Positions 1 through 64,000 of a stretch of 64,000 nt of DNA are shown here, piece after piece; the stretch's first letter is position 1; the number at the start of each line of letters is the position of its first letter. Source of the stretch: Acidibrevibacterium fodinaquatile (GTDB lineage Bacteria > Pseudomonadota > Alphaproteobacteria > Acetobacterales > Acetobacteraceae). A model generated the notes under the pieces. That model was not told the origin of the DNA. It ran no database searches and worked only from the letters and a program-made list of their open reading frames with translations. The stretch lies in contig NZ_CP029176.1 of the NCBI RefSeq assembly GCF_003352165.1, positions 1,364,001 to 1,428,000 on the forward strand. Reading direction: 5' to 3'. The translations under genes and the position numbers were made by a program.

Positions 1-154
1 TGTCGCGGTCGGGCATGGGCGATCATTACGCGACGGCCGATCTCTCGCAAGCGGGGGCAAGCGGGCGGTTGAAGGGGTGGGTTTTCCGCGCCTATGCTTG
101 CCGCGCCTGTCAAGAAACGCCGCCATCACGAAACCAGCGAGGGAACGCCAATCC

Positions 155-2290
155 ATGACCGATGCCGCACGGCCGCTCTACACCCACGCCCAGCTTCGCC
201 GCCTCCTTGACCCGCAAAGCGTCGCCCTGGTCGGCGCGAGCGAACGCGCGGGGTCATTCGGCGACCGGGTGGCGAGCAATATGGCCGGGTTTCGCGGCCG
301 CCTTCATCTGGTGAATGCCCGCTATCGGGAGATCGGCGGCAAGCCCTGCTATCCCTCGCTCGCCGCCCTGCCCGAGGTGCCGGATTGCGTCGTGAGCGCG
401 GTCGCGCGCGAGGCGGTTGAGCCGGTGCTCGAAGAGGCCGCGTCGCTCGGCGTCGGCGGCGCCGTCGTCTTCGCCTCTGGCTACGCCGAGACCGCGAAAC
501 CCGGGCGCGCCGCCGAGCAGGCGCGGCTTCAGGCGCTGGCGCGCACGCGCGCGATGCCGATTATCGGCCCGAATTGTCTCGGCATCGTGAATTACCTCTC
601 GGGCGCGGCGATGACGTTCTCGGCGGTGCCGCGCCAAGGGGAGGTCGCGCCGCACGCGGTCGGGATCATCAGCCAGTCGGGCGCGCTCGGCTTCGCGCTC
701 GCGCTCGCCGTCGCTCACGGCACCGCGGTGAGCCATGTCCTGACCTCGGGCAATTCCTGCGACGTCGATATGGCCGATTATGTCGCCTATCTCGCCGACG
801 ACCCGGCCTGCCGCGCCATCGCCTGTCTCTTCGAAGGGATGGCCTCACCGCGCCGGCTGCTCGATGCAGCACGCCGCGCCGCCGAGCGCGGCAAGGTGGT
901 GGTCGCGCACAAGATCGCGGTCGGCGAAAGCGGTGCGGCGGCGGCGCTTTCTCATACCGGCTCGCTCGCCGGCTCAGATGCCGCCTATCGCGCCGCCTTC
1001 GCCCGCGCCGGCATCGTCGTCGTCGATCAGTTCGAGGCTTTGATGGAAACCGCCGCGTTTTTCGCGAAGGCGCCGGCCCCGCGCGGCGCCGGCATCGCCG
1101 TCGTTGCGGCCTCTGGCGGGGCCGCGATCATGGCCGCCGACAAGGCCGAAATCCATGGCGTGCCGCTGCCGCAGCCAGCACCCGCAACCCGCGCCGTTCT
1201 CGAAGCGCGCATCCCCGAGTTCGGCTCGCCGCGCAACCCGTGTGACGTCACCGCGCAGGTGCTGACCGATCCCGAAAGCCTCAACGCCTGCGCCAAGGCG
1301 CTGCTCGACGACCCCGCCTATGCCGCGCTCGTGGTGCCCTCGGTCTATGCCTATGAGCCGGTGGTGCGGCGCATTCTGGCGTTCGATGCCTTGGCGGCGA
1401 CGGCGGGGAAATTCGCCTGCACGATTTGGGTCAACGAGCATCTCGAAGGCCCCGGCGCGCGCGAGGCGGAGACCGCCGCTCATACCGCGCTGTTTCGCTC
1501 GACCGATCGCTGCTTCGCCGCCCTCGCCGCGTGGCTCGCGCGGCCGGCGGCGCCGCACGGGCTCACCCCGGCCGAGCGCTTGGTTCCGGCCGCGGTGCGC
1601 GATGAGGTCGCGGCCGCGCTGGCCAAGGAGGGGGGTGCGATCATCGGCGAGGCGCGGGCCAAGGCGCTGCTCGCGCGCTATGGCATTCCGGTGGTCGGCG
1701 AAGTGGGCGCTGATGACGCCGAGGGCGCGGTGGCGGCGGCCGAGCGGCTCGGCTTTCCGGTCGCCCTCAAGGTTGCGGCGCCCGATCTTGCGCACAAGAC
1801 CGAGATCGGTGGGGTGCGGCTTGGTCTTCGCGATGCTGGGGCGGTGCGCGAAGCGGCGGCCGAGGTGCTGGCGGCGGCAAAGCGGGCGGGGGTTGGTGGC
1901 GCTGGGCTCCTGGTGCAGCGGATGATCCCGGCCGGGCTCGAAATCATGCTCGGGGCGCGCGTCGATCCGCTGTTCGGGCCGCTGGTCGTGGTCGGGCTCG
2001 GGGGTGTGTTCGTCGAATTGCTGCACGATAGCGTCGTCGATCTCGCGCCCGTTTCGCTGGCCGGGGCGCGCGCGATGCTCGAGCGGCTGCGCGGGGCAAG
2101 GCTGCTCGATGGGTTTCGCGGCGCGCCGGCAATCGATCGCGACCGGCTGGCTGCCATCATCGCGCGGTTTTCCGAATTCGCCGCCGACCATGCCGCGCAT
2201 TATCGCGAAATCGATCTCAACCCGCTGATCGCCGCCGGGGGCGAGATCGTCGCGGTCGATGCGCTGATCGTCGCGAAAGCGGGCGGGTGA
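155..2290 (+). CDS. Acetate--CoA ligase family protein (NDP-forming acyl-CoA synthetase, fused alpha-beta type)
   Basis: The 711-residue product has the layout of ADP-forming acyl-CoA synthetases and related protein acetyltransferases. An N-terminal CoA-binding Rossmann domain holds VALVGASERAGSFG near residue 23. Two succinyl-CoA-ligase-like domains follow, with the phosphohistidine region LSHTGSLAGSD near residue 266. A C-terminal ATP-grasp domain begins near residue 500 and holds DLAHKTEIGGVRLG near 544. Such enzymes interconvert acyl-CoA plus NDP and free acid plus NTP; the acyl substrate cannot be read from sequence. The frame is open upstream to the window edge, but the ATG at 155 is preceded by GAGGGA at good spacing and starts the conserved part. 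There is no GNAT domain, so it is not a full Pat-type acetyltransferase. Confidence 0.85.
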   Translation: MTDAARPLYTHAQLRRLLDPQSVALVGASERAGSFGDRVASNMAGFRGRLHLVNARYREIGGKPCYPSLAALPEVPDCVVSAVAREAVEPVLEEAASLGVGGAVVFASGYAETAKPGRAAEQARLQALARTRAMPIIGPNCLGIVNYLSGAAMTFSAVPRQGEVAPHAVGIISQSGALGFALALAVAHGTAVSHVLTSGNSCDVDMADYVAYLADDPACRAIACLFEGMASPRRLLDAARRAAERGKVVVAHKIAVGESGAAAALSHTGSLAGSDAAYRAAFARAGIVVVDQFEALMETAAFFAKAPAPRGAGIAVVAASGGAAIMAADKAEIHGVPLPQPAPATRAVLEARIPEFGSPRNPCDVTAQVLTDPESLNACAKALLDDPAYAALVVPSVYAYEPVVRRILAFDALAATAGKFACTIWVNEHLEGPGAREAETAAHTALFRSTDRCFAALAAWLARPAAPHGLTPAERLVPAAVRDEVAAALAKEGGAIIGEARAKALLARYGIPVVGEVGADDAEGAVAAAERLGFPVALKVAAPDLAHKTEIGGVRLGLRDAGAVREAAAEVLAAAKRAGVGGAGLLVQRMIPAGLEIMLGARVDPLFGPLVVVGLGGVFVELLHDSVVDLAPVSLAGARAMLERLRGARLLDGFRGAPAIDRDRLAAIIARFSEFAADHAAHYREIDLNPLIAAGGEIVAVDALIVAKAGG

Positions 2291-2484
2291 GCCGAATGGG
2301 GCGCGGATTTTTCCGCGGCATCGCCGCGCGCGGCCTTGACCGCACCGCGTGCCACGGTCATATCGAGGCTTTCTCCATGATCGCCCGCAGCTGCGGACCG
2401 GGCCCGGGCCGAAAAGATCGACATTTCGATCGATCCTCTGATATCGGTCGTGCCTCGGTCACCGGGATATGAAAGTGCCATGCC

Positions 2485-3075
2485 ATGCCCCTTCCCCTGA
2501 TGCCGAAAGCCACCGCCGTGTGGCTGATCGAAAAAACCGCCCTGACCTTTGAGCAGATCGCCGATTTCTGCGGCCTCCATCCGCTCGAAGTGCAGGCGAT
2601 CGCCGATGGCGAGGTCGCGCAGGGGATCGTCGGTTACGATCCGGTCGCCAATCACCAAGTCACGCTCGAGGAGATCCGCCGCTGCGAGGCCGATCCCACG
2701 GCGCGGCTGACGCTTTTGCCGGTCAGCAACCCGGTGCCGCGCCGTGCCCGCGGGGCCCGTTACACGCCGGTTGCCAAGCGCAATGACCGCCCGGACGCGA
2801 TCGCCTTCCTCTTGCGCAATTTCCCGCAACTCAGCGACGCGCAGATCAGCAAGCTGCTCGGCACCACCAAGGAGACCATCCACAAGGTGCGCGACCGCGC
2901 CCATTGGAACAGCGCCAATATCAAGCCGCGCGATCCGGTGATCCTTGGCCTTTGCAGCCAGACCGATCTGCACGCCATGGTGACGCAGGCCAATGAGCGC
3001 TTGGCGCGGGAAGGGCAAGCGGTGCCGCCGCCGCCCAGCCCCGAGCAGTTGCGAGAGGAAGACGAAGCCGCCTGA
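2485..3075 (+). CDS. trcR: TrcR-type cell cycle transcriptional regulator (DUF1013)
   Basis: The 196-residue cytosolic protein matches the DUF1013 family that alphaproteobacterial annotation calls TrcR. Two helix-turn-helix-like segments are visible. One is LTFEQIADFCGLHPLEV near residues 20-36. The second is LSDAQISKLLGTTKETIHKV near residues 115-134, followed by the family signature RDRAHWNSANIKPRDP. The C-terminal tail is Pro- and Glu-rich. It is monocistronic: about 200 bp of apparently non-coding DNA lies upstream and a strong hairpin follows the stop. The family assignment is firm; the regulatory role is known only from relatives. Confidence 0.85.
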   Translation: MPLPLMPKATAVWLIEKTALTFEQIADFCGLHPLEVQAIADGEVAQGIVGYDPVANHQVTLEEIRRCEADPTARLTLLPVSNPVPRRARGARYTPVAKRNDRPDAIAFLLRNFPQLSDAQISKLLGTTKETIHKVRDRAHWNSANIKPRDPVILGLCSQTDLHAMVTQANERLAREGQAVPPPPSPEQLREEDEAA

Positions 3076-3095
3076 GCGACGCGCCTGCGTCGCTC
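3074..3095 (+). terminator. Perfect 9-bp hairpin after trcR
   Basis: GAGCGACGC and GCGTCGCTC pair perfectly around a 4-nt loop, beginning inside the trcR stop codon. No U tract follows, so this may be a Rho-assisted or mRNA-stabilising hairpin rather than a classical terminator. Confidence 0.45.
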
Positions 3096-3132
3096 GAAGA
3101 TGGGGTCTGATTGGTGATTCTTGTCGGGGGTT

Positions 3133-3306
3133 TTAGTCGAGCGTCTCGCGCAAGCGCTCGATCTGCTCCTTGATTCGTAATTTCTCGAGCTTCAGACGCA
3201 ACAGAGCATCGCTATCGGGTCGTGGACGATGATCTTCTTCGACGATACGCAACTCAAGATCAGCGTGGCGCTCCTTGAGGGCACCGAGGCGTCCATCCAG
3301 ACTCAT
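3133..3306 (-). CDS. DUF465 (YdcH-like) small protein
   Basis: A 57-residue, highly charged peptide starting MSLDGRLGALKERHADLE and continuing as a helical hairpin rich in Arg, Glu and Leu. This is the DUF465/YdcH pattern. The start at 3306 is chosen over one nine codons upstream because it begins the family motif. No enzymatic role is known for the family. A second DUF465 gene lies divergently about 275 bp away on the other strand. Confidence 0.7.
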   Translation of the reverse strand: MSLDGRLGALKERHADLELRIVEEDHRPRPDSDALLRLKLEKLRIKEQIERLRETLD

Positions 3307-3581
3307 GTCGCACTCCTTATGCTTCCAAGCCACATGCTTCTAAGCCGCAGTGAGGAGGCTCGCGCAGCCTCCGCCGCGACCAATTAATCATAGCGCCATC
3401 GGGTGGCCGATTCCACCCCTGATTGCATGACGCGGGCGGCGGCCGGGCAGCGGCGGCGCGCGGGAAGGGCGTGGCGAGCGGGCGGCAAAGCATGATAAAA
3501 GGGCTTTCTAAGCGGGGCTGCCTTGCCGGCGCGGCGTTTGCGCCGCCCGGCGATTGGAGGTGAACAGGTGAATATGAGCCG

Positions 3582-3785
3582 ATGATGAACGACCGCGATT
3601 CCCTGTTGCGCCAACTGCATGAACTGCGCAGCGAACATCGTGATCTCGACACCGTCATCGCCCTTCTGGTCAGCCAGACGGCGACCGACCAACTCCATCT
3701 GCTGCGGTTGAAAAAACGCAAACTGCTTCTAAAAGACGAAATCACCCGCCTTGAAAGCCGCCTCATTCCCGACCAGACGGCGTAA
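3582..3785 (+). CDS. DUF465 (YdcH-like) small protein
   Basis: A 67-residue protein (or 66 from the adjacent second ATG) with [20 protein letters not shown] followed by a basic [16 protein letters not shown] segment. This is the DUF465 helical hairpin pattern. It sits 14 bp before purE, so it may share its transcript. A three-codon micro-ORF (ATG at 3574) overlaps its leader. Function is unknown, as for the whole family. Confidence 0.7.
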
Positions 3786-3799
3786 CAAACCGCGAGAAC

Positions 3800-4342
3800 A
3801 TGATGATCGATAGTCCCGGCCCAACGCCCGCCGGCCTCGCCCCGAGCGGCGCGCTCGTTGGGGTGATCATGGGGAGCCAGTCGGACTGGCCGACACTCCG
3901 CCATGCGAGCGACACCTTGGCCGCGCTCGGCATCGCCCATGAATGCCGCATCGTCTCCGCCCATCGCACCCCGGACCGGCTCGCCGAATACGCGCGCACC
4001 GCGAGCGCGCGCGGCCTGCGGGTGATCATCGCCGGCGCCGGCGGGGCGGCGCATCTGCCCGGCATGGCCGCCGCCTGGACGGGGCTCCCGGTCCTCGGCG
4101 TGCCGATGGAATCGCAGGCGCTGAAGGGGCTCGATAGCCTGCTCTCGATCGTCCAAATGCCGGCCGGAATCCCGGTCGGAACCCTCGCCATCGGCCGCGC
4201 CGGGGCGGTGAACGCAGCCCTGCTCGCCGCCGCCATCCTCGCGCTCGGCGATGCTGGGCTCGCAGCCCGGCTCGCCGCGTTCCGCGCCGCGCAAACCGAA
4301 AGCGTCGCGACCGCGCCGGTCGACACGCCAGAAGGGACGTAA
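3800..4342 (+). CDS. purE: 5-(carboxyamino)imidazole ribonucleotide mutase PurE
   Basis: PurE class I, 180 residues, cytosolic, converts N5-CAIR to CAIR in de novo purine synthesis. Visible motifs are [16 protein letters not shown] near residue 21 (phosphate binding), SAHRTPDRL near residue 52 with the catalytic His, and a glycine-rich [12 protein letters not shown] segment. The N-terminus carries about 18 extra residues before the fold. purK follows after 9 bp, making the usual purEK operon. Confidence 0.95.
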
Positions 4343-4351
4343 AGATAAATC

Positions 4352-5530
4352 ATGGAAGAAAAGTTCTTTTTTGAAAAAAAGAACCAAAAAACTTTTGTCC
4401 CGCTGCCGCCCAACGCCACCATCGGCATCGTCGGTGGCGGCCAGCTTGGGCGGATGAGCGCACTCGCCGCCGCCCGGCTCGGCTATCGTTGCCATATCCT
4501 GACGCCGGAGGAGGACAGCCCGGCGGCGCAGGTTTCGGCGGCGGCGACGGTCGGCGATTACGAGGACCCAGCGGCGCTCCGCGCCTTCGCCAGCGCCGTC
4601 GATGTCATCACCTTCGAATTCGAGAATGTCAGCGCCGCCGGGCTCGAATTGCTGACATCATGCAAGCCGGTGCGCCCCGGCCCGCACGTCTTGCGGATCA
4701 GCCAGGACAGAATCGCGGAAAAAACCTTTCTCAATGAAGAGGCTGGTGTGGCGACCGCGCCCTTCGCGCCGATTGAAACGTTGGATGATCTCCGCGCCGC
4801 CGCCGCCCGGCTCGGCCTGCCGGCGATTTTGAAGACGACGAGGCTAGGCTATGACGGCAAGGGGCAGGCGCGGCTTGCCAGCGAGGCGGATCTCGCCCCG
4901 GCTTTCGCGCGGCTTTCGCCAAAACCGCTGATTCTCGAGGGGTTCGTTGATTTCGCGTGCGAAATCAGCGTCATCGTCGCGCGCGGGGACAACGGCGACA
5001 GCCGCGCTTTCGACGTGGTGGAAAACCGCCATCGCGACCATATCCTCGACCTCACCCTCGCCCCGGCGCCGATCGCACCCCAAACCGCCGCCGCCGCGAG
5101 AGCAATCGCGCTCCGGGTCGCAGACGCGCTCGATCTCGTCGGGCTGCTCGCGGTCGAGATGTTCGTTGACCGTGACGGGCGCGTGCTCGTCAATGAAATC
5201 GCGCCGCGGCCGCATAATTCCGGCCATTGGACCATCGATGCCTGCCCCGCGAGCCAGTTTGAGATGCATATTCGCGCGGTCGCCGGCTTGCCCTTGCCGC
5301 TGGCGGCGCGGCATTCGGACGCGGTGATGAAAAATCTCGTCGGCGCCGAGGAAACCGCGCTCTGGCCGCAGATTCTCGCGACCCAAGGCCTGATCCCGCA
5401 TCTCTACGGGAAGAAAGAGGCCCGCCCGGGGCGAAAAATGGGCCACGTGACCCGGCTTTTCGCCAAGGGCGCGCTGCCCGGCGAGGCGGGGATCGCCTTG
5501 GCGCTCGGCCCGCTCGCGGGCGAGCGCTAG
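4352..5530 (+). CDS. purK: 5-(carboxyamino)imidazole ribonucleotide synthase PurK
   Basis: An ATP-grasp enzyme of 392 residues that makes N5-CAIR from AIR, bicarbonate and ATP for the adjacent PurE. The conserved fold starts at IGIVGGGQLGRM near residue 26; the ATP-grasp core and the NEIAPRPHNSGHWT signature lie further in. The first 16 residues are unusual: MEEKFFFEKKNQKTF is the translation of an AT-rich hairpin repeat also found in five other places in this window. No in-frame start exists between the repeat and the conserved fold, so translation apparently begins just before the repeat. The Shine-Dalgarno match upstream of 4352 is weak. Confidence 0.93.
   Translation: MEEKFFFEKKNQKTFVPLPPNATIGIVGGGQLGRMSALAAARLGYRCHILTPEEDSPAAQVSAAATVGDYEDPAALRAFASAVDVITFEFENVSAAGLELLTSCKPVRPGPHVLRISQDRIAEKTFLNEEAGVATAPFAPIETLDDLRAAAARLGLPAILKTTRLGYDGKGQARLASEADLAPAFARLSPKPLILEGFVDFACEISVIVARGDNGDSRAFDVVENRHRDHILDLTLAPAPIAPQTAAAARAIALRVADALDLVGLLAVEMFVDRDGRVLVNEIAPRPHNSGHWTIDACPASQFEMHIRAVAGLPLPLAARHSDAVMKNLVGAEETALWPQILATQGLIPHLYGKKEARPGRKMGHVTRLFAKGALPGEAGIALALGPLAGER
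4361..4400 (+). repeat. AT-rich hairpin repeat, copy 1 (inside purK)
   Basis: GTTCTTTTTT pairs with AAAAAAGAAC around a 2-nt centre, followed by CAAAAAACTTTTGTCC. The same unit recurs at 30707, 38548 and 50121, with variants at 30777 and 43531. Here it is read through in the purK frame. Confidence 0.85.
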
Positions 5531-5538
5531 CGCCGGGA

Positions 5539-6339
5539 TCAAAAGCCCCAGGCTAGGCCGAGGTGAAACCTGAGGTCGTTGAAATTCGCTTGCGGCACGC
5601 GCGAGTCCGGAAAACCGGCGAATTCGACGGGGCCGCGTTCCAGCGTGGCGTTGGTATAATCGACGCCGCCATAGAGATGGATGTTGCGATAGACCAGATA
5701 GTCAAGGCCAATGCCGGCCTGCCAGAGCGGGCCATCGCCATAGCCGAAATTATAGTTGGCCGGGGTGTTGAGATTGCCGCCCACGGTCTCGGCCCAGCCT
5801 AGCCGGCCGGTCACGACCAGACGTTCGGTGAGCGCGTAATCGCCGCGCAGGCCAAGGCCGACGAAGCCGTTAGTGGTGGTGTTGGTCGCGTTGAAGGCGC
5901 TCGATTGGAGGTCCATGTAGCCGCCCTGGATAAACGGCGTGAGTAGAAATCTGTCGGTGATCAGAACGCCCTTGCCGAGTTCGACATCGAGATCCTCATT
6001 CTGGCGGTTATAGCTGCCGTTGTAAGGCGGCGTGGGGCCGACGGAGCTGGTCCCGTTCGTGTAACTGAATCGCACCGCGGCATAGACATTGCTGATGCCC
6101 CAGAGATCCTTCATCACGCTGGCCTTGGCATCCAGCCCCGGCTCCCAGCCCGAGAGTTCCGGCGACGGCCCATTTGCGGGGAGATACCGATCTTGCTGGT
6201 TTTGCAGCATGACATCGGCGGCGAGGCCGATTTCGTTATTGACGTTGACCACCGGCAAGCTCTGCGCCCGTGCCGCGAGCGGCAGGGAAATGGCGGCGAA
6301 AATGACGGCGTACGCCTTCACGCGGCGAGAGACAGACAT
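5539..6339 (-). CDS. Outer-membrane beta-barrel protein
   Basis: A 266-residue exported protein. The signal peptide ends near LAARAQS; then come alternating amphipathic strands (for example LWQAGIGLDYLVYRNIHLYG) and a terminal aromatic residue (HLGLAWGF), as expected for a barrel inserted by BAM. It resembles small OmpW/opacity-like barrels, but I cannot name a subfamily or a ligand. The start at 6339 is preferred over an ATG 20 codons upstream because it begins the signal peptide. It appears monocistronic. Confidence 0.7.
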   Translation of the reverse strand: MSVSRRVKAYAVIFAAISLPLAARAQSLPVVNVNNEIGLAADVMLQNQQDRYLPANGPSPELSGWEPGLDAKASVMKDLWGISNVYAAVRFSYTNGTSSVGPTPPYNGSYNRQNEDLDVELGKGVLITDRFLLTPFIQGGYMDLQSSAFNATNTTTNGFVGLGLRGDYALTERLVVTGRLGWAETVGGNLNTPANYNFGYGDGPLWQAGIGLDYLVYRNIHLYGGVDYTNATLERGPVEFAGFPDSRVPQANFNDLRFHLGLAWGF

Positions 6340-6447
6340 CGGAGACCTTTCCACGGGAGATCTTTCGGCAATGACGGTGCGGGGACGACGGTCACTCACG
6401 GTAACAGCCTGATTTGGCCGCGGGCAAGGGAGAAAAATCGTGCCGCT

Positions 6448-7227
6448 TCAGTCTTGTCGCTCGAGCCGGCGGCGGAGCGATAGGAGATCGGCCCAGGCGT
6501 CGCGCTTCGCACCGGGCGTGCGCAGCAGATAAGCCGGGTGGTAGGTCGCGAGCGCGGGGATGGGGGCGAGAAGGCCGGGGATTTCGATCTCGCGCCAGGT
6601 GCCACGCAGCCGGGTGATGCCGGCGCTGCCGCCGAGCAGCGCTTTCGCCGCAAGCCCGCCGAGCAGAAGCAAAAGCTTGGGCCTTACCAGCGCGATCTGG
6701 CGATGGAGGAAGGGAAGACACAGCATCACCTCGGCATCGGTCGGGCTGCGGTTGCCGGGCGGGCGCCAGGGGATCAGGTTGGTGATCAGATAATGGTCGC
6801 GGTCGAGCCCGATGCTCGCCAGCATGCGGTCGAGCAACTGGCCGGAGGGGCCGACAAAGGGCTTGCCGATGCGGTCTTCCTCGGCGCCCGGGGCTTCGCC
6901 GATCAGCATCAAGCCGGCGGCGGGGTTGCCGTCATTGAACACCAGGTTGGTCGCGGTTTCACTGAGGCTGCAGCCATCGAACGCGGCGAGCGCGGCGCGC
7001 AATTCATCGAGCGAATGACACGCGGCGGCGAGCGCGGCGGCCCGCGCGGCCGCCGGCGGCAGAACGCCGCTCGCGGGTGCGGCCGGTCGGGGAATTGCCG
7101 GCGACGCGGGCTCGGGCGCGGCCGGGGAGGGCGCGAAATGATCGTGGGGCGTCTCGGCCAGCGCCTCATCGGCGCCCCATTCGAGTTGCAGCCGCAGCGC
7201 GGCGGTGAGCGCCGTTCGAAGATCCAT
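6448..7227 (-). CDS. Uracil-DNA glycosylase, family 4-like
   Basis: The 259-residue product contains the UDG-fold motifs [17 protein letters not shown] near residue 113 and [10 protein letters not shown] near the C-terminus, with [17 protein letters not shown] between them. It removes uracil from DNA to start base excision repair. Family 4 enzymes carry an Fe-S cluster; Cys residues at AACHSL, DGCSL and VMLCLPF fit that, though the ligand set cannot be proved here. The N-terminal 60 residues are a Pro/Ala-rich linker. The start at 7227 lies divergently 64 bp from the ETF-QO gene. Confidence 0.85.
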
Positions 7228-7291
7228 GCCGGCATTTTGCACAGCCAGCGCCGATCGGCTACACTTTCCCCAGCAGAAAGGAAGATGACGT

Positions 7292-8929
7292 ATGGGTGAG
7301 GAAGATATCGCGCGTGAGAGAATGGATTTCGATGTCGTCATCGTCGGCGGCGGCCCCGCCGGATTGGCGGCGGCGATCCGCCTCAAGCAGCTTGCCCCCG
7401 AGGCGGCGATCTGTCTGGTCGAAAAAGGCAGCGAAATCGGCGCCCATATCCTCTCCGGCGCGGTGATCGAGCCGCGAGCGCTCGCCGAGCTGATCCCAGA
7501 CTGGCAGGCAGAGGGCGCGCCGCTCGTGACCCCAGCCGGCGATGACCGGTTTCTGTTTCTGACCGCTCGCCGTGCGCTCCGTCTGCCGACCCCGCCGCAA
7601 ATGCACAATAGTGGCAATTTCGTCGCGAGCCTCGGCGATCTCTGCCGCTGGCTCGCCGCCCGCGCCGAGGCGCTCGGGGTCGAGATCTATCCCGGCTTTC
7701 CCGCCGCCGCCCTGATCGAGGAGGAGGGGCGCATCGCCGGGGTCATCACCGGTGACATGGGTGTAACCAAATCCGGCGAAAAAGGGCCGAATTATCAGCC
7801 GGGGATGGAGCTGCGCGCGGCCTACACCGTGCTCGCCGAGGGTTGCCGCGGCTCGCTCAGCAAACAGGCGATCGCGCGTTTCGGCCTTAGCGAGGGGGTC
7901 GATCCGCCGACCTTCGCGATCGGGGTCAAGGAATTATGGGAGGTGCCGGCGGAAAACCATCGCCCCGGCGAGATCACCCACACCATCGGCTGGCCCCTTG
8001 ACCGAAGCAGCTATGGCGGCTCGTTCCTCTATCATTTCGGCGCCAATCTCATCTCCTATGGCTTCGTCGTCGGGCTCGATTATCGCAATCCCTGGCTCTC
8101 GCCGTTCGAGGAGATGCAGCGGCTCAAAACCCATCCGGCGATGGTCGGGCATTTCGCCGGCGGGCGGCGGATCAGCTATGGCGCGCGCGCACTGGTCGAG
8201 GGCGGGCTGCAATCCCTGCCCAAGCTCGTTTTCCCCGGCGGGATCCTGATCGGCGACAGTGCCGGCTTCCTCAACGTGCCCAAGATCAAGGGCACGCATA
8301 TGGCGATGAAATCCGGCATGGTGGCGGCCGAGGCGCTGGCGGAGGCGCTGGCCGGCGACCGCCCGGCGGCGCTCGCGCGCTACCCCGAGCGGCTCCGCGC
8401 GAGCTGGCTTTGGGAAGAATTGCGGGGAGCCCGCAATATCCGCCCCGGTTTCGCCCGCTTCGGCCTGTGGGGCGGGCTCGTCAACGCGGCGCTCGATACC
8501 TACGTGCTGCGCGGCCGGGCGCCATGGACGCTGCACCACCCCCACCCCGATCACGCAACGCTGCTTCCCGCCGATCAGGCGCCGCGCATCGCCTATCCGA
8601 AGCCGGACGGAAAGCTCACCTTCGACCGCCTCGCTTCGGTTTTCATCAGCAACACCAATCACGAGGAAGACCAGCCGGCGCATCTCAAGCTTCGTGAGCC
8701 AGAGCGTTGGCAAGCCGTCAATTGGCAGCGCTTTGCTGCACCCGAGAGCCGCTATTGCCCGGCCGGCGTCTATGAAGCGGTCGGGGTCGAGGAGGGCGCG
8801 CCACGCCTTCAGATCAACGCCCAAAACTGCGTCCACTGCAAGACCTGCGACATCAAGGATCCCACCCAGAACATCGACTGGTGCACGCCAGAGGGCGGCG
8901 GCGGCCCGAATTATCCGAGCGGGATGTAG
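7292..8929 (+). CDS. Electron transfer flavoprotein-ubiquinone oxidoreductase
   Basis: ETF-QO, 545 residues, a membrane-associated FAD and 4Fe-4S enzyme that passes electrons from ETF (beta-oxidation, amino-acid catabolism) to ubiquinone. The FAD site [17 protein letters not shown] lies near residue 14, and [19 protein letters not shown] is near residue 325. The C-terminal cluster domain has [19 protein letters not shown] near residue 515. Length is normal for the family. An AGGA box precedes the ATG. An acyl-CoA dehydrogenase-like gene at the far end of the window would be a plausible upstream donor system, but the two genes are not linked. Confidence 0.95.
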
Positions 8930-8930
8930 C

Positions 8931-8948
8931 GCGGGCGGCTTTGCCCGC
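8931..8948 (+). terminator. GC hairpin after the ETF-QO gene
   Basis: GCGGGC and GCCCGC pair around GGCTTT directly after the stop codon. There is no clear U tract; it is a weak terminator candidate. Confidence 0.3.
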
Positions 8949-9008
8949 TTGACGGCATGTCGGCTGCCGATTAGATGCGAATAAATCGCAATTGCAAATG
9001 GTGCCGCC

Positions 9009-10517
9009 ATGCCGCGCGTCCCGCTCTCCCTCTCCCGCGCGCGCCGCCGCGGCCGGTCGCCGGTTTTCATCGCGCCATTGCTGGGGATGCTCCTCGCCGC
9101 GGCGCCGGTTTGGGCGCAATCGATACCGACCACCGGGCCCGCCGCCGCGAGCGGCACGGCGCCGGTGGCGGGCGATGCCGGGCCGGATTTCTTCACCGGC
9201 CTCTTCTCGCCCTCACGCAATAATCTGCTGCTCGACATGGATGGCCTGCGCACCTCGCTCGGCAATGTCGGCATTTCGTTCGGCCTCCAGGAAACCAGCG
9301 AGGTGCTCGGCAACGTCACCGGCGGCGTCCATACCGGCGCCGATTATGACGGCATGACCGAGATGAGCGTCGGGCTCGATACGCAAAAAGCGTTCGGCTG
9401 GGTCGGCGGGATTTTCAATGTCAGCGCGCTGCAGATTCACGGCCGCAATCTCAGCACCGACAATCTCGATGTCCTCCAACAGGCGAGCGGGATTGAGGCG
9501 GACCGTTCGACCCGCCTTTGGGAAATGTGGTACCAGCAATCGTTTTTCGAAGGCGCGACGGATATCAAGATCGGCCAGCAAAGCATCGATCAGGAATTCA
9601 TGGTCAGCCAATATTCCTCAACGGTGTTCATGAATATGATGATGGGCTGGCCGATGCTGCCGTCCGCTGACATGTATGCCGGCGGGCCGGCCTACCCGCT
9701 CGCCTCGCTCGGCGTGCGGCTGCGTGCCCAGCCGACGCATGCGATCACCGTGCTCGCTGGCGTGTTCGACGACAATCCGGCCGGCGGCTCGTTCTATAAC
9801 GACTCCCAGGTGCGGGGCGCCGAGGCTTGGGGCGGCGCGTTCAATCTCAATACCGGCGCGCTCTGGATCGCCGAGCTGCAATACGCCGTCAATCAGCCAG
9901 CCCTCGGGGACATGGTTTCGCCCGACCAGTCCCCCGGCCTACCCGGCACCTATAAGATCGGCTTCTGGTATGATTCCGGCTCCTTCCCCGATCAGGAATA
10001 CGACACGCTCGGCGTCCCGCTCGCAAGCCCGGCGAGCAACGGCGATCCCTTGATGCGTCGCGGCAATGAGAGCCTCTACGCGCTTGCCGATCAGATGGTC
10101 TGGCGATCGAGCCCGGAAAGCCCGCGTTCGGTGGGCGTTTTCGCGCGCGCCATGGTGGCGCCGCCCGATCGCAACCAGATTTCCGCGAGCTACGATGGCG
10201 GTCTCGTCGTCAAAGACCCGCTGCCCGGGCGCGACAACGACAATTTCGGCCTCGGTTTCGGCGTCGCAAAGGTCAGCTCGGCGCTGGCCAATTATGACAA
10301 CGAGGTTGCCTATTACACCAATCGCTACGATCCCGCCCAAGGCATCGAGACCTTCCTCGAAGCGACGTATCAATATCAAATCGCGCCGTGGTGGCTGGTG
10401 CAGCCCGATTTCCAGTATTTCTTCAACCCCAGCGGCGGCATCCCGAACCCGCTCGAGCCCACGCGGCGCATCGCCAATGAAGCGGTGTTCGGCCTGCGCA
10501 CCGTGATCACGTTCTGA
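9009..10517 (+). CDS. OprB-type carbohydrate-selective porin
   Basis: A 502-residue outer-membrane protein. It has a basic N-region, a hydrophobic stretch and the AAAPVWAQ cleavage region near residue 38. The mature barrel has OprB traits: NNLLLDMDGLRTSLGNVGIS near the start, SALQIHGRNLS, a TDIKIGQQSIDQEFM strand, and a C-terminal FGLRTVITF. OprB porins admit monosaccharides and are abundant in acetic acid bacteria. It is monocistronic and convergent with the Hyf-like operon, 6 bp from its last gene. The substrate cannot be inferred. Confidence 0.85.
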   Translation: MPRVPLSLSRARRRGRSPVFIAPLLGMLLAAAPVWAQSIPTTGPAAASGTAPVAGDAGPDFFTGLFSPSRNNLLLDMDGLRTSLGNVGISFGLQETSEVLGNVTGGVHTGADYDGMTEMSVGLDTQKAFGWVGGIFNVSALQIHGRNLSTDNLDVLQQASGIEADRSTRLWEMWYQQSFFEGATDIKIGQQSIDQEFMVSQYSSTVFMNMMMGWPMLPSADMYAGGPAYPLASLGVRLRAQPTHAITVLAGVFDDNPAGGSFYNDSQVRGAEAWGGAFNLNTGALWIAELQYAVNQPALGDMVSPDQSPGLPGTYKIGFWYDSGSFPDQEYDTLGVPLASPASNGDPLMRRGNESLYALADQMVWRSSPESPRSVGVFARAMVAPPDRNQISASYDGGLVVKDPLPGRDNDNFGLGFGVAKVSSALANYDNEVAYYTNRYDPAQGIETFLEATYQYQIAPWWLVQPDFQYFFNPSGGIPNPLEPTRRIANEAVFGLRTVITF

Positions 10518-10523
10518 GCCGGC

Positions 10524-11972
10524 TCAGAGATCGGCGCCCGCGGCGCCGGCGCCGAAAGAGGCGCGGATCAGCCGCCAATCGCCGCGCTCGGCGCCGGAAA
10601 ACGCGGCAATCAGTGCCGCCTCGTTTCGCCAGAACGGATCGCAGGGGAAAGCCTCGGCGATCAACCCGCCGCGGATCGCAAGAAAATGCCAGATTTCACC
10701 CGCCGGCCCCTCGGTGACGCCGAGCCCTTCGCCGCTTTCATGCGAGAGCGCAACGCTGAGCGCACCCGTGGGCAGTGTCGCGAGGAGGTGGCGGACAAGC
10801 GTGACGCTGAGCCCGATTTCGGCGACCCTTAGCGCCGCGCGCGCCAAGGCATCGCCGGTAAGGCGAGTCGGGGCCACAAAATCGAGCCGCTCATAGGGCG
10901 GATAACCCGGGCTGCGCCGCGCGTCCTCGCTCTGGCCGCCGGCGCGTGCGACCAATCCGACCCCGGCGCCGCGCACCACGCCGCGCCCGGCGAGCGCCGC
11001 CTCGGGCAGCGAAAACCGCGCCCGCCAGGCCTCGATCCCGGCGAGGGCGGCAAGCAGCGTCTCGCTCCGCGCGGGATCGAGGTCGGCGGCGACCCCACCC
11101 GGCACGACGACATCCATCATCAACCGATGCCCGAACGCCACGGCGAGCGCGGCGCGGAGTGTGGCGAGCGCATCGCACGTCGCCGCCGCCCGCCGCATCG
11201 CACCGGCCTCGCGGAGGAGATCGGCGAGGTCTGAGAGATGGGTTCCGATCCGCTCGAGTTCCGCCATGACGGCGCGGAGAGCGGTGGCGCGGGGCGGAAT
11301 GGTGAGCCCGAGCGCGGCCTCGGCGGCGGCGGCGAAGGCGATGCTATGCGCAACCGTCGCCTCCCCCGCCAGCCGTGCCGCAAAACGCGCCGCGACGCGC
11401 GCCGGCTTGCCGCGCATCAAGCTGATCTGGCCTTTATGGCCATAGCCGGCGCGCCGCGCTGCCGCGGCGATGCGGGTGCCGTCGAGACGAAAACGCCAAT
11501 GCTCGAGCGGGGTGAAGGGCGGCCCGGCGGGCCCGTTCGGCCATTGCTCGCCGGCGGCCTCGGCGAAAAATTCCGGCCAGTCGGCCGCCATCGGCGCCGG
11601 CCCGGGGGCTGGCGCGAGCGGGATGGAGAGCGGCCAGACCCCGTGATCGAGCCGCTTTTCCGTGCCTGCCACGCTCTCCGCCTTCTGTCCCCAGAGATCG
11701 GCGATGGCGGCCTCGAACCCCGCCGCCTCCGGCCAGCGCCGGCTGAGCGTCGCATAGCGCCCGTCCGTCAGGGGGGCGGCGACCGGCATGATCGTGCCGT
11801 CGCCGCAACGAAACACCGCGCGCACGCCGTCCGCCTCGGCCCAGAGCGCGAGCAGCGCGAGATCGCCCGCTCCTGCCGCGAGAGACCGCCAGCCAGCGGC
11901 ATCCAAGCGCCGCCACGGCCAGGGGCGGAGTGCGGCATCGCGCGGCGCCGCGTCCAGAAGGGCGCGGCTCAT
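10524..11972 (-). CDS. HyfG/EhrL-like large subunit without Ni-binding cysteines
   Basis: The 482-residue protein resembles the NuoC-NuoD-type large subunit of group 4 hydrogenase-like complexes. A NuoC-like region (ATLSRRWPEAAGFEAAIADL near residue 73, LDHGVWPL near 107) precedes a NuoD-like region (GYGHKGQISLMRGKP, then AVMAELERIGTHLSDLADLL and FGHRLMMDVVVPGGVAADL). The N-terminal CxxC nickel motif is replaced by ARLAGEATVAHS near residue 197, and the C-terminal DPCxxC motif is absent (the protein ends ASFGAGAAGADL). Loss of both motifs is known in Ehr complexes, so hydrogenase activity is not expected. Its ATG overlaps the preceding stop by 4 nt. Confidence 0.7.
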   Translation of the reverse strand: MSRALLDAAPRDAALRPWPWRRLDAAGWRSLAAGAGDLALLALWAEADGVRAVFRCGDGTIMPVAAPLTDGRYATLSRRWPEAAGFEAAIADLWGQKAESVAGTEKRLDHGVWPLSIPLAPAPGPAPMAADWPEFFAEAAGEQWPNGPAGPPFTPLEHWRFRLDGTRIAAAARRAGYGHKGQISLMRGKPARVAARFAARLAGEATVAHSIAFAAAAEAALGLTIPPRATALRAVMAELERIGTHLSDLADLLREAGAMRRAAATCDALATLRAALAVAFGHRLMMDVVVPGGVAADLDPARSETLLAALAGIEAWRARFSLPEAALAGRGVVRGAGVGLVARAGGQSEDARRSPGYPPYERLDFVAPTRLTGDALARAALRVAEIGLSVTLVRHLLATLPTGALSVALSHESGEGLGVTEGPAGEIWHFLAIRGGLIAEAFPCDPFWRNEAALIAAFSGAERGDWRLIRASFGAGAAGADL

Positions 11973-12847
11973 ATCAGCGGCGCTTGCGCGAGCAGGGCGG
12001 CGAGCGCCGCGCAGATTGTCGCGACCGTGAGCGCGGGGGAAAGCAGCCGCGACGCCGGCGGCCGGGCCGGGCGGAGCCAGGCGAGCAGCCCGGCGGCCAC
12101 CGCCATTTTCACGAGCCAGAGGAGGAGCCCGATCCCGGCGGCGAGGAGACCCTGGCCTTCGCCGGCGATGCCGAAAGGCACCAGGAGGGCCGCGACCAGG
12201 CTCAGCGCCCCGAGTTGGGTGAGGGCGGTGGTGGCGAGCGCCATCGTCCGTGCCCGGCCGCCGCTCTCCGCCGCCGCCGCCGTCGGCGCCGCCCGCGCGA
12301 TCGCGGCGAGCGCGATGGCGGCGAGCAGGCGCGGCGCGAGTGGCGACGCGACACCGCCCGGTGTTGCGATGGCGTTCAGCATGACGCCGCCGCCAAGTTG
12401 CGCCAACGCCCAAAAGGTGAGGAAAAGCGCGGGGCTGGCTGCGCAGAAAAACCCGAGGATCCGCCCCGCCGCGATCCCTCCCGCCATCGTCCCCGCCGCC
12501 ATAAGCGAAAGCAGCGGCAGGATCGCCGCCAACGCGAGCAGCGCGACCACCAGCGGCAAGGAGGCGAAGGGCGCGGTCGCGAGGGCGGTGGTGAAGGTCG
12601 GGATGAGGGCGGCGGCGAGGATGGCGGCGGCGAGGCCGGCGGCGATGGCAGCATCAGCAAACGCGGAAACCCCGGAGAGACGCACCTGCTCGGCCCGCCA
12701 GAGCGCCCACCAGAGCCGCCAGATCGCGAGCGGCGCCGGCATTGGCGCGCGGTCACGAAGCGCCGCCGCCATCGCCAGAAGCCAGGCGAAACCGGGTGCC
12801 GCGGCCAGCATCAGCGCGAGATTGAGCGCCGTCGCGATCAGCCGCAT
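11969..12847 (-). CDS. HyfC/NuoH-like membrane subunit, divergent
   Basis: A 292-residue polytopic membrane protein, with about seven to eight hydrophobic segments. Its order and the early loop APMPAPLAIWRLWWALWRAE resemble the HyfC/HycD branch of NuoH. The conserved acidic loop of that family (a PVDNPxTHLELTM-type segment followed by EYSG) is reduced to PTAAAAESGGRARTMAL, so the usual quinone and proton pathway residues are missing. The gene overlaps the stop of the preceding HyfB-like gene by 10 nt and the next gene by 4 nt, so the three are surely co-translated. Confidence 0.6.
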   Translation of the reverse strand: MRLIATALNLALMLAAAPGFAWLLAMAAALRDRAPMPAPLAIWRLWWALWRAEQVRLSGVSAFADAAIAAGLAAAILAAALIPTFTTALATAPFASLPLVVALLALAAILPLLSLMAAGTMAGGIAAGRILGFFCAASPALFLTFWALAQLGGGVMLNAIATPGGVASPLAPRLLAAIALAAIARAAPTAAAAESGGRARTMALATTALTQLGALSLVAALLVPFGIAGEGQGLLAAGIGLLLWLVKMAVAAGLLAWLRPARPPASRLLSPALTVATICAALAALLAQAPLI

Positions 12848-14577
12848 GGCGGCGCCCGCCAGGCGTCCCGCGCCGCCCGCCATGCCGCGCGCGGCCGCCG
12901 CAGCCGGCGCGCCAGTATCACCAGGCCGAGTTTGGCGGCGGCGCGCAGTTCGGCGCCGAACGCGCCGGGGGCGATCGTCGTCACCGGGTCACCGAACGGG
13001 AGCCAGCCCGGCAACGGCCCATACCCTTCCTCCCAGACCCGCGCGACGAGCCGCGCGCCCCGGCCGGTGGCTGCCCAAAGCAGGGCCGTGAGGAAAAGCA
13101 GCAACGCCGCGCAGGCGGGAGCGGCGATCATCGAGGTCGGCGTTGCGGCATCGCCGGCAACCAAGGTCGGCATCGCCGAGGCGATCAGCCGCGCGGCAAT
13201 CCCCGGAACCAAGCCGAACAGCGCGAGCGCGGCCGCGAGCACGGCGAGCGATGACCGCTCCCGCCCGGCGAGATCGGCCGCCGCCGAGGCTCGCGGGCTT
13301 CGCGGCGGGCCGAGAAAGCCCAAGCCGAAGAGCCGGAGCGCGGCGAAGCCGCCGAGCGCGAAAAGAAGCCCGGCAAGCGCGACCAGGGCGGCGAGAAAGA
13401 CGCTGCCAAGCCCGCTCGCGGGCAGGCGGAGCAGCGCCGTCATCGCCAGTGGTCCGCCGAGAAGCCCGGGGCCAAACGGCAGCGCCACGCTCAGCGCGAG
13501 GCCGGCCAGCGCCGCCGCGCGTGGCATCGGCGCGAGGAGGCCGCCGAGCCGCGCAAGCTGCCGGCTGCCGGCCTCACGCGTCACCGCGCGCGCGAGCAGC
13601 AGCAGCAGCGGCCCCGCGAGTGCGCTCAGCAGCGCGAGCGCGAGAAAGGCGGCGACCGCATCCCGCCCCGGCGCCGCGAGATCGGCGCGCCGCGCCCAAA
13701 TGGCGATGCCGAGCGCGAACAGGCTCTCGCCGAGCAGCAGCGGCACGAAAGCGGCGACGATGACGGCGATATCTTCGGCCCATGCCGCAGCAGCGGCGGC
13801 GCTCAGCGCACCGGCAAGCCCAAGCCCGAGCGCCAGCGCCGCGATCGGGCCGGCGGCGCCGAGCGCGAGAAGATCACCAAGGAAACGCGCCGCGAGATAG
13901 GCCACCGTCGGCGCCAGGGCGGCGGCGAGCAGAGCGCCGTTTTCCGCCGTCGCCAGAACACGCGGACGAAAGAGGGGGGCGCCAAGAAGCCCGGCGCCGA
14001 GCACAACGAGCCCGGCGACCGAGCCGCTCGCCGCCGCCGGCAAGGCCAGCGCGCGCATGGCGACGAAGGCGGGGTTGGGCGTGCCATCGGGAAGGGGGGG
14101 CGCGAGGGCGGCGAGCACGAGCAACCACGCGAGCCACGCCGCCATCGGGAAAAAGCGCGACGTTGCGAGGAGGCGCGTCGCGGCGCCGAGCGCGAGCGCA
14201 AGACCGGCGAGCAGGGCATAAGCGTCGCCGGCGAGGATGACGTTCAACAGCCCGGCGAACAGCAGCCCCGCCGCTGCCGGCCGCGCCGGCGCCGCGACCC
14301 GCAGCACTGTGGCGAAGGGGAGGCAGAGCGCGAGCAGAAACAGCCGGGAAAGCCCGTCGAGCCGCAGCAGCGGGTGAAATCCCGGCAGGCCGAACGGCAG
14401 CGCCAGGGCGCCGGCCGGCTCTCCGAGCAGGAGAGAGAGAAGCGCGACCACGGCGCCGGCGAGCGGAACCAGCCAGAGCCGCGCTGCCAGCGGCGCGCGC
14501 AGCCGGGGCAGCGCCGCCAGCCCCGATCCCGCGATGAGCGGCGCCATGAGGAGCGTGAAAAAACCCAGCGCCAGCAT
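12838..14577 (-). CDS. HyfB/MrpD-like membrane subunit, divergent
   Basis: A 579-residue, very hydrophobic Ala/Leu-rich protein with about 14 transmembrane segments, matching the HyfB/NuoL/MrpD antiporter-like family in length and position. The pumping residues of the family seem absent. The segment GDAYALLAGLALALGAATRL stands where TM5 normally has a glutamate, and VLGAGLLGAPLFRPRVLA stands where TM7 has the KAG lysine. It starts 24 bp after nudC with a GGAGG upstream. An alternative is a diverged transporter, but the following NuoH-like and NuoCD-like genes support the Hyf assignment. Confidence 0.6.
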   Translation of the reverse strand: MLALGFFTLLMAPLIAGSGLAALPRLRAPLAARLWLVPLAGAVVALLSLLLGEPAGALALPFGLPGFHPLLRLDGLSRLFLLALCLPFATVLRVAAPARPAAAGLLFAGLLNVILAGDAYALLAGLALALGAATRLLATSRFFPMAAWLAWLLVLAALAPPLPDGTPNPAFVAMRALALPAAASGSVAGLVVLGAGLLGAPLFRPRVLATAENGALLAAALAPTVAYLAARFLGDLLALGAAGPIAALALGLGLAGALSAAAAAAWAEDIAVIVAAFVPLLLGESLFALGIAIWARRADLAAPGRDAVAAFLALALLSALAGPLLLLLARAVTREAGSRQLARLGGLLAPMPRAAALAGLALSVALPFGPGLLGGPLAMTALLRLPASGLGSVFLAALVALAGLLFALGGFAALRLFGLGFLGPPRSPRASAAADLAGRERSSLAVLAAALALFGLVPGIAARLIASAMPTLVAGDAATPTSMIAAPACAALLLFLTALLWAATGRGARLVARVWEEGYGPLPGWLPFGDPVTTIAPGAFGAELRAAAKLGLVILARRLRRPRAAWRAARDAWRAPPCG

Positions 14578-14601
14578 CCGACGGTGTTTTCCTCCCGGTT
14601 G

Positions 14602-15531
14602 TCAGCCGCTTTCCAGCCAGTCCTCGATTAGCCGCCGTGCGATACTGTCGCCGCGTGGCAGGCGAAAGCCGAGCGCCTTGTGGTTGCGGATGTCGGCGCG
14701 GGAGAACCACCGTGCATCGCTCAGCTCAGCGGGGTCGAGCACGATCTCGGTGCTTTGCGCCGCGGCGTAAAAGCCGAGCATGAGGGAGGCGGGAAACGGC
14801 CAGGGCTGGCTGGAATGATAGGTCACGGCGCCGACGCGCACGCCGGTTTCCTCGAACACCTCGCGCGCCACCGCTTCCTCGAGGCTTTCGCCGGGCTCGA
14901 CGAAGCCGGCGAGCGTCGAATACATCTCGGGCACCGGAAAGCGCGGCGAATGGCCGAGCAACGCGGCATCGCCCTGCACCACCAGCATGATCACGGCGGG
15001 ATCGGTGCGGGGGAAATGCGGCGTCTCGCAGCGCGTGCAGACGAGGGTGTTGCCACCGCTTCGCGCCTCGCACGCCGCACCGCAGACGCCACAAAAACGA
15101 TGCCGCGCGCGCCAGTGGAGAAGGCCGCGGGCATGGGCGAGGATCGCCGCCTCGGCCTCGGGTAACGCGCCGGCGGCGGCGCGGAGATCGGCAAAGCGCG
15201 CAGTTTCGCCGAACGCAGGCGCGTCGAAGGCGGGCGGCGCTTCGGCGGCGCCGCAATCGATCGCGAAGACCGGCCGCTCCTGCCACAGGCCGAGAAACGC
15301 CCAGGGTGCGTCAACGCGCCAGGGATCGGCCTCGGCGCCAGCAAGAAAAACCCCGCGCACCGCCTCCGCCTCGCCGGCGAGCAGGCTCTGGCCGCGCCAG
15401 ACCGGAACGAAGAGACTGTCGGGCGATTCGCGCGCGGCGGCGAGGAACGCGGCATCCTCCCGCCGCGCGCTCGCGCGGTCGAGCGGGCTTGCGCTGTAGG
15501 GGTTGGGGCGACGGGCGCGGATCGGGATCAC
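14602..15531 (-). CDS. nudC: NAD+ diphosphatase / NADH pyrophosphatase NudC
   Basis: A Nudix hydrolase of 309 residues that cleaves NAD(H) to NMN(H) and AMP and, in studied bacteria, removes NAD caps from RNA. It has a four-Cys zinc ribbon (CGVCGAAC and CTRCETPHFPRTDP), a Nudix box GFVEPGESLEEAVAREVFEE and the NudC-specific SQPWPFPASLM. The start codon is GTG at 15531, with TGAGGAAAC upstream. It is the first gene of the run that continues into the Hyf-like genes. Confidence 0.93.
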   Translation of the reverse strand: MIPIRARRPNPYSASPLDRASARREDAAFLAAARESPDSLFVPVWRGQSLLAGEAEAVRGVFLAGAEADPWRVDAPWAFLGLWQERPVFAIDCGAAEAPPAFDAPAFGETARFADLRAAAGALPEAEAAILAHARGLLHWRARHRFCGVCGAACEARSGGNTLVCTRCETPHFPRTDPAVIMLVVQGDAALLGHSPRFPVPEMYSTLAGFVEPGESLEEAVAREVFEETGVRVGAVTYHSSQPWPFPASLMLGFYAAAQSTEIVLDPAELSDARWFSRADIRNHKALGFRLPRGDSIARRLIEDWLESG

Positions 15532-15868
15532 GTTTCCTCACGGTCGATGGCCGGCAAAGCGTGCCACGCCCCCGCCGGCGCGGCAACCCGCGTGGAAGAA
15601 TCTCCTCTTGCGAAGCGCGCGTGCTATGTGTATGTGTAGCTACGTTTTATATCAACAAAGACGGAGTGCTTGCTGCTCGCAAACGGATGCATGAGAGATC
15701 ACGAGTTGAAATGATTTGTTTGAAACCATTGATGAGGCTCGTTCCCCCCTTCGAGGATGGCTATGACCCTTCATTCGGGATTTGGAACTTCCGATTGCCT
15801 TGGCTCAATCTCTGTATGATACCCAATATAATTTCCTAAAATAGGACATTATCAAATAGGACATTATC
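15532..15868. other. AT-rich intergenic spacer upstream of brnTA
   Basis: These 337 bp hold no gene I can support. From about 15600 the base composition drops well below the window average and stays low through brnT, which suggests acquired DNA. The only structured element is the tandem repeat at its right end. Confidence 0.5.
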
Positions 15869-15869
15869 A
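15840..15869 (+). promoter_or_regulatory. Two tandem 15-bp repeats overlapping the brnT ribosome-binding site
   Basis: AATAGGACATTATCA occurs twice without a gap; the last base of the second copy is the A of the brnT ATG. The AGGA of the second copy is at proper distance to be the Shine-Dalgarno sequence. BrnT-BrnA operons are autoregulated by DNA binding of BrnA, so this is a plausible operator; that role is inference. Confidence 0.45.
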
Positions 15870-16186
15870 TGGAGTGGGACGATTTCGAGTGGGATGAAAA
15901 TAAGCGGAACGCCAATATCGAGAAGCATGGGCTTGATTTTCGTGATGCCATTTGGGTTCTTGATGGCCCGTATCTTAAGTATCCAGCTAAAGAAGGTAAT
16001 GGAGAGCAGCGTTGGATCGCCATCGGCATGCTCGACGACATTGCTGTTGCTATTATCTGCACCATGCGAGGGCCTGCGCTTCGTGTCATCTCGATGCGGA
16101 GAGCGCGAAAAAATGAAAGAAAGCACTACGACACGTATTTCGGCCGAGGCGCTGCGGAAAGCGGATCGCAACGAAAGCCGGACTGA
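15869..16186 (+). CDS. brnT: BrnT family toxin (RelE-like ribonuclease)
   Basis: A 105-residue protein with the BrnT signature FEWDENKRNANIEKHGLDF at the N-terminus and RVISMRRARKNERKHYD near residue 72. In studied pairs BrnT is an RNase toxin neutralised by BrnA. The C-terminus runs about ten residues beyond the usual end and overlaps brnA by 74 nt in another frame. Base composition is more AT-rich than the neighbours, consistent with transfer. Confidence 0.9.
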   Translation: MEWDDFEWDENKRNANIEKHGLDFRDAIWVLDGPYLKYPAKEGNGEQRWIAIGMLDDIAVAIICTMRGPALRVISMRRARKNERKHYDTYFGRGAAESGSQRKPD

Positions 16187-16454
16187 CAGGGAACGCCTCC
16201 GCCGTATGACGGAGAGCGAACTCGAAGAATCCATCGCCAGCGATCCCGATTGGAACCGGGTTCCGCAGGATTGGTATCTGAAGGCGCAAGCGGTGATGCC
16301 GACGCCGAAAAAACTGGTGTCCGTGCGGCTGGATGCCGATCTGCTCGCGTGGTTCAAAGGCCTGGGCAGGGGTTATCAGACGCGCATGAACGCCGTTCTG
16401 CGGTCGTTCATGGACGAGGAAAAGAAGCGGGGCGCGGGCGGCCGTTCGCGGTGA
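16113..16454 (+). CDS. brnA: BrnA family antitoxin
   Basis: The 113-residue partner of BrnT. The C-terminal ribbon-helix-helix-like region KKLVSVRLDADLLAWFKGLG followed by YQTRMNAVLRSFM is the diagnostic BrnA motif. The N-terminal half is charged and probably disordered, for toxin wrapping. Translation starts inside brnT (ATG at 16113), so the two are coupled. The antitoxin probably dimerises on the repeats upstream of brnT. Confidence 0.9.
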   Translation: MKESTTTRISAEALRKADRNESRTDRERLRRMTESELEESIASDPDWNRVPQDWYLKAQAVMPTPKKLVSVRLDADLLAWFKGLGRGYQTRMNAVLRSFMDEEKKRGAGGRSR

Positions 16455-16477
16455 TGGCCAGGAACAAAGGCCGCTGA

Positions 16478-17116
16478 TCACCCCTCGCAGCCGCTTTGCG
16501 GGCTGGTCTGGAGCATGGCGAAGAATTCGCGGCGGGTGGCCGCGTCGTCGCGGAAGGCGCCGAGCATGCGGCTCGTGGTCATCGTCACGCCGGGCTTGTG
16601 GACGCCGCGCGTGGTCATGCATTGATGCGCCGCCTCGATCACCACCGCGACGCCGCGCGGCTCCAGCACCTCATTGATGACATTGGCGATCTGCGCCGTG
16701 AGCTTCTCCTGGATCTGCAGCCGCTTGCCATAGGCCTCGACGACGCGGGCGAGCTTGCTGATGCCGACCACGCGCCGGTCGGGCAGATAGCCGACATGGA
16801 CGCGCCCGATGATCGGCGCCATGTGATGCTCGCACACACTTTCGAGGCGAATGTTACGGAGCAGCACGATCTCGTCATATCCCTCGACCTCCTCGAAGGT
16901 GCGGGCGAGTAGCGCGACCGGGTCGGTCGCGTAGCCGGCGAAGAATTCCTCATAGGCGCGCACGACGCGCGACGGCGTGTCACGCAGCCCCTCGCGCCCG
17001 GGATCGTCGCCCGCCCAGCGCAGCAGCGTGCGCACCGCCGCCTCCGCCTGCCGGCGAGAAGGCCGGTCGGAGACCGGCTTGGCACGGAGTTTCGCTGCGT
17101 TCGTTATGCTATCCAC
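16478..17116 (-). CDS. folE: GTP cyclohydrolase I FolE
   Basis: A 212-residue enzyme converting GTP to 7,8-dihydroneopterin triphosphate, the first step of folate synthesis. Zinc ligands are visible in [11 protein letters not shown] and [11 protein letters not shown], with substrate-binding [15 protein letters not shown] between. The frame is open far upstream, but the conserved part begins at a GTG ([13 protein letters not shown]) at 17116 with an AGGA box before it. It is monocistronic, convergent with brnTA. Confidence 0.93.
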
Positions 17117-17213
17117 GCGCTGGTCATCCTCTTTCCCCAACGGCGCCGGCCGCCTTCGCGGCCAATGCCCCCATTGATGAGATATGGCGCCGGATGCGCA
17201 GGCCGCAAGCCGC

Positions 17214-18584
17214 TCATGACTCAGCGCCCGCGCGCGCCGCCCCGCCCAGGCGCGAGAGGCTCGCGATCGTCGCCGCCACCGCCGCCCCCGTCGCCAAGGC
17301 GAGGGCGAGCTTGGGGCCGCGGGCATGGGCAAAAGCAAAGCACAGCGCGACGAGGGCGGCGCCGGTGGTCTGGCCGAGCAAGCGGGCGGTCGCCAGCATG
17401 CCGCTCGCGCCGCCGCTCCGCTCGCGCGGCGCCGCGGTCAGCATGGCGCGATTGTTCGGTGAGTTGAAAAACCCGAAGCCAAGGCCGCAAAGCGCCATCG
17501 GCGCGATGATCGCGGGCAGGGCGGGGTGGCTCGGCAGCAGGGTAAGCAAAGCGAGGCCGACGGTCATGCCGGCAAGGCCAATCCCGCCCAGCAGGCCGGC
17601 CGGGTAGCGATCGGCGAGGCGGCCGGCGAACGGCGCGATCACCGCGACCGCGACCGGCCACGGCGTCATCAGGAGGCCGGTATGGGCATCGCTCAGATGA
17701 AAGCCATTTTCAAACAGAAACGGCAGTGAGACGAAAGCGAGGCTCTGGGCGGCGAAAGTGGTGATCGAGGTCGCGACCGAAAGCCCGAACAGCGGGATCC
17801 GCAGGAGATCGACGGGGAGAAGCGGCGCCGTCTCGGAAAGCTGGCGGGCGATCAGCACGGCGCCACAAACGACCGCGCCAAGCAGTTCGCCAGCGATGAC
17901 GAGACGCCCCTGGCCGTGCGCCGCGCCGTCGATCCCGACGATCAGCAAACCAAAAGTCAGCGCGTTCAGCGCGGCGCTGGCGACATCGAATTTCTGTGCC
18001 GAGCGCGGCGTCGCCGGCAAAGTGCGCAGCGCGATGATCAGCGCGAGGACCCCGAGCGGCACATTGATCGCGAATAGCCATTGCCAGTGCGCGATGGAAA
18101 GAATGCCGGCGGCGACGGTGGGGCCAAGCGCCGCCGAGACCGAGGCGACCATGGAATTGAGCCCGAGCCCTTGGCCCATCAGTCGGCGCGGATAGATGAA
18201 ACGCACCAGCGCGCCGTTCACACTCATGATCCCGGCGGCGCCGAAGCCCTGCAGGACGCGGGCCAGCGTCAATGCCGGCAGCGTTCGCGACAGCGCGCAA
18301 GCGGCGGAGGCGACGATGAACACCGAAAGCCCGGCCCAATAGACCCGCCGATAGCCGTGCCGCTCCCCGAGCGCGGAGAGCGGCAGCAACGAGATGGTGA
18401 CCGCGAGCTGATAGGCGTTCACCACCCAGACGGCGGCAGCGGGGGCGGCATGCACGTCGCGCGCGATGGCCGGCAGCGCGACATTGGCGATGGCGCCGTC
18501 GAGCACCGCGAGGGTCAGGCCGAGCCAGATCGTCAGCGCGCCCCAAAAACGCTGGGGCTGCTCCAAGCCGTCGGCCATCTCCAT
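17214..18584 (-). CDS. MFS transporter, DHA2-like
   Basis: A 456-residue inner-membrane transporter with many transmembrane segments. The DHA motif [19 protein letters not shown] lies near residue 21, motif A-like [12 protein letters not shown] near 70, and motif C-like [10 protein letters not shown] in TM5. The DHA2 group exports drugs or metabolites by proton antiport. It is the last gene of a minus-strand run starting with the YciI-like gene; the nearest upstream gene is an SDR. The substrate is not predictable. The start at 18584 is preferred to the upstream ATG at 18641. Confidence 0.85.
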
Positions 18585-18650
18585 CGTCCCGCGAAACTCC
18601 CGCCGCTGGTGTCCCAGCGCGCGATCAGCGGCGCCGGTCAAGACTGGGTA

Positions 18651-19421
18651 TCAGCTCCATCCCCCATCGACCACCCAATTCTGTGCCGAGCACAGCCGGC
18701 TGTCATCGGCGGCGAGCCAGAGCGCCATGCGCGCGATATCGGCGGGATAGACTTTTTCCTTGAGGCATTGTTTTTCCATCAGGCCACGCTCGGCCTCTGG
18801 GGTCAGCCACAGCGTCATCTGCCGTTCGGTCATGATCCAGCCGGGGATGATGCAATTGACGCGGATTTTATGCGGGCCGAGATCGCGGGCGAGACCGCGT
18901 GTCAGCCCCTCGATGCCGGCCTTGGCCGCGACATAGGCGGGCATGCCGCCTTGGCCGAGATGCCAGCTCGCCGAGCCGATATTGACGATCGAGCCGCCGC
19001 CGGCGGCGATCATCATCGGCGCGATCGCTTGGGCCGCGAAAAACTGATGGCGGATATTGATCGCGAGGCGATTATCCCAGTATTCCGGGGTCACTTCCTC
19101 GATGGTGTGGCGTTGGTCATTGGCCGCCGAATTGATCAGCACGGTGATCGGGCCGAGTTCCGCCGCGAGTGCGGCGATCGCCGCTTTGAGGGCGGCGGTG
19201 TCGGTCACATCGCAATGGCGATAGAGCGGTTTCGGCTGCCCCTTGCCGGCGATCTCGCTCGCCAGCGCCTGAGCCTCCTGATCGAGGAGGTCGATGAAGC
19301 CGACCCGTGCCCCCTGTTCGGCGAAATGCGTAACAAAGGCGGCGCCGATCCCGGTCGCGCCGCCGCTGATGAAGACGGCCTTGTCCTTGAGGCTGGGATA
19401 GAGGGCGAAGCGATTGGTCAT
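18651..19421 (-). CDS. SDR family NAD(P)-dependent oxidoreductase
   Basis: A classical short-chain dehydrogenase of 256 residues. It has the Rossmann motif SGGATGIGAAF near residue 19, NSAAND for the NAG-like element, catalytic Ser in NIGSASW and the YxxxK pair in AYVAAKAG. Asp in GFIDLLD at the end of strand two suggests NAD+ preference. The C-terminal NWVVDGGWS is typical. It lies between DUF1330 and the MFS gene, in a set that looks catabolic. Confidence 0.9.
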   Translation of the reverse strand: MTNRFALYPSLKDKAVFISGGATGIGAAFVTHFAEQGARVGFIDLLDQEAQALASEIAGKGQPKPLYRHCDVTDTAALKAAIAALAAELGPITVLINSAANDQRHTIEEVTPEYWDNRLAINIRHQFFAAQAIAPMMIAAGGGSIVNIGSASWHLGQGGMPAYVAAKAGIEGLTRGLARDLGPHKIRVNCIIPGWIMTERQMTLWLTPEAERGLMEKQCLKEKVYPADIARMALWLAADDSRLCSAQNWVVDGGWS

Positions 19422-19448
19422 GGCGTTTCCTCTTGGTTTTTGAAGATT

Positions 19449-19736
19449 TCACAAACCTTCGACGATGAAAAACCGGCTGGTCGCCGCGCGTTCGCGGATC
19501 ATTCGCGCCGCGGCGTAATCCGGGCCGTCGTAAAACGCCCGCGCCGCGGCGACGCTCGGGAATTCGAGGACGACGACCCGCCCCGGCGGCGGCACCCCTT
19601 CGAGGGCGGCGGTTTCGCCGCCGCGCACCAGATAGCGCCCGCCGGCGGCGGCGATCGCGGCGGCGGCGAGCGGCTTGTAGCGCTCATAAAGCGCGGGATC
19701 GGTAACCTCGATCTCGGCGATGAGATAGGCCGGCAT
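19449..19736 (-). CDS. DUF1330 domain-containing protein
   Basis: A 95-residue ferredoxin-like dimeric alpha-beta barrel protein starting MPAYLIAEIEVTDPALYERY, with RYLVRGGETAALEG and VVLEFPS motifs characteristic of DUF1330. The biochemical role is unknown. It lies 2 bp after the enoyl-CoA hydratase stop and 27 bp before the SDR gene, so it is surely co-transcribed. Confidence 0.85.
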   Translation of the reverse strand: MPAYLIAEIEVTDPALYERYKPLAAAAIAAAGGRYLVRGGETAALEGVPPPGRVVVLEFPSVAAARAFYDGPDYAAARMIRERAATSRFFIVEGL

Positions 19737-19738
19737 GG

Positions 19739-20518
19739 TCAGTCTCCCCGTTTGCGAGCAACGAACGCGCCGAGGCGCTGGCGCGGCTCAGGCCCCTCGA
19801 AGGCTTGCGCGAAGGCATCGATCCCGGCCGCGATCGCGGCCTCGAGCGGCAGATTTTCCCAGCGCTGAAACAGCGCTTTTTGCAGCCGGAGGGCCTCGCG
19901 CCCGGCCGCGAACACCGCGGTTATCGCCTCCGCGACGGCCGATTCGAGGGCCTCCGGCGCCACCACCCGTGACAGCAAGCCCCAGCGCTCTGCTTCCTCG
20001 GCGGTAAAAACCTCGCCGAGCAGCACCATCGCGCGCGCCCGGCCATCGCCGACCAAGCGCGGCAGCAGCGCCGCCTCGATGACCGAGGGAATCCCGACCT
20101 TCACCTCCGGCATGCCAAAGCGGGCGGTGCTGGCCGCGATGCGGAGATCGCAGGCGGCGGCGATTTCGAGGCCGGCGCCGAGCGCATAGCCCGCGATACG
20201 CGCGATCACCGGCACCGGGAGAGCGCGCAGACCCGCGCAAACCTCATGCAGCGCGGTGATGAAGCGCCGTGCGCTCGCCGGATCGAGCGCCGCCATCTCG
20301 GCGATGTCGGCGCCGCCGATGAAGGCTTTGTCGCCGCCGCCACGCAGCACGACGCAGCGCAATTCCGGCCGCCCGGCGAGATCATCACAAAGCGCCCGCA
20401 AATCAAGCATCGCCGCCTGGCCGATGACATTGAGCTTGCCCGGCCGATCGATGGTGATTTCGGCGATCAATTCCTCTCCCCGCCAGTCCTCCGCGAGGCG
20501 CACCATGGCGGCGCTCAT
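19739..20518 (-). CDS. Enoyl-CoA hydratase/isomerase family protein
   Basis: A crotonase-fold protein of 259 residues. The oxyanion-hole segments are AFIGGADIAEM near residue 67 and AGYALGAGLEIAAACDLRIA near residue 110. A Glu is present at MPEVKVGIPS. It probably hydrates or isomerises an acyl-CoA; the substrate is unknown. The ATG at 20518 overlaps the stop of the upstream serine hydrolase by 4 nt. Confidence 0.88.
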   Translation of the reverse strand: MSAAMVRLAEDWRGEELIAEITIDRPGKLNVIGQAAMLDLRALCDDLAGRPELRCVVLRGGGDKAFIGGADIAEMAALDPASARRFITALHEVCAGLRALPVPVIARIAGYALGAGLEIAAACDLRIAASTARFGMPEVKVGIPSVIEAALLPRLVGDGRARAMVLLGEVFTAEEAERWGLLSRVVAPEALESAVAEAITAVFAAGREALRLQKALFQRWENLPLEAAIAAGIDAFAQAFEGPEPRQRLGAFVARKRGD

Positions 20519-21825
20519 TCGACGATCGCCTGATAGACCAGATCCTTGATCTCCCGCCGATACCAGGCCCGGCTTGGCCCCGGCGCCTGGATCATCATCA
20601 CCACCGCCAATTGCTCGGCGGGATCGACCCAGAAGAAGGTGCCGGCATAGCCCGCCCACATGAATTCGCCGACCGAGCCCGGAACCCCGGCCAGCCCCGG
20701 GGTCATGCGCACCATGAAGCCGAGGCCGAAGCTGTAACCAGGGACGCCGAGCAGCATCTCGCCCGGGGAAATCGTCGGCCGGATGGTCGGGCCAAGCTGA
20801 TCTGCGGTCATCAGCGCAACCGTCGTCGGGCTCAGGATGACGTGTTCGTCGAGCCGGCCGCCTTCCTCCAGCATTTCGGCAAAGCGCAAATAATCCATCG
20901 CCGTGCCGACGCCGCCGGCGCCCGCCGAATCCTCGGCCGGCGGCGAGCGCACATCGATCAGCCGGTTGGGCGCGCCGGTTGCGGGATCGGTCGGCAGCGG
21001 CTCGGCGATCCGGTCCTGTTTTTCGGCCGGCACGGAAAACCCGCTATCGACCATGCCGAGCGGGCGGAACAGGCGCTCGGCGACGAAATCGGCGAGGCGC
21101 TGGCCGGAGATTTTTTCCACCACCCGGCCGAGGAGATCGACCGCGAGGCTATATTCCCACACCGTTCCCGGCTGATAGGCGAGCGGTGCGGCGGCGAGAG
21201 CGTGGACGAATTCATCGGGCGCGAGATCGGTGACGTTGTAGTCGAAATCGGGTTTGCTGAGACGGCTTTTGATATAGGCGTCGCGCACCAGCGGGTTGGT
21301 GGTGATCTCGCCATAAGCGAGCCCAGCGGTGTGGCGCAAAAGATCCTGGATGGTCGGCCCGCGGGTCGCCGCGACCAGGGTATAGGCGCGCTGGCCGAGC
21401 CCGTTGGTCGCCGGCACGCTTACCTGCAAGACGCTGAATTCGGGGAGATATTTGGCGACGGGGTCGGTGAGCTGGAGCTTTCCCTCTTCGACCAGCGTCA
21501 TCGCCGCGACCGAGACCAGCGGCTTGGTCATGGAATAGAGGCGGAAGATGGTATCGGGTGTCATCTTCCGCTCTGCCGCCTTGTCGGCGTAGCCGAACGC
21601 CTCGCGATAGACGAGATGGCCGCCGCGCGCGATCATGATCACCGCGCCGGGGATGCGTCCGGCGGCGATTTCGGCGTTGAACACCGCGCCGATGCGCGCC
21701 AGCCGCGCGCTCGACATGCCTTCTTCCTCCGGCGCCGCGGGATCGAGCGCCGCCGCCTGCGCCCAACGCGCGGGCGGGCTCGCGAACAGCGCCAACGCGG
21801 CGAGGATGGGAATGACTTTGCGCAT
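20515..21825 (-). CDS. Serine hydrolase, beta-lactamase class C/esterase family
   Basis: A 436-residue exported protein with a signal peptide (MRKVIPILAALALFASP). The SxxK motif is YSMTKPLVSV near residue 96 and the YxN-like motif is EYSLAVDLLG near 215. This is the class C beta-lactamase, esterase and D-aminopeptidase superfamily; esterase activity is as likely as beta-lactam hydrolysis. The start at 21825 has GGAGGAAACC upstream. Translational coupling to an enoyl-CoA hydratase favours ester catabolism; that is inference. Confidence 0.85.
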   Translation of the reverse strand: MRKVIPILAALALFASPPARWAQAAALDPAAPEEEGMSSARLARIGAVFNAEIAAGRIPGAVIMIARGGHLVYREAFGYADKAAERKMTPDTIFRLYSMTKPLVSVAAMTLVEEGKLQLTDPVAKYLPEFSVLQVSVPATNGLGQRAYTLVAATRGPTIQDLLRHTAGLAYGEITTNPLVRDAYIKSRLSKPDFDYNVTDLAPDEFVHALAAAPLAYQPGTVWEYSLAVDLLGRVVEKISGQRLADFVAERLFRPLGMVDSGFSVPAEKQDRIAEPLPTDPATGAPNRLIDVRSPPAEDSAGAGGVGTAMDYLRFAEMLEEGGRLDEHVILSPTTVALMTADQLGPTIRPTISPGEMLLGVPGYSFGLGFMVRMTPGLAGVPGSVGEFMWAGYAGTFFWVDPAEQLAVVMMIQAPGPSRAWYRREIKDLVYQAIVE

Positions 21826-21887
21826 GGTTTCCTCCGCTCTCCCGTCGCCATTGTTCCGCCGGCGCGGGCCAGCGGTCAATCATCACG

Positions 21888-22316
21888 TCAACCGCTCAAC
21901 CCACCCATCCGCAGCAACAGCCGCGCGTGAGCGGTGGCGACGGGCATCACCGAAAGCCGTGACTGGCGGATCAGCGCGAAATCGGCGAGCCGCGGCTCGG
22001 CCTTGATCGCGGCGAGGCTCACCGGGCGTGGCAAGGGAGCCACAGCGCGGACATCGACCGCGACCCAGTCGCCGCTCTCGGCCGTTGGGTCGGGGTAGGC
22101 GGCGCGCACCACTTCGACGAGGCCGACGATCTCGCGGCCGGTATTGGAGTGATAGAAAAACGCGAAGTCACCGACTTGCATCGCCTTGAGGTTATTCTTG
22201 GCGGCGTGATTGCGCACCCCGGTCCAGGGCTCGGTGCCGTTTTTCACCTGATCGGCCCAACTGAAGGCGTCGGGCTCGGATTTCACCAGCCAGGCGGGCA
22301 AAACCCCGCTATTCAT
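21888..22316 (-). CDS. EVE domain-containing protein
   Basis: A 142-residue single-domain EVE (PUA-like fold) protein. It has AWLVKSEPDAFSWADQV at the start, TGVRNHAAKNNLKAMQVGD in the middle and FYHSNTG, the expected signature. EVE domains bind modified bases in DNA or RNA. The ATG overlaps the stop of the YciI-like gene by 4 nt, a common pairing in alphaproteobacteria. Confidence 0.92.
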   Translation of the reverse strand: MNSGVLPAWLVKSEPDAFSWADQVKNGTEPWTGVRNHAAKNNLKAMQVGDFAFFYHSNTGREIVGLVEVVRAAYPDPTAESGDWVAVDVRAVAPLPRPVSLAAIKAEPRLADFALIRQSRLSVMPVATAHARLLLRMGGLSG

Positions 22317-22606
22317 GCGATCATCTGGCCGTCGCGGAACACCATGCGATAGGGGCGGATCAGCGTGCTTTCGAACAAGCCCGCGCGGGCGTAAGGATCG
22401 CCGGCGGCGAAGGCTTCGGCCTCGGCGCGGTCGGCGGCATCGACGATGAGCAGGCTGCCGCAGGGCTCGCCGGCGGCGTTGAGCACGGGGCCGGCCTGGA
22501 TCAGCCGGTGGGCGTGGGCTTTGAGATAGTCGAGATGGACCGGCCGCGTTGCTTGACGCAGATCAAGGCTCGCCGGCCGATCGGTGCAGATAATGGCGAA
22601 CAACAT
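22313..22606 (-). CDS. YciI family protein
   Basis: A 97-residue dimeric alpha-beta barrel protein beginning MLFAIICTDRP, with RPVHLDYLKAH and AFAAGDPYARAGLFES, typical of YciI. The conserved His and Asp of the family are present. Function is unsettled. The start at 22606 is chosen for its GGGAGAG box. It is the first gene of the minus-strand run, divergent from ccmC. Confidence 0.88.
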   Translation of the reverse strand: MLFAIICTDRPASLDLRQATRPVHLDYLKAHAHRLIQAGPVLNAAGEPCGSLLIVDAADRAEAEAFAAGDPYARAGLFESTLIRPYRMVFRDGQMIA

Positions 22607-22685
22607 GAATCTCTCCCGAGAGCGTGATTTGCAGTCGAGCATAGAGGCAACGCCGGCCGGCTTCAAACCTGGAGGCGGAGCGGCT

Positions 22686-23465
22686 ATGCTGGGTGCCGTG
22701 AAGGTTTTCTCATCGACTGTCCCGCCGCCGGGTGCGCGCGGGCTGCATCGTTTTGCCAATCCCGGGCGCTTTTTGCGCCTCGCCGGGCGGGTGTTGCCGT
22801 GGGCGAGCGTGCTCGGTCTCGCGCTTGCCGCGATCGGGCTTTACTGGGGGCTGTTCATCGCCCCGGCCGATTGGCAGCAGGGGGACGCGGTCAGGATCAT
22901 GTATGTCCATGTGCCGGCGGCCTGGCTCGCCTCGGCGGGCTATATGGCGCTGGCCGGCGCGTCCGCCGCGTCTTTGGTGTGGCGCCATCCGCTCGCCGAT
23001 CTCGCCGCCGTCGAGATCGCGCCGGTCGGCGCCGGCTTCACCGCCATCTGTCTCATCACCGGCAGCCTCTGGGGCAAGCCGATGTGGGGCGCCTATTGGG
23101 TCTGGGATGCGCGGCTGACCTCGGTTCTGGTGCTGTTTTTCCTCTATCTCGGCCATATCGCGCTGACCCGCGCCTTCGACAGCCCCGAGCGCGGCTATCG
23201 CGCCGGCGCGATCCTGGCGCTGGTTGGCGTCGTCAATCTGCCGATCATCAAATTCAGCGTCGATTGGTGGAACACGCTGCATCAGCCGGCGAGCATTACG
23301 CTCAGCGGCGCGCCGACCATGTATCTTGGCATGTTGTGGCCGCTTTTATTTACCGCGCTCGGCGCCTCGTTCATTTTCGCGGCCCTGGTACTGGCGCGGC
23401 TTTCGGCGGCGGTGATGGAGCGGCGCATCCGCGCCCTTCTCGCCGCCCGTGCGGAGGGGGCATGA
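22686..23465 (+). CDS. ccmC: Heme exporter / cytochrome c maturation protein CcmC
   Basis: A 259-residue, six-TM inner-membrane protein of system I cytochrome c biogenesis. It has the tryptophan-rich heme-handling domain (SLWGKPMWGAYWVWDARLTS near residue 130) and periplasmic histidines (MYVHVPAAW, NTLHQPAS). It loads heme onto CcmE. Genes for CcmA and CcmB are not upstream here; the neighbour is divergent. The stop overlaps the ccmD ATG. Confidence 0.95.
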   Translation: MLGAVKVFSSTVPPPGARGLHRFANPGRFLRLAGRVLPWASVLGLALAAIGLYWGLFIAPADWQQGDAVRIMYVHVPAAWLASAGYMALAGASAASLVWRHPLADLAAVEIAPVGAGFTAICLITGSLWGKPMWGAYWVWDARLTSVLVLFFLYLGHIALTRAFDSPERGYRAGAILALVGVVNLPIIKFSVDWWNTLHQPASITLSGAPTMYLGMLWPLLFTALGASFIFAALVLARLSAAVMERRIRALLAARAEGA

Positions 23466-23599
23466 CCCATCTCGCCTACATCGTGCCGGCTTATGGCGCC
23501 GCGCTCGTGATCCCGGTCTGGCTCGCGGGCGAGGCTTGGCTGCGGCTGCGCCGGGCGCGGGCGCGGCTTTTGGTGCTCGAGGGAGGGCGGCGGCGATGA
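23462..23599 (+). CDS. ccmD: Heme exporter protein CcmD
   Basis: A 45-residue single-TM protein (AYIVPAYGAALVIPVWLAGE, then a basic cytoplasmic tail). It overlaps ccmC and ccmE by 4 nt each, exactly where CcmD is expected. It helps release holo-CcmE from the CcmABC complex. Small size and position support the call more than sequence identity. Confidence 0.88.
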   Translation: MTHLAYIVPAYGAALVIPVWLAGEAWLRLRRARARLLVLEGGRRR

Positions 23600-24096
23600 A
23601 GCGCAAGCATCGCCGGCTCGCGATCATGCTTGCGTGCGGCCTCGGCCTCGGGTCGGCGGCGGCGCTGACCCTGTTCGCGTTCCGCGATAATCTGGTGTTT
23701 TTCGTCACCCCCTCCGACCTCGCGCGCCGCGGCCATGCCGGCGAGACGCTTCGCCTCGGCGGTCTCGTCGCCGCCGGCAGCGTCCAGCATATGATGATCG
23801 ACGGCGAGCCTGCGGTGCGGTTTCGCGTGACCGACGGGCGAACTTCGGTGAATGTCTCCTACGTCGGTGTGCTGCCGGATCTGTTTCGCGAGGGCCAGGG
23901 GGTGGTGACGCTCGGGACGCTCGCGCCGGATGGCGGTTTCATCGCCTCCGAGGTGCTCGCCAAGCATGACGAGACCTATATGCCGAAGGAAGTGGTCGAG
24001 GCGCTGAAGAAAAGCGGCCATTGGCAGCCGCAAGCGGGCCCGCCGCCGCCGGCCGCAACCTGGAACACCTTGCCCGCGACCAAGAACGGCGGATGA
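23596..24096 (+). CDS. ccmE: Heme chaperone CcmE
   Basis: A 166-residue membrane-anchored periplasmic OB-fold protein. An N-terminal TM follows the basic MKRKHRR. The heme-attaching motif HDETY is present near residue 122 (LAKHDETYMPKEV), so this is the His-type CcmE. The flexible Pro-rich tail is usual. It overlaps ccmD and sits 10 bp before ccmF. Confidence 0.95.
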   Translation: MKRKHRRLAIMLACGLGLGSAAALTLFAFRDNLVFFVTPSDLARRGHAGETLRLGGLVAAGSVQHMMIDGEPAVRFRVTDGRTSVNVSYVGVLPDLFREGQGVVTLGTLAPDGGFIASEVLAKHDETYMPKEVVEALKKSGHWQPQAGPPPPAATWNTLPATKNGG

Positions 24097-24106
24097 AAGG
24101 GCGAAG

Positions 24107-26068
24107 ATGATTCCCGAACTCGGCCATTTCGCGCTGGCGCTCGCGGTCATTCTGGCGGCCGCACAAGCGGTCTTGCCGCTGGTCGGCGCGGCGCGGCGGG
24201 ATGCTGTGCTGATGGCGAGCGCGCCGGGGCTCGCGCTCGGCCAGATGATGGCGCTCGCGATCGCTTTCGCGGCTCTCCTCTGGTCGAGCCTGGTCTCCGA
24301 TTTCTCGGTCTACAACATCGCCCAAAACAGCCAGAGCACGAAGCCGCTACTCTATAAGATCACTGGCATCTGGGGCGACCATGAGGGCTCGATCCTGCTC
24401 TGGTGCTTCATTCTTGCGCTCTGCGGCGCCGCCGTCGGCGTGTTCGGGCGCGCTTTGCCGGCGGCGACGCGGGCGCGGGTGATCGGCGTTCTCGGGGCGA
24501 CCTCGGTCGGGTTCGTGCTGTTTTCACTCACCGTCAGCAATCCCTTCGTGCGGCTCTGGCCGCCGCCGTGGGAAGGGCAGGGGATGAACCCGCTGCTCGA
24601 GGATCCCGGCCTCGCCTTTCATCCGCCGATCCTCTATGCCGGCTATGTCGGGTTTTCGATCCCCTTCGCCTTCGCGCTTGCCGCCCTGATCGAGGGCCGC
24701 GTCGATGCCGCCTGGGGGCGCTGGGTCAGGCCCTGGGCGCTGGCGGCTTGGGCGTTCCTCACCGGCGGCATCGCGCTCGGCTCGTGGTGGTCCTATTATG
24801 TGCTCGGCTGGGGCGGGTATTGGTTTTGGGATCCGGTGGAGAATGCTTCGCTGCTACCCTGGCTTGCCGGCACCGCCCTGGTGCATTCGGCGATCGTCGT
24901 CGAAAAGCGCGACGCCCTGAAAATCTGGACGGTTTTGCTCGCGATCGGGACGTTTTCGCTGAGCCTTTGTGGCACGTTCCTGGTGCGCTCGGGGATCCTC
25001 AACTCCGTTCACGCCTTCGCCAATGATCCGGCGCGCGGGGTCTTTATCCTGGTGCTGCTCGCCCTTGTCATCGGCACGGCGCTGGTCCTGTTCGCCTGGC
25101 GGGCGCCGCGGCTGATGCCGACCGGAATTTTCGCGCCGCTGTCGCGCGAAGGCGCGCTGGTCCTCAACAATATCCTGCTATGTGCGATCGCCGTGGTGGT
25201 GTTCACCGGCACCACCTATCCCTTGTTCGCGCAATTGCTCGCCGGCGCGCAAATCAGCGTCGGCGCGCCGTTTTTCAACGCCGCCGTGTTGCCGCTCGCG
25301 ATCCCGCTTTTCACCGTGATGGTGATCGGGCCGATGCTGTCGTGGAAACGCGCGGCTCTCGGCCCGGCGCTGATCCGGCTCTGGTGGGTGGCTCTCGCGG
25401 CGCTTGCGGTCGGCGCGTTCGCGCGTTTTCGGATGGCGGTTTTCCCGGCCCTCGGCTTCGCCGCCAGTGCGTGGCTGATCCTCGGCGCCTTTGTCGACAT
25501 CGTCGAGCGGATACGCCTGTTCCGCGTGCCGCTCGCGGTGAGTCTCGCCCGGCTCGGCGGCATTCCGCTCGCCGCTTGGGGCGGCGCGATCGCCCATGCC
25601 GGGATGGGGCTGACCGTTGCCGGCATCGCCGGCATGGCGATCGCCGAGCACCGGATCATTGCCATTCCCGTCGGCGAGACCGTCGAACTCGGCGGCTATC
25701 AATGGACGCTCGCCGATCTCCATGATGTGCCGGGGCCGAATTATAGCGCGCGCCTCGCCGATCTCCGTGTGATGCGCGATGGCCGCGTGGTCGCGATGAT
25801 GAACCCCGGCCGGCGCAGCTATCCGCTCCAGCGCACCACCACCACCGAGACCGCGATCCGCACCAATCTGTTCCGCGATCTCTACGCCGTGCTCGGGGAG
25901 GAGCGTGACGGCAAGGCGGTGCTGCGCCTTCATGTCAATTATCTCGCGCCCTGGATCTGGCTCGGCGCCCTGGTGATGGCGGCGGGCGGTGGGCTCTCGC
26001 TCGCCGATCGCCGCTTGCGGATCGGCGCGCCACTCCGCCGCATGTCGGCGCGGGCGGTCTCGGCATGA
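24107..26068 (+). CDS. ccmF: Cytochrome c heme lyase subunit CcmF
   Basis: A 653-residue polytopic inner-membrane protein with the WWD domain GWGGYWFWDPVENASLLPW near residue 235, and NSQSTKPLLYKITGIWGDHEG near 65. With CcmH it ligates heme to apocytochrome CxxCH motifs. Length is standard. Its stop overlaps the start of ccmG. Confidence 0.95.
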   Translation: MIPELGHFALALAVILAAAQAVLPLVGAARRDAVLMASAPGLALGQMMALAIAFAALLWSSLVSDFSVYNIAQNSQSTKPLLYKITGIWGDHEGSILLWCFILALCGAAVGVFGRALPAATRARVIGVLGATSVGFVLFSLTVSNPFVRLWPPPWEGQGMNPLLEDPGLAFHPPILYAGYVGFSIPFAFALAALIEGRVDAAWGRWVRPWALAAWAFLTGGIALGSWWSYYVLGWGGYWFWDPVENASLLPWLAGTALVHSAIVVEKRDALKIWTVLLAIGTFSLSLCGTFLVRSGILNSVHAFANDPARGVFILVLLALVIGTALVLFAWRAPRLMPTGIFAPLSREGALVLNNILLCAIAVVVFTGTTYPLFAQLLAGAQISVGAPFFNAAVLPLAIPLFTVMVIGPMLSWKRAALGPALIRLWWVALAALAVGAFARFRMAVFPALGFAASAWLILGAFVDIVERIRLFRVPLAVSLARLGGIPLAAWGGAIAHAGMGLTVAGIAGMAIAEHRIIAIPVGETVELGGYQWTLADLHDVPGPNYSARLADLRVMRDGRVVAMMNPGRRSYPLQRTTTTETAIRTNLFRDLYAVLGEERDGKAVLRLHVNYLAPWIWLGALVMAAGGGLSLADRRLRIGAPLRRMSARAVSA

Positions 26069-26670
26069 GCGGCGCACGGCCGGCGCGCGGCGCGTCGAGG
26101 GGGCTTTCGCGCCGTGCCCTGGTCGGCATTCCCCTTGCCGTCGCCGCGGCCGCCGGAGGCGGGTTCTATGCCCTGCTGCGGCGCATGGAGGCCGGCCGTT
26201 ACGATCCCCACGCGGTCGATAACCCGCTGGTCGGCCATGCCATTCCCGAATTCGCCGCGCTGCCCGCGCAAGCGCCGGCGAGCATCGGCTTCGGCAGCGC
26301 CGATCTCCGCGCCGCCCTGCAAGCCGGGGGACGGCCGCTTCTGCTCAATTTCTTCGCTTCCTGGTGCGTCCCGTGCCGGATCGAGCATCCGCAATTGATG
26401 GCGATGGCCGCCGCTGGCGTTCCGATCTGGGGCATCGCCTATAAGGACCAGGCGGCGGATGCGGCGAAACTTCTCGGCGAGGATGGGAACCCCTATGCGC
26501 GGCTCGCGCGCGACGAACGCGGCCTTGTATCGATCGATTGGGGGCTTTATGGCGTGCCTGAAACCTTCCTGATCGATCGCGCTGGGATCGTGCGCGGCCA
26601 TTGGGCCGGCCCGCTCGCGCCCGAGACGGTGCGCGACGAGGTTTCCCCTCTGCTCCGGACCTATGCATGA
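26065..26670 (+). CDS. ccmG: Thiol:disulfide interchange protein CcmG (DsbE)
   Basis: A 201-residue membrane-anchored thioredoxin-fold protein. An N-terminal TM (ALVGIPLAVAAAAGGGFYAL) precedes a periplasmic domain with active site NFFASWCVPCRIEHPQ near residue 95 and the cis-Pro region GVPETFLID. It keeps apocytochrome cysteines reduced before heme ligation. It overlaps ccmF and ccmH by 4 nt. Confidence 0.94.
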   Translation: MSGARPARGASRGLSRRALVGIPLAVAAAAGGGFYALLRRMEAGRYDPHAVDNPLVGHAIPEFAALPAQAPASIGFGSADLRAALQAGGRPLLLNFFASWCVPCRIEHPQLMAMAAAGVPIWGIAYKDQAADAAKLLGEDGNPYARLARDERGLVSIDWGLYGVPETFLIDRAGIVRGHWAGPLAPETVRDEVSPLLRTYA

Positions 26671-27119
26671 TCAGGTTATGGGTTTTGCTGGTTTTTCTGG
26701 CGCTGCCGGTCGCTTCGGCGCTGGCGATCAGCGACCCCGCTGAGATGCTGCCCGATCCCAAGCAGGAGGCGCGGGCAGAGGCGATCGGGCGGCAATTGCG
26801 CTGCCTCGTCTGTCAAAACGAGAGCATCGAGGATAGCGGCGCCGATCTCGCCCGCGATCTCCGCCACATCGTCCGCCAGCATGTCGCGGCCGGGGAGAGC
26901 GACAAGAAAATCATCGCCTGGATGGTCGCGCGTTACGGCGATTTCGTGCGCCTGCGCCCGCCTTTCGAGCCGCTGACCTGGCTGCTCTGGGCCTCGCCGG
27001 CGCTGGCGCTCATCGGCGGCGCGGTCATCGTCGCTTTTGCGATGCGCGAGCGGCGCCCGCCGCCGGCGCCGCTTTCGGCGGCGGAACAGCGCAAGCTCAA
27101 GGATCTGTTGAAATCGTGA
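26667..27119 (+). CDS. ccmH: Cytochrome c-type biogenesis protein CcmH
   Basis: A 150-residue protein with a signal peptide, the motif LRCLVCQNESIEDS near residue 43 (redox-active CxxC of the CcmH/CcmL N-domain), and a C-terminal TM (WLLWASPALALIGGAVIVAF). It reduces apocytochrome and presents it to CcmF. The domain is the short form; the TPR part is the separate ccmI that follows. Confidence 0.94.
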   Translation: MIRLWVLLVFLALPVASALAISDPAEMLPDPKQEARAEAIGRQLRCLVCQNESIEDSGADLARDLRHIVRQHVAAGESDKKIIAWMVARYGDFVRLRPPFEPLTWLLWASPALALIGGAVIVAFAMRERRPPPAPLSAAEQRKLKDLLKS

Positions 27120-27820
27120 TCTGGCTTTTGTTTGTGCTCGCCGCTGGGCTCTGCCTGCTCCCGCTCGCGCTTTTGCTCGGGCGCCGGCATTATCGGCTGC
27201 GTGGGCGGCGTGAGGCGGCACTCGCGCTCTATCGCGCCCAGCTCGCCGAACTCGCGCGCGAGCGCGCGGACGGGCGCATCGGCGCCGAGGAATACGCCGC
27301 CGCAGAGATCGAGGTGCAGCGCCGTTTGCTCGCCGCTGGCGCCGAGCAGGAAAGCGGTGCCGAAGGCACGCAGCGCCGCCCGCTGCTGATCACGCTCGTG
27401 CTCATTCCGCTTGCCGCCCTCGCGCTTTACTGGCCCGGCGGCATGCCGTTCCTGCCAGCCGCGCCGCTCGCGCCGCGGCGCACCGAGGCGGCCAAGGAGG
27501 AGGCCCTCATCGCCGCTCTGCGCGCCCGGCTCGCCAGTATGGACCCGGCCTCGCCGCGCGCGCGCCAGGGCTACATCCTGCTCGGAAACGCCGAAAATTC
27601 CCGCGGCAACCCGGCCGCCGCCGCCGAGGCCTGGCAGCGGGCGCTCGCCGCCGGCTTCGAGGCGACGCTTGCCGCTGAAACCGCCGAGGCGATGACTGAG
27701 GCCGCCGGCCGGGTGACGCCGGAAGCCGCCGACCTCTTTCGCCAGGCCCTCGCAGCCGCCCCCGCCGATGCCCCATGGCGCGATGCGGTGCGCCAGCGGC
27801 TGAGCCTTGCCAACCCCTGA
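27116..27820 (+). CDS. ccmI: Cytochrome c biogenesis protein CcmI
   Basis: A 234-residue protein with two N-terminal transmembrane segments enclosing a charged cytoplasmic loop, then a periplasmic TPR-like region (GYILLGNAENSRGNPAAAAE near residue 155). CcmI is an apocytochrome chaperone. Translation begins at a GTG overlapping the ccmH stop (GTGA). It is the last gene of the ccm run. Confidence 0.88.
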   Translation: MIWLLFVLAAGLCLLPLALLLGRRHYRLRGRREAALALYRAQLAELARERADGRIGAEEYAAAEIEVQRRLLAAGAEQESGAEGTQRRPLLITLVLIPLAALALYWPGGMPFLPAAPLAPRRTEAAKEEALIAALRARLASMDPASPRARQGYILLGNAENSRGNPAAAAEAWQRALAAGFEATLAAETAEAMTEAAGRVTPEAADLFRQALAAAPADAPWRDAVRQRLSLANP

Positions 27821-27886
27821 GCGAGATCAAGGCGGGCGAGGTCCAGCCGTGCTTTCACGCGGTGTCACCGAGAGCGGAGAAAGCCG

Positions 27887-28669
27887 ATGGAAGTTTTTGA
27901 TCTCAACGGCCGCAAAGGGCTGATCGCCGGCATCGCCAACGAGCACAGCCTTGCCTATGCGGCGGCGCGGCGGCTGCGGAGCGCCGGCGCCGACCTCGCC
28001 ATCACCTATCTCAACGACAAGGCGAAACCCTTCGTCGAGCCGCTGGCGCGCGATCTCGCGGCGCCGATTTTCCTCCCCTGTGACGTCGCCGTGCCGGGCC
28101 AGCTCGACGCCGTGTTCGACGCCATCCGGGCGCAATGGGGGCGGCTCGACTTCCTGTTTCACGCCATCGCCTTCGCGCCGAAAGCGGATTTGCAGGGAAG
28201 GCTCACCGATTGCTCGGCCGAGGGCTTTGCGCAGGCGATGCTGATTTCCTGCCATTCGCTGATCCGCATGTGCCACCTTGCCGAACCCCTGATGGATGAA
28301 GGCGGCAGCGTGATCACGCTAAGCTATTATGGCGCCGAGAAGGTCGTCGACCATTACAACGTGATGGGGCCCGTGAAAGCGGCACTCGAATCCTCGGTCC
28401 GCTATCTCGCGCATGAACTGGGCGGCAAGCGCATCCGCGTCAACGCCATTTCGGCCGGGGCGGTGAAAACCCGCGCCGCTTCCGGCATCGCCCATTTCGA
28501 TGACCTGCTCGACGAAAGCGCCAAGGCGGCGCCGCTCCACCGCCTGATCGAGCCGGACGATGTCGGCCGCATGGCGCTCGCGCTGATGAGCGAGTACGGC
28601 GCCGGCGTCACCGGCGAGGTTCTCTATGTCGACGCCGGCATGCATATCGAGGGCATGGTCCTGCGCTGA
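27887..28669 (+). CDS. fabI: Enoyl-[acyl-carrier-protein] reductase FabI
   Basis: A 260-residue NADH-dependent SDR that completes each cycle of type II fatty acid synthesis. Typical features are GLIAGIANEHSLAYAAARRL with the extended cofactor motif, SYYGAEKVVDHYNVMGPVKA containing Tyr-x6-Lys, and RVNAISAGAVKTRAASGI. A GGAG box precedes the ATG. The gene stands alone between ccmI and the rhamnose genes. Confidence 0.95.
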   Translation: MEVFDLNGRKGLIAGIANEHSLAYAAARRLRSAGADLAITYLNDKAKPFVEPLARDLAAPIFLPCDVAVPGQLDAVFDAIRAQWGRLDFLFHAIAFAPKADLQGRLTDCSAEGFAQAMLISCHSLIRMCHLAEPLMDEGGSVITLSYYGAEKVVDHYNVMGPVKAALESSVRYLAHELGGKRIRVNAISAGAVKTRAASGIAHFDDLLDESAKAAPLHRLIEPDDVGRMALALMSEYGAGVTGEVLYVDAGMHIEGMVLR

Positions 28670-28689
28670 CCGCCCGTCTTTGCCGGTGG

Positions 28690-28735
28690 ACCTCTTGCGG
28701 CGAAGCCGCTATGCGGGCAGAGAGGTGCGCAAGGG
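28690..28735 (+). terminator. Nested inverted repeat between fabI and rmlB
   Basis: ACCTCT and AGAGGT flank an inner GCGGC/GCCGC hairpin. It may end the fabI transcript, but no U tract follows. Confidence 0.3.
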
Positions 28736-28747
28736 GTCGGGAATAAA

Positions 28748-29818
28748 ATGCGGATTTTGCTGACCGGGGGGTGCGGCTTCATCGGCTCGGCGGTGGTGCG
28801 CCACGCGCTGGCGGCGACCGGGCATGAGATCGTGACGGTCGATAAAATGACCTATGCCGCGTCCGAAGCGGCGCTCGAGGGCGCGCGCTCTGACCCGCGC
28901 CACACCCTGATCCGCGCCGATATCACGGATGCCGCGGCGATGCGGGCGATTTTCGCGGAATATCGGCCGGACGCGGTCATGCATCTCGCCGCAGAAAGCC
29001 ATGTCGACCGCTCGATCGACGGGCCGGCGGCGTTCATTGCAACCAATGTCACCGGCACTTTCGTGCTTCTGGAAGCGGCGCGAGACTATTGGGCGAGCCT
29101 TGCGGCGCCGGAGAAGACTCGGTTTCGCTTCCACCACGTCTCGACCGACGAGGTGTTCGGCGCCCTCGGCCCCGCCGATCCGCCGTTTAGCGAAACCACG
29201 CCCTATGACCCGCGGAGCCCCTATTCGGCATCGAAAGCGGCGTCTGACCATCTCGTGCGGGCGTGGTTTCACACCTACGGTCTCCCGACCCTGGTCAGCA
29301 ACACCACCAATAATTACGGGCCCTGGCAGTTCCCCGAAAAGCTCATCCCGCTGGTGACGTTAAACGCCCTCGCCGGCAAGCCGCTCCCGGTTTATGGCGA
29401 TGGCTCGAACACGCGGGACTGGCTCTATGTCGAGGATCACGCCGAGGCGCTGCTCGCCGTTCTCGAACGCGGCACGCCGGGCGCGACCTATGCCATCGGC
29501 GCCCGGGAGCCGCGCTCCAATCTCGAGGTCGTGCGGGCGATTTGCGCCGTCCTCGACGAATTGGCGCCCGATCCGGCCGGGCCGCATGCGCGCCTGATCA
29601 CCTTCGTCGCCGACCGCCCGGGCCATGATTTCCGCTACGAGATCGACCCGAGCCGCGCCGAAGCGGCGCTTTCGTGGCGGGCGCGGCATGATTTCGCGGC
29701 GGGCCTGCGCCGCACCGTGCAATGGTATCTCGATCATCGCCCGTGGTGGGAGGAGATCCAGGCGCGGCGCTATGGCGGCGAGCGGCTCGGCGTCACCGGC
29801 GCAAGGGGTGGGGCATGA
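28748..29818 (+). CDS. rmlB: dTDP-glucose 4,6-dehydratase RmlB
   Basis: An extended SDR of 356 residues making dTDP-4-keto-6-deoxyglucose. It has the NAD site [14 protein letters not shown], the [15 protein letters not shown] motif near residue 82, catalytic HVSTDEVFG near 131, and [12 protein letters not shown] with the YxxxK pair near 158. It starts the rmlBACD order; its stop overlaps the rmlA start by 4 nt. Confidence 0.95.
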
Positions 29819-30690
29819 AAGGCATTCTTCTCGCGGGCGGCTCGGGGACGCGGCTTTCGCCGATGACGCTCGCAGCCTCCAAGCAATTGCTGCCGGTCTA
29901 TGACAAGCCGATGATCTATTATCCGCTTTCGACCCTGATGCTCGCCGGCATCCGCGATATTCTGGTGATTTCGACGCCGGCCGACCTGCCGCAATTCCGC
30001 CGTCTGCTCGGCGATGGCAAGCGGCTCGGCCTGCGCATCGCCTATGCCGAGCAGCCGCGTCCGGAGGGGATCGCCCAGGCCTTTCTCATCGGCCATGACT
30101 GGATCGCGGGCTCGCCATGTGCGCTCGCGCTCGGCGACAATTTGATCTTTGCGGACCATCTCTCCGATCTTCTCCGGCGGGCGAGCGCGCGCGCCCAGGG
30201 GGCGACGGTGTTCGCCTATCGGGTGCGCGATCCCGAACGCTATGGCGTCGTTTCCTTCGACGCGGCGGGCCGCGCCGTCGATATCGTCGAAAAGCCGGCG
30301 GCGCCGCAATCGAACTGGGCGGTCACCGGGCTTTATTTCTACGATGCGCGGGTCAGCGATTTCGCGACCCGCATCCGCCCCTCGGCGCGCGGTGAGTTGG
30401 AGATCACCGATCTCAACCGGCTCTATCTCGAGGATGGCTCGCTCGAGGTCGAGCGGCTCGGGCGCGGCTGCGCTTGGCTCGACGCCGGCACCCCCGATAG
30501 CCTGCTGCAGGCCGCGACCTTCGTGCAGACCATCCAGTCGCGCCAGGGAATGCTGGTCGGCTGCCCCGAGGAGGTCGCCTTCCGGCTCGGCCATATCGAT
30601 GCCGACGCTCTGCGCCAGCATGCGAGAAGCCTCGGTAAAACCGAACTCGGCCAAATGCTGGCAGACCTCGCCGATGGGCATCAGGCTTAA
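29815..30690 (+). CDS. rmlA: Glucose-1-phosphate thymidylyltransferase RmlA
   Basis: A 291-residue nucleotidyltransferase forming dTDP-glucose. It has the signature [20 protein letters not shown] at residue 6, then [14 protein letters not shown] and [19 protein letters not shown]. Its first codons overlap the rmlB stop. After its stop come two opposed AT-rich hairpin repeats before rmlC, breaking an otherwise tight operon. Confidence 0.95.
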
Positions 30691-30706
30691 GGGAAAGTCA
30701 AGAGAT

Positions 30707-30745
30707 GTTCTTTTTTGAAAAAAAGAACCAAAAAACTTTTATCCC
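30707..30745 (+). repeat. AT-rich hairpin repeat, copy 2
   Basis: Nearly identical to the copy in purK: GTTCTTTTTT/AAAAAAGAAC hairpin followed by CAAAAAACTTTTATCC. It lies 16 bp after rmlA. Confidence 0.85.
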
Positions 30746-30776
30746 GTCAGGTGTAATGGATGCTCCGAGATATCAG

Positions 30777-30826
30777 GACAAAAGTCTTTTTGCTTCTTTT
30801 TCTTCAGAAAAAGAAGACTCTTTGCT
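30777..30826 (-). repeat. AT-rich hairpin repeat, variant copy 3 (inverted)
   Basis: A variant in opposite orientation. The stem is CTTCTTTTTC/GAAAAAGAAG with loop TTCA, preceded by GGACAAAAGTCTTTTTG. The stem differs from copy 2 at paired positions (GTTC to CTTC with matching change), which preserves pairing. Confidence 0.75.
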
Positions 30827-30838
30827 GAGGATTTGCTG

Positions 30839-31402
30839 ATGAAAATCGAACGCCTCGCCATTCCCGAGGTGATTTTGCTGACGCCGCCGCGCTTTGCCGA
30901 TGCGCGTGGTTTTTTTTCCGAGACCTTCAACGCCGCGCGGGTGCGTGAGGCGGGGATCGAGGGAGACTTCATTCAGGACAATCATAGTTTTTCCGCCGCG
31001 CGCTTCACCATTCGTGGCCTCCATTGCCAGATTGCGCCGGCGATCCAGGGCAAGCTGGTGCGGTGCGTGCGCGGGGCGATATTCGATGTCGCGGTCGATC
31101 TCCGGGTCGGCTCGCCGAGCTATGGCCGCCATGTCAGCGCCGTCTTGAGCGCCGAGAACTGGAGCCAGCTTTGGATCCCGGGCGGGTTTCTGCATGGGTT
31201 TTGCACTTTGGAGCCTGAGTCCGAGGTGATCTACAAAGTCACCGCGCCTTATGACCGCGCCGCCGAGCGCGGCGTGATCTGGAACGACCCGACGCTTGCG
31301 ATTCCCTGGCCGGCGCCGGCGGAGGCGGTGGTGCTCTCCGACAAGGATCGGGTCTTGCCGCCTCTCGCTGAGGTCACGCCATGGTTTCGGGCGGGCGGAT
31401 GA
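30839..31402 (+). CDS. rmlC: dTDP-4-dehydrorhamnose 3,5-epimerase RmlC
   Basis: A 187-residue cupin-fold epimerase. Motifs are DARGFFSETFNA near residue 20, FIQDNHSFSAARFTIRGLH with the catalytic His near 60, and WIPGGFLHGFCTLEPESEVI near 117 with YKVTAPYD. The ATG at 30839 follows GAGG in the spacer after the inverted repeat. The stop overlaps rmlD. Confidence 0.94.
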   Translation: MKIERLAIPEVILLTPPRFADARGFFSETFNAARVREAGIEGDFIQDNHSFSAARFTIRGLHCQIAPAIQGKLVRCVRGAIFDVAVDLRVGSPSYGRHVSAVLSAENWSQLWIPGGFLHGFCTLEPESEVIYKVTAPYDRAAERGVIWNDPTLAIPWPAPAEAVVLSDKDRVLPPLAEVTPWFRAGG

Positions 31403-32280
31403 CGGCGCCGCTCCTGATCACCGGCGGCACGGGGCAGGTGGCGCAGGCGCTCACCGAACAAGCAAGCCGGCGCGGCATGGCCGCGCGCACGGTGGGACGG
31501 CCGGATTTCGATTTCGACCGGCCGGAGAGCATCGACGACGTCTTCGCCGCGACCCGGCCGCGTCTCGTCATCAACGCCGCCGCCTACACCGCCGTCGATG
31601 CCGCGGAAGATGATGCAGCGGCGGCCTTTCGCGCCAATCGTGACGGCCCGGCGCGGCTTGCCGCCCTCGCCGCCGCCGCCGGCATTCCGCTCATCCATAT
31701 CTCCACCGATTACGTGTTCGACGGCACCAAGGGCGCGCCCTATGTCGAGACCGATCCCACCGCGCCGACCGGACTCTACGGCGCGAGCAAGCTTGCCGGC
31801 GAAGCGGCGGTGTTGGCGAGCGGGGCGCGGGCGTTGATCCTGCGCACATCCTGGGTCTATGCCGCGCGCGGGCGGAATTTCGTCCGCACCATGCTCGCCG
31901 CGGCCGCCGCCGGTCGCAATCTCCGCGTCGTTGCCGATCAGCGCGGCGCACCGACCGCGGCCGAGGATCTCGCATCCCTGATCCTCGATCTCGTAACGAA
32001 ATGTGATGCCGGCGCGGAAAATTGGGGGCTCTATCACGCCGCCGGGGCGGGCGAGGCGAACTGGCATGAGTTCGCGGTGGCAATTTTCGCCGAGGCCGCG
32101 CGCTATGGCGTGCCAACGCCGCCGATCGCCGCGATCGCGACCAAAGACTGGCCGACACGGGCGCGAAGGCCCGCCGATTCGCGGCTCGCGTGCGGCAAGC
32201 TCGCGCGGGTTTTCGGCCTGGCCTTGCCGCCGTGGCGCGAAAGCCTCGCGCGCGTCGTCGCCACCCTCTGTGCCACCTGA
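31399..32280 (+). CDS. rmlD: dTDP-4-dehydrorhamnose reductase RmlD
   Basis: A 293-residue SDR making dTDP-L-rhamnose. Motifs are LLITGGTGQVAQALTEQA at the start, VINAAAYTAVDAAEDD near residue 55, HISTDYVFDGTKGAPY near 95 and YGASKLAGE near 124. The start at 31399 overlaps the rmlC stop (ATGA). Confidence 0.94.
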   Translation: MTAPLLITGGTGQVAQALTEQASRRGMAARTVGRPDFDFDRPESIDDVFAATRPRLVINAAAYTAVDAAEDDAAAAFRANRDGPARLAALAAAAGIPLIHISTDYVFDGTKGAPYVETDPTAPTGLYGASKLAGEAAVLASGARALILRTSWVYAARGRNFVRTMLAAAAAGRNLRVVADQRGAPTAAEDLASLILDLVTKCDAGAENWGLYHAAGAGEANWHEFAVAIFAEAARYGVPTPPIAAIATKDWPTRARRPADSRLACGKLARVFGLALPPWRESLARVVATLCAT

Positions 32281-32289
32281 CCGCCGCCG

Positions 32290-33204
32290 ATGGCGGGACG
32301 CATCGCGATTTTGCTGGCGAGCTACCAGGGCGCACGGTTTCTCCCTGAGCAGCTCGCAAGCCTCGCGCGCCAGAGCTGCGAGGACTGGCATCTCTATTGG
32401 CGCGATGATGGCTCTACGGATGCGAGCCCGGCGCTGCTCGCCGCCTTCGCGCCCGGCCAGAGCGACGCGGTCAGCGAGCCGCCCGGGCGGCTGGGCGCGG
32501 CGGGGAGTTTTTTCGCGCTCCTTGCCGCGGCCTGTGCTGATCCCGAGAATGATTTTTTTGCCTTTTGCGACCAGGACGATGTCTGGCGCGAGGATAAGCT
32601 CGAGCGCGCGCGCGACGCCCTCACCATCCTCCCCGGGCATCGCCCGGCGCTCTATTGCGCGCGGGCGCGCTTGGTCGATGCGGCGCTCGGCCCGCGCGGC
32701 AGCCTGCCGCCCCTGCGCCGCGTGACCCGGTTTCCCGCCGCCTTGGCCGAGAATATCGCCCCCGGCTGCACCATGATGCTCAATCGCGCCGCCGCCGAGC
32801 TGATCGCAGCAAGCCGGCCACCGCCCGAGAGCTTGCATGATTGGTGGAGCTATCTTCTGGTTAGCGCTGCTGGCGGCTTAGTGCTCACCGATGCCGAGGA
32901 GGTGCTGCTTTATCGCCAGCATGGCGGCAATGCGATCGGCGCGCCGGGTTCGCGGCTTCGCCGGGCGCTCGCGGCGCTCCGCCGCGGTCCGAGGCCGTTC
33001 ATCGCCCGGTTTCGCGCCCATCTCGGCGGCCTTGCGGCCAATGCGGCGCTGTTGCCGGCGCCGGTGGTGGACGAGGCGGCGGCGCTGGCGCGCGCGCTCG
33101 AAGGCGGTGTCTTCGGGCGATTGCGGCTGCTCGCCTGGCCCGGGCTTGAACGCCGGACGCGGCTTGAGACGTTTTTGCTGCGGCTCTGGCTCCTGATCGG
33201 ATGA
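32290..33204 (+). CDS. Family 2 glycosyltransferase, probable rhamnosyltransferase
   Basis: A 304-residue GT-A protein: LLASYQGARFLPEQLASLA at residue 7, WRDDGSTDASP near 37 and the DxD-containing FCDQDDVWREDKL near 95, a form frequent in rhamnosyltransferases. Acceptor-side motif LHDWWSYLL is near 183. It follows rmlD by 9 bp, so it probably uses the dTDP-rhamnose made by this operon for a surface polysaccharide. The acceptor is unknown. Confidence 0.85.
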   Translation: MAGRIAILLASYQGARFLPEQLASLARQSCEDWHLYWRDDGSTDASPALLAAFAPGQSDAVSEPPGRLGAAGSFFALLAAACADPENDFFAFCDQDDVWREDKLERARDALTILPGHRPALYCARARLVDAALGPRGSLPPLRRVTRFPAALAENIAPGCTMMLNRAAAELIAASRPPPESLHDWWSYLLVSAAGGLVLTDAEEVLLYRQHGGNAIGAPGSRLRRALAALRRGPRPFIARFRAHLGGLAANAALLPAPVVDEAAALARALEGGVFGRLRLLAWPGLERRTRLETFLLRLWLLIG

Positions 33205-33246
33205 CGGGTTAGACTGCGCCGATTGTGGCACTGCCGCGAGGGCCCG

Positions 33247-34155
33247 ATGAAAAATCCCCATAACCATGTTTTTCTCGGCGCCCACCACGCCGAGAACGAA
33301 CGGCGGAGCTGGGTCGTGGTTTGGCTCTGTCTTGCGGTCATGCTGGTTGAGATCGCCGGCGGCGCGCTGTTCGGCTCGATGGCGCTGATCGCTGACGGGT
33401 TGCACATGGCAACGCATGTCGGGGCGCTGCTGCTGGCGGCGCTCGCCTATCGTGTCGCCCGCCGTCATCTCAGCGATCCGCGTTTCGCCTTCGGCACCGG
33501 CAAATTCGGCGACCTCGCCGGCTTCGCGAGCGCCATCGCGCTCGCCATGATCGCGATCCTCATCGCCTGGGAGGCGTTGTCGCGCTTCGTTCATCCGGTC
33601 GCGATCGATTTTGCCGCGGCGATCCCGATCGCGGGCATCGGTCTCGTCGTCAATGTCGCGAGCGCGCTGCTGCTCGGCGATCACGGGCACGGGCATGAGC
33701 ACGGGCATGAGCATGAGCATGATCACGGCGCGGTGTCCGAGGACAACAATATGCGCGCCGCGCGCGCGCATGTGCTGGCCGACGCCGCCGTCTCGATCCT
33801 GGTGCTGATCGGCCTTGGCGGGGCGCGTCTTTTCGGTTGGCTGTGGCTCGATCCGGTGATGGCGCTGATCGGCGCCGCCGTCATCGTGAGCTGGTCGATG
33901 ACCCTGATCCGCGCGAGCGGCGCGGTGCTGCTCGATATGACGCCCGATCCCGAGGCCGCGGCCAGTATCCGCGAGGTGCTCGAACGCGACGGGGCGCGGG
34001 TGCGCGATCTCCATGTCTGGCGGGTCGGGCCGGGGCATCTCTGCGCCGTGGTTTCGATCGCCAGCGCGGCGCCGCTGAGCCTCGATGAATATCGCCGCCG
34101 CCTCGGGGCGACCGCCGGGCTCTCGCATCTCACCATCGAGATCGAGCCGGCCTAG
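33247..34155 (+). CDS. dmeF: Cation diffusion facilitator, DmeF type
   Basis: A 302-residue, six-TM divalent metal/proton antiporter. Metal-site motifs are ALIADGLHMATH in TM2 and AHVLADAAVS in TM5. A His-rich loop (GHGHEHGHEHEHDHG) lies between TM4 and TM5, and the FGTGKFGDLAGF segment is typical of the DmeF branch for Co, Ni or Zn efflux. No RcnR-like regulator is adjacent. The start at 33247 has GAGGG upstream. Confidence 0.88.
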   Translation: MKNPHNHVFLGAHHAENERRSWVVVWLCLAVMLVEIAGGALFGSMALIADGLHMATHVGALLLAALAYRVARRHLSDPRFAFGTGKFGDLAGFASAIALAMIAILIAWEALSRFVHPVAIDFAAAIPIAGIGLVVNVASALLLGDHGHGHEHGHEHEHDHGAVSEDNNMRAARAHVLADAAVSILVLIGLGGARLFGWLWLDPVMALIGAAVIVSWSMTLIRASGAVLLDMTPDPEAAASIREVLERDGARVRDLHVWRVGPGHLCAVVSIASAAPLSLDEYRRRLGATAGLSHLTIEIEPA

Positions 34156-34174
34156 CATGAGGGCGTGAGGGCGG

Positions 34175-34588
34175 ATGCTCCATTTGCAAAAACTCGCGGT
34201 CGGGATCAGCGATCGCGCCCATCTCGCGGCGGTGCAGGCCGAGCGCGCCGCGGCCCATCCGCCGCTCCGCCATCTCACGCGCCATGTTCCCAAACGCGCG
34301 CCTGAAATTCTCGCTGGCGGCTCGCTCTATTGGGTGATCGCCGGCACCATGAGCGTGCGCCAGCGCATCGTCGCGATCGCGGCGACGCGGCGCGAGGACG
34401 GCAGCGCCGCCTGCGCGATCACGCTCGACCCCACGCTTTTCCATGTCGCTGCGCGGCCGGTCAGGGCGTTTCAGGGATGGCGCTATCTCGCGCCCGAGCA
34501 GGCGCCGCCCGATCTCGCCGAGGGTGGCGAGGATGCGGCGCTGCCGCCCGCTCTGGCCGAGGCGTTGCGCGCGCTCGCCCTACTCTGA
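34175..34588 (+). CDS. DUF1489 family protein
   Basis: A 137-residue alphaproteobacterial protein: LHLQKLAVGISDRAHL at the N-terminus, RHVPKRAPEILAGGSLYWVI near residue 40 and AFQGWRYL near 98 identify DUF1489. No biochemical function is known. It lies 19 bp after the cation exporter. Confidence 0.88.
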   Translation: MLHLQKLAVGISDRAHLAAVQAERAAAHPPLRHLTRHVPKRAPEILAGGSLYWVIAGTMSVRQRIVAIAATRREDGSAACAITLDPTLFHVAARPVRAFQGWRYLAPEQAPPDLAEGGEDAALPPALAEALRALALL

Positions 34589-34660
34589 TCGGCGTTGCCT
34601 GCATGACAAATTCGTGTCTGGCCGCTTGACGGCGGGACAAAGCTCGGAGAGCGTGCGGCC

Positions 34661-35674
34661 ATGACCGATCCCCTTGCGCTTCATCGCGACATCCTCACCC
34701 TCGACAGCCATATCGATATTCCCTGGCCCGACGGTCCCGACCCGTTCAGCGAAAGCGATCGCCGCGTCGATCTGCCGAAAATGCGCCGTGGCGGGCTCAC
34801 CGCCGGCTGTTTTGCCGCCTATGTGCCGCAAACACGGCGCGATGCCGACAGCCAGCAAGCGGCGTTTCTGCGCGCCCAGACGATGTTGCAGGCGATCCGC
34901 TCCATGGGCCGCTCGCATGAGGGGATTCGCGCCCGCATCACCGAGACCGCCGCCGAGGTCGAGGCGGCGTGGCGCGAGGGGGTGATCAGCATCATCCCGG
35001 TGGTCGAGAACGGCCAGGCGATCGGTGGCGATCCCGGCAATCTCGGGGCGCTCCGGGCGCTTGGCGCGCGCTATATGACGCTTACCCATAATGGCCACAA
35101 TGATCTCGCCGATGCCGCCATCGCGCGGCGCGATCTCGCTGATCCGCCGGCCGAGCATGGCGGGCTGTCGCGGCTCGGGCGGACGGCGATCGCCGAGATG
35201 AACCGCCTCGGCATGCTGGTCGATGTCTCGCACACCGCCAAGACGACGATGCTGCAAGCGGTTGCCGCCTCGCGCACGCCGGTGCTGGCGAGCCATTCCT
35301 GCATCCGCGCGCTCTGCGATCATCCGCGCAATCTCGATGACGAGCAGCTCGATGCGCTGCGCGCCAGCGGCGGGCTCATTCAGATCACCGCCATGCCCTC
35401 GTTCCTGCGCGCCAAGGGCAGCGCCGAGAGCGTGACGGTTGCCGATTTCGTCGATCACATCGACTACGCGGCGCGGCGCATCGGCGTCGCCCATGTCGGG
35501 ATTTCTTCGGATTTCGACGGCGGCGGCGGGATTTCCGGCTGGTCGAATGCGGCCGAGAGTGCGGCGATCACCGTCGAACTGGTGGCGCGCGGCTATGGCC
35601 GGGCGGAGATCGCAGCCCTTTGGGGCGGCAATTTCCTCCGCCTCCTGCGCCGGGCCGAGGAAATCGCGCGCTGA
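34661..35674 (+). CDS. Membrane dipeptidase family M19
   Basis: A 337-residue TIM-barrel zinc hydrolase. The HxD pair is in LDSHIDIPWPD near residue 16; further metal-ligand motifs are IPVVENGQAIG, TLTHNGHNDLAD, MLVDVSHTAKTT near 190 and LASHSCIRALCDHPRNL near 212. GISSDFDGGGG near 284 is the family C-terminal motif. There is no signal peptide. Family members cleave L,D- or D,L-dipeptides; the substrate is unknown. Confidence 0.9.
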   Translation: MTDPLALHRDILTLDSHIDIPWPDGPDPFSESDRRVDLPKMRRGGLTAGCFAAYVPQTRRDADSQQAAFLRAQTMLQAIRSMGRSHEGIRARITETAAEVEAAWREGVISIIPVVENGQAIGGDPGNLGALRALGARYMTLTHNGHNDLADAAIARRDLADPPAEHGGLSRLGRTAIAEMNRLGMLVDVSHTAKTTMLQAVAASRTPVLASHSCIRALCDHPRNLDDEQLDALRASGGLIQITAMPSFLRAKGSAESVTVADFVDHIDYAARRIGVAHVGISSDFDGGGGISGWSNAAESAAITVELVARGYGRAEIAALWGGNFLRLLRRAEEIAR

Positions 35675-35732
35675 TGCCGGCGGCCGGTTGCGGCGTTGCA
35701 TCCGCTCTCGCTTTGTTCGCTAGTTTGTCGTA

Positions 35733-36779
35733 ATGAAATTGTCGCCAATGAAACCTCTCCTCCCGCGTCTCTCGCTCTCCGCATTTGCCCTGCTGGCGAT
35801 GGCGCCGGCGGCGTTGGCCGGCTCCTCGCTCACGCCGAGCGATGGCTCTGACCTCCCGCCCGCCGATCCCGATGCGATCGTCACCTTCCAGTGGGAAAAT
35901 GCTTCGATCACCAGCAACCCGCCGCCCGATCGCTATTATTTCAACGGGCTCTATCTCGGCTATGTCTCGCCGACCGGGGATGTGCCGAATTTCGCGAGCG
36001 AGATCGGCCGCGCGCTCTGGGGCGCTGGTCAGCAGCGCGTCTCGATCGACATCCAGCAGCAGATGTTCAGCCCCGCCGCGACCGACGCGCGGCCGCCACC
36101 GGCGGGCGATGAGCCCTATGCCGGCACGCTGTTGGGCAATTTCTCGCTGATCCAGGACACCAATGACTGGCGCAGCATCCTTGGCGTCGATGTCGGGACG
36201 ATCGGCGAGGCGGCGCTTGCTGAGCAGACGCAGAACTGGTTCCACAACCTCATCGGCCAGCCCCATGATCTCGGCTGGGGCTATCAGATGCCGGATGAGC
36301 CGGTGCTGCAATTCGAGAGTTCACGCATCTGGCGCATCTCGACCGGGCATATCGGCGGGCTCGAGACCGATGTTTTGCCCAACGCCACGATCGGGGTCGG
36401 CAATCTTTGGATCTATGGGCTGGCCGGTGGCGTGGTGCGGATCGGCCAGGGGCTTGCGTCCGATTACGGCGTCGCCCGCATCGAGCCGGGCATGTCGGGC
36501 GGCGCCGCCTATACGCCGGTCAAGCCGTTTGACTGGTATTTCTTCGCTGGCGCCGATGGGCAGGCTTGGCTCTATAACGCAACGCTGGCCGGCGAGCCGT
36601 TCAACGCGACGCCGAGCGTCGGCGAAAGAACCTTCGTCGGCGAGTTGGAAGCGGGGGTTGCCGTCATCGTCGATGGGGTGCGGGTGTCCTATACGCAGGT
36701 CTTCCAGACCCAGACATTTTACGGCGAGCATGGCGGGCTGCACCAATGGGGCTCGCTGGTCGCCTCGTTCCGATTCTGA
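35733..36779 (+). CDS. LpxR-like outer-membrane protein (DUF2219)
   Basis: A 348-residue exported beta-barrel with a signal peptide ending near ALAGS, and LpxR-family landmarks: FQWENASI near residue 52, YYFNGLYLGYVSP, PYAGTLLGNFS, QNWFHNLIGQPHDLGWGYQM near 170, and a terminal aromatic residue (VASFRF). LpxR removes 3'-acyloxyacyl chains from lipid A. The usual END catalytic triplet reads ENA here, although the catalytic-His region (WFHNLIG) is kept, so activity is uncertain. Confidence 0.8.
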   Translation: MKLSPMKPLLPRLSLSAFALLAMAPAALAGSSLTPSDGSDLPPADPDAIVTFQWENASITSNPPPDRYYFNGLYLGYVSPTGDVPNFASEIGRALWGAGQQRVSIDIQQQMFSPAATDARPPPAGDEPYAGTLLGNFSLIQDTNDWRSILGVDVGTIGEAALAEQTQNWFHNLIGQPHDLGWGYQMPDEPVLQFESSRIWRISTGHIGGLETDVLPNATIGVGNLWIYGLAGGVVRIGQGLASDYGVARIEPGMSGGAAYTPVKPFDWYFFAGADGQAWLYNATLAGEPFNATPSVGERTFVGELEAGVAVIVDGVRVSYTQVFQTQTFYGEHGGLHQWGSLVASFRF

Positions 36780-36819
36780 GGTCAGTCGCGCGGTCGCGGT
36801 CGCGGTCGCGGTCAGCGGC

Positions 36820-36925
36820 TAGAGCAAGGTAGGTTTTGATTGAACCATCCTGTTCAATCAAAACCGGCCAACTTGCTCGCCAAAATAGGGGTAGAGCGCG
36901 ATCGACTTAAACCGATCGCGCTCTA
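36820..36925 (+). repeat. Double-hairpin repeat, copy 1
   Basis: About 107 bp. The first part is a long imperfect stem with GGTTTTGATTGAAC/GTTCAATCAAAACC arms and outer GCAAG/CTTGC. The second is a perfect 13-bp stem TAGAGCGCGATCG/CGATCGCGCTCTA with loop ACTTAAAC. It follows a short run of CGGTCG hexamers after the LpxR-like gene. Confidence 0.9.
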
Positions 36926-36937
36926 GGCTTGCCGGCA

Positions 36938-38518
36938 TCAATGCTCGGCGCGGGGGCGGCCGGTTGCGCGGCTCGGGGAGAACAGGAAGGCAAGCGGCAC
37001 GACGCAGAAGGCGGCGATCGCGGTGATCGCGAAAATATCAGTATAAGCGAGCACCGCCGCCTGTTTTTGCAGCGTCATGTTGAGAAGGCCGTCGGCAACG
37101 CCCGGCGCGGCGGAGGCGGCTGTTCCGTGCGCGATCAGCGTGTTCGCGATCTGGGCCTTGGCGGTGACGTAGGGCTGTTCGAGGGGCGTCAGATGCTGAG
37201 AAAGATAGGCGCGGCGGACCTGGGTGCGCTCGGTTTCAAAGGCGGCCGCGAGCGAAATTCCGATCGAGCCGGCGATGTTGCGGAACATCACGTAAAGCGA
37301 GCTGGCATCGGCGTTGGCCGCGCGCGGCAGGGTTGAGTAGGCGATGGTGCTGTTGGGGACGAAGAGAAAGGCGAGGCCAAAGGTTTGCGCGCCGCGCATC
37401 AGGGCGAGCGTCGTGTAGTCCACGTCTGGTGTCAGACCATGGGCATAGGCGAGCGCGCAGCCGAGTGAGAAGAAACCGAAGGCGATGAAAATTCTTGTCT
37501 GCACGTGCGGCAGAAGCCGGCTGATGATCGGGATTAGAAACAGGATCAGGATCGCGCCCGGCGAGAGAACGAGGCCGGCGAGGGTTGCGGTATAGCCGAG
37601 CTGCTCCTGCGCGAGTTGCGGGATCAGAACCGCGCTGGAATAGAGAATGGCGCCGATCATGAAAATCATCACCGAGCCGAGCGCGAAATTGCGATCGCGC
37701 AGCACGCGGAGATTGACCACCGGATTTTTGGCGATCGAAAGCCACACCGCCGCCCCGATCAGCCCGATCGCGGCGAGAATGCCGAAGAGGCGGATCGAGG
37801 GGTCGGCGAACCAGTCATCGTCCTCGCCACGGTCGAGCATGATTTGGAGGCAGCCGATGCCGAGCGCGATGAGAGCGACGCCGATGTAATCGATGCCGCG
37901 GCGGCTGGCGCGATCGGCCTTGACCCAGGGCGGGTCTTCGACCAGCGCGCCGACCGCGAGAAACGCGATGATGCCGATCGGCACGTTGATCAGGAACACC
38001 CAGCGCCAGGAGTAATTATCGGTGATCCATCCCCCCAAGGTCGGGCCGATCACGGGCGCGAAGATGGTTGCGATCGCCACCACCGAAAAGGCGCGCCCGC
38101 GCTGTGAGGGCTCAAAAGTATCGAGAATGATCGATTGCTGATTGGGCTGCAGCCCGCCGCCGAAAAATCCCTGCATCAGACGGAAGACGATGATTTGCGG
38201 CAGCGAGGTCGCGATCCCGCAGAGGAACGAGCTGATCGTAAAGGCTGCGATACAGATCATGAAATAGCGTTTGCGCCCGATCACCCGCCCGAACCAGCCG
38301 GAAATCGGCAGGACGATGCCGTTGGCAACGAGGTAGGAGGTGAGTGTCCAGGTGGCGTCGTCGTAGCTTGCCGACATCGAGCCGGCGATATGCGGCAGGC
38401 TGACATTGACGATGGTCGTGTCAATGATTTCCATGAACGCCGCGAGGGTAACGGCGACGGCGATCAGCCAGGGATTGGCACGCGGCCGCCAACCGGCATG
38501 AGCGGTGCCGCCGCTCAT
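36938..38518 (-). CDS. DHA2-family drug efflux transporter, EmrB type
   Basis: A 526-residue, 14-TM permease: AAFMEIIDTTIVNVSLPHIA near residue 20 (the EmrB motif D1), FGRVIGRKRYF (motif A) near 75, and GPTLGGWITDNYSWRWVFL (motif C) near 155. EmrB partners normally need an EmrA membrane-fusion protein; none is adjacent, so the partner is elsewhere or absent. Both ends are flanked by dispersed repeats. Confidence 0.9.
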   Translation of the reverse strand: MSGGTAHAGWRPRANPWLIAVAVTLAAFMEIIDTTIVNVSLPHIAGSMSASYDDATWTLTSYLVANGIVLPISGWFGRVIGRKRYFMICIAAFTISSFLCGIATSLPQIIVFRLMQGFFGGGLQPNQQSIILDTFEPSQRGRAFSVVAIATIFAPVIGPTLGGWITDNYSWRWVFLINVPIGIIAFLAVGALVEDPPWVKADRASRRGIDYIGVALIALGIGCLQIMLDRGEDDDWFADPSIRLFGILAAIGLIGAAVWLSIAKNPVVNLRVLRDRNFALGSVMIFMIGAILYSSAVLIPQLAQEQLGYTATLAGLVLSPGAILILFLIPIISRLLPHVQTRIFIAFGFFSLGCALAYAHGLTPDVDYTTLALMRGAQTFGLAFLFVPNSTIAYSTLPRAANADASSLYVMFRNIAGSIGISLAAAFETERTQVRRAYLSQHLTPLEQPYVTAKAQIANTLIAHGTAASAAPGVADGLLNMTLQKQAAVLAYTDIFAITAIAAFCVVPLAFLFSPSRATGRPRAEH

Positions 38519-38547
38519 GGCTTGCTATTCTTCCTAGAGTCCCAACG

Positions 38548-38584
38548 GACAAAAGTTTTTTGGTTCTTTTTTTCAAAAAAGAAC
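38548..38584 (-). repeat. AT-rich hairpin repeat, copy 4
   Basis: The reverse complement of copy 1: GGACAAAAGTTTTTTG, then GTTCTTTTTTTCAAAAAAGAAC. It lies between the divergent-facing end of accA and the start of the EmrB-type gene. Confidence 0.85.
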
Positions 38585-38609
38585 ATTCTCTTCCTTCCCA
38601 TCAACCCCA

Positions 38610-39566
38610 TCAACCGGGCGTTTCGCGTCCCATGGCGAGGAATTTCTCCGCTCGCCGACCGCACAGCAACGCGGGGTCGAGGGCGAGGAGCGGGGTGAGC
38701 GCCCCGGCAATGGCTTCGGCGACCGCCGCGATCGCGATATCGGGTTGGCGATGGGCGCCGCCAAGGGGTTCGGCGATCACCTGATCGATCAGGGCGAGGC
38801 GTTTGAGGTCATCGGCGGTGAGTTTTAGCGCCTCCGCCGCCGCCTCGGCGGCGCTCGCCTCACGCCAGAGGATCGAGGCGCAGCCCTCGGGCGAAATCAC
38901 CGAGTAGATGGCGTGTTCCAGCATCAACACGGCATCACCGCTGGCGAGCGCGATGGCGCCGCCGGAGCCGCCTTCGCCGATGATGGTTGCGACGATCGGC
39001 ACGGGTGCTGCGAGACAAGCCTCGATCGTGCGCGCGATCGCCTCGGCCTGGCCGCGCGCCTCGGCTTCGATCCCGGGATAGGCGCCGGAGGTATCGACGA
39101 AGGTGAGCACGGGGAGGCCAAAGCGCCCGGCGAGTTCGATGAGCCGCCGCGCCTTGCGATAGCCTTCTGGCCGGCTCATGCCGAAATTATGTTTGACGCG
39201 GCTTTCGGTGTCATTGCCTTTTTCGGTGCCGAGCACCATCACCGCCTGCCCCTGAAAGCGCCCGAGACCGCCGATCACCGCCGCGTCGTCGGCGAAGGCG
39301 CGGTCACCCGCGAGGGGCGTGAACTCGGTGATCAGGGTGGCGACGTAGTCACTGGCCTTGGGACGATCGGGGTGGCGCGCGACCTGCGCTTTTTGCCACG
39401 GCGAGAGCTTGGCGTAAGTGGTGCGGAGCTGGCGGTCCACTTTTTCGCTCAGACGGGCGATTTCTTCGGCGATATTGATCCCGCCCGGCTCGGCCATACG
39501 GCGGAGTTCGTCGATCTTGCTTTCCAGCTCGGCGATCGGCTTTTCGAAATCGAGGAAATGGCGCAT
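38610..39566 (-). CDS. accA: Acetyl-CoA carboxylase carboxyltransferase subunit alpha
   Basis: A 318-residue AccA, half of the carboxyltransferase that makes malonyl-CoA. It begins MRHFLDFEKPIAELESKIDE and has GRFQGQAVMVLGTEKGND, RPEGYRKARRLIELAGRFG and the oxyanion region IGEGGSGGAIALASGDAVLM near residue 200. The start at 39566 is chosen because it begins the family N-terminus; a longer open frame upstream is antisense noise. accD is not in the window. Confidence 0.94.
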   Translation of the reverse strand: MRHFLDFEKPIAELESKIDELRRMAEPGGINIAEEIARLSEKVDRQLRTTYAKLSPWQKAQVARHPDRPKASDYVATLITEFTPLAGDRAFADDAAVIGGLGRFQGQAVMVLGTEKGNDTESRVKHNFGMSRPEGYRKARRLIELAGRFGLPVLTFVDTSGAYPGIEAEARGQAEAIARTIEACLAAPVPIVATIIGEGGSGGAIALASGDAVLMLEHAIYSVISPEGCASILWREASAAEAAAEALKLTADDLKRLALIDQVIAEPLGGAHRQPDIAIAAVAEAIAGALTPLLALDPALLCGRRAEKFLAMGRETPG

Positions 39567-39613
39567 GACGAGGCGCTTTAGCACAAATTCTCCGGTGACC
39601 AACCCCGCGCCGC

Positions 39614-40516
39614 TCAGCTTCGCCGTCGCGCCAGCGGGTGATGCCGCGCCACCGCCGCTTGCAGCCGCCCGGCGGACACATGCGTGTAAATCTCGGTCGT
39701 CGCGATGGCGCTGTGCCCGAGCAGGGTCTGCAGGCTGCGGAGATCGGCGCCGTTGGCGAGCAGATGGGTCGCAAAGGAGTGACGCAACACGTGCGGCGAG
39801 ACCAGAGCGGGGTCGAGCCCGGCGGCCAGCGCCGCCTGCTTGAAGAGGAGTGCCAGCCCCTGGCGGGTCAGCGGGCGGCGCGGATCGCGGCCGGGAAAGA
39901 GCCAGCGCCGAGACTCTCTTCCCGCGGGTTTGCCTTGCCCCGCGAGCAGCCGCTCGGCGGCCGCCGCGGCAATCGGCGAGAGCGGCACGATTCGCTCCTT
40001 GCCGCCCTTGCCGCGCACCAGGATCATCGCCTCGCCCGCGGTGATCGCCGCTGGCGACAAAGCGAGCAGCTCGGAAACCCGCAATCCGGTCGCATAGAGC
40101 AATTCGAGTGCCGCAACCGCGGTCGGCCCGGCCTGGCCCGGGAGGCGCGCCGCCGCTTCGAGCAGCGCGACGATCTCCGCGGGGTCGAGATATTTCGGCA
40201 GCTTTTTGCTCGGGCGCGGCGAATCGAGCCCGGCGCTCGGATCCTCGGCGCGGATTCCCTCGCGCAACAGGAATCGGTAGAACTGGCGAAGCGCCGAAAG
40301 CCGCCGCGCCTGGCTTCTTGCTGCAAGCCCGCGAGCGCGGAGGCTCCCGAGATAGGCGCGCAGCAGCGCCGGCGTCGCGCCCATGAGGGTGCTGCCATCG
40401 CCCGCGGCGAAAGCGGCGAAATCCTCGAGATCGGCGCGGTAAGCTTCGCGCGTGTTGAAGGCGGCATCGCGCTCGGCGGCCAGCATCTCCAGAAACGCCT
40501 CGAGATGGCGGTCCAT
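39614..40516 (-). CDS. xerD: Site-specific tyrosine recombinase XerD
   Basis: A 300-residue recombinase that resolves chromosome dimers at dif with XerC. The SAM-like core-binding domain covers residues 1-90. Catalytic residues are Arg in YATGLRVSELL near 148, Lys in VRGKGGKERIVPL, HxxR in SPHVLRHSFATHLL near 243, His in LLGHSAI, and nucleophilic Tyr in TEIYTHVSAG near 277. It lies 13 bp after a small membrane peptide gene. Confidence 0.92.
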   Translation of the reverse strand: MDRHLEAFLEMLAAERDAAFNTREAYRADLEDFAAFAAGDGSTLMGATPALLRAYLGSLRARGLAARSQARRLSALRQFYRFLLREGIRAEDPSAGLDSPRPSKKLPKYLDPAEIVALLEAAARLPGQAGPTAVAALELLYATGLRVSELLALSPAAITAGEAMILVRGKGGKERIVPLSPIAAAAAERLLAGQGKPAGRESRRWLFPGRDPRRPLTRQGLALLFKQAALAAGLDPALVSPHVLRHSFATHLLANGADLRSLQTLLGHSAIATTEIYTHVSAGRLQAAVARHHPLARRRS

Positions 40517-40528
40517 GGCGGCCTGGGG

Positions 40529-40675
40529 TCAGTGCGGCGCGGCGGGGCGCGCCAGCGGCAGGGTTTTTTCGACCAGCGCGGTATGCGGTGCCGGCGGGAA
40601 GGCGCCGAGCACCAGGACGCCGATAAAGGCGGCGACGATCCCGAGGAGGACCACGATCAGCAGGGTTGTGCGCAT
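40529..40675 (-). CDS. Small single-pass membrane protein (48 residues)
   Basis: A 48-codon frame from ATG at 40675. An N-terminal basic turn (MRTT) is followed by a hydrophobic helix (LLIVVLLGIVAAFIGVLVLG) and a short Pro-rich tail with AFPPAPHTALVEKTLP. I recall similar short peptides with an AFPP...VEK tail next to xerD in other alphaproteobacteria, but could not check. It is followed 13 bp later by xerD and is divergent from aroKB. Function unknown. Confidence 0.6.
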   Translation of the reverse strand: MRTTLLIVVLLGIVAAFIGVLVLGAFPPAPHTALVEKTLPLARPAAPH

Positions 40676-40725
40676 GCCGCTCTCTCTTGGCGTTAGGCTT
40701 CGCCCCTGTGCTAGCTTCCGCCATC

Positions 40726-42411
40726 ATGATACGCAACACCGCGCTCGATGCCGAGACCACTTCGGACGATGAGATCTCCGCCCTCGCCGGGCGTTCGCTG
40801 GTTTTGATCGGCCTCATGGGGGCTGGGAAAACCTCGATTGGCCGCCGTCTCGCGGCCCGCCTCGCGCTTCCCTTTTTCGACGCCGATGCCGAAATCGAGG
40901 CCGCCGCCGGGCTTAGTATCGCCGAACTCTTTGAGCGCTATGGCGAGCGCGAGTTCCGCGACGGCGAGCGCCGGGTGATCCAGCGCCTGCTCGCTGGCCC
41001 GCCCATGGTGCTCGCAACCGGCGGCGGCGCCTTTCTCGACCCCGCGACGCGGGCGGCCATCCGCGCGCGCGCGGTTTCGCTCTGGCTCCGCTGCCCGATC
41101 GCCATCCTCACCCGCCGTGTCGCCGGGCGGACCCACCGGCCGCTGCTCGCCGGCGGTGATCCGGCCGCGATCCTCGCCCGACTCGCGGCCGAGCGTGGGC
41201 CGATCTATGCCGAGGCGGACGTGATCGTCGATTGCGAGGATGAGACGCTGGAGGCGACGACGCGCCGCGTGCTCGCCGCCCTCGCCGGCCACCGCCCGCC
41301 GCGCCGCGTGCATGTCGCGCTCGCGAGGCAGGCCTATGATGTCGTCGTCGGCGAAGGGCTGATCGATCGCGCCGGCGCGCTGCTCGCGCCGATTCTTGCG
41401 CAAAAGCGCGCCGTCATCATCTCTGATGCGACGGTCGCGCCGCTCTATCTCGCGCGCCTCGAAGCCGGCCTCGCCGCGACCGGGATCACCAGCCATCACC
41501 AAGTCGTCGCGGCTGGCGAGGAGAGTAAATCTCTCGATACCTACGCGCACCTCGTCGATGATCTGCTCGGCTTTGGCATCGAGCGCCGGACCGCGGTGAT
41601 CGCGCTCGGCGGCGGTGTCATCGGCGATCTCGCCGGGTTTGCCGCCGCGACCACGCTCCGCGGCCTGCCCTTCGTGCAGATCCCGACGACGCTGCTCGCC
41701 CAGGTCGATTCGAGTGTCGGGGGCAAGACCGGCGTCAACACAAGGCGCGGCAAGAACTTGGTCGGCGCCTTTCACCAGCCGCTGATGGTGCTTGCCGATA
41801 CCGCGACGCTGGCAAGCCTCCCGGCCCGGGAGCTGCGCGCGGGCTATGCCGAGATCGCCAAGGCGGGGCTGATCGGTGACGCCGATTTCTTTGCCTGGTG
41901 CGAGGCGCATGGCGCCGGCGTGATCGCCGGGGACCGCGCGCTGCAGGCCGAAGCCATTCTCCGCGCTGTTGCGTTCAAGGCAGCGGTGGTCATCGAGGAC
42001 GAGCGCGAGGAGAAGCCAGCCGATGGCCGGGCGCTGCTCAATCTCGGGCATAGTTTCGGCCATGCGCTCGAGGCGGAATGCGGCTATGGCCGGATTCTGC
42101 ATGGCGAGGCGGTGGCGATCGGCCTCGGGCTCGCATTTTTACTCTCGGCCCGCCTTGGCCACTGCGCGGGCGCCGACGCCGAGCGCGTGATCGCCCATAT
42201 CGCCGCCGTTGGTTTGCCGGCGCGGCTTGCCGATCTCGGCCAGACGCTTTCGGCGGGCCGGCTGATCGCCCATATGCGCCATGACAAAAAAATGCGCGAC
42301 GGGCGGCTCGCTTTCGTGCTTGCGCGCGGGATCGGGCGCGCCTTCACCTCGCGCGACGTCGAGGAAGCGGCGGTATCTGCGCTTCTGCGCGACGAAGGGT
42401 GCGGTCCATGA
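40726..42411 (+). CDS. aroKB: Bifunctional shikimate kinase / 3-dehydroquinate synthase
   Basis: A 561-residue fusion. Residues 20-190 are shikimate kinase (Walker A LIGLMGAGKTSIGRRLA, FDADAEIE, ATGGGAF, RTHRPLL). From about 200 on is 3-dehydroquinate synthase (AGEESKSLDTY, ALGGGVIGDLAGF, TTLLAQVDSSVGGKTGVN, LNLGHSFGHALE with zinc His, MRHDKKMRDG). It supplies two steps of the chorismate pathway from one chain. The junction lacks a stop or internal start, so it is a true fusion. It is divergent from the small membrane peptide gene. Confidence 0.93.
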   Translation: MIRNTALDAETTSDDEISALAGRSLVLIGLMGAGKTSIGRRLAARLALPFFDADAEIEAAAGLSIAELFERYGEREFRDGERRVIQRLLAGPPMVLATGGGAFLDPATRAAIRARAVSLWLRCPIAILTRRVAGRTHRPLLAGGDPAAILARLAAERGPIYAEADVIVDCEDETLEATTRRVLAALAGHRPPRRVHVALARQAYDVVVGEGLIDRAGALLAPILAQKRAVIISDATVAPLYLARLEAGLAATGITSHHQVVAAGEESKSLDTYAHLVDDLLGFGIERRTAVIALGGGVIGDLAGFAAATTLRGLPFVQIPTTLLAQVDSSVGGKTGVNTRRGKNLVGAFHQPLMVLADTATLASLPARELRAGYAEIAKAGLIGDADFFAWCEAHGAGVIAGDRALQAEAILRAVAFKAAVVIEDEREEKPADGRALLNLGHSFGHALEAECGYGRILHGEAVAIGLGLAFLLSARLGHCAGADAERVIAHIAAVGLPARLADLGQTLSAGRLIAHMRHDKKMRDGRLAFVLARGIGRAFTSRDVEEAAVSALLRDEGCGP

Positions 42412-42429
42412 TGGGGACATTGGCGGACT

Positions 42430-42504
42430 TGGTGGGCGGTACTGGGATTGAACCAGTGGCCTCCCGCGTGTCAAGCGGACGCTCTCCCGCTGAGCTAACC
42501 GCCC
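42430..42504 (-). tRNA. tRNA-Val (anticodon GAC)
   Basis: A 75-nt cloverleaf with acceptor GGGCGGT/ACCGCCC, D arm GCTC/GAGC, anticodon stem TCCGC/GCGGG with loop TTGACAC, T arm ACTGG/CCAGT with loop TTCAATC, discriminator A and an encoded CCA. It lies antisense in the gap between aroKB and the N-formylglutamate amidohydrolase gene. Confidence 0.95.
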
Positions 42505-42610
42505 ACCGTCCGGTGCCAGCGGCACCGCGAGCAGCGCTTCTAGCGCAAGCCGCCGCCTGGCCGCAACCCCGCTGCCGGTCTTTCCCGCTCGCGTCGCGCC
42601 GGGCCGTGTG

Positions 42611-43480
42611 ATGGATATTCCGACCCCGCTCGCCGAGGAAACTCTGATGGAACGCCAGCCGTGCGGGTGGCGGGCGCCGGTGATCTTCACCTCGCCGCAT
42701 TCCGGGCGCGATTATTCCGCGGCGTTCATCGCCCAGGCCCGGCTCGATCGGCGGACTCTTCGCCGCAGCGAGGATAGTTTCGTCGATGATCTCTTCGCCG
42801 CGGCCCCGGAATGCGGCGCCGTTTTGCTGGCGGCGCGTTTTCCGCGCGCCTTTTGCGACGTCAATCGCGAGCGCTGGGAACTCGATCCCGCGATGTTCGA
42901 GGAGACGCTCCCGAATTTCGTCAACCGCACAAGCCCGCGGGCCGAAGCCGGGCTCGGCACCATCCCGCGCATCGTCGCCGCGGATACGCCGATCTACCGC
43001 GAGCGCCTTTCCTTCGCCGAGGCGGAGGCACGGATCGCTGCGTGCTGGGCGCCGTTTCACGACCGGCTGGCGGCGCTGATCGCGCAAACCAAGGCCGAGT
43101 TCGGCACCTGTCTCCTGGTCGATTGCCATTCGATGCCGCACGCGAGCCTCATGGGGCTCGGCCGCGTCGATATCGTCCTCGGCGATGCCCATGGCACCAC
43201 CTGCGCCGACGCGATCACCACCCGGATCGAGACCGCGTTCCGCGCCCTCGGCTTCGTCGTGCGCCGCAACCACCCCTATGCCGGCGGCTTCATCACCCGC
43301 CATTACGGCCGTCCGCGAGACGGCGTCCATGCCATTCAAATCGAACTCGCGCGCCGGCTTTATATGGACGAGGCCAACATCACCCCCTCGGCGGGTTTCC
43401 AACCCCTGCAACAGGCGATCACTCGTCTGATCGCGCTGCTCGCCGCCGAGGCGCCGGCGCTGATGGCCCAAGCCGGCTGA
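42611..43480 (+). CDS. N-formylglutamate amidohydrolase
   Basis: A 289-residue zinc hydrolase of the HutG-type (FGase) family: FTSPHSGRDYSAAF near residue 25, ARFPRAFCDVNRERWELDP near 75, LVDCHSMPHAS near 170 with probable metal ligands, and RNHPYAGGFITRHYG near 220. It releases glutamate and formate from N-formylglutamate, the last step of one histidine degradation route, but no other hut gene is nearby. The ATG at 42611 is chosen over the adjoining GTG at 42608. Confidence 0.9.
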   Translation: MDIPTPLAEETLMERQPCGWRAPVIFTSPHSGRDYSAAFIAQARLDRRTLRRSEDSFVDDLFAAAPECGAVLLAARFPRAFCDVNRERWELDPAMFEETLPNFVNRTSPRAEAGLGTIPRIVAADTPIYRERLSFAEAEARIAACWAPFHDRLAALIAQTKAEFGTCLLVDCHSMPHASLMGLGRVDIVLGDAHGTTCADAITTRIETAFRALGFVVRRNHPYAGGFITRHYGRPRDGVHAIQIELARRLYMDEANITPSAGFQPLQQAITRLIALLAAEAPALMAQAG

Positions 43481-43530
43481 GCCGGCGTGGTGGGGAAAGG
43501 TTTTTTTGGGAGGGCGAAAAAAAGAAAGAA

Positions 43531-43568
43531 GACTTCTTTTTTATAAAAAAGAAGCAAAAAATTTTTCT
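43531..43568 (+). repeat. AT-rich hairpin repeat, variant copy 5
   Basis: CTTCTTTTTTATAAAAAAGAAG is a perfect inverted repeat, followed by CAAAAAATTTTTCT, which parallels the CAAAAAACTTTT tail of the other copies. It lies between the amidohydrolase gene and tRNA-Thr. Confidence 0.75.
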
Positions 43569-43642
43569 ACCGATTTTTGCGGTTCGCCTCGCGCTTGACG
43601 GCTTTCATGCGTCCCTCGAAAATGTCCCACTGCCCAAAATAG

Positions 43643-43714
43643 GCCGGGTTAGCACAGCGGTAGTGCAGCGGTTTTGTAAACCGAAGGTCGGGGGTTCAAA
43701 TCCCTCACCCGGCA
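43643..43714 (+). tRNA. tRNA-Thr (anticodon TGT)
   Basis: A 72-nt cloverleaf with acceptor GCCGGGT/ACCCGGC, D arm GCAC/GTGC, anticodon loop TTTGTAA giving TGT, T arm GGGGG/TCCCT-type with TTCAAAT, and discriminator A. CCA is not encoded. The first anticodon stem position appears to be a G-A mismatch. Confidence 0.93.
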
Positions 43715-43752
43715 TCGCGCTTTTTCACGATGGCAACGATAGGGGCGGGTGC

Positions 43753-43859
43753 TAGAGCAAGGTAGGTTTTGATTGAACCATCCTTTTCAATCAAAACCGG
43801 CCAACTTGCTCGCCAAAATAGGTGTAGAGCGCGATCGACTTAAACCGATCGCGCTCTAG
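43753..43859 (+). repeat. Double-hairpin repeat, copy 2
   Basis: The same unit as at 36820. One base of the first stem differs (TTTTCAATC arm), while the 13-bp second stem is unchanged. It lies 26 bp from the 3' end of kup. Confidence 0.9.
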
Positions 43860-43885
43860 CAAGGGCACCGGCGCCTGATCCCGGC

Positions 43886-45766
43886 TCAAATCGCGACCCG
43901 GACACCGAGTTCGACGACGCGATCGGGGGGAATGCGGAAAAATTCCGTCGCCGAAACCGCATTCCGCGCCATGGCGAGGAACAGCCACATCCGCCAGAGC
44001 GACATTTTCGGCACCATCGCCGGCACCAGCGTCTCACGGCCGAGAAAATAGCTCACCTGCATCGCATCAAACGGCAGGCCCTTGTCGCGCAGAGCCTCGA
44101 GGGCACGCGGGATATTGGGGCTTTCCTTGAAGCCATAGGACAGAATGACGCGGTAACAACCGGAGCCGAGATCTTCGATCTGGGTTCTATGCTCGGGCAA
44201 GACTTCGGGGACGTCGATATTGTTGACGGTCACGAACAGAACCTGTTCGTGAAGCACTTTATTGTGCTTGAGATTGTGGAGCAGGGCGCCGGGAACATAT
44301 TCCGGGTTGCCGGTGAGAAACACCGCGATGCCGGGGACGCGCACGGTGCGCGATTGCGGCAATCGGGCGATGAAGGTCGCGAGCGGCAGGCTGTCTTGCT
44401 GCCAGCGCGCCAGCATGAGGTCACGCCCGCGCCGCCAGGTGGTCATCAGCCCGATCAGCGCCCCGCCGATGACGAGCGGCACCCAGCCGCCCTCGACGAT
44501 TTTCAGCGAATTGGCGGCGAAGAACGTGCCATCGAGCACGAAGAAAAAGCCGAACACGATGATCGTCGCGGCGCGCGACCAGAGGAACTGGCGGCGAAAA
44601 ACGACGGCGGCGAGAATCGCGGTGCAGGTGAAGGTGCCGGTGACGGCGATGCCATAGGCCGAGGCCAGGCTGTCGCTGGTCTTGAAGGAGAGCACCAGGA
44701 TCAAGACCGCGATCGCGAGAATATAATTGATCTGCGGCACATAGATCTGCCCCTCCTCGGTCTCGCCGGTGTGGCGCACCGTCATGCGCGGGAGAAAACC
44801 GAGCTGCATGCATTGCCGGGCCATCGAATAGGCGCCGGAAATCAGCGCCTGGCTCGCGATCACCGTCGCGATGGTGGAGAGAATGACCATCGGCAGGCCA
44901 AGCCAGGACGGCGCCAGAAGATAGAACGGATTGGCGATGGCGCTCGGGTCGTTCAGCACCAGCGCGCCTTGGCCGAGATAATTGAGGATCAACGAGGGGA
45001 GGACGAAAAACGTCCATGTGGCGCGGATCGGCCGGGCACCGAAATGGCCCATATCGGCATACAGCGCTTCCGCCCCGGTGACCGCGAGCACGACCGCGCC
45101 GAGGACGATGAAGGCGATGAACCGGTAATGCAGGCAGAGCGCGAGCGCGTAGCTCGGCGAGAGCGCAACCAGGATGAGCGGATGGCGCGCGACCGCAATC
45201 GCACCCAAAACCCCGATCACCGCGAACCACACCGCCATCACCGGCCCGAAAACCCGCCCGACGCGGCCAGTGCCGTGCGACTGCATGACGAAGAGAACGA
45301 CGATAACCACCGCTGCGATCGGCAGGACATAGGTCTGCAGCCCCGGGGCCGAAACCTCGAGCCCCTCGAGCGCCGAGAGCACCGAAATCGCCGGGGTGAT
45401 GACCCCGTCGCCGAAAAAAAGGCTGGCGCCGACGATGCCGACCAGAGCCAGGCCGCGCCGGGTGCTGGCGAGCTTCGAGACCCGCTGCGCCAAGGCCATC
45501 AGCGCCAGAATGCCGCCCTCGCCGCGGTTATCGGCGCGCATCACCAGGGTCACGTATTTGACCGTGACGATCAGGATCAGCGACCAGACGATGAGCGAGA
45601 GAATGCCCAAAATTTCCGGCGCGTTGATCGGATGCGGCTGCAAGAGAACGAGGCTCGCATGGAAGGCATAAAGCGGGCTGGTGCCGATATCGCCATAGAC
45701 GACACCGAGGACCGCGAGCAGAACACCGAGCCGTGGCGCCGCCCGATCTCGTTCGGCGATGGTCAT
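43886..45766 (-). CDS. kup: Low-affinity potassium uptake protein Kup
   Basis: A 626-residue K+/H+ symporter with 12 transmembrane segments and a cytosolic C-terminal domain. The family signature [15 protein letters not shown] is near residue 21, [20 protein letters not shown] near 112, and [10 protein letters not shown] near 263. The start at 45766 begins the conserved part. The upstream 187 bp to yggS contain no gene I can support. Confidence 0.94.
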
Positions 45767-45953
45767 CGGCGCGCCTTTCGCCCCGCGGCAGCGGCAGCAG
45801 CGGCCCTCATCGGGGTGAGCAAGGCGGGGGGCGGGAGAAACATCATCGTCTCGGGCCTCTGCGCGGGTTGTGCGTTGCAAAATCGTGGCGCCGGGCGGCA
45901 CCCATACGCTACCGCTGACCGACGGCGCAAGCGGGCAGCCGGGCGGTGCGGCC

Positions 45954-46667
45954 TCAGGCAGCCGCCGGGCGGGCGCCGAAAATCGCGGTGCCGAGCCGGA
46001 TTTCGGTGGCACCGGCGGCGATCGCCGCGGCGAAATCCGCCGACATCCCCATCGAGATCACCCCCAGGCGATGGCGCCGGGCGCAGGCGGCAAGCCAAGC
46101 GAAATGTGGCGCGGGATCGGCCGCAACCGGCGGAATCCCCATCACCCCGATCAACGCTGCCCCGAACCGCGCCTTACAGGCGGCGATGAAATCATCGGCG
46201 GCCTCCCGCATGACCCCCGATTTCTGCGGCTCATCGCCGAGATTGACCTCGACCAACAGATCCGGCCGCCTCTCTTCGCGCGCCATCGCCGCCGCCAGCG
46301 CCTCGGCGAGGCTGGGGCGGTCGAGGCTTTCGATGACATCGAACAACCGCACCGCGTCCCGCGCCTTGTTGGTCTGGAGATGGCCGATGAGATGGAGGCG
46401 CAGGTCGGGGTAGTTGGCACGCAGGGCGGGAAATTTCGCCGCCGCCTCCTGCACCCGGTTTTCCCCGAAATGCCGCTGGCCGTGCGCGAGCGCTTCCTCG
46501 ATCGCCGCCTGCGGCTGGGTTTTGGAGACCGCGAGCAACGTGATCGCCGCCGGATCGCGGCCAACGCCGCGCGCCGCGTGCGCGATCGCCGCGCGGCAGG
46601 CGGCGAGCCGCTCGCCGACCGTGCTGCCCTCGCCGTTCGGGCCGGGATGTGCTTGCAATGCGGTCAT
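45954..46667 (-). CDS. YggS family pyridoxal phosphate homeostasis protein
   Basis: A 237-residue TIM-barrel PLP-binding protein. The PLP lysine is in [10 protein letters not shown] near residue 45; other motifs are [24 protein letters not shown] and [13 protein letters not shown] near the C-terminus. It buffers free PLP. The ATG at 46667 has AAGGAG at 10 nt. The start codon shares the tetranucleotide CATG with the start of the divergent thiamine phosphate synthase-like gene. Confidence 0.92.
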
Positions 46668-47256
46668 GGACCGCAAACTCCTTGCCTATGCCTTTCGGGT
46701 CAAGCCCTGGCGCCGGGATCGGCTGCCGACGCTCTGGCTATTCAGCGACGCGACACGTCTTCCCGACCCGCGCGCCGCGATCCTTCATCTTCCACGCGGC
46801 CGGGCCGGGGTCGTGCTGCGCGGCGCCGCCCCCGACCTCGCCAGCGCGGTCGCCGGGTTGTGCCGGGCGCGGCGGATCGCGCTTGCGATCGCTGGCGACT
46901 GGCGGCTCGCCGCGCATCTCCGGGCGGGGTTACATCTCCCCGCCCGCGCTCCCGCACGGCGGCGGGGATCGAAGCCCTGTTTCCTCACCGCCGCCGCCCA
47001 TTCGGCGCGGGAGTTGCGGCGAGCCCGCCGCGTTGGCGCGCGACTCGCCTTTCTCTCGCCGGTTTTCAGGACGGCGAGCCATCCCGGCGCGCCCGCGCTC
47101 GGGGTTGTGCGCTGGGTTGCGCTGGCGTCGCGCGCGGGACTTGCGGTCGCGGCACTCGGTGGGATCGATGGCGCGCGTGCGCGCCGCCTGCCGCGCCGCT
47201 ATTGCGCGGGCCTGGCGGCGATCACGGCGCTTGGCGGCGCCGCGCCGAACCGCTAG
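46666..47256 (+). CDS. Thiamine phosphate synthase-like protein (ThiE/TenI)
   Basis: A 196-residue protein with a TIM-barrel half that matches ThiE/TenI: FLSPVFRTASHPGAPALG near residue 130 is the pyrophosphate-binding loop, and AVAALGGIDGARARRL near 160 is the family C-terminal motif. The N-terminal part is divergent, and several thiazole or pyrimidine contact motifs are not evident, so TenI-type activity is possible. The ribosome-binding site is poor. Confidence 0.75.
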   Translation: MDRKLLAYAFRVKPWRRDRLPTLWLFSDATRLPDPRAAILHLPRGRAGVVLRGAAPDLASAVAGLCRARRIALAIAGDWRLAAHLRAGLHLPARAPARRRGSKPCFLTAAAHSARELRRARRVGARLAFLSPVFRTASHPGAPALGVVRWVALASRAGLAVAALGGIDGARARRLPRRYCAGLAAITALGGAAPNR

Positions 47257-47265
47257 AGAGCGCTC

Positions 47266-47784
47266 ATGCCGCCATCGTCGTGTCCGCCTGCCTTTGCTTC
47301 CCGCCTTGCGCTCGCGGCGTTCGCGCTCGCGCTTGCGCTCGCCGGTTGCGCGAGCAAGACGCAAACGCCCCCGCCATCCGATCCCGGCCTCGGCGCCAAC
47401 GCTGCCGGCGCGACCGCGAAAGGCGGCCCAGACGTCAATGCCGGCGTCGGGGTCAATGCCTATCTCTGGCGCGGCGCCCTGGATATCCTCTCTTTCATGC
47501 CGCTCGCCTCGGAGGATCCGTTCGGTGGCGTCATCATGACCGACTGGTATCAGCCGACTTCCGTCGCCAACGAGCGCTTCCGCGCGACCGCCTATATCCT
47601 TGGCCGGCAGATGCGCGCCGATGCCATTCGCGTCACCCTCTTTCGCCAAGTGCAGCAAAATGGCCAATGGGTCGATGCGCCGGTGAGCAAGGTCACGGTT
47701 GGCGAGCTTGAGAGCAAAGTGCTCGCCCGGGCCCGCGAGTTGCGCACCCATGACCTCGCCCATGGCGCAACCGATTCTTATTGA
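47266..47784 (+). CDS. DUF3576 lipoprotein
   Basis: A 172-residue exported lipoprotein. The lipobox LALAGCASK has its Cys near residue 28, followed by a Pro/Gly linker and the conserved GVGVNAYLWRGALDILSFMP and DWYQPTSVANERFR of DUF3576. Its role is unknown; the family is common in alphaproteobacteria. It follows the thiE-like gene by 9 bp. Confidence 0.88.
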   Translation: MPPSSCPPAFASRLALAAFALALALAGCASKTQTPPPSDPGLGANAAGATAKGGPDVNAGVGVNAYLWRGALDILSFMPLASEDPFGGVIMTDWYQPTSVANERFRATAYILGRQMRADAIRVTLFRQVQQNGQWVDAPVSKVTVGELESKVLARARELRTHDLAHGATDSY

Positions 47785-47904
47785 TCGGCGCAAATCAATC
47801 TATTTTATCGAATAATTCCAGCGGAACATTTCGTTAGAATTTCGCGGCTTATACCGCCATTCTTCGGCCAAGGCCGGCGCCCCGCCGGCAGAAGGGAGAA
47901 TGCG

Positions 47905-48897
47905 ATGATCAAACTGCAACCGAAAACGTGGCGTGCGAAACGGCAGAGCCTGCGCTGGGCCACCCTCGCCGCGCTTGCCCTCCTTGCCGCCCCGCATCCC
48001 GCGCCGGCGGCGGAGGCGACGCTTTATCCGCCCTGGCAGAACGGCGCCAATGACGATGTGACCCAGCGGGGGTTTGAGTTCACCGTGCCGGAAGTGGACG
48101 ATCTCGCCGATTTCCACGGCGATCCGATGACCGCCAAGCTCGTGCTCTATGTCGGCGGCAATTATTTCTTCGCGATGGCGCCGCTGGTCGCCGCCTTCGA
48201 GGCCGCGCATCCCGAGTTCAAGGGCCATATCTATTACGAGACGATCCCGCCGGGCATGCTGGTCAAGCAAATCGAAGCCGGCGGCACCGTCACCTCCGGC
48301 AATATGACGTGGACGGTGCCGGCGGACGCCTATTTCGCTGGCTTCAAGAAGGTGCAAGCGCTGATCAAGGACGGCCATCTCGTCGGCCCGGCGGTGCCCT
48401 ATGTCACCAACCAGCTCGCGATCATGGTGCCGAAGGGCAATCCCGGCCATGTCACCGGGCTTGCCGATCTCGGCCGCGCCGATATCCGCCTCGTCATGCC
48501 CAACCCGGCATTCGAGGGCATCGCCCGGCAGATCAAAGCGGCGCTGGAAAAGGCCGGCGGCAAGGCGCTGGCCGACCGCGTCTATGGCGCCAAGGTCGCG
48601 GATGGGACGACGTTGCTCACCCATATCCACCATCGCGAGACGCCGCTCTGGCTGATGGAGGGCAAGGCGGTGGCCGGCGTCACCTGGCAGTCGGAAGCGA
48701 TGTTCCAGGAGCATGCCGGACACCCGATCACCACCATCGCCATTCCGCCGGCGCAAAACGTCACCGCGATCTATGCTGGCGCCGAGGTCAAGGGCGCGCC
48801 GCACCCGGACGCCGCCCGCGCCTGGCTCGCCTTCATCCGCTCGCCCGCGGCGCTCGCGATTTTCGCGCGCTATGGCTTCAAGCCGTATCAGCCGTGA
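47905..48897 (+). CDS. ModA-like periplasmic substrate-binding protein
   Basis: A 330-residue exported solute-binding protein: a signal peptide ends near PAPAAEA, then PBP type 2 lobes with LVLYVGGNYFFAMAPLVAAF near residue 81 and the C-terminal SPAALAIFARYGFKPYQP seen in ModA/AfuA-like proteins. No ABC permease or ATPase is adjacent; the next gene is DoxDA. An oxyanion ligand (for example thiosulfate or sulfate) is a reasonable guess, not a demonstrated one. AGAAGGGA precedes the ATG, and the 120-bp leader is AT-rich. Confidence 0.75.
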   Translation: MIKLQPKTWRAKRQSLRWATLAALALLAAPHPAPAAEATLYPPWQNGANDDVTQRGFEFTVPEVDDLADFHGDPMTAKLVLYVGGNYFFAMAPLVAAFEAAHPEFKGHIYYETIPPGMLVKQIEAGGTVTSGNMTWTVPADAYFAGFKKVQALIKDGHLVGPAVPYVTNQLAIMVPKGNPGHVTGLADLGRADIRLVMPNPAFEGIARQIKAALEKAGGKALADRVYGAKVADGTTLLTHIHHRETPLWLMEGKAVAGVTWQSEAMFQEHAGHPITTIAIPPAQNVTAIYAGAEVKGAPHPDAARAWLAFIRSPAALAIFARYGFKPYQP

Positions 48898-48923
48898 TGC
48901 GGCCAAAATAAGGAATGTCCACC

Positions 48924-50024
48924 ATGTCCACGACCACGCTCAAACCCGGCCATCCCGCGCTCGCGACAGCGCTTGCCGATAGCGGCTGGCAGATCGCCGG
49001 GCTCGCGCTGCTCCCGGTCCGCGTCATCCAGGGATTTATTTACTGGGGCGGCGGCTCGCGGCGCTTCATCTATGCCCCCTCCAAGCTCGACGCCTGGGGC
49101 GGGCATTCTTGGATGGCGCACAAATTCCACACCGCCATGCCGGGGGCGCTGCTCGGCCTCGACAAGGTGATCGGCTTTCTGCTCCAGCATTTCGTCCTGC
49201 TCTATGCCTCGGTCATTCTGTTTTCGGCGGCCGAGCTGATCGTTGGCCTGTTTCTCATCCTCGGGCTCTACACACGGGCGAGCGCTTTGATTTCGATGGG
49301 GTTTTCGGTAGTGCTGATGCTGATGTTCGGCTGGCAAGGCGCGACCTGCATCGATGAATGGACGATGGCCGCCGCCAACCTCGCCATGGGCGGCACGCTA
49401 CTCCTTGCCGGGGGTGGCGCTTACGCGCTCGACAATCTCCGCCTCGGCCGCAACCCGGCGCTCGCCGACCGCCCGTGGTTCCGCTGGAGCGCCGGCAGCC
49501 TGCCGCTGCCGCTCGATGAGCAGCGCTTTCGCACGCTCGCCCTCGTCGTACTCGCCTTCGTCGCCGCCTTCGATATCAGCACGTATAGTTATTATCGCGG
49601 CTCGGTGATCACGCCGTTTCATGGCGGCCCGGTGAGCCCGACCAAGCACCATGTCACGCTGACCAATGGTGCGCTCGCAGCGGATGGCAGTGTGCGGTTT
49701 CATGCCTATCTCGACGCTGGCACGCCGGAGGCGCCATCGCATATCGTCGATGCCGCGCTGCTTGCCGCGGGCTCCGGCGAGGTGATCGCCCACTGGGACA
49801 CCAAAACCCTGACGTCATTGCCGAAAACCGCAATCGTCAATGATTTCGCGTATCAGCAATTCAAGCCCGGACCGTTCGGCATCGTCGCCGGCGTCGGCGC
49901 GATGGCGACGATCACGCTGCCGCCGGCGCCGGGTGCGGCGCCGCTCACCGCGCCCGGCTATGTGTTGCGCCTGACCAGCGCCAACAACCACGTCTTCACC
50001 CTGGCGCTTCCCGCCGCGCATTGA
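48924..50024 (+). CDS. doxDA: Thiosulfate:quinone oxidoreductase DoxDA fusion
   Basis: A 366-residue protein combining DoxD (residues about 15-170: GFIYWGGGSRRFIYAPSKLD, then several transmembrane helices and WQGATCIDEWTMAAANLAMG) and DoxA (from about 205: YYRGSVITPFHGGPVSPTKH and an outer beta-rich domain). In archaea the two are separate TQO subunits; bacterial fusions are known. TQO oxidises thiosulfate to tetrathionate and reduces quinone. The ATG at 48924 is chosen because the AAGGA box is at proper distance; an ATG three codons earlier abuts the box. Confidence 0.82.
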   Translation: MSTTTLKPGHPALATALADSGWQIAGLALLPVRVIQGFIYWGGGSRRFIYAPSKLDAWGGHSWMAHKFHTAMPGALLGLDKVIGFLLQHFVLLYASVILFSAAELIVGLFLILGLYTRASALISMGFSVVLMLMFGWQGATCIDEWTMAAANLAMGGTLLLAGGGAYALDNLRLGRNPALADRPWFRWSAGSLPLPLDEQRFRTLALVVLAFVAAFDISTYSYYRGSVITPFHGGPVSPTKHHVTLTNGALAADGSVRFHAYLDAGTPEAPSHIVDAALLAAGSGEVIAHWDTKTLTSLPKTAIVNDFAYQQFKPGPFGIVAGVGAMATITLPPAPGAAPLTAPGYVLRLTSANNHVFTLALPAAH

Positions 50025-50042
50025 CCGACGCATGGCTGATCC

Positions 50043-50070
50043 CGCCCGGTTCCCGAAAGGGGACCGGGCG
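50043..50070 (+). terminator. 12-bp GC hairpin after doxDA
   Basis: CGCCCGGTTCCC pairs with GGGGACCGGGCG (one G-U) around a GAAA tetraloop. No U tract follows immediately. It probably ends the doxDA transcript, or protects its 3' end. Confidence 0.5.
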
Positions 50071-50120
50071 CCTATATGGGGGCAAAGGCGGCGGGGTGGC
50101 GGGAGTCAAAAAGGCAGCGT

Positions 50121-50154
50121 GTTCTTTTTTGAAAAAAAGAACCAAAAAACTTTT
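50121..50154 (+). repeat. AT-rich hairpin repeat, copy 6
   Basis: Identical to the core of copy 1: GTTCTTTTTT/AAAAAAGAAC followed by CAAAAAACTTTT. It lies 59 bp before the start of the COG0523 gene. Confidence 0.85.
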
Positions 50155-50213
50155 GCCTGTTGGATAGCACCCGCGGCGCTATGGGCGATGTTCGTGTGGC
50201 ATGGAGTGATCTG

Positions 50214-51194
50214 ATGACGGAGGCTTCCCAACAAGTGCCGGTGACGGTGCTCACCGGCTATCTCGGCGCCGGCAAGACGACGCTGCTCAACCGCATTTTG
50301 AGTGAAAACCATGGCAAGCGCTACGCGGTGGTGGTGAACGAGTTCGGCGAACTCGGCGTTGACAATGATCTCGTCGTTGATACCGACGAGGAAGTGTTCG
50401 AGATGAACAATGGCTGCATCTGCTGCACCGTGCGCGGCGATCTCATTCGCATCCTCGGCGGGCTGATGAAGCGGCGCGACAAATTCGACGGCATTTTGAT
50501 CGAGACCACCGGGCTTGCCGATCCTGCGCCGGTCGCGCAGACATTTTTCGTCGATGAGGGGGTGCGCGAAAAAACCCGGCTGGACGCCATCGTCACCGTC
50601 GTCGACGCGAAGAATCTCCTGGCGCGGCTCGCCGACAGCCCCGAGGCGAGCGAGCAGATCGCGTTCGCCGATGTCATCGTCCTCAACAAGATGGATCTGG
50701 TTTCGGAGCCGGAAGCGGCGGCGCTGGAGGCGCGGATCCGCGAGATCAACCGTTTTGCGCGCATCCACCGCGCAACCCGCGCCGGCGTCGCCATCGCCGA
50801 TCTTCTCGACCAGGGCGCTTTCGACCTCACCCGCGTGCTCGACCATGCCCCGAATTTCCTCGAGGACGACAGCCACAGCCATAACGAAGACGTGGCCAGC
50901 ATGAGTTTCGAGGCCGAGCGGCCGATCGACCCGGAAAAATTCAACGCCTGGATCGGCGCCCTTCTCGCCGCCCAAGGCCAGGATATCCTCCGCACCAAGG
51001 GGATCCTGCACTATCCGGGCGAGAGCCGCCGCTTCGCCTTCCAAGCCGTCCACATGATGGCGGAGGGGGATTTCATCGGCCCGTGGCCGAAGGGCGCCAA
51101 GCCCGCCTCGAAATTGGTCTTCATCGGCCGCAACCTCAACCGCCCGCAGCTTCGCCGCGGCTTCCTCGCCTGTCAGGTCGATGCCGCGCCATGA
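50214..51194 (+). CDS. COG0523 GTPase (CobW family, metal chaperone)
   Basis: A 326-residue G3E-family GTPase. Walker A is LTGYLGAGKTTLLNRIL near residue 13; NEFGELGVDNDLV follows; the metal motif CICC is in NNGCICCTVRGDL near 66; NKMDL (NKxD) is near 160. A SHSHNED His-containing stretch precedes the CobW C-terminal domain. Such proteins insert or traffic Zn, Co or other metals. The ATG at 50214 follows GGAG. The stop overlaps the start of the WD40 gene by 4 nt. Confidence 0.9.
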   Translation: MTEASQQVPVTVLTGYLGAGKTTLLNRILSENHGKRYAVVVNEFGELGVDNDLVVDTDEEVFEMNNGCICCTVRGDLIRILGGLMKRRDKFDGILIETTGLADPAPVAQTFFVDEGVREKTRLDAIVTVVDAKNLLARLADSPEASEQIAFADVIVLNKMDLVSEPEAAALEARIREINRFARIHRATRAGVAIADLLDQGAFDLTRVLDHAPNFLEDDSHSHNEDVASMSFEAERPIDPEKFNAWIGALLAAQGQDILRTKGILHYPGESRRFAFQAVHMMAEGDFIGPWPKGAKPASKLVFIGRNLNRPQLRRGFLACQVDAAP

Positions 51195-52216
51195 GTGGCC
51201 TGCGGCAGGCCGACCGGCTCCTCGAAGAGCGCGGGATCGGCGAGGATTTCGGCGCCTTCGTCACCGCCGCCGCCTGGACGCGAGACGGCTTGGTGAGTGC
51301 TTGCGCGCTCGGTGACGGCACGCTCGCGCTCGCTGATAGGGGCGGCTTTCGGCGGGTTGCGGCCCATGATGGCGCGGCGCTTGCGCTCTGCGCCGATGGC
51401 GGGCCGGCGGGATTTCTCTCCGGCGGCGATGACGGGCGCTTTCTCGCGGTCTCGGCCACGGGCGAGATCACCGAGATCGCCCGGTTCGGGATGAAATGGG
51501 TCGAGCACGTCGCAAGCCATGTCAGCGGCCATCGCGCCGCCGCGATCGGCAAAAAGCTCTATCTCTTCGATCAAGCGGGGCAGACACAAAAACAGCTCGA
51601 CCATCCGTCCTCGATCACTGGGCTCGCGTTTGACGCCAAGGGCAAACGTATCGCCGCGGCGCATTACAACGGCGTCAGCCTTTGGTTCGTTGCCTCGAAA
51701 TCAGACAATCCGCGCCGGCTGGAATGGAAGGGAAGCCACACCGCGCTCGCCTGGTCGCCAGATAATGATGTGGTGGTGACGGCGATGCAGGAAAACGCGC
51801 TGCATGGCTGGCGGCTCTCGAGTGGCGAACATATGCGCATGAGCGGCTATCCGGCGAAGACGCAATCGCTTTCCTTTAGCCGCAGCGGCAAATTTCTCGC
51901 GACCAGCGGCGCCGAGACGGTGGTGCTGTGGCCGTTTTCCGGCGGCGGGCCGATGGGAAAACCACCGCTCGAACTCGCCGGCGGCGATGGCGTGCTCTGC
52001 ACGCGCGTTGCGTGCCACCCCGTCCACGACACGGTTGCCGCCGGGTTCGCCGATGGTCTGGTCGTGCTCGCCGATATCGCCTCCGAGCGCATCCTGCCGG
52101 TCGCCGCTCCCGGGCGCGGTGCGATTTCGGCACTCGCCTGGAGTGCCGATGGCGCCAATCTCGTCTTCGGCACGGAAACCGGCTTTGTCGCCCGTGTCGA
52201 TTTTTCGAAGCGCTAG
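51191..52216 (+). CDS. WD40-repeat protein paired with the COG0523 GTPase
   Basis: A 341-residue cytosolic beta-propeller: repeated units such as ITGLAFDAKGKRIAAAHYNG, HTALAWSPDNDVVVTAMQEN and SLSFSRSGKFLATSGAETVV are spaced about 45 residues apart, giving seven likely blades. No signal peptide is visible. The translational coupling to the GTPase suggests a partner or scaffold for it. The stop codon TAG is the first triplet of a double-hairpin repeat. Confidence 0.85.
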   Translation: MSGLRQADRLLEERGIGEDFGAFVTAAAWTRDGLVSACALGDGTLALADRGGFRRVAAHDGAALALCADGGPAGFLSGGDDGRFLAVSATGEITEIARFGMKWVEHVASHVSGHRAAAIGKKLYLFDQAGQTQKQLDHPSSITGLAFDAKGKRIAAAHYNGVSLWFVASKSDNPRRLEWKGSHTALAWSPDNDVVVTAMQENALHGWRLSSGEHMRMSGYPAKTQSLSFSRSGKFLATSGAETVVLWPFSGGGPMGKPPLELAGGDGVLCTRVACHPVHDTVAAGFADGLVVLADIASERILPVAAPGRGAISALAWSADGANLVFGTETGFVARVDFSKR

Positions 52217-52303
52217 AGCAAGGTAGGTTTTGAGTGAACCATCCTGTTCAATCAAAACCGGCCAACTTGCTCGCCAAAATAGGTTTAGAGCGCGATCGAC
52301 TTA
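52214..52303 (+). repeat. Double-hairpin repeat copy 3, left part (interrupted by IS)
   Basis: Contains the first stem and the 5' half of the second. The IS sits in the second loop; the right part continues at 53169 to about 53187. The first stem has one mismatch (GAGTGAAC arm). Confidence 0.9.
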
Positions 52304-52312
52304 GAGTCCCTT

Positions 52313-53115
52313 TCAAAACCTTCCCTCCAGAGCCCGGAGGGCGATGAGGGAGCAAGCGATGCTTGTAAACGCGCTGTGGATATCGATGCGCCGCTCGTAG
52401 CGGATGGTGAGACGCCGGAAGCGATTGAGCCAGGCGAAGGTGCGTTCGATGACCCAGCGATAGCGGCCGAGACGCTCGCTGGTCTCGACGCCGCGCCGGG
52501 CGATGCGCGGCGTGATGCCTCGCTGCCGGCAGGCGCGGCGGCAGCGGCGATGATCATAGGCCTTGTCCGCGTGCAGCTTTCTCGGCCTGCGCCGCGGCCG
52601 GCCGCGCTTGCCGCGGATCGCTGGGATCGCATCGAGCATCTGCTCGAAGGGCACGCTGTCATGCACATTGGCCCCGGTCAGGGCGAACGTGAGCGGGATA
52701 CCGTGACGGTCCGTGACGAGGTGGCGTTTCGTGCCGGGACGGCCCCGATCGGTCGGGTTCGGCCCGGTCGCGGCACCCCCTTTTTTGCCGCGATGGCGGA
52801 ACTGTCCAGCGCGGCCCGGCTCCAGTCGATGCGGTTGGCGTCTTGCAAGCGGCGCAGCAACTCGCGGTGCAACCGCTCCCAAACGCCGGCCGCTTGCCAG
52901 TCGCGCAGGCGCCGCCAGCAGGTTACCCCAGAGCCGCAGCCCATCTCGCGAGGCAACATCTCCCAGGGAATGCCGCTGCGTAGCACAAACAGAATGCCCG
53001 TCAGCGCGGCGCGTGCCGAGATCGGCGGCCGGCCACCCTTTGGCCGCGGGCGCGGCGGAGGGAGCAAGGGTTCGAGGATCGACCACAGGCTGTCGGAGAG
53101 TTGGGGCGCGGGCAT
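52313..53115 (-). CDS. IS5-family transposase made by -1 frameshifting
   Basis: Frame A runs from the ATG at 53115 (DUF4096-like N-domain, ISARAALTGILFVLRSGIPW) to a slippery heptamer A_AAA_AAG at 52786-52780. A -1 shift enters frame B, which holds DDE residues (Asp in LHADKAYDH, Glu in YRWVIERTFAWLNRFRRL). The first Asp is in RAALDSSAI of frame A. The fusion has about 267 residues. Without shifting, frame A alone gives a 145-residue product ending at 52678. The stop of frame B lies within the terminal inverted repeat. Confidence 0.88.
52780..52786 (-). promoter_or_regulatory. Programmed -1 frameshift site A_AAA_AAG
   Basis: The heptamer is in the correct register in frame A (GCA AAA AAG), and frame B is exactly -1 relative to it. 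A GGGG run follows, and GC-rich stem-forming sequence lies downstream. Confidence 0.8.
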
Positions 53116-53168
53116 GCCCCTTCATGAATCAAATTGAATCAAGGTACAAGCGGTTTTGAAAGGGGCTC

Positions 53169-53292
53169 TTAAACCGATCGCGCTCTAGAGCAAGGTAGGT
53201 TTTGAGTGAACCATCCTGTTCAATCAAAACCGGCCAACTTGCTCGTCAAAATAGGTGTAGAGCGCGATCGACTTAAACCGATCGCGCTCTAG
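53169..53292 (+). repeat. Double-hairpin repeat: right end of copy 3 and full copy 4
   Basis: Copy 3 finishes (TTAAACCGATCGCGCTCTAG), then a complete copy begins at 53186 and ends at about 53292. The two copies therefore were tandem before the IS insertion. The spacer of copy 4 reads GTCAAAATAGGTG instead of GCCAAAATAGG. Confidence 0.9.
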
Positions 53293-53408
53293 GAAATTCC
53301 GCCGCCGACGCAGCGCGCCCGGAGCAAAAGGTCATCACGGCATGCCTTGTCGAGAATTGACTCGCTCCCTATCCTTCGATATCGAAGAAAAATAGCAGGA
53401 GCGGCACC

Positions 53409-54110
53409 ATGATCGATCTTCGCCCGTTTGCCGGCCTCGGCCGGTTTCGCAATGAGTGGCTGAATGCCCGTCATCATTTCAGCTTCGGCGAGTATCACGA
53501 CCCGCAGCGGATGGGGTTCGGCCCGCTCAGGGTGTGGAATGACGACGAGATCGCGCCGCAGCGTGGCTTCGACCCGCACCCGCATCGCGAAATGGAAATC
53601 ATTACCTATGTCCGCGATGGCGCGATCACCCATCGCGACAGTCTCGGCAACGAGGGGCGCACCGAGGCCGGCGATGTTCAGGTGATGCATGCCGGCACCG
53701 GCATCGTTCATGCCGAATATAATCTCGAAGCGGTGCCGACGCGGCTTTTCCAGATCTGGGTTATGCCCAATCAGCGCGGCGTTGCGCCCGGCTGGGGGAC
53801 GCGGCAATTCCCGCGCGAGGGCGGCGGTTTGCAGGTGCTGGCGAGCGGCCGGGCGGCGCATGACGGGCTCGGGGCCTTGCCGCTCTATGCCGACGCCGCG
53901 GTGCTCGCCGGCAGGCTCGCGGCCGGCGAGAGCGTAAGCTGCCGCCTGCCGCAAGGCGGCGGCGCCTATATCGTTGCGGCCAGCGGCACGATCACGGTCA
54001 ATGGCGAGCGGCTCGGCCCGCGCGATGGCGCCGCGATCGCGGGCGAGAGCGAGATCACCCTGGCGTCTGACGACGGGGCGGAAATCGTGCTCGTCGAACT
54101 CGGCCAGTAA
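53409..54110 (+). CDS. Pirin family protein
   Basis: A 233-residue bicupin. The metal-site motifs are FDPHPHREMEIITYV near residue 55 and VQVMHAGTGIVHAEYN near 94. Pirins bind Fe(II), and some act as quercetin 2,3-dioxygenases. The C-terminal cupin is shorter. It is monocistronic, downstream of two repeat copies, and convergent with none. The substrate is unknown. Confidence 0.93.
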   Translation: MIDLRPFAGLGRFRNEWLNARHHFSFGEYHDPQRMGFGPLRVWNDDEIAPQRGFDPHPHREMEIITYVRDGAITHRDSLGNEGRTEAGDVQVMHAGTGIVHAEYNLEAVPTRLFQIWVMPNQRGVAPGWGTRQFPREGGGLQVLASGRAAHDGLGALPLYADAAVLAGRLAAGESVSCRLPQGGGAYIVAASGTITVNGERLGPRDGAAIAGESEITLASDDGAEIVLVELGQ

Positions 54111-54209
54111 AGTCCGTGACCGCGCCAAGGTGACAGGCGGGGGCGCCTGCGGTAATGGGTTTTGCTTCGATCATAGCCAACCCAGAGAGCCAGGGGCCTT
54201 CCGGTCACG

Positions 54210-56845
<2,636 letters not shown>

Positions 56846-56849
<4 letters not shown>

Positions 56850-57619
56850 GCGCCGCCGCCGCGCCGAGGCCGGCGCGGCTTCTGCAGCGCTGCGGGCGCG
56901 GCCTGCTCGATCTCCTGCTGCCGCCGCTCTGCCTTGCCTGTGACCGGCCGGTCGCGGCACCCGGGCAGTTCTGCGCCGCTTGCTTTCAGGGGGTCACCTT
57001 CATCACCGCGCCGTTCTGTGTCCGCTGCGGCGCGCCTTTCGTTTATGCCGCACTCGCCGGTGGTGACGGGCTATGCGCCCATTGCCGCCAGCAATCGCCG
57101 GTTTTTTCGCGCGCCCGGGCAGCCTTTCGCTATGATGCGATGGCGCGGCGCTTGATCCTGCCGTTCAAGCATGGCGACCGCACCGATCTCGCCCGGCCGC
57201 TCGCCCGCTTCATGGCCCGCGCCGGCGCAGCACTGCTCGAAGAGGCCGATCTTCTGGTGCCGGTGCCGCTCCATCGGACGCGCTTGCTTGCGCGGCGTTA
57301 CAACCAGGCGGCGCTGCTCGCCGGGGCGCTGGCGCGGCTTTCTGGGCGGAAAATGCTCCCCGATGCGCTTCGCCGCGTGCGGGCGACGCCGATGCTCGGC
57401 GATCTTTCGGCGCGCGCGCGGGCGGAGACCATGGCCGGCGCGATCGCGGTTCGCCCCGGCCGCGCGGCCGCGATCGCCGGGCGGCGCATTCTTCTGATCG
57501 ATGACGTGCTGACCACCGGCGCCACCAGCAATGCTTGCGCCCGTGCCTTGCTCGCCGCCGGTGCGCGGGCCGTCGATGTCCTGGCGCTCGCCCGCGTCGC
57601 CGATCCGCGGTTTCATTGA
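56846..57619 (+). CDS. ComF family phosphoribosyltransferase-like protein
   Basis: A 257-residue protein with an N-terminal zinc-binding part ([28 protein letters not shown]) and a type I PRTase domain ([20 protein letters not shown] near 135 and [18 protein letters not shown] near 215). ComF proteins act in DNA uptake or related nucleotide processes. The GTG start overlaps the alaS stop. Confidence 0.9.
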
Positions 57620-57723
57620 TGCCGGCACGCGACCTCGGCGCCTCTTTTGCGCCCCCGAACCGGCCCCACCCCTTGCCAGCGTCACCAGGAAAGAACATTT
57701 CTTTCTGAGACACGGAGATCGGC

Positions 57724-57987
57724 ATGCCGAAGATCGAGATCTATACCCAGGCTTTCTGCCCCTATTGCGCGCGCGCGGTGCGGCTTTTGACGCAGAAGGG
57801 GGTCGCGTTCGAGGAGATCGATGCGCCCGCCGGTTCGGCGGCGCGGGCCGAGGCGATGCGGCGCTCGGGCGGGCAGAGAACGGTGCCGCAGATTTTCATC
57901 GACGGCCAGGCAATCGGCGGCTGTGATGATCTCCATGCGCTGGAGGCCGCCGGCAAGCTCGATCGGTTGCTGCACAAAGCGGCCTGA
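57724..57987 (+). CDS. grxC: Glutaredoxin 3
   Basis: An 87-residue dithiol glutaredoxin. The active site is AFCPYCARAV near residue 11; the TVP cis-proline motif is RTVPQIFIDGQ and the GSH-binding GGCDDLHAL is present. It reduces disulfides with glutathione. It is the usual neighbour of comF in alphaproteobacteria. Confidence 0.95.
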   Translation: MPKIEIYTQAFCPYCARAVRLLTQKGVAFEEIDAPAGSAARAEAMRRSGGQRTVPQIFIDGQAIGGCDDLHALEAAGKLDRLLHKAA

Positions 57988-58017
57988 TCGAGACGACCTC
58001 GTGATGCGGCCCGCGCG

Positions 58018-58467
58018 ATGATCCACTACCAGCTCCGCTGCCCGTCCGACCACGCTTTCGACGGATGGTTCAAGAGCAGCGCCGCCTTCGAGCAGCAGGC
58101 GGCGAAGGGTCTGCTTTCGTGCCCGCATTGCGGCGATCGCGGCGTCACCCGGGCGCTGATGGCGCCGGCGCTGGCGCGGCGGGACGCGGCCGCACCCGCC
58201 ACTGCCGCCATGGCGCCGCCGAAAGCCGTCGCGGGCCCACACCTCCCTGATCAGGTGCGCGCGGTCTTGCAGCGGCTGCGCACCGAGATCGAGAAACATT
58301 GCGACTATGTTGGCGCCGACTTTGCCGCGGAGGCGCGGCGTATCCATGCTGGCGAAAGCGCTGTCCGCCCGATTTATGGCGAGGCCAGCCGCGAGCAGGC
58401 CGAGCAACTCGCCGAGGAGGGCATCGAGGTCGCGCGCATTCCTTGGGTACCGCGCGCTGACGGCTGA
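58018..58467 (+). CDS. DUF1178 family protein
   Basis: A 149-residue protein with an N-terminal zinc-ribbon-like part (MIHYQLRCPSDHAFDGWF and SCPHCGDRGVTRALMAP) and a C-terminal helix-rich part ending EVARIPWVPRADG. This is DUF1178, commonly next to grxC. No known function. Confidence 0.9.
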   Translation: MIHYQLRCPSDHAFDGWFKSSAAFEQQAAKGLLSCPHCGDRGVTRALMAPALARRDAAAPATAAMAPPKAVAGPHLPDQVRAVLQRLRTEIEKHCDYVGADFAAEARRIHAGESAVRPIYGEASREQAEQLAEEGIEVARIPWVPRADG

Positions 58468-58554
58468 TTTTGCGCTGCAGCACGGTTTCGCGCGAGGCGG
58501 ATCCATGGTAACGAGCGCGGCCTATTCGGTTTTTCCTGCTCTCGGAGTGTCGCC

Positions 58555-59097
58555 ATGCGTCTCGATGCCATCGCCATTGGCCAAAACCCACCGGACGACG
58601 TCAATGTCGTGATCGAGGTCGGGGTTGGCGGCGAGCCGATCAAATATGAAATGGACAAGGCGGCGGGGACGCTGGTGGTCGATCGGTTTTTGTACACGCC
58701 GATGCGGTATCCCGGCAATTACGGCTTCGTGCCCCATACTTTGTGCGAGGATGGCGATCCGACCGATGTGTTGATCGCCAATACCCGCCCGATCATTCCC
58801 GGCGCGGTGATCAATGTGCGCCCGATCGGCGTTTTGCGCATGGAGGACAATGCCGGCCTCGATGAAAAAATCCTCGCCGTGCCATCGCCCCACCTCACCA
58901 AGCGCTATGCCCATGTGAAAAACTACACCGACCTTCCCGAGATCACGCTCGAGCAGATTCAGCATTTCTTTCAACACTATAAGGATCTCGAGCCGGGCAA
59001 GTGGGTAAAGCTCTCGGGCTGGGGCGACGCCGCGGAGGCGCGGGATTTGATCCGCGCCGCGATCGCGCGTGAGCAGCAGGCCAAAGCCGGGCGCTAG
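58555..59097 (+). CDS. ppa: Inorganic pyrophosphatase (family I)
   Basis: A 180-residue soluble enzyme hydrolysing PPi. Metal and substrate residues are visible in [19 protein letters not shown] near residue 42, the signature DGDPTDVLI near 64 and KRYAHVKNY near 120. The stop codon TAG is provided by the first triplet of a double-hairpin repeat. Confidence 0.96.
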
Positions 59098-59201
59098 AGC
59101 GCGATCGGTTTAAGTCGATCACGCTCTACCCCTATTTTGGCGAGCAAGCTGGCCGGTTTTGATTGAACCGGGTGGTTCAATCAAAACCTACCTTGCTCTA
59201 G
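59095..59201 (-). repeat. Double-hairpin repeat, copy 5 (inverted)
   Basis: The reverse complement of the 36820 unit. The long stem loop reads ACCACCCGGT instead of ACCATCCTGT, so pairing is extended by one base pair. The 13-bp stem has one mismatch (CGATCACGCTCTA). Confidence 0.88.
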
Positions 59202-59290
59202 CGGTCTCTCGCAAGCGGGGTGGGCGACAAACGCCGCCGAAGATGGCAAGATGACGTGGATCACATCGTCCGTCATGGTTTTCCGCCCGC

Positions 59291-59824
59291 ATGCACCAGC
59301 TTTTGTTCCTGCGCCACGCCAAAGCGGCCGCCGCCGGCCCTGGTATTCCCGATGACGCACGACCGCTGACGGCGCGCGGGCGCGGCGATGCCAGCGCGAT
59401 CGGCGCGGCGATGCGCGCGCGCGGCTTGCTCCCCGATCTCGTGCTGGTCTCGAGCGCCCGGCGCGCGATCGAGACGCTGGCCGCCCTCGAACCTTGGGAG
59501 GAGACGCCGCTGGTCGAGACGATGGCGCAACTTTATCTCGCGAGCGCCGAGCAGATCATCGGGATTCTGGCGGAGGTCGCGGAAACCGTCCGCAGCGTGC
59601 TGGTGATCGGCCATAACCCCGGTTTGCATGATTGCGCGCTGCGGCTTGCCGATCATCGCGATGATGGCGAGCGGCGCGAGATCGTGACGCGGCTGGCCGC
59701 AGGGTTGCCGACCGGAACCCTGCTCGAATTTGCGTATGGCGGCCCTTGGGCGGCGCTCGGCGTCGGGCCGGCGCGGCTGCTCCGCTTCCTCTCGCCGCGC
59801 GATCTCACCGCGGCCGAGGGATGA
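59291..59824 (+). CDS. SixA-type phosphohistidine phosphatase
   Basis: A 177-residue histidine phosphatase superfamily protein. The phosphate pocket is LFLRHAKAAAAGP at residue 5 and VIGHNPGLHD near 106. SixA removes phosphate from phosphohistidine in HPt domains or the nitrogen PTS. Its stop overlaps the start of the CHAD gene by 4 nt, a conserved pairing in many proteobacteria as far as I recall. Confidence 0.88.
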   Translation: MHQLLFLRHAKAAAAGPGIPDDARPLTARGRGDASAIGAAMRARGLLPDLVLVSSARRAIETLAALEPWEETPLVETMAQLYLASAEQIIGILAEVAETVRSVLVIGHNPGLHDCALRLADHRDDGERREIVTRLAAGLPTGTLLEFAYGGPWAALGVGPARLLRFLSPRDLTAAEG

Positions 59825-61242
59825 TCGCCGGCGAGCCCGCGCGGCGACTGGAGACCACCACCGCGGCGCGGCTCGACCTCCTTCTCCCTCCCGAGGCCGT
59901 GCCCCGGCTGCGCCGCGCGCCGGGGTTTTGGGCGCTCGGGTTGCATGGCGGGCGCATCTCGGCGCGTCTCGTCGAATTTTGGGGGCTCAATGCCGCGGGA
60001 GAGGCGATGGCGCTGCGGCCGGGCGCCTTATCCTGCGGCGAGGGGGTCGTTTTCGGCGGCATGATCGGCCGGCGGCGGCGCTATGTCAGTCGCAATGTGC
60101 CGGGCATCACGCTCGAGATCACCGCCGGGGCCTTCGTCGCCGGCGGGAGGGGGCGCGTCTTTCGTCTGACGCTGGCGGGGCCGGCGTTCGCGGTCGCGGC
60201 GGCAGCGCGGGCGCTTGCCGAGGATCTGCCGCTCGCGCCACTCCCCGCGCCGCTCCCCGCTCTCGCCGCCCATCGCGCCCTTGGCGTTGCTTTGCCGCCC
60301 CCTCCCGATCCCATCGCCGGCCTTGACGCGGCAACCCCCCTTGCGCTCGCCGCCCGCCAGATTCTGGCGGCGCGTGGGGCGAGTTTGCGCGCCCAGCTCG
60401 CCGCCCTGGCGCGGGCGCCAGGGCCGGCCAGCGCCGCGCACGACCCTGAGCCGGTGCATCAAACCCGCGTCGCCCTTCGCCGGCTGCGCGCCGCGATCGC
60501 CGTGTTCGCGCCGCTGTGCGCGCCGCTGCTCGCCGAACTTCGCCAAAGCCTGCGCGATTTCAGCCATAGTCTCGCCCCGGCGCGGGATTGGGATGTGTTC
60601 ATGGCGGGGATCGGGCGCGATCTTGCCCTCGCCTTTCCCGATGATCCGGCGCCGTCGCAGCTTTTGCCGCGAGCGATTCGGCGCTGGCACGAGGCCTATG
60701 CGGCGCTCGGCGCCTGGCGGGCGGGGGAGGGGGGGCGCCGGCTCGACGTCTTGCTTGCGATCCTGCCGCTGCTTGTCCTCGGTGCCGAAGACGTCGCCGC
60801 GGGGCGCGACGGCCCGGAAAGCGGTGCGACCGCGCTCTCTTTTGGCGAATTTGCCCGCGAGAGGCTCGAACGGCGGGCGCGAAAACTCCGCCGGGTGACG
60901 ACGCTCGCCGAACTCGGGCCGGACCAGCGCCATCGCTTGCGGCTGGATGCCAAGCGGCTCCGCTATCTCGGCGAAATTTTCGCGCCCTGCTTTCCGCCGC
61001 GGCGCATGGCGCGCTTTCTCCGCCGCCTCGCGGCGCTGCAAGAATGGCTGGGGACGATCAACGACGCCACCACCACCACCCGCCTGGTGCGCGGCCTCAC
61101 GCCTGATCATGCCGGCGCTGACGATTTGGCGGTGGCGCAAGGCATGGCGCTCGGTCTCGCCGCCGCCGGCGTGCCGCGCGCGCTCCGCAAAGCGGAGCGG
61201 GCACGCGAGCGTTTACAGGCGCTTAAACCATTCTGGCAATAA
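59821..61242 (+). CDS. CHAD domain-containing protein with degenerate CYTH-like N-domain
   Basis: A 473-residue protein. The C-terminal 270 residues are a CHAD domain: PVHQTRVALRRLRAAIAVF near 218, SHSLAPARDWDVF near 256, and RHRLRLDAKRLRYLGEIF near 370, with paired conserved His and basic residues that bind polyphosphate. The first 150 residues align in position with a CYTH domain but lack the ExExK motif (LETTTAARLDLLLPP instead). The gene is coupled to sixA and lies near ppa. Confidence 0.85.
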   Translation: MIAGEPARRLETTTAARLDLLLPPEAVPRLRRAPGFWALGLHGGRISARLVEFWGLNAAGEAMALRPGALSCGEGVVFGGMIGRRRRYVSRNVPGITLEITAGAFVAGGRGRVFRLTLAGPAFAVAAAARALAEDLPLAPLPAPLPALAAHRALGVALPPPPDPIAGLDAATPLALAARQILAARGASLRAQLAALARAPGPASAAHDPEPVHQTRVALRRLRAAIAVFAPLCAPLLAELRQSLRDFSHSLAPARDWDVFMAGIGRDLALAFPDDPAPSQLLPRAIRRWHEAYAALGAWRAGEGGRRLDVLLAILPLLVLGAEDVAAGRDGPESGATALSFGEFARERLERRARKLRRVTTLAELGPDQRHRLRLDAKRLRYLGEIFAPCFPPRRMARFLRRLAALQEWLGTINDATTTTRLVRGLTPDHAGADDLAVAQGMALGLAAAGVPRALRKAERARERLQALKPFWQ

Positions 61243-61270
61243 TCACGCGATTTTGCTGCGTCTGCGAAGG

Positions 61271-61300
61271 TTGCTTTGCCGGCGATTTCACTCTTATCTA
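61271..61300 (+). promoter_or_regulatory. Possible gltA promoter
   Basis: TTGCTT (61271-61276) and TATCTA (61295-61300), spaced 18 bp, lie about 70 bp before the gltA ATG. This is a pattern match only. Confidence 0.25.
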
Positions 61301-61371
61301 CGCCGCAGCACCGGCCCGATAGCCGACACGCCAACAAACGCGCGGCGCGCGCCGCCACAGGGGACACACGC

Positions 61372-62679
61372 ATGAGCAACGCCACCAAGAGCTCCGCCGT
61401 CATCACCATTCCCGGGCATAATCAGAGCGCGGAATTGCCCATGCTGGCGGGCACGATCGGGCCGGAGGTGCTGGACATCCGCAAGCTTTACAACGAACTC
61501 GGGGTCTTCACCTTCGATCCCGGCTATGGCGGCACGGCGTCTTGCGAAAGCAAGATCACCTATATCGACGGCGATGAGGGAGTCTTGCTTTATCGTGGCT
61601 ATCCGATCGAGCAATTGGCCGAGCATTCGACCTTTCTCGAGGTGGCGTATCTCCTCCTCAATGGCGAGTTGCCCAATGACGCCGAATTCGCCGAGTTTGA
61701 GCGCGGCGTCACCCGCCATACCATGCTGCATGAGCAGTTGCGCAGCTTCTTCAACGGCTTCCGCCGTGATGCGCATCCCATGGCGGTGTTGTGCGGGGTG
61801 GTTGGCGCCTTGTCGGCGTTTTATCACGACAGTCTCGACATCAATAATCCCGAGCATCGCCGCATCAGCGCCTTCCGCCTGATCGCCAAGGTGCCGACGA
61901 TCGCTGCCTGGGCCTATAAATACTCGATCGGCCAGCCCTTCATGTATCCGCGCAACGATCTCTCGTTCGCCGAGAATTTTCTCTACATGATGAACGCGGT
62001 GCCGGCCGAGCCGTTCAAGGTCAATCCGATCCTCTCACGCGCGATGGACCGGATTCTGATCCTGCACGCCGATCACGAGCAGAACGCTTCGACCAGCACC
62101 GTGCGCCTTGCCGGTTCGACCGGCGCCAATCCGTTCGCCTGCATCGCCGCCGGCATCGCGAGCCTCTGGGGCCCGGCGCATGGCGGCGCCAACGAGGCGG
62201 TTTTGAAAATGCTCGAGGAAATCGGCCATGTCGATCACATTCCCGAGTTCATCGCCCGCGTCAAAGACAAGAACAGCAATGTTCGGCTGATGGGCTTTGG
62301 CCATCGCGTCTATAAAAACTATGACCCACGCGCCAAGATCATGCAGCGCACCTGCCACGAAGTTCTCGGTGAACTCGGCATCAAGGACGACCCGCTGCTC
62401 GATCTCGCGATCGAACTCGAACGGATCGCCCTCAGCGACGAGTATTTCATCTCGAAAAAGCTGTATCCCAACGTCGATTTCTATTCCGGCATCATTCTCA
62501 AGGCGATGGGTTTTCCGACCAGCATGTTCACGGTGCTGTTCGCGGTCGCGCGCACCGTGGGCTGGATCAGCCAGTGGAAAGAGATGATCGAGGATCCCTC
62601 CCAGCGCATCGGCCGCCCGCGCCAGCTCTATACCGGCGCGCCGATGCGCGATTTCGTCCCGCGCTCGCACCGCGATTGA
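61372..62679 (+). CDS. gltA: Citrate synthase
   Basis: A 435-residue type II (hexameric) citrate synthase condensing oxaloacetate and acetyl-CoA. The active site is formed by [20 protein letters not shown] near residue 225, [11 protein letters not shown] near 265, [15 protein letters not shown] near 308 and [12 protein letters not shown] near 364. The N-terminal segment [19 protein letters not shown] is typical. The ATG at 61372 is chosen as it begins the normal leader. Confidence 0.96.
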
Positions 62680-62719
62680 GTTTTCCGGAGGCGGCGGCGC
62701 CCGCGCCTTACGTTTTGCC

Positions 62720-64000
62720 TTACGCCGGCATCGCCCGCGCAAGGATTGGCGATGTGTCGATCGCCGCATCGAAGGCGCCGTAAGCGGCGCCGCGTGGCGA
62801 GAGGCGCAGGCGGCAAAAGGCTTCGGCGAGCGGGTTTTCCGTGGTGAGGAGCACGGCGGCGCTGGCGGCGAGCGCGATCCGCTCGACGAGCAGCCGCGCC
62901 TGCGCTTCTCCAGCAGGTTCGAGCGCGATCTCGGCGATCCAGGCATCATAGAGCCTTTCGCGGCCGCGTGCCGCCTCGAGAAACGCCCGGAGTGCGGCAA
63001 CGCTTGCCGCCTCGCGGGCGAGCGCGCGCAGCACGTCGAGCGCGATGACATTGCCCGAGCCCTCCCAGATCGCATTCAGCGGCGATTGGCGAAAAAGCCG
63101 CGGCATCGGCCCGCTCTCGATATAACCGCCGCCGCCCACGCACTCCATCGCCTCGGCAACGAAGCCCGGGGCGCGTTTGCAAATCCAATATTTGGCGCAC
63201 GGGAGCAGAATGCGGGCGAGCGGATCCGCCGCGTCGAGCGCGGCGGCGAGGCGGAAGGCGAGCGCCGTCGCGGCTTCGCTTTCGATCGCGAGATCGGCGA
63301 GCACCGCCGCCATCGCCGGCTGATCGAGCAGCCGCCGCTGAAAGGCGGTGCGATGGGCGGTGTGCCAGAGCGCTTGCGCCAGCGCCGCGCGCATTTGCCC
63401 GGCCGAGCCAATGGCGCAATCGAGCCGCGTGTGCTGAACCATTTGGAGGATGGTCGCGATCCCGCGGCCCTCCGCGCCGACGCGTTCGGCGAGCGCGCCA
63501 TGATAGTCGATTTCCGAGGAGGCGTTCGCGCGATCGCCGAGCTTGTCCTTGAGGCGGATGATGCGAAATCCGGCGTTGCGCGTGCCATCGGGCAGCCAGC
63601 GCGGGACGAGAAAGCAGGTGAGGCCGTCTTTGGCATAGGCGAGCGTGAGAAACGCATCAGACATCGGCGCCGAGCAGAACCATTTATGGCCGGTGAGGCG
63701 ATACCAATTGCCGTCCGCGATTTTTTCGGCGCGGGTGGTGTTGGCGCGGACATCGGAGCCGCCCTGTTTCTCGGTCATCGCCATGCCGATCGTGACCCCG
63801 GCTTTTTCCGCGGCCGGGCGCGAAGCGGGATCGTAGCGGCCGGCGAGGATGCGCGGCACCCAAACGGCGGCGATCGCGGGTTCGGCGCGCAAGCTGGGGA
63901 TGGCGGCGTAGGTCATCGTCATCGGACAACTGGTGCCGGGATCGACCATGCCGGTGAGGGTGAGGATGGCGGCGTGGGCGACATGGCCCGCCTCCGTCCC
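62720..64000 (-). CDS. AidB-like acyl-CoA dehydrogenase (5' end beyond the window)
   Basis: The reading frame remains open to the right end, so the first part is missing; 427 codons are visible. Seen are MAMTEKQGGSDVRANTTRAE, WYRLTGHKWFCSAPMSDAFL, GNVIALDVLRAL and YWICKRAPGFVAEAMECVGG. These match the AidB branch (adaptive response protein/isovaleryl-CoA-like dehydrogenase), FAD-dependent and possibly DNA-binding in E. coli. The physiological substrate is unsettled. Confidence 0.88.
   Translation of the reverse strand, partial: GTEAGHVAHAAILTLTGMVDPGTSCPMTMTYAAIPSLRAEPAIAAVWVPRILAGRYDPASRPAAEKAGVTIGMAMTEKQGGSDVRANTTRAEKIADGNWYRLTGHKWFCSAPMSDAFLTLAYAKDGLTCFLVPRWLPDGTRNAGFRIIRLKDKLGDRANASSEIDYHGALAERVGAEGRGIATILQMVQHTRLDCAIGSAGQMRAALAQALWHTAHRTAFQRRLLDQPAMAAVLADLAIESEAATALAFRLAAALDAADPLARILLPCAKYWICKRAPGFVAEAMECVGGGGYIESGPMPRLFRQSPLNAIWEGSGNVIALDVLRALAREAASVAALRAFLEAARGRERLYDAWIAEIALEPAGEAQARLLVERIALAASAAVLLTTENPLAEAFCRLRLSPRGAAYGAFDAAIDTSPILARAMPA

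Follow-up and report, generated by a model that had tools for sequence, protein, structure and literature searches.

Why should an operon keep three long reading frames open when much of the charged and catalytic equipment typical of its family has gone from its products? The question is raised by three overlapping minus-strand frames at 10524-14577 of the window, the 64,000-nucleotide stretch of the Acidibrevibacterium fodinaquatile chromosome analysed here. As originally predicted, they resemble HyfB/HycC, HyfC/HycD and HyfG/HycE, and we refer to their products as B, C and G (Table 1).

The operon and the residues it has lost

The frames are closely packed: G and C overlap in ATGA, and judging from the sequence C more probably starts at the ATG at 12847, giving an overlap of 10 bases with B. 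A 629-residue ORF opening at 12413 was set aside as merely an upstream extension. The homology of all three proteins to Hyf/Hyc/Nuo subunits is beyond chance. G matches NuoD-type families in Pfam (1.6e-15) and NCBIfam (6.1e-31), while B has no Pfam match and reaches hydrogenase 4 subunit B in NCBIfam at 2.4e-10, far below that model's cut-off, and C matches nothing in either collection. Genus-only profiles compared with complete HyfC plus HycD for C (hhalign 99.7%, 8.3e-26), and likewise for B (99.9%, 1.1e-33), recover the relationship, as do structure models, of which that of C (pLDDT 90.2) best matches HycD (7z0s_D, TM 0.78) and that of B (pLDDT 85.7) HycC (7z0t_C, TM 0.73). Homology, models and conservation together rule out chance ORFs of GC-rich DNA.

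Table 1. Features of the operon and the gene upstream of it (window coordinates).
Feature	Position	Strand	Remarks
B subunit, HyfB/HycC-like antiporter-type membrane protein	12838..14577	-	579 aa; lacks proton-path residues
C subunit, HyfC/HycD/NuoH-like membrane protein	11969..12883	-	304 aa; acidic TM5-6 loop deleted
G subunit, HyfG/HycE/NuoD-like large subunit	10524..11972	-	482 aa; no Ni ligands
nudC (NAD+ diphosphatase)	14602..15531	-	NF001299, 8e-70, over cut-off

Neighbouring frames identified include nudC, an OprB porin and ETF-QO. The nudC frame shares the strand of B and precedes it by 24 bases, and a close match to it is found just upstream of B in all six genus members (loci L028-L033). 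An aldo/keto reductase match occurs in 19 of the 124 loci, complete and eroded alike; none adjoins the window's operon, and a functional link is no more than a lead. HpnD adjoins locus L111, a 72% identical protein adjoins L139, and Shc- and HpnG-like genes, named by eye, adjoin L127. A specific association with hopanoid genes was ruled out, since HpnD matches are common to eroded (L063) and complete loci (L106, L107, L145).

Residue losses were judged against complete six-gene loci of the energy-converting-hydrogenase-related (Ehr) type, HyfBCEFGI, numbering 16, 25 or about 60 depending on the comparison; Ehr were the subject, reportedly, of a study by Marreiros et al. in 2013. As had been claimed, G lacks both CxxC nickel motifs (there is no CxxC in the entire sequence), an absence that is normal in Ehr and NuoD, B lacks the TM5 Glu (A127) and the TM7 Lys (L198), and the acidic THLELTM/EYSG loop of HyfC is deleted from C. 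In B, HycC E391 is furthermore replaced by G375; the TM7 loss is not diagnostic, since E. coli HycC lacks that Lys too (L208). In G, the catalytic-loop Glu and His (P155, G150) and the canopy Arg (A424) are gone. An Asp of the genome's NuoD, with a coupling role in complex I, has an Asp as its counterpart in complete Ehr; the window's G has E255 there, and Asp occurs in none of the six genus rows and none of 14 other eroded rows. The alignment with HycE places the relevant loop of G, the beta1-beta2 loop whose residues are lost, upstream of GYxHKG, so that the His of this motif was rejected as the complex I quinone-site His. The residue maps of B, C and G reveal none of the missing motifs at shifted positions. 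Of the charged columns with at least 95% conservation across complete loci, 11 of 18 in B and 20 of 25 in C are lost in all six genus rows, from which a complete HyfC copy of G001 was excluded; counted by cells, leaving out those beyond the span of truncated rows, C keeps 14 of 150 and G 180 of 290. Many core residues of G, including H245, R343 and E385 (window numbering), are kept, and the original prediction that every hallmark catalytic residue had been lost was not borne out.

Subunits outside the operon and its lineage

The Fe-S subunit HyfI, at first taken to be missing, has a homologue of 133 residues in the window's genome (G000:C1:998477-998878, that is L065:8477-8878), about 376 kb from the operon, with all four cluster cysteines in place (Cys 15, 18, 79 and 108). 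An Oxidored_q6 search located hyfI apart from the operon in five of six genus members, the same five that have the three-gene operon form, and behind hyfG in G004, which carries hyfI-like fragments at another locus (L070). The six genes form one clade (SH-aLRT 98) in which the relocated copies group with the G004 operon copy rather than with intact Ehr; the whole eroded clade was not recovered in the small-subunit tree. The 111 small-subunit rows collected include duplicates of some loci. G006, G013 and G027 have an eroded cluster without hyfI, yet each carries a non-Nuo hyfI elsewhere, and the gene is kept in all 14 eroded-locus genomes checked. All four cysteines are visible in 12 of the 14, because the G006 gene, which falls outside the other relocated hyfI in the tree, has Ser in place of the first Cys and the G003 gene is cut by a contig end. 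Within the genus, retention of charged invariants of HyfI other than the cysteines is poor, at 14 of 45 cells. Trees and co-occurrence are what suggest that HyfI pairs with G.

HyfE and HyfF are indeed absent from the window's locus, and genus-wide profile searches speak against a relocation like that of HyfI. In G002, which has B, C, G and I, lacks a complete Ehr, and whose three Proton_antipo_M genes sit together like a Nuo set, neither profile gave a match even at E <= 1. Across the genus, the HyfF profile found only F and B proteins of intact Ehr, a third cluster in G005 and one weak Nuo match, and the HyfE profile only E proteins of intact Ehr, the G005 cluster and one G004 match at E 0.53. 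As these profiles take in very diverged relics, it is a still more diverged one that could escape them. The suggestion that the operon belongs with subunits encoded elsewhere holds for HyfI and fails for HyfE and HyfF, which have no match in G002.

The same chromosome carries a complete six-gene Ehr (G000:C1:3292-3299 kb). This does not refute the unusual nature of the operon, since the complete set belongs to a different tree branch and the eroded genes persist in G002, where no such set exists. The 20 eroded hyfG rows form one clade, spanning many genera and nested in complete Ehr (SH-aLRT 96), and the ancestry of the B-C-G operon from a six-gene Ehr is established. The window's operon is the most reduced among the surveyed loci of this old Acetobacteraceae lineage. 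Duplicate loci were removed before tree building, as were, for the trees that place the complete Ehr and the eroded hyfG rows, short-contig or near-duplicate loci. Only G and I are adjacent at L042 and L102; L042 (G016) was rejected as eroded when a HyfC-like gene elsewhere in G016 revealed a split cluster, and L102, counted among the 20 rows, may be a split cluster too.

Selection, alternatives and a proposed complex

That selection seems to act on the frames had been predicted, and purifying selection on the eroded genes is now demonstrated: with G000 paired with G002 and G005, the window's genes give dN/dS values of 0.19-0.46 (bootstrap upper limits no higher than 0.64), not near 1 as in decay, and the frames are open in six genus members, with hyfG of G005 running off a contig end. 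When the eroded genes are set beside intact Ehr from the same species pairs, relaxation is evident in B and C, whose dN is 2.5- and 3.6-fold higher. It is weakest in G and I, with dN 1.2-1.4-fold higher and mean omega ratios of 1.48 and 1.86.

It could be argued that the genes are relics drifting to loss by slow pseudogenisation, and look intact since too little time has elapsed. The raised dN of B and C fits such decay, as do a dN/dS of up to 0.67 for B in the distant pairs with G004, the disappearance of HyfE and HyfF and the fragments in G004, which indicate that hyfI-like genes do decay in the genus. However, over a dS range of 0.24-1.17 each of the four genes has a dN/dS far under 1, the frames are open in the six genus members, the eroded clade extends across many genera and, G006 partly excepted, the separated hyfI genes retain their cysteines, all of which makes this scenario quite improbable. 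An active oxidoreductase of remodelled chemistry, for example an uncoupled exchange between the Fe-S cluster and a substrate in the old active-site cavity, would explain why G retains many core residues and I its cysteines, and why relaxation is weakest in these two subunits. Yet it appears improbable given that the catalytic-loop residues and the canopy Arg are not kept, that the Asp shared by Ehr and NuoD is replaced in every eroded row, and that the operon's genes include no electron-input subunit. Finally, the eroded proteins might take HyfE and HyfF, and even HyfI, from the complete Ehr to form a hybrid complex. The six-gene set is present in the same chromosome, but G002 maintains B, C, G and I in its absence, the relocated small subunits do not cluster with intact Ehr, and B and C have in any case lost their channel residues, so that we consider a hybrid very improbable.

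A more appealing scenario, and in our judgement the probable one, is an eroded four-subunit Ehr complex that acts as a membrane Fe-S module. The operon would supply three of its subunits and the gene moved about 376 kb away the fourth; B and C would form a HycC/HycD-like two-protein membrane anchor, with G seated on C and holding I with one [4Fe-4S] cluster. Without nickel, the acid and His of the beta1-beta2 loop, the canopy Arg, the E-channel and the antiporter path, such a complex should be unable to make H2 or pump protons, and the remainder would be a non-pumping, membrane-anchored Fe-S module. The poorly kept charged invariants of I, the Ser in G006 hyfI, the small-subunit tree without the whole eroded clade, the raised omega of G and I and the relaxation of B and C, which fits slow decay as well, count against the module, and the complete Ehr of G000, which could lend HyfE and HyfF, counts against a four-subunit composition. 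Most likely the module would serve another respiratory component as a structural scaffold, slightly favoured, or as a redox-sensing one, or else, with lower odds, act as a one-electron relay; a different role altogether is improbable. The non-redox task initially envisaged is weakened, since the Fe-S subunit retains its cysteines. It is also conceivable, though tentative, that such Acetobacteraceae 'pseudo-complexes' constitute an old lineage of non-pumping, non-catalytic membrane redox sensors or scaffolds. They would have started from a nickel-free Ehr and then shed the catalytic loop, the E-channel and the antiporter path, reaching an extreme in the window's genus, where two pump subunits would have been lost as well and the [4Fe-4S]-type small subunit kept outside the operon. 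The literature searched, in which few subscription papers were covered, contained neither an eroded Ehr of this kind nor a description of a non-pumping, non-catalytic sensor or scaffold role for the complex I superfamily.

Relatives of complex I are usually read as pumps, and the graded loss of pump and active site, with the Fe-S subunit under selection, provides a natural dissection of the parts that serve purposes beyond pumping. The operon also holds a warning for annotation: a seemingly missing subunit may be encoded elsewhere in the chromosome, and eroded proteins may easily receive the name of a hydrogenase or NADH dehydrogenase subunit.

Relation to known systems

The eroded operon is an unusual, worn-down variant of a known family, not a new family. 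Its direct ancestors are the Ehr, whose function is described as unknown (PMC10284858). It shares with them the gene order B-C-(E-F)-G-(I), a large subunit homologous to that of group 4 hydrogenases without the nickel CxxC motifs and a four-Cys Fe-S small subunit, here encoded outside the window. Unlike Ehr, it lacks the membrane subunits HyfE and HyfF and the charged coupling residues of the E-channel and antiporter path in HyfB and HyfC, has lost the catalytic loop of G, and has HyfI relocated.

In its gene layout the eroded system appears to have converged on the two-membrane-subunit form of E. coli formate hydrogenlyase-1, without nickel or a proton path. PMC9474812 describes a HycC-HycD-HycE-HycG core with only two membrane subunits, a composition that the gene content here would fit, and HycC and HycD are the best structural matches of the B and C models. 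In contrast to group 4 [NiFe] hydrogenases and formate hydrogenlyase, the operon has neither the two CxxC nickel-ligand pairs nor a HycB/HycF/FdhF-like gene, and C has no counterpart of HycD E138 and the E199-E206 loop. According to the same paper, H2 production fell by 98-99% in HycD mutants of E138 and of E199/E201/E203, whereas most HycC channel mutants still produced H2 (PMC9474812), so that the residue losses in B say little by themselves. In complete Ehr, the positions of HycD E199 and E201 are not Glu and those of E203 and E206 are. With complex I (NuoB-NuoCD-NuoH-NuoL/M/N) the operon has superfamily, fold and the absence of nickel in common. It differs in having no pump residues and, among neighbouring frames, neither a NuoEFG (N-) module nor the multiple antiporter subunits encoded with NuoBCDH; a separate Nuo cluster lies elsewhere in the genome.

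A parallel exists within the same family. Acetobacteraceae also have a deranged bc1 complex and COX1-like proteins that have lost cofactor ligands and are nevertheless retained, with a structural role proposed (PMC10715153), and retained non-catalytic respiratory complexes may, given this parallel, be a wider theme in the family. In that paper 'hydrogenase' appears once (type 1), and none of 12 among its 23 passages deals with an Ehr. Like those respiratory proteins, the window's system is maintained despite its losses; unlike them, it derives from different enzymes, keeps its cluster cysteines and loses the pump.

Hyf-type subunits in the operon

The operon proteins are homologous to subunits of the HyfB/HycC, HyfC/HycD and HyfG/HycE type (B, C and G below). 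G matches the Pfam families Complex1_49kDa (1.6e-15) and NiFeSe_Hases (6.8e-07), and NuoD models of NCBIfam below their cut-offs; B matches hydrogenase 4 subunit B of NCBIfam weakly, and C finds no match in Pfam or NCBIfam. Profiles of the six genus sequences only were compared by hhalign with independent profiles of complete homologues, giving 8.3e-26 for C against HyfC plus HycD and 1.1e-33 for B against HyfB plus HycC. The best PDB matches of the AlphaFold2 models are E. coli HycD for C (pLDDT 90.2, TM 0.78) and E. coli HycC for B (pLDDT 85.7, TM 0.73), but these models are not independent of the homology, since complete homologues are also present in the underlying alignments.

The window spans G000:C1:1364001-1428000, and its three frames overlap one another on the minus strand. 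The start codon of G and the stop codon of C share the sequence ATGA, and C, judged from the sequence, most likely starts at 12847, overlapping B by 10 bases. No gene lies between C and G in the genus operon. nudC, encoded on the strand of B, ends 24 bases ahead of it, and all six genus members (L028-L033) have a close match to nudC directly upstream of B. An ETF-ubiquinone oxidoreductase gene and, next to it, an OprB-family porin gene are convergent with the operon. An aldo/keto reductase match occurs at 19 of 124 Ehr (energy-converting-hydrogenase-related complex) loci, complete or eroded (L038:2709-3530, L057, L059, L060, L061 and others), in several directly ahead of hyfB; there is none beside the window's operon.

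Coordinates of the operon genes, their convergent neighbours and the separate hyfI gene
Feature	Position	Strand	Basis or remark
B gene	window 12838-14577	minus	ORF; homology
C gene	window 11969-12883	minus	ORF; homology
G gene	window 10524-11972	minus	ORF; homology
ETF-ubiquinone oxidoreductase gene	window 7292-8929		
OprB-family porin gene	window 9009-10517		
G000 hyfI	G000:C1:998477-998878		Oxidored_q6 search; 365 kb before window, ~376 kb from operon

Absent HyfE and HyfF, separated HyfI

The original prediction held that HyfE, HyfF and HyfI are missing, which proved correct for the first two and wrong for HyfI. Across the genus, a HyfF profile (built from seven F-like proteins, all of them eroded or partly so) matched only F and B proteins of intact Ehr, the third cluster of G005 and, weakly, a Nuo protein; a HyfE profile (seven HyfE proteins) matched only intact-Ehr E proteins, that same third cluster and one G004 protein at E 0.53. 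In G002 neither the HyfF profile (E <= 1) nor the HyfE profile found a match. This genome has three Proton_antipo_M genes, lying together, and just two matches to the large subunit: the eroded protein and another that resembles NuoD. The operon is thus kept there with neither HyfE/HyfF matches nor an intact-Ehr large subunit, and its persistence therefore needs no borrowing from a complete Ehr.

The small subunit was sought with Oxidored_q6 in the six genus members. All six yielded NuoB; five yielded the gene of the intact Ehr and five a longer Oxidored_q6 protein encoded in frames of 270-323 aa; G005 also gave its third-cluster gene and G004 a fragment. On top of these, every genome contains a single additional small-subunit gene. 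It lies directly behind G in G004 and away from the operon in G000 (genome size 4.04 Mb), G001, G002, G003 and G005; the G005 operon ends at a contig end inside hyfG, and the region beyond is outside that contig. These six proteins form one clade (SH-aLRT 98 in trees of 104 and 51 rows), within which the five separated ones group together (support 93, 104-row tree). By alignment, C48, C51, C115 and C145 of HycG, the cluster ligands, correspond to Cys 15, 18, 79 and 108 of G000 HyfI. All four are present in 106 of 111 small-subunit rows, the others being two contig-end cuts, two L070 fragments and a weak second match. At L070:4621-5626 in G004, two frames resemble two halves of hyfI and adjoin a short HyfB-like stretch, probably a decayed copy.

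Eight of nine further genomes searched carry an eroded G. In three with eroded G, hyfI is lacking at the cluster and present elsewhere, with four Cys in G027 (L166) and G013 (L170) and with Ser for the first Cys in G006 (L167), whose protein groups with L038, L041 and L102 in the 51-row tree. Since hyfI is kept in all 14 eroded-locus genomes checked (four Cys visible in 12, three in G006, and a contig-end cut in G003), the gene tends to persist once it has been separated, and does so in at least three lineages.

Residue losses and selection

We scored columns that are charged and at least 95% conserved in complete loci (59 rows for C, 60 each for B and G); named residues are in E. coli numbering, with roles after PMC9474812. 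The individual losses originally predicted hold, but not the loss of every hallmark residue. Of the 18 columns in B, 11 are lost throughout the genus (six rows), among them eight that all eight other eroded rows have lost too; HycC E135, H222, K239, H328, H332, K336 and E391 are replaced by A, L, P, L, S, G and G. The TM7 lysine is absent from E. coli HycC too. In C, 20 of 25 columns are lost in all rows and 14 of 150 genus cells kept; the counterparts of HycD E130, E138 and E189 are I, S and A, and a deletion removes the E199-E206 loop. G keeps 180 of 290 genus cells over 50 columns: HycE H188, E193 and R478 become G, P and A, whereas H284, R395 and E437 are retained, as are the HyfI cysteines. 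Other charged invariants of the small subunit are kept in 14 of 45 cells (five rows). According to PMC9474812, E. coli mutants of HycD E138 and E199/E201/E203 lose 98-99% of H2 production, and among eight named HycC mutants only E391A and D354A have an effect (45%). More weight therefore falls on the losses in C and G than on those in B. A C-terminal loop of B, W-EGYGP-P-WLPFGDP (window 12967-13035, residues 515-537), is strongly conserved in the genus, with Glu in all six rows where HycC has the ND3-loop Cys.

The frames were predicted to be under selection, and the Nei-Gojobori estimates (codon bootstrap; codon bias ignored, so values are rough) bear this out, G000 against G002 or G005 giving 0.19-0.46 rather than values near 1. 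For G005 dN/dS is 0.31 for B, 0.46 for C, 0.26 for G (truncated in G005, 332 codons compared) and 0.19 for HyfI, with upper 95% bounds of 0.40, 0.64, 0.36 and 0.32; for G002 the values are 0.30, 0.40, 0.22 and 0.19. Over all pairs the values rise in comparisons with the distant G004, reaching at most 0.67, 0.55, 0.44 and 0.44, at dS that is often near or above 0.8. In four genomes that also have a genus-type complete Ehr (six pairs), the mean eroded/intact ratio is 2.52 for B, 3.59 for C, 1.23 for G and 1.43 for HyfI in dN, and 2.37, 3.13, 1.48 and 1.86 in dN/dS. Constraint is clearly relaxed in the membrane arm and far less so in the peripheral pair.

Ancestry and proposed working

Iterated profiles sorted the 124 loci into complete and eroded. 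Complete loci mostly score ~590-680 bits for B, 416-480 for C, ~270-345 for E and 480-620 for F (weaker in the complete-type Acidocella locus L123); in eroded loci B scores 29-415 or is undetected, C 67-293, and E and F reach no more than 186 where present. Outside the genus, several eroded loci retain frames between C and G that resemble E/F in diverged form; L111 has a single one, 611 aa long. A 60-row large-subunit tree (58 Ehr-type rows, rooted on HycE and NuoD) unites 20 eroded-labelled rows with two that are partly eroded, L041 and L062, in a single clade (SH-aLRT 96) lying within the complete Ehr of Acetobacteraceae. The placement of the long branches L056 and L060 is uncertain. A 90-row tree without outgroup recovers this clade (support 92) except L042; the small-subunit tree, from a short alignment with weak resolution, does not recover it whole. 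L042 (G016, L042:7938-9979) holds large and small subunit genes alone, with a HyfC-like gene on another contig; one complex is probably encoded here at two separate loci. L102 may be another split cluster. G005 has a third, divergent cluster (L058:1966-9398, order C-E-F-G-I-B), whose G has a very long branch in the 90-row tree.

Complete B-C-E-F-G-I sets occur on plasmid pHY1 of Methylovirgula sp. HY1 and, as a second Ehr, in the G000 chromosome (~3.292-3.299 Mb, L027:7026-14143). Each of the six G000 proteins is 86-94% identical to its pHY1 counterpart, whereas the complete Ehr sets in other members of the genus (L030, L049, L050, L053) are 57-77% identical to that of G000, a sequence likeness that suggests recent transfer. 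The pHY1 Ehr (L006:1-13902) is flanked on one side by F0F1 ATP synthase genes, accompanied by AtpI/AtpZ-like genes, and on the other by a gene for a formaldehyde-activating enzyme.

Beyond the demonstrated homology, losses, retention of HyfI and selection, we propose that B and C would form a two-protein membrane anchor like HycC/HycD, bearing G and HyfI with one [4Fe-4S] cluster, and that the assembly would be unable to evolve H2 or to pump. It is possible that it works as an uncoupled oxidoreductase. A scaffold or redox-sensing role is favoured, because what is kept comprises the fold, the cluster cysteines and a large part of the G core, and what is lost are the parts for substrate protonation and coupling. 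PMC10715153 proposes a structural role for a deranged bc1 complex of the same family, Acetobacteraceae. The layout with two membrane subunits is already known from FHL, E. coli formate hydrogenlyase-1. Ehr complexes that lack Ni ligands have been described before, and PMC10284858 and PMC6349859 give their function as not known. An Ehr lineage without coupling residues and pump subunits but with a relocated Fe-S subunit was not found in the literature searched.
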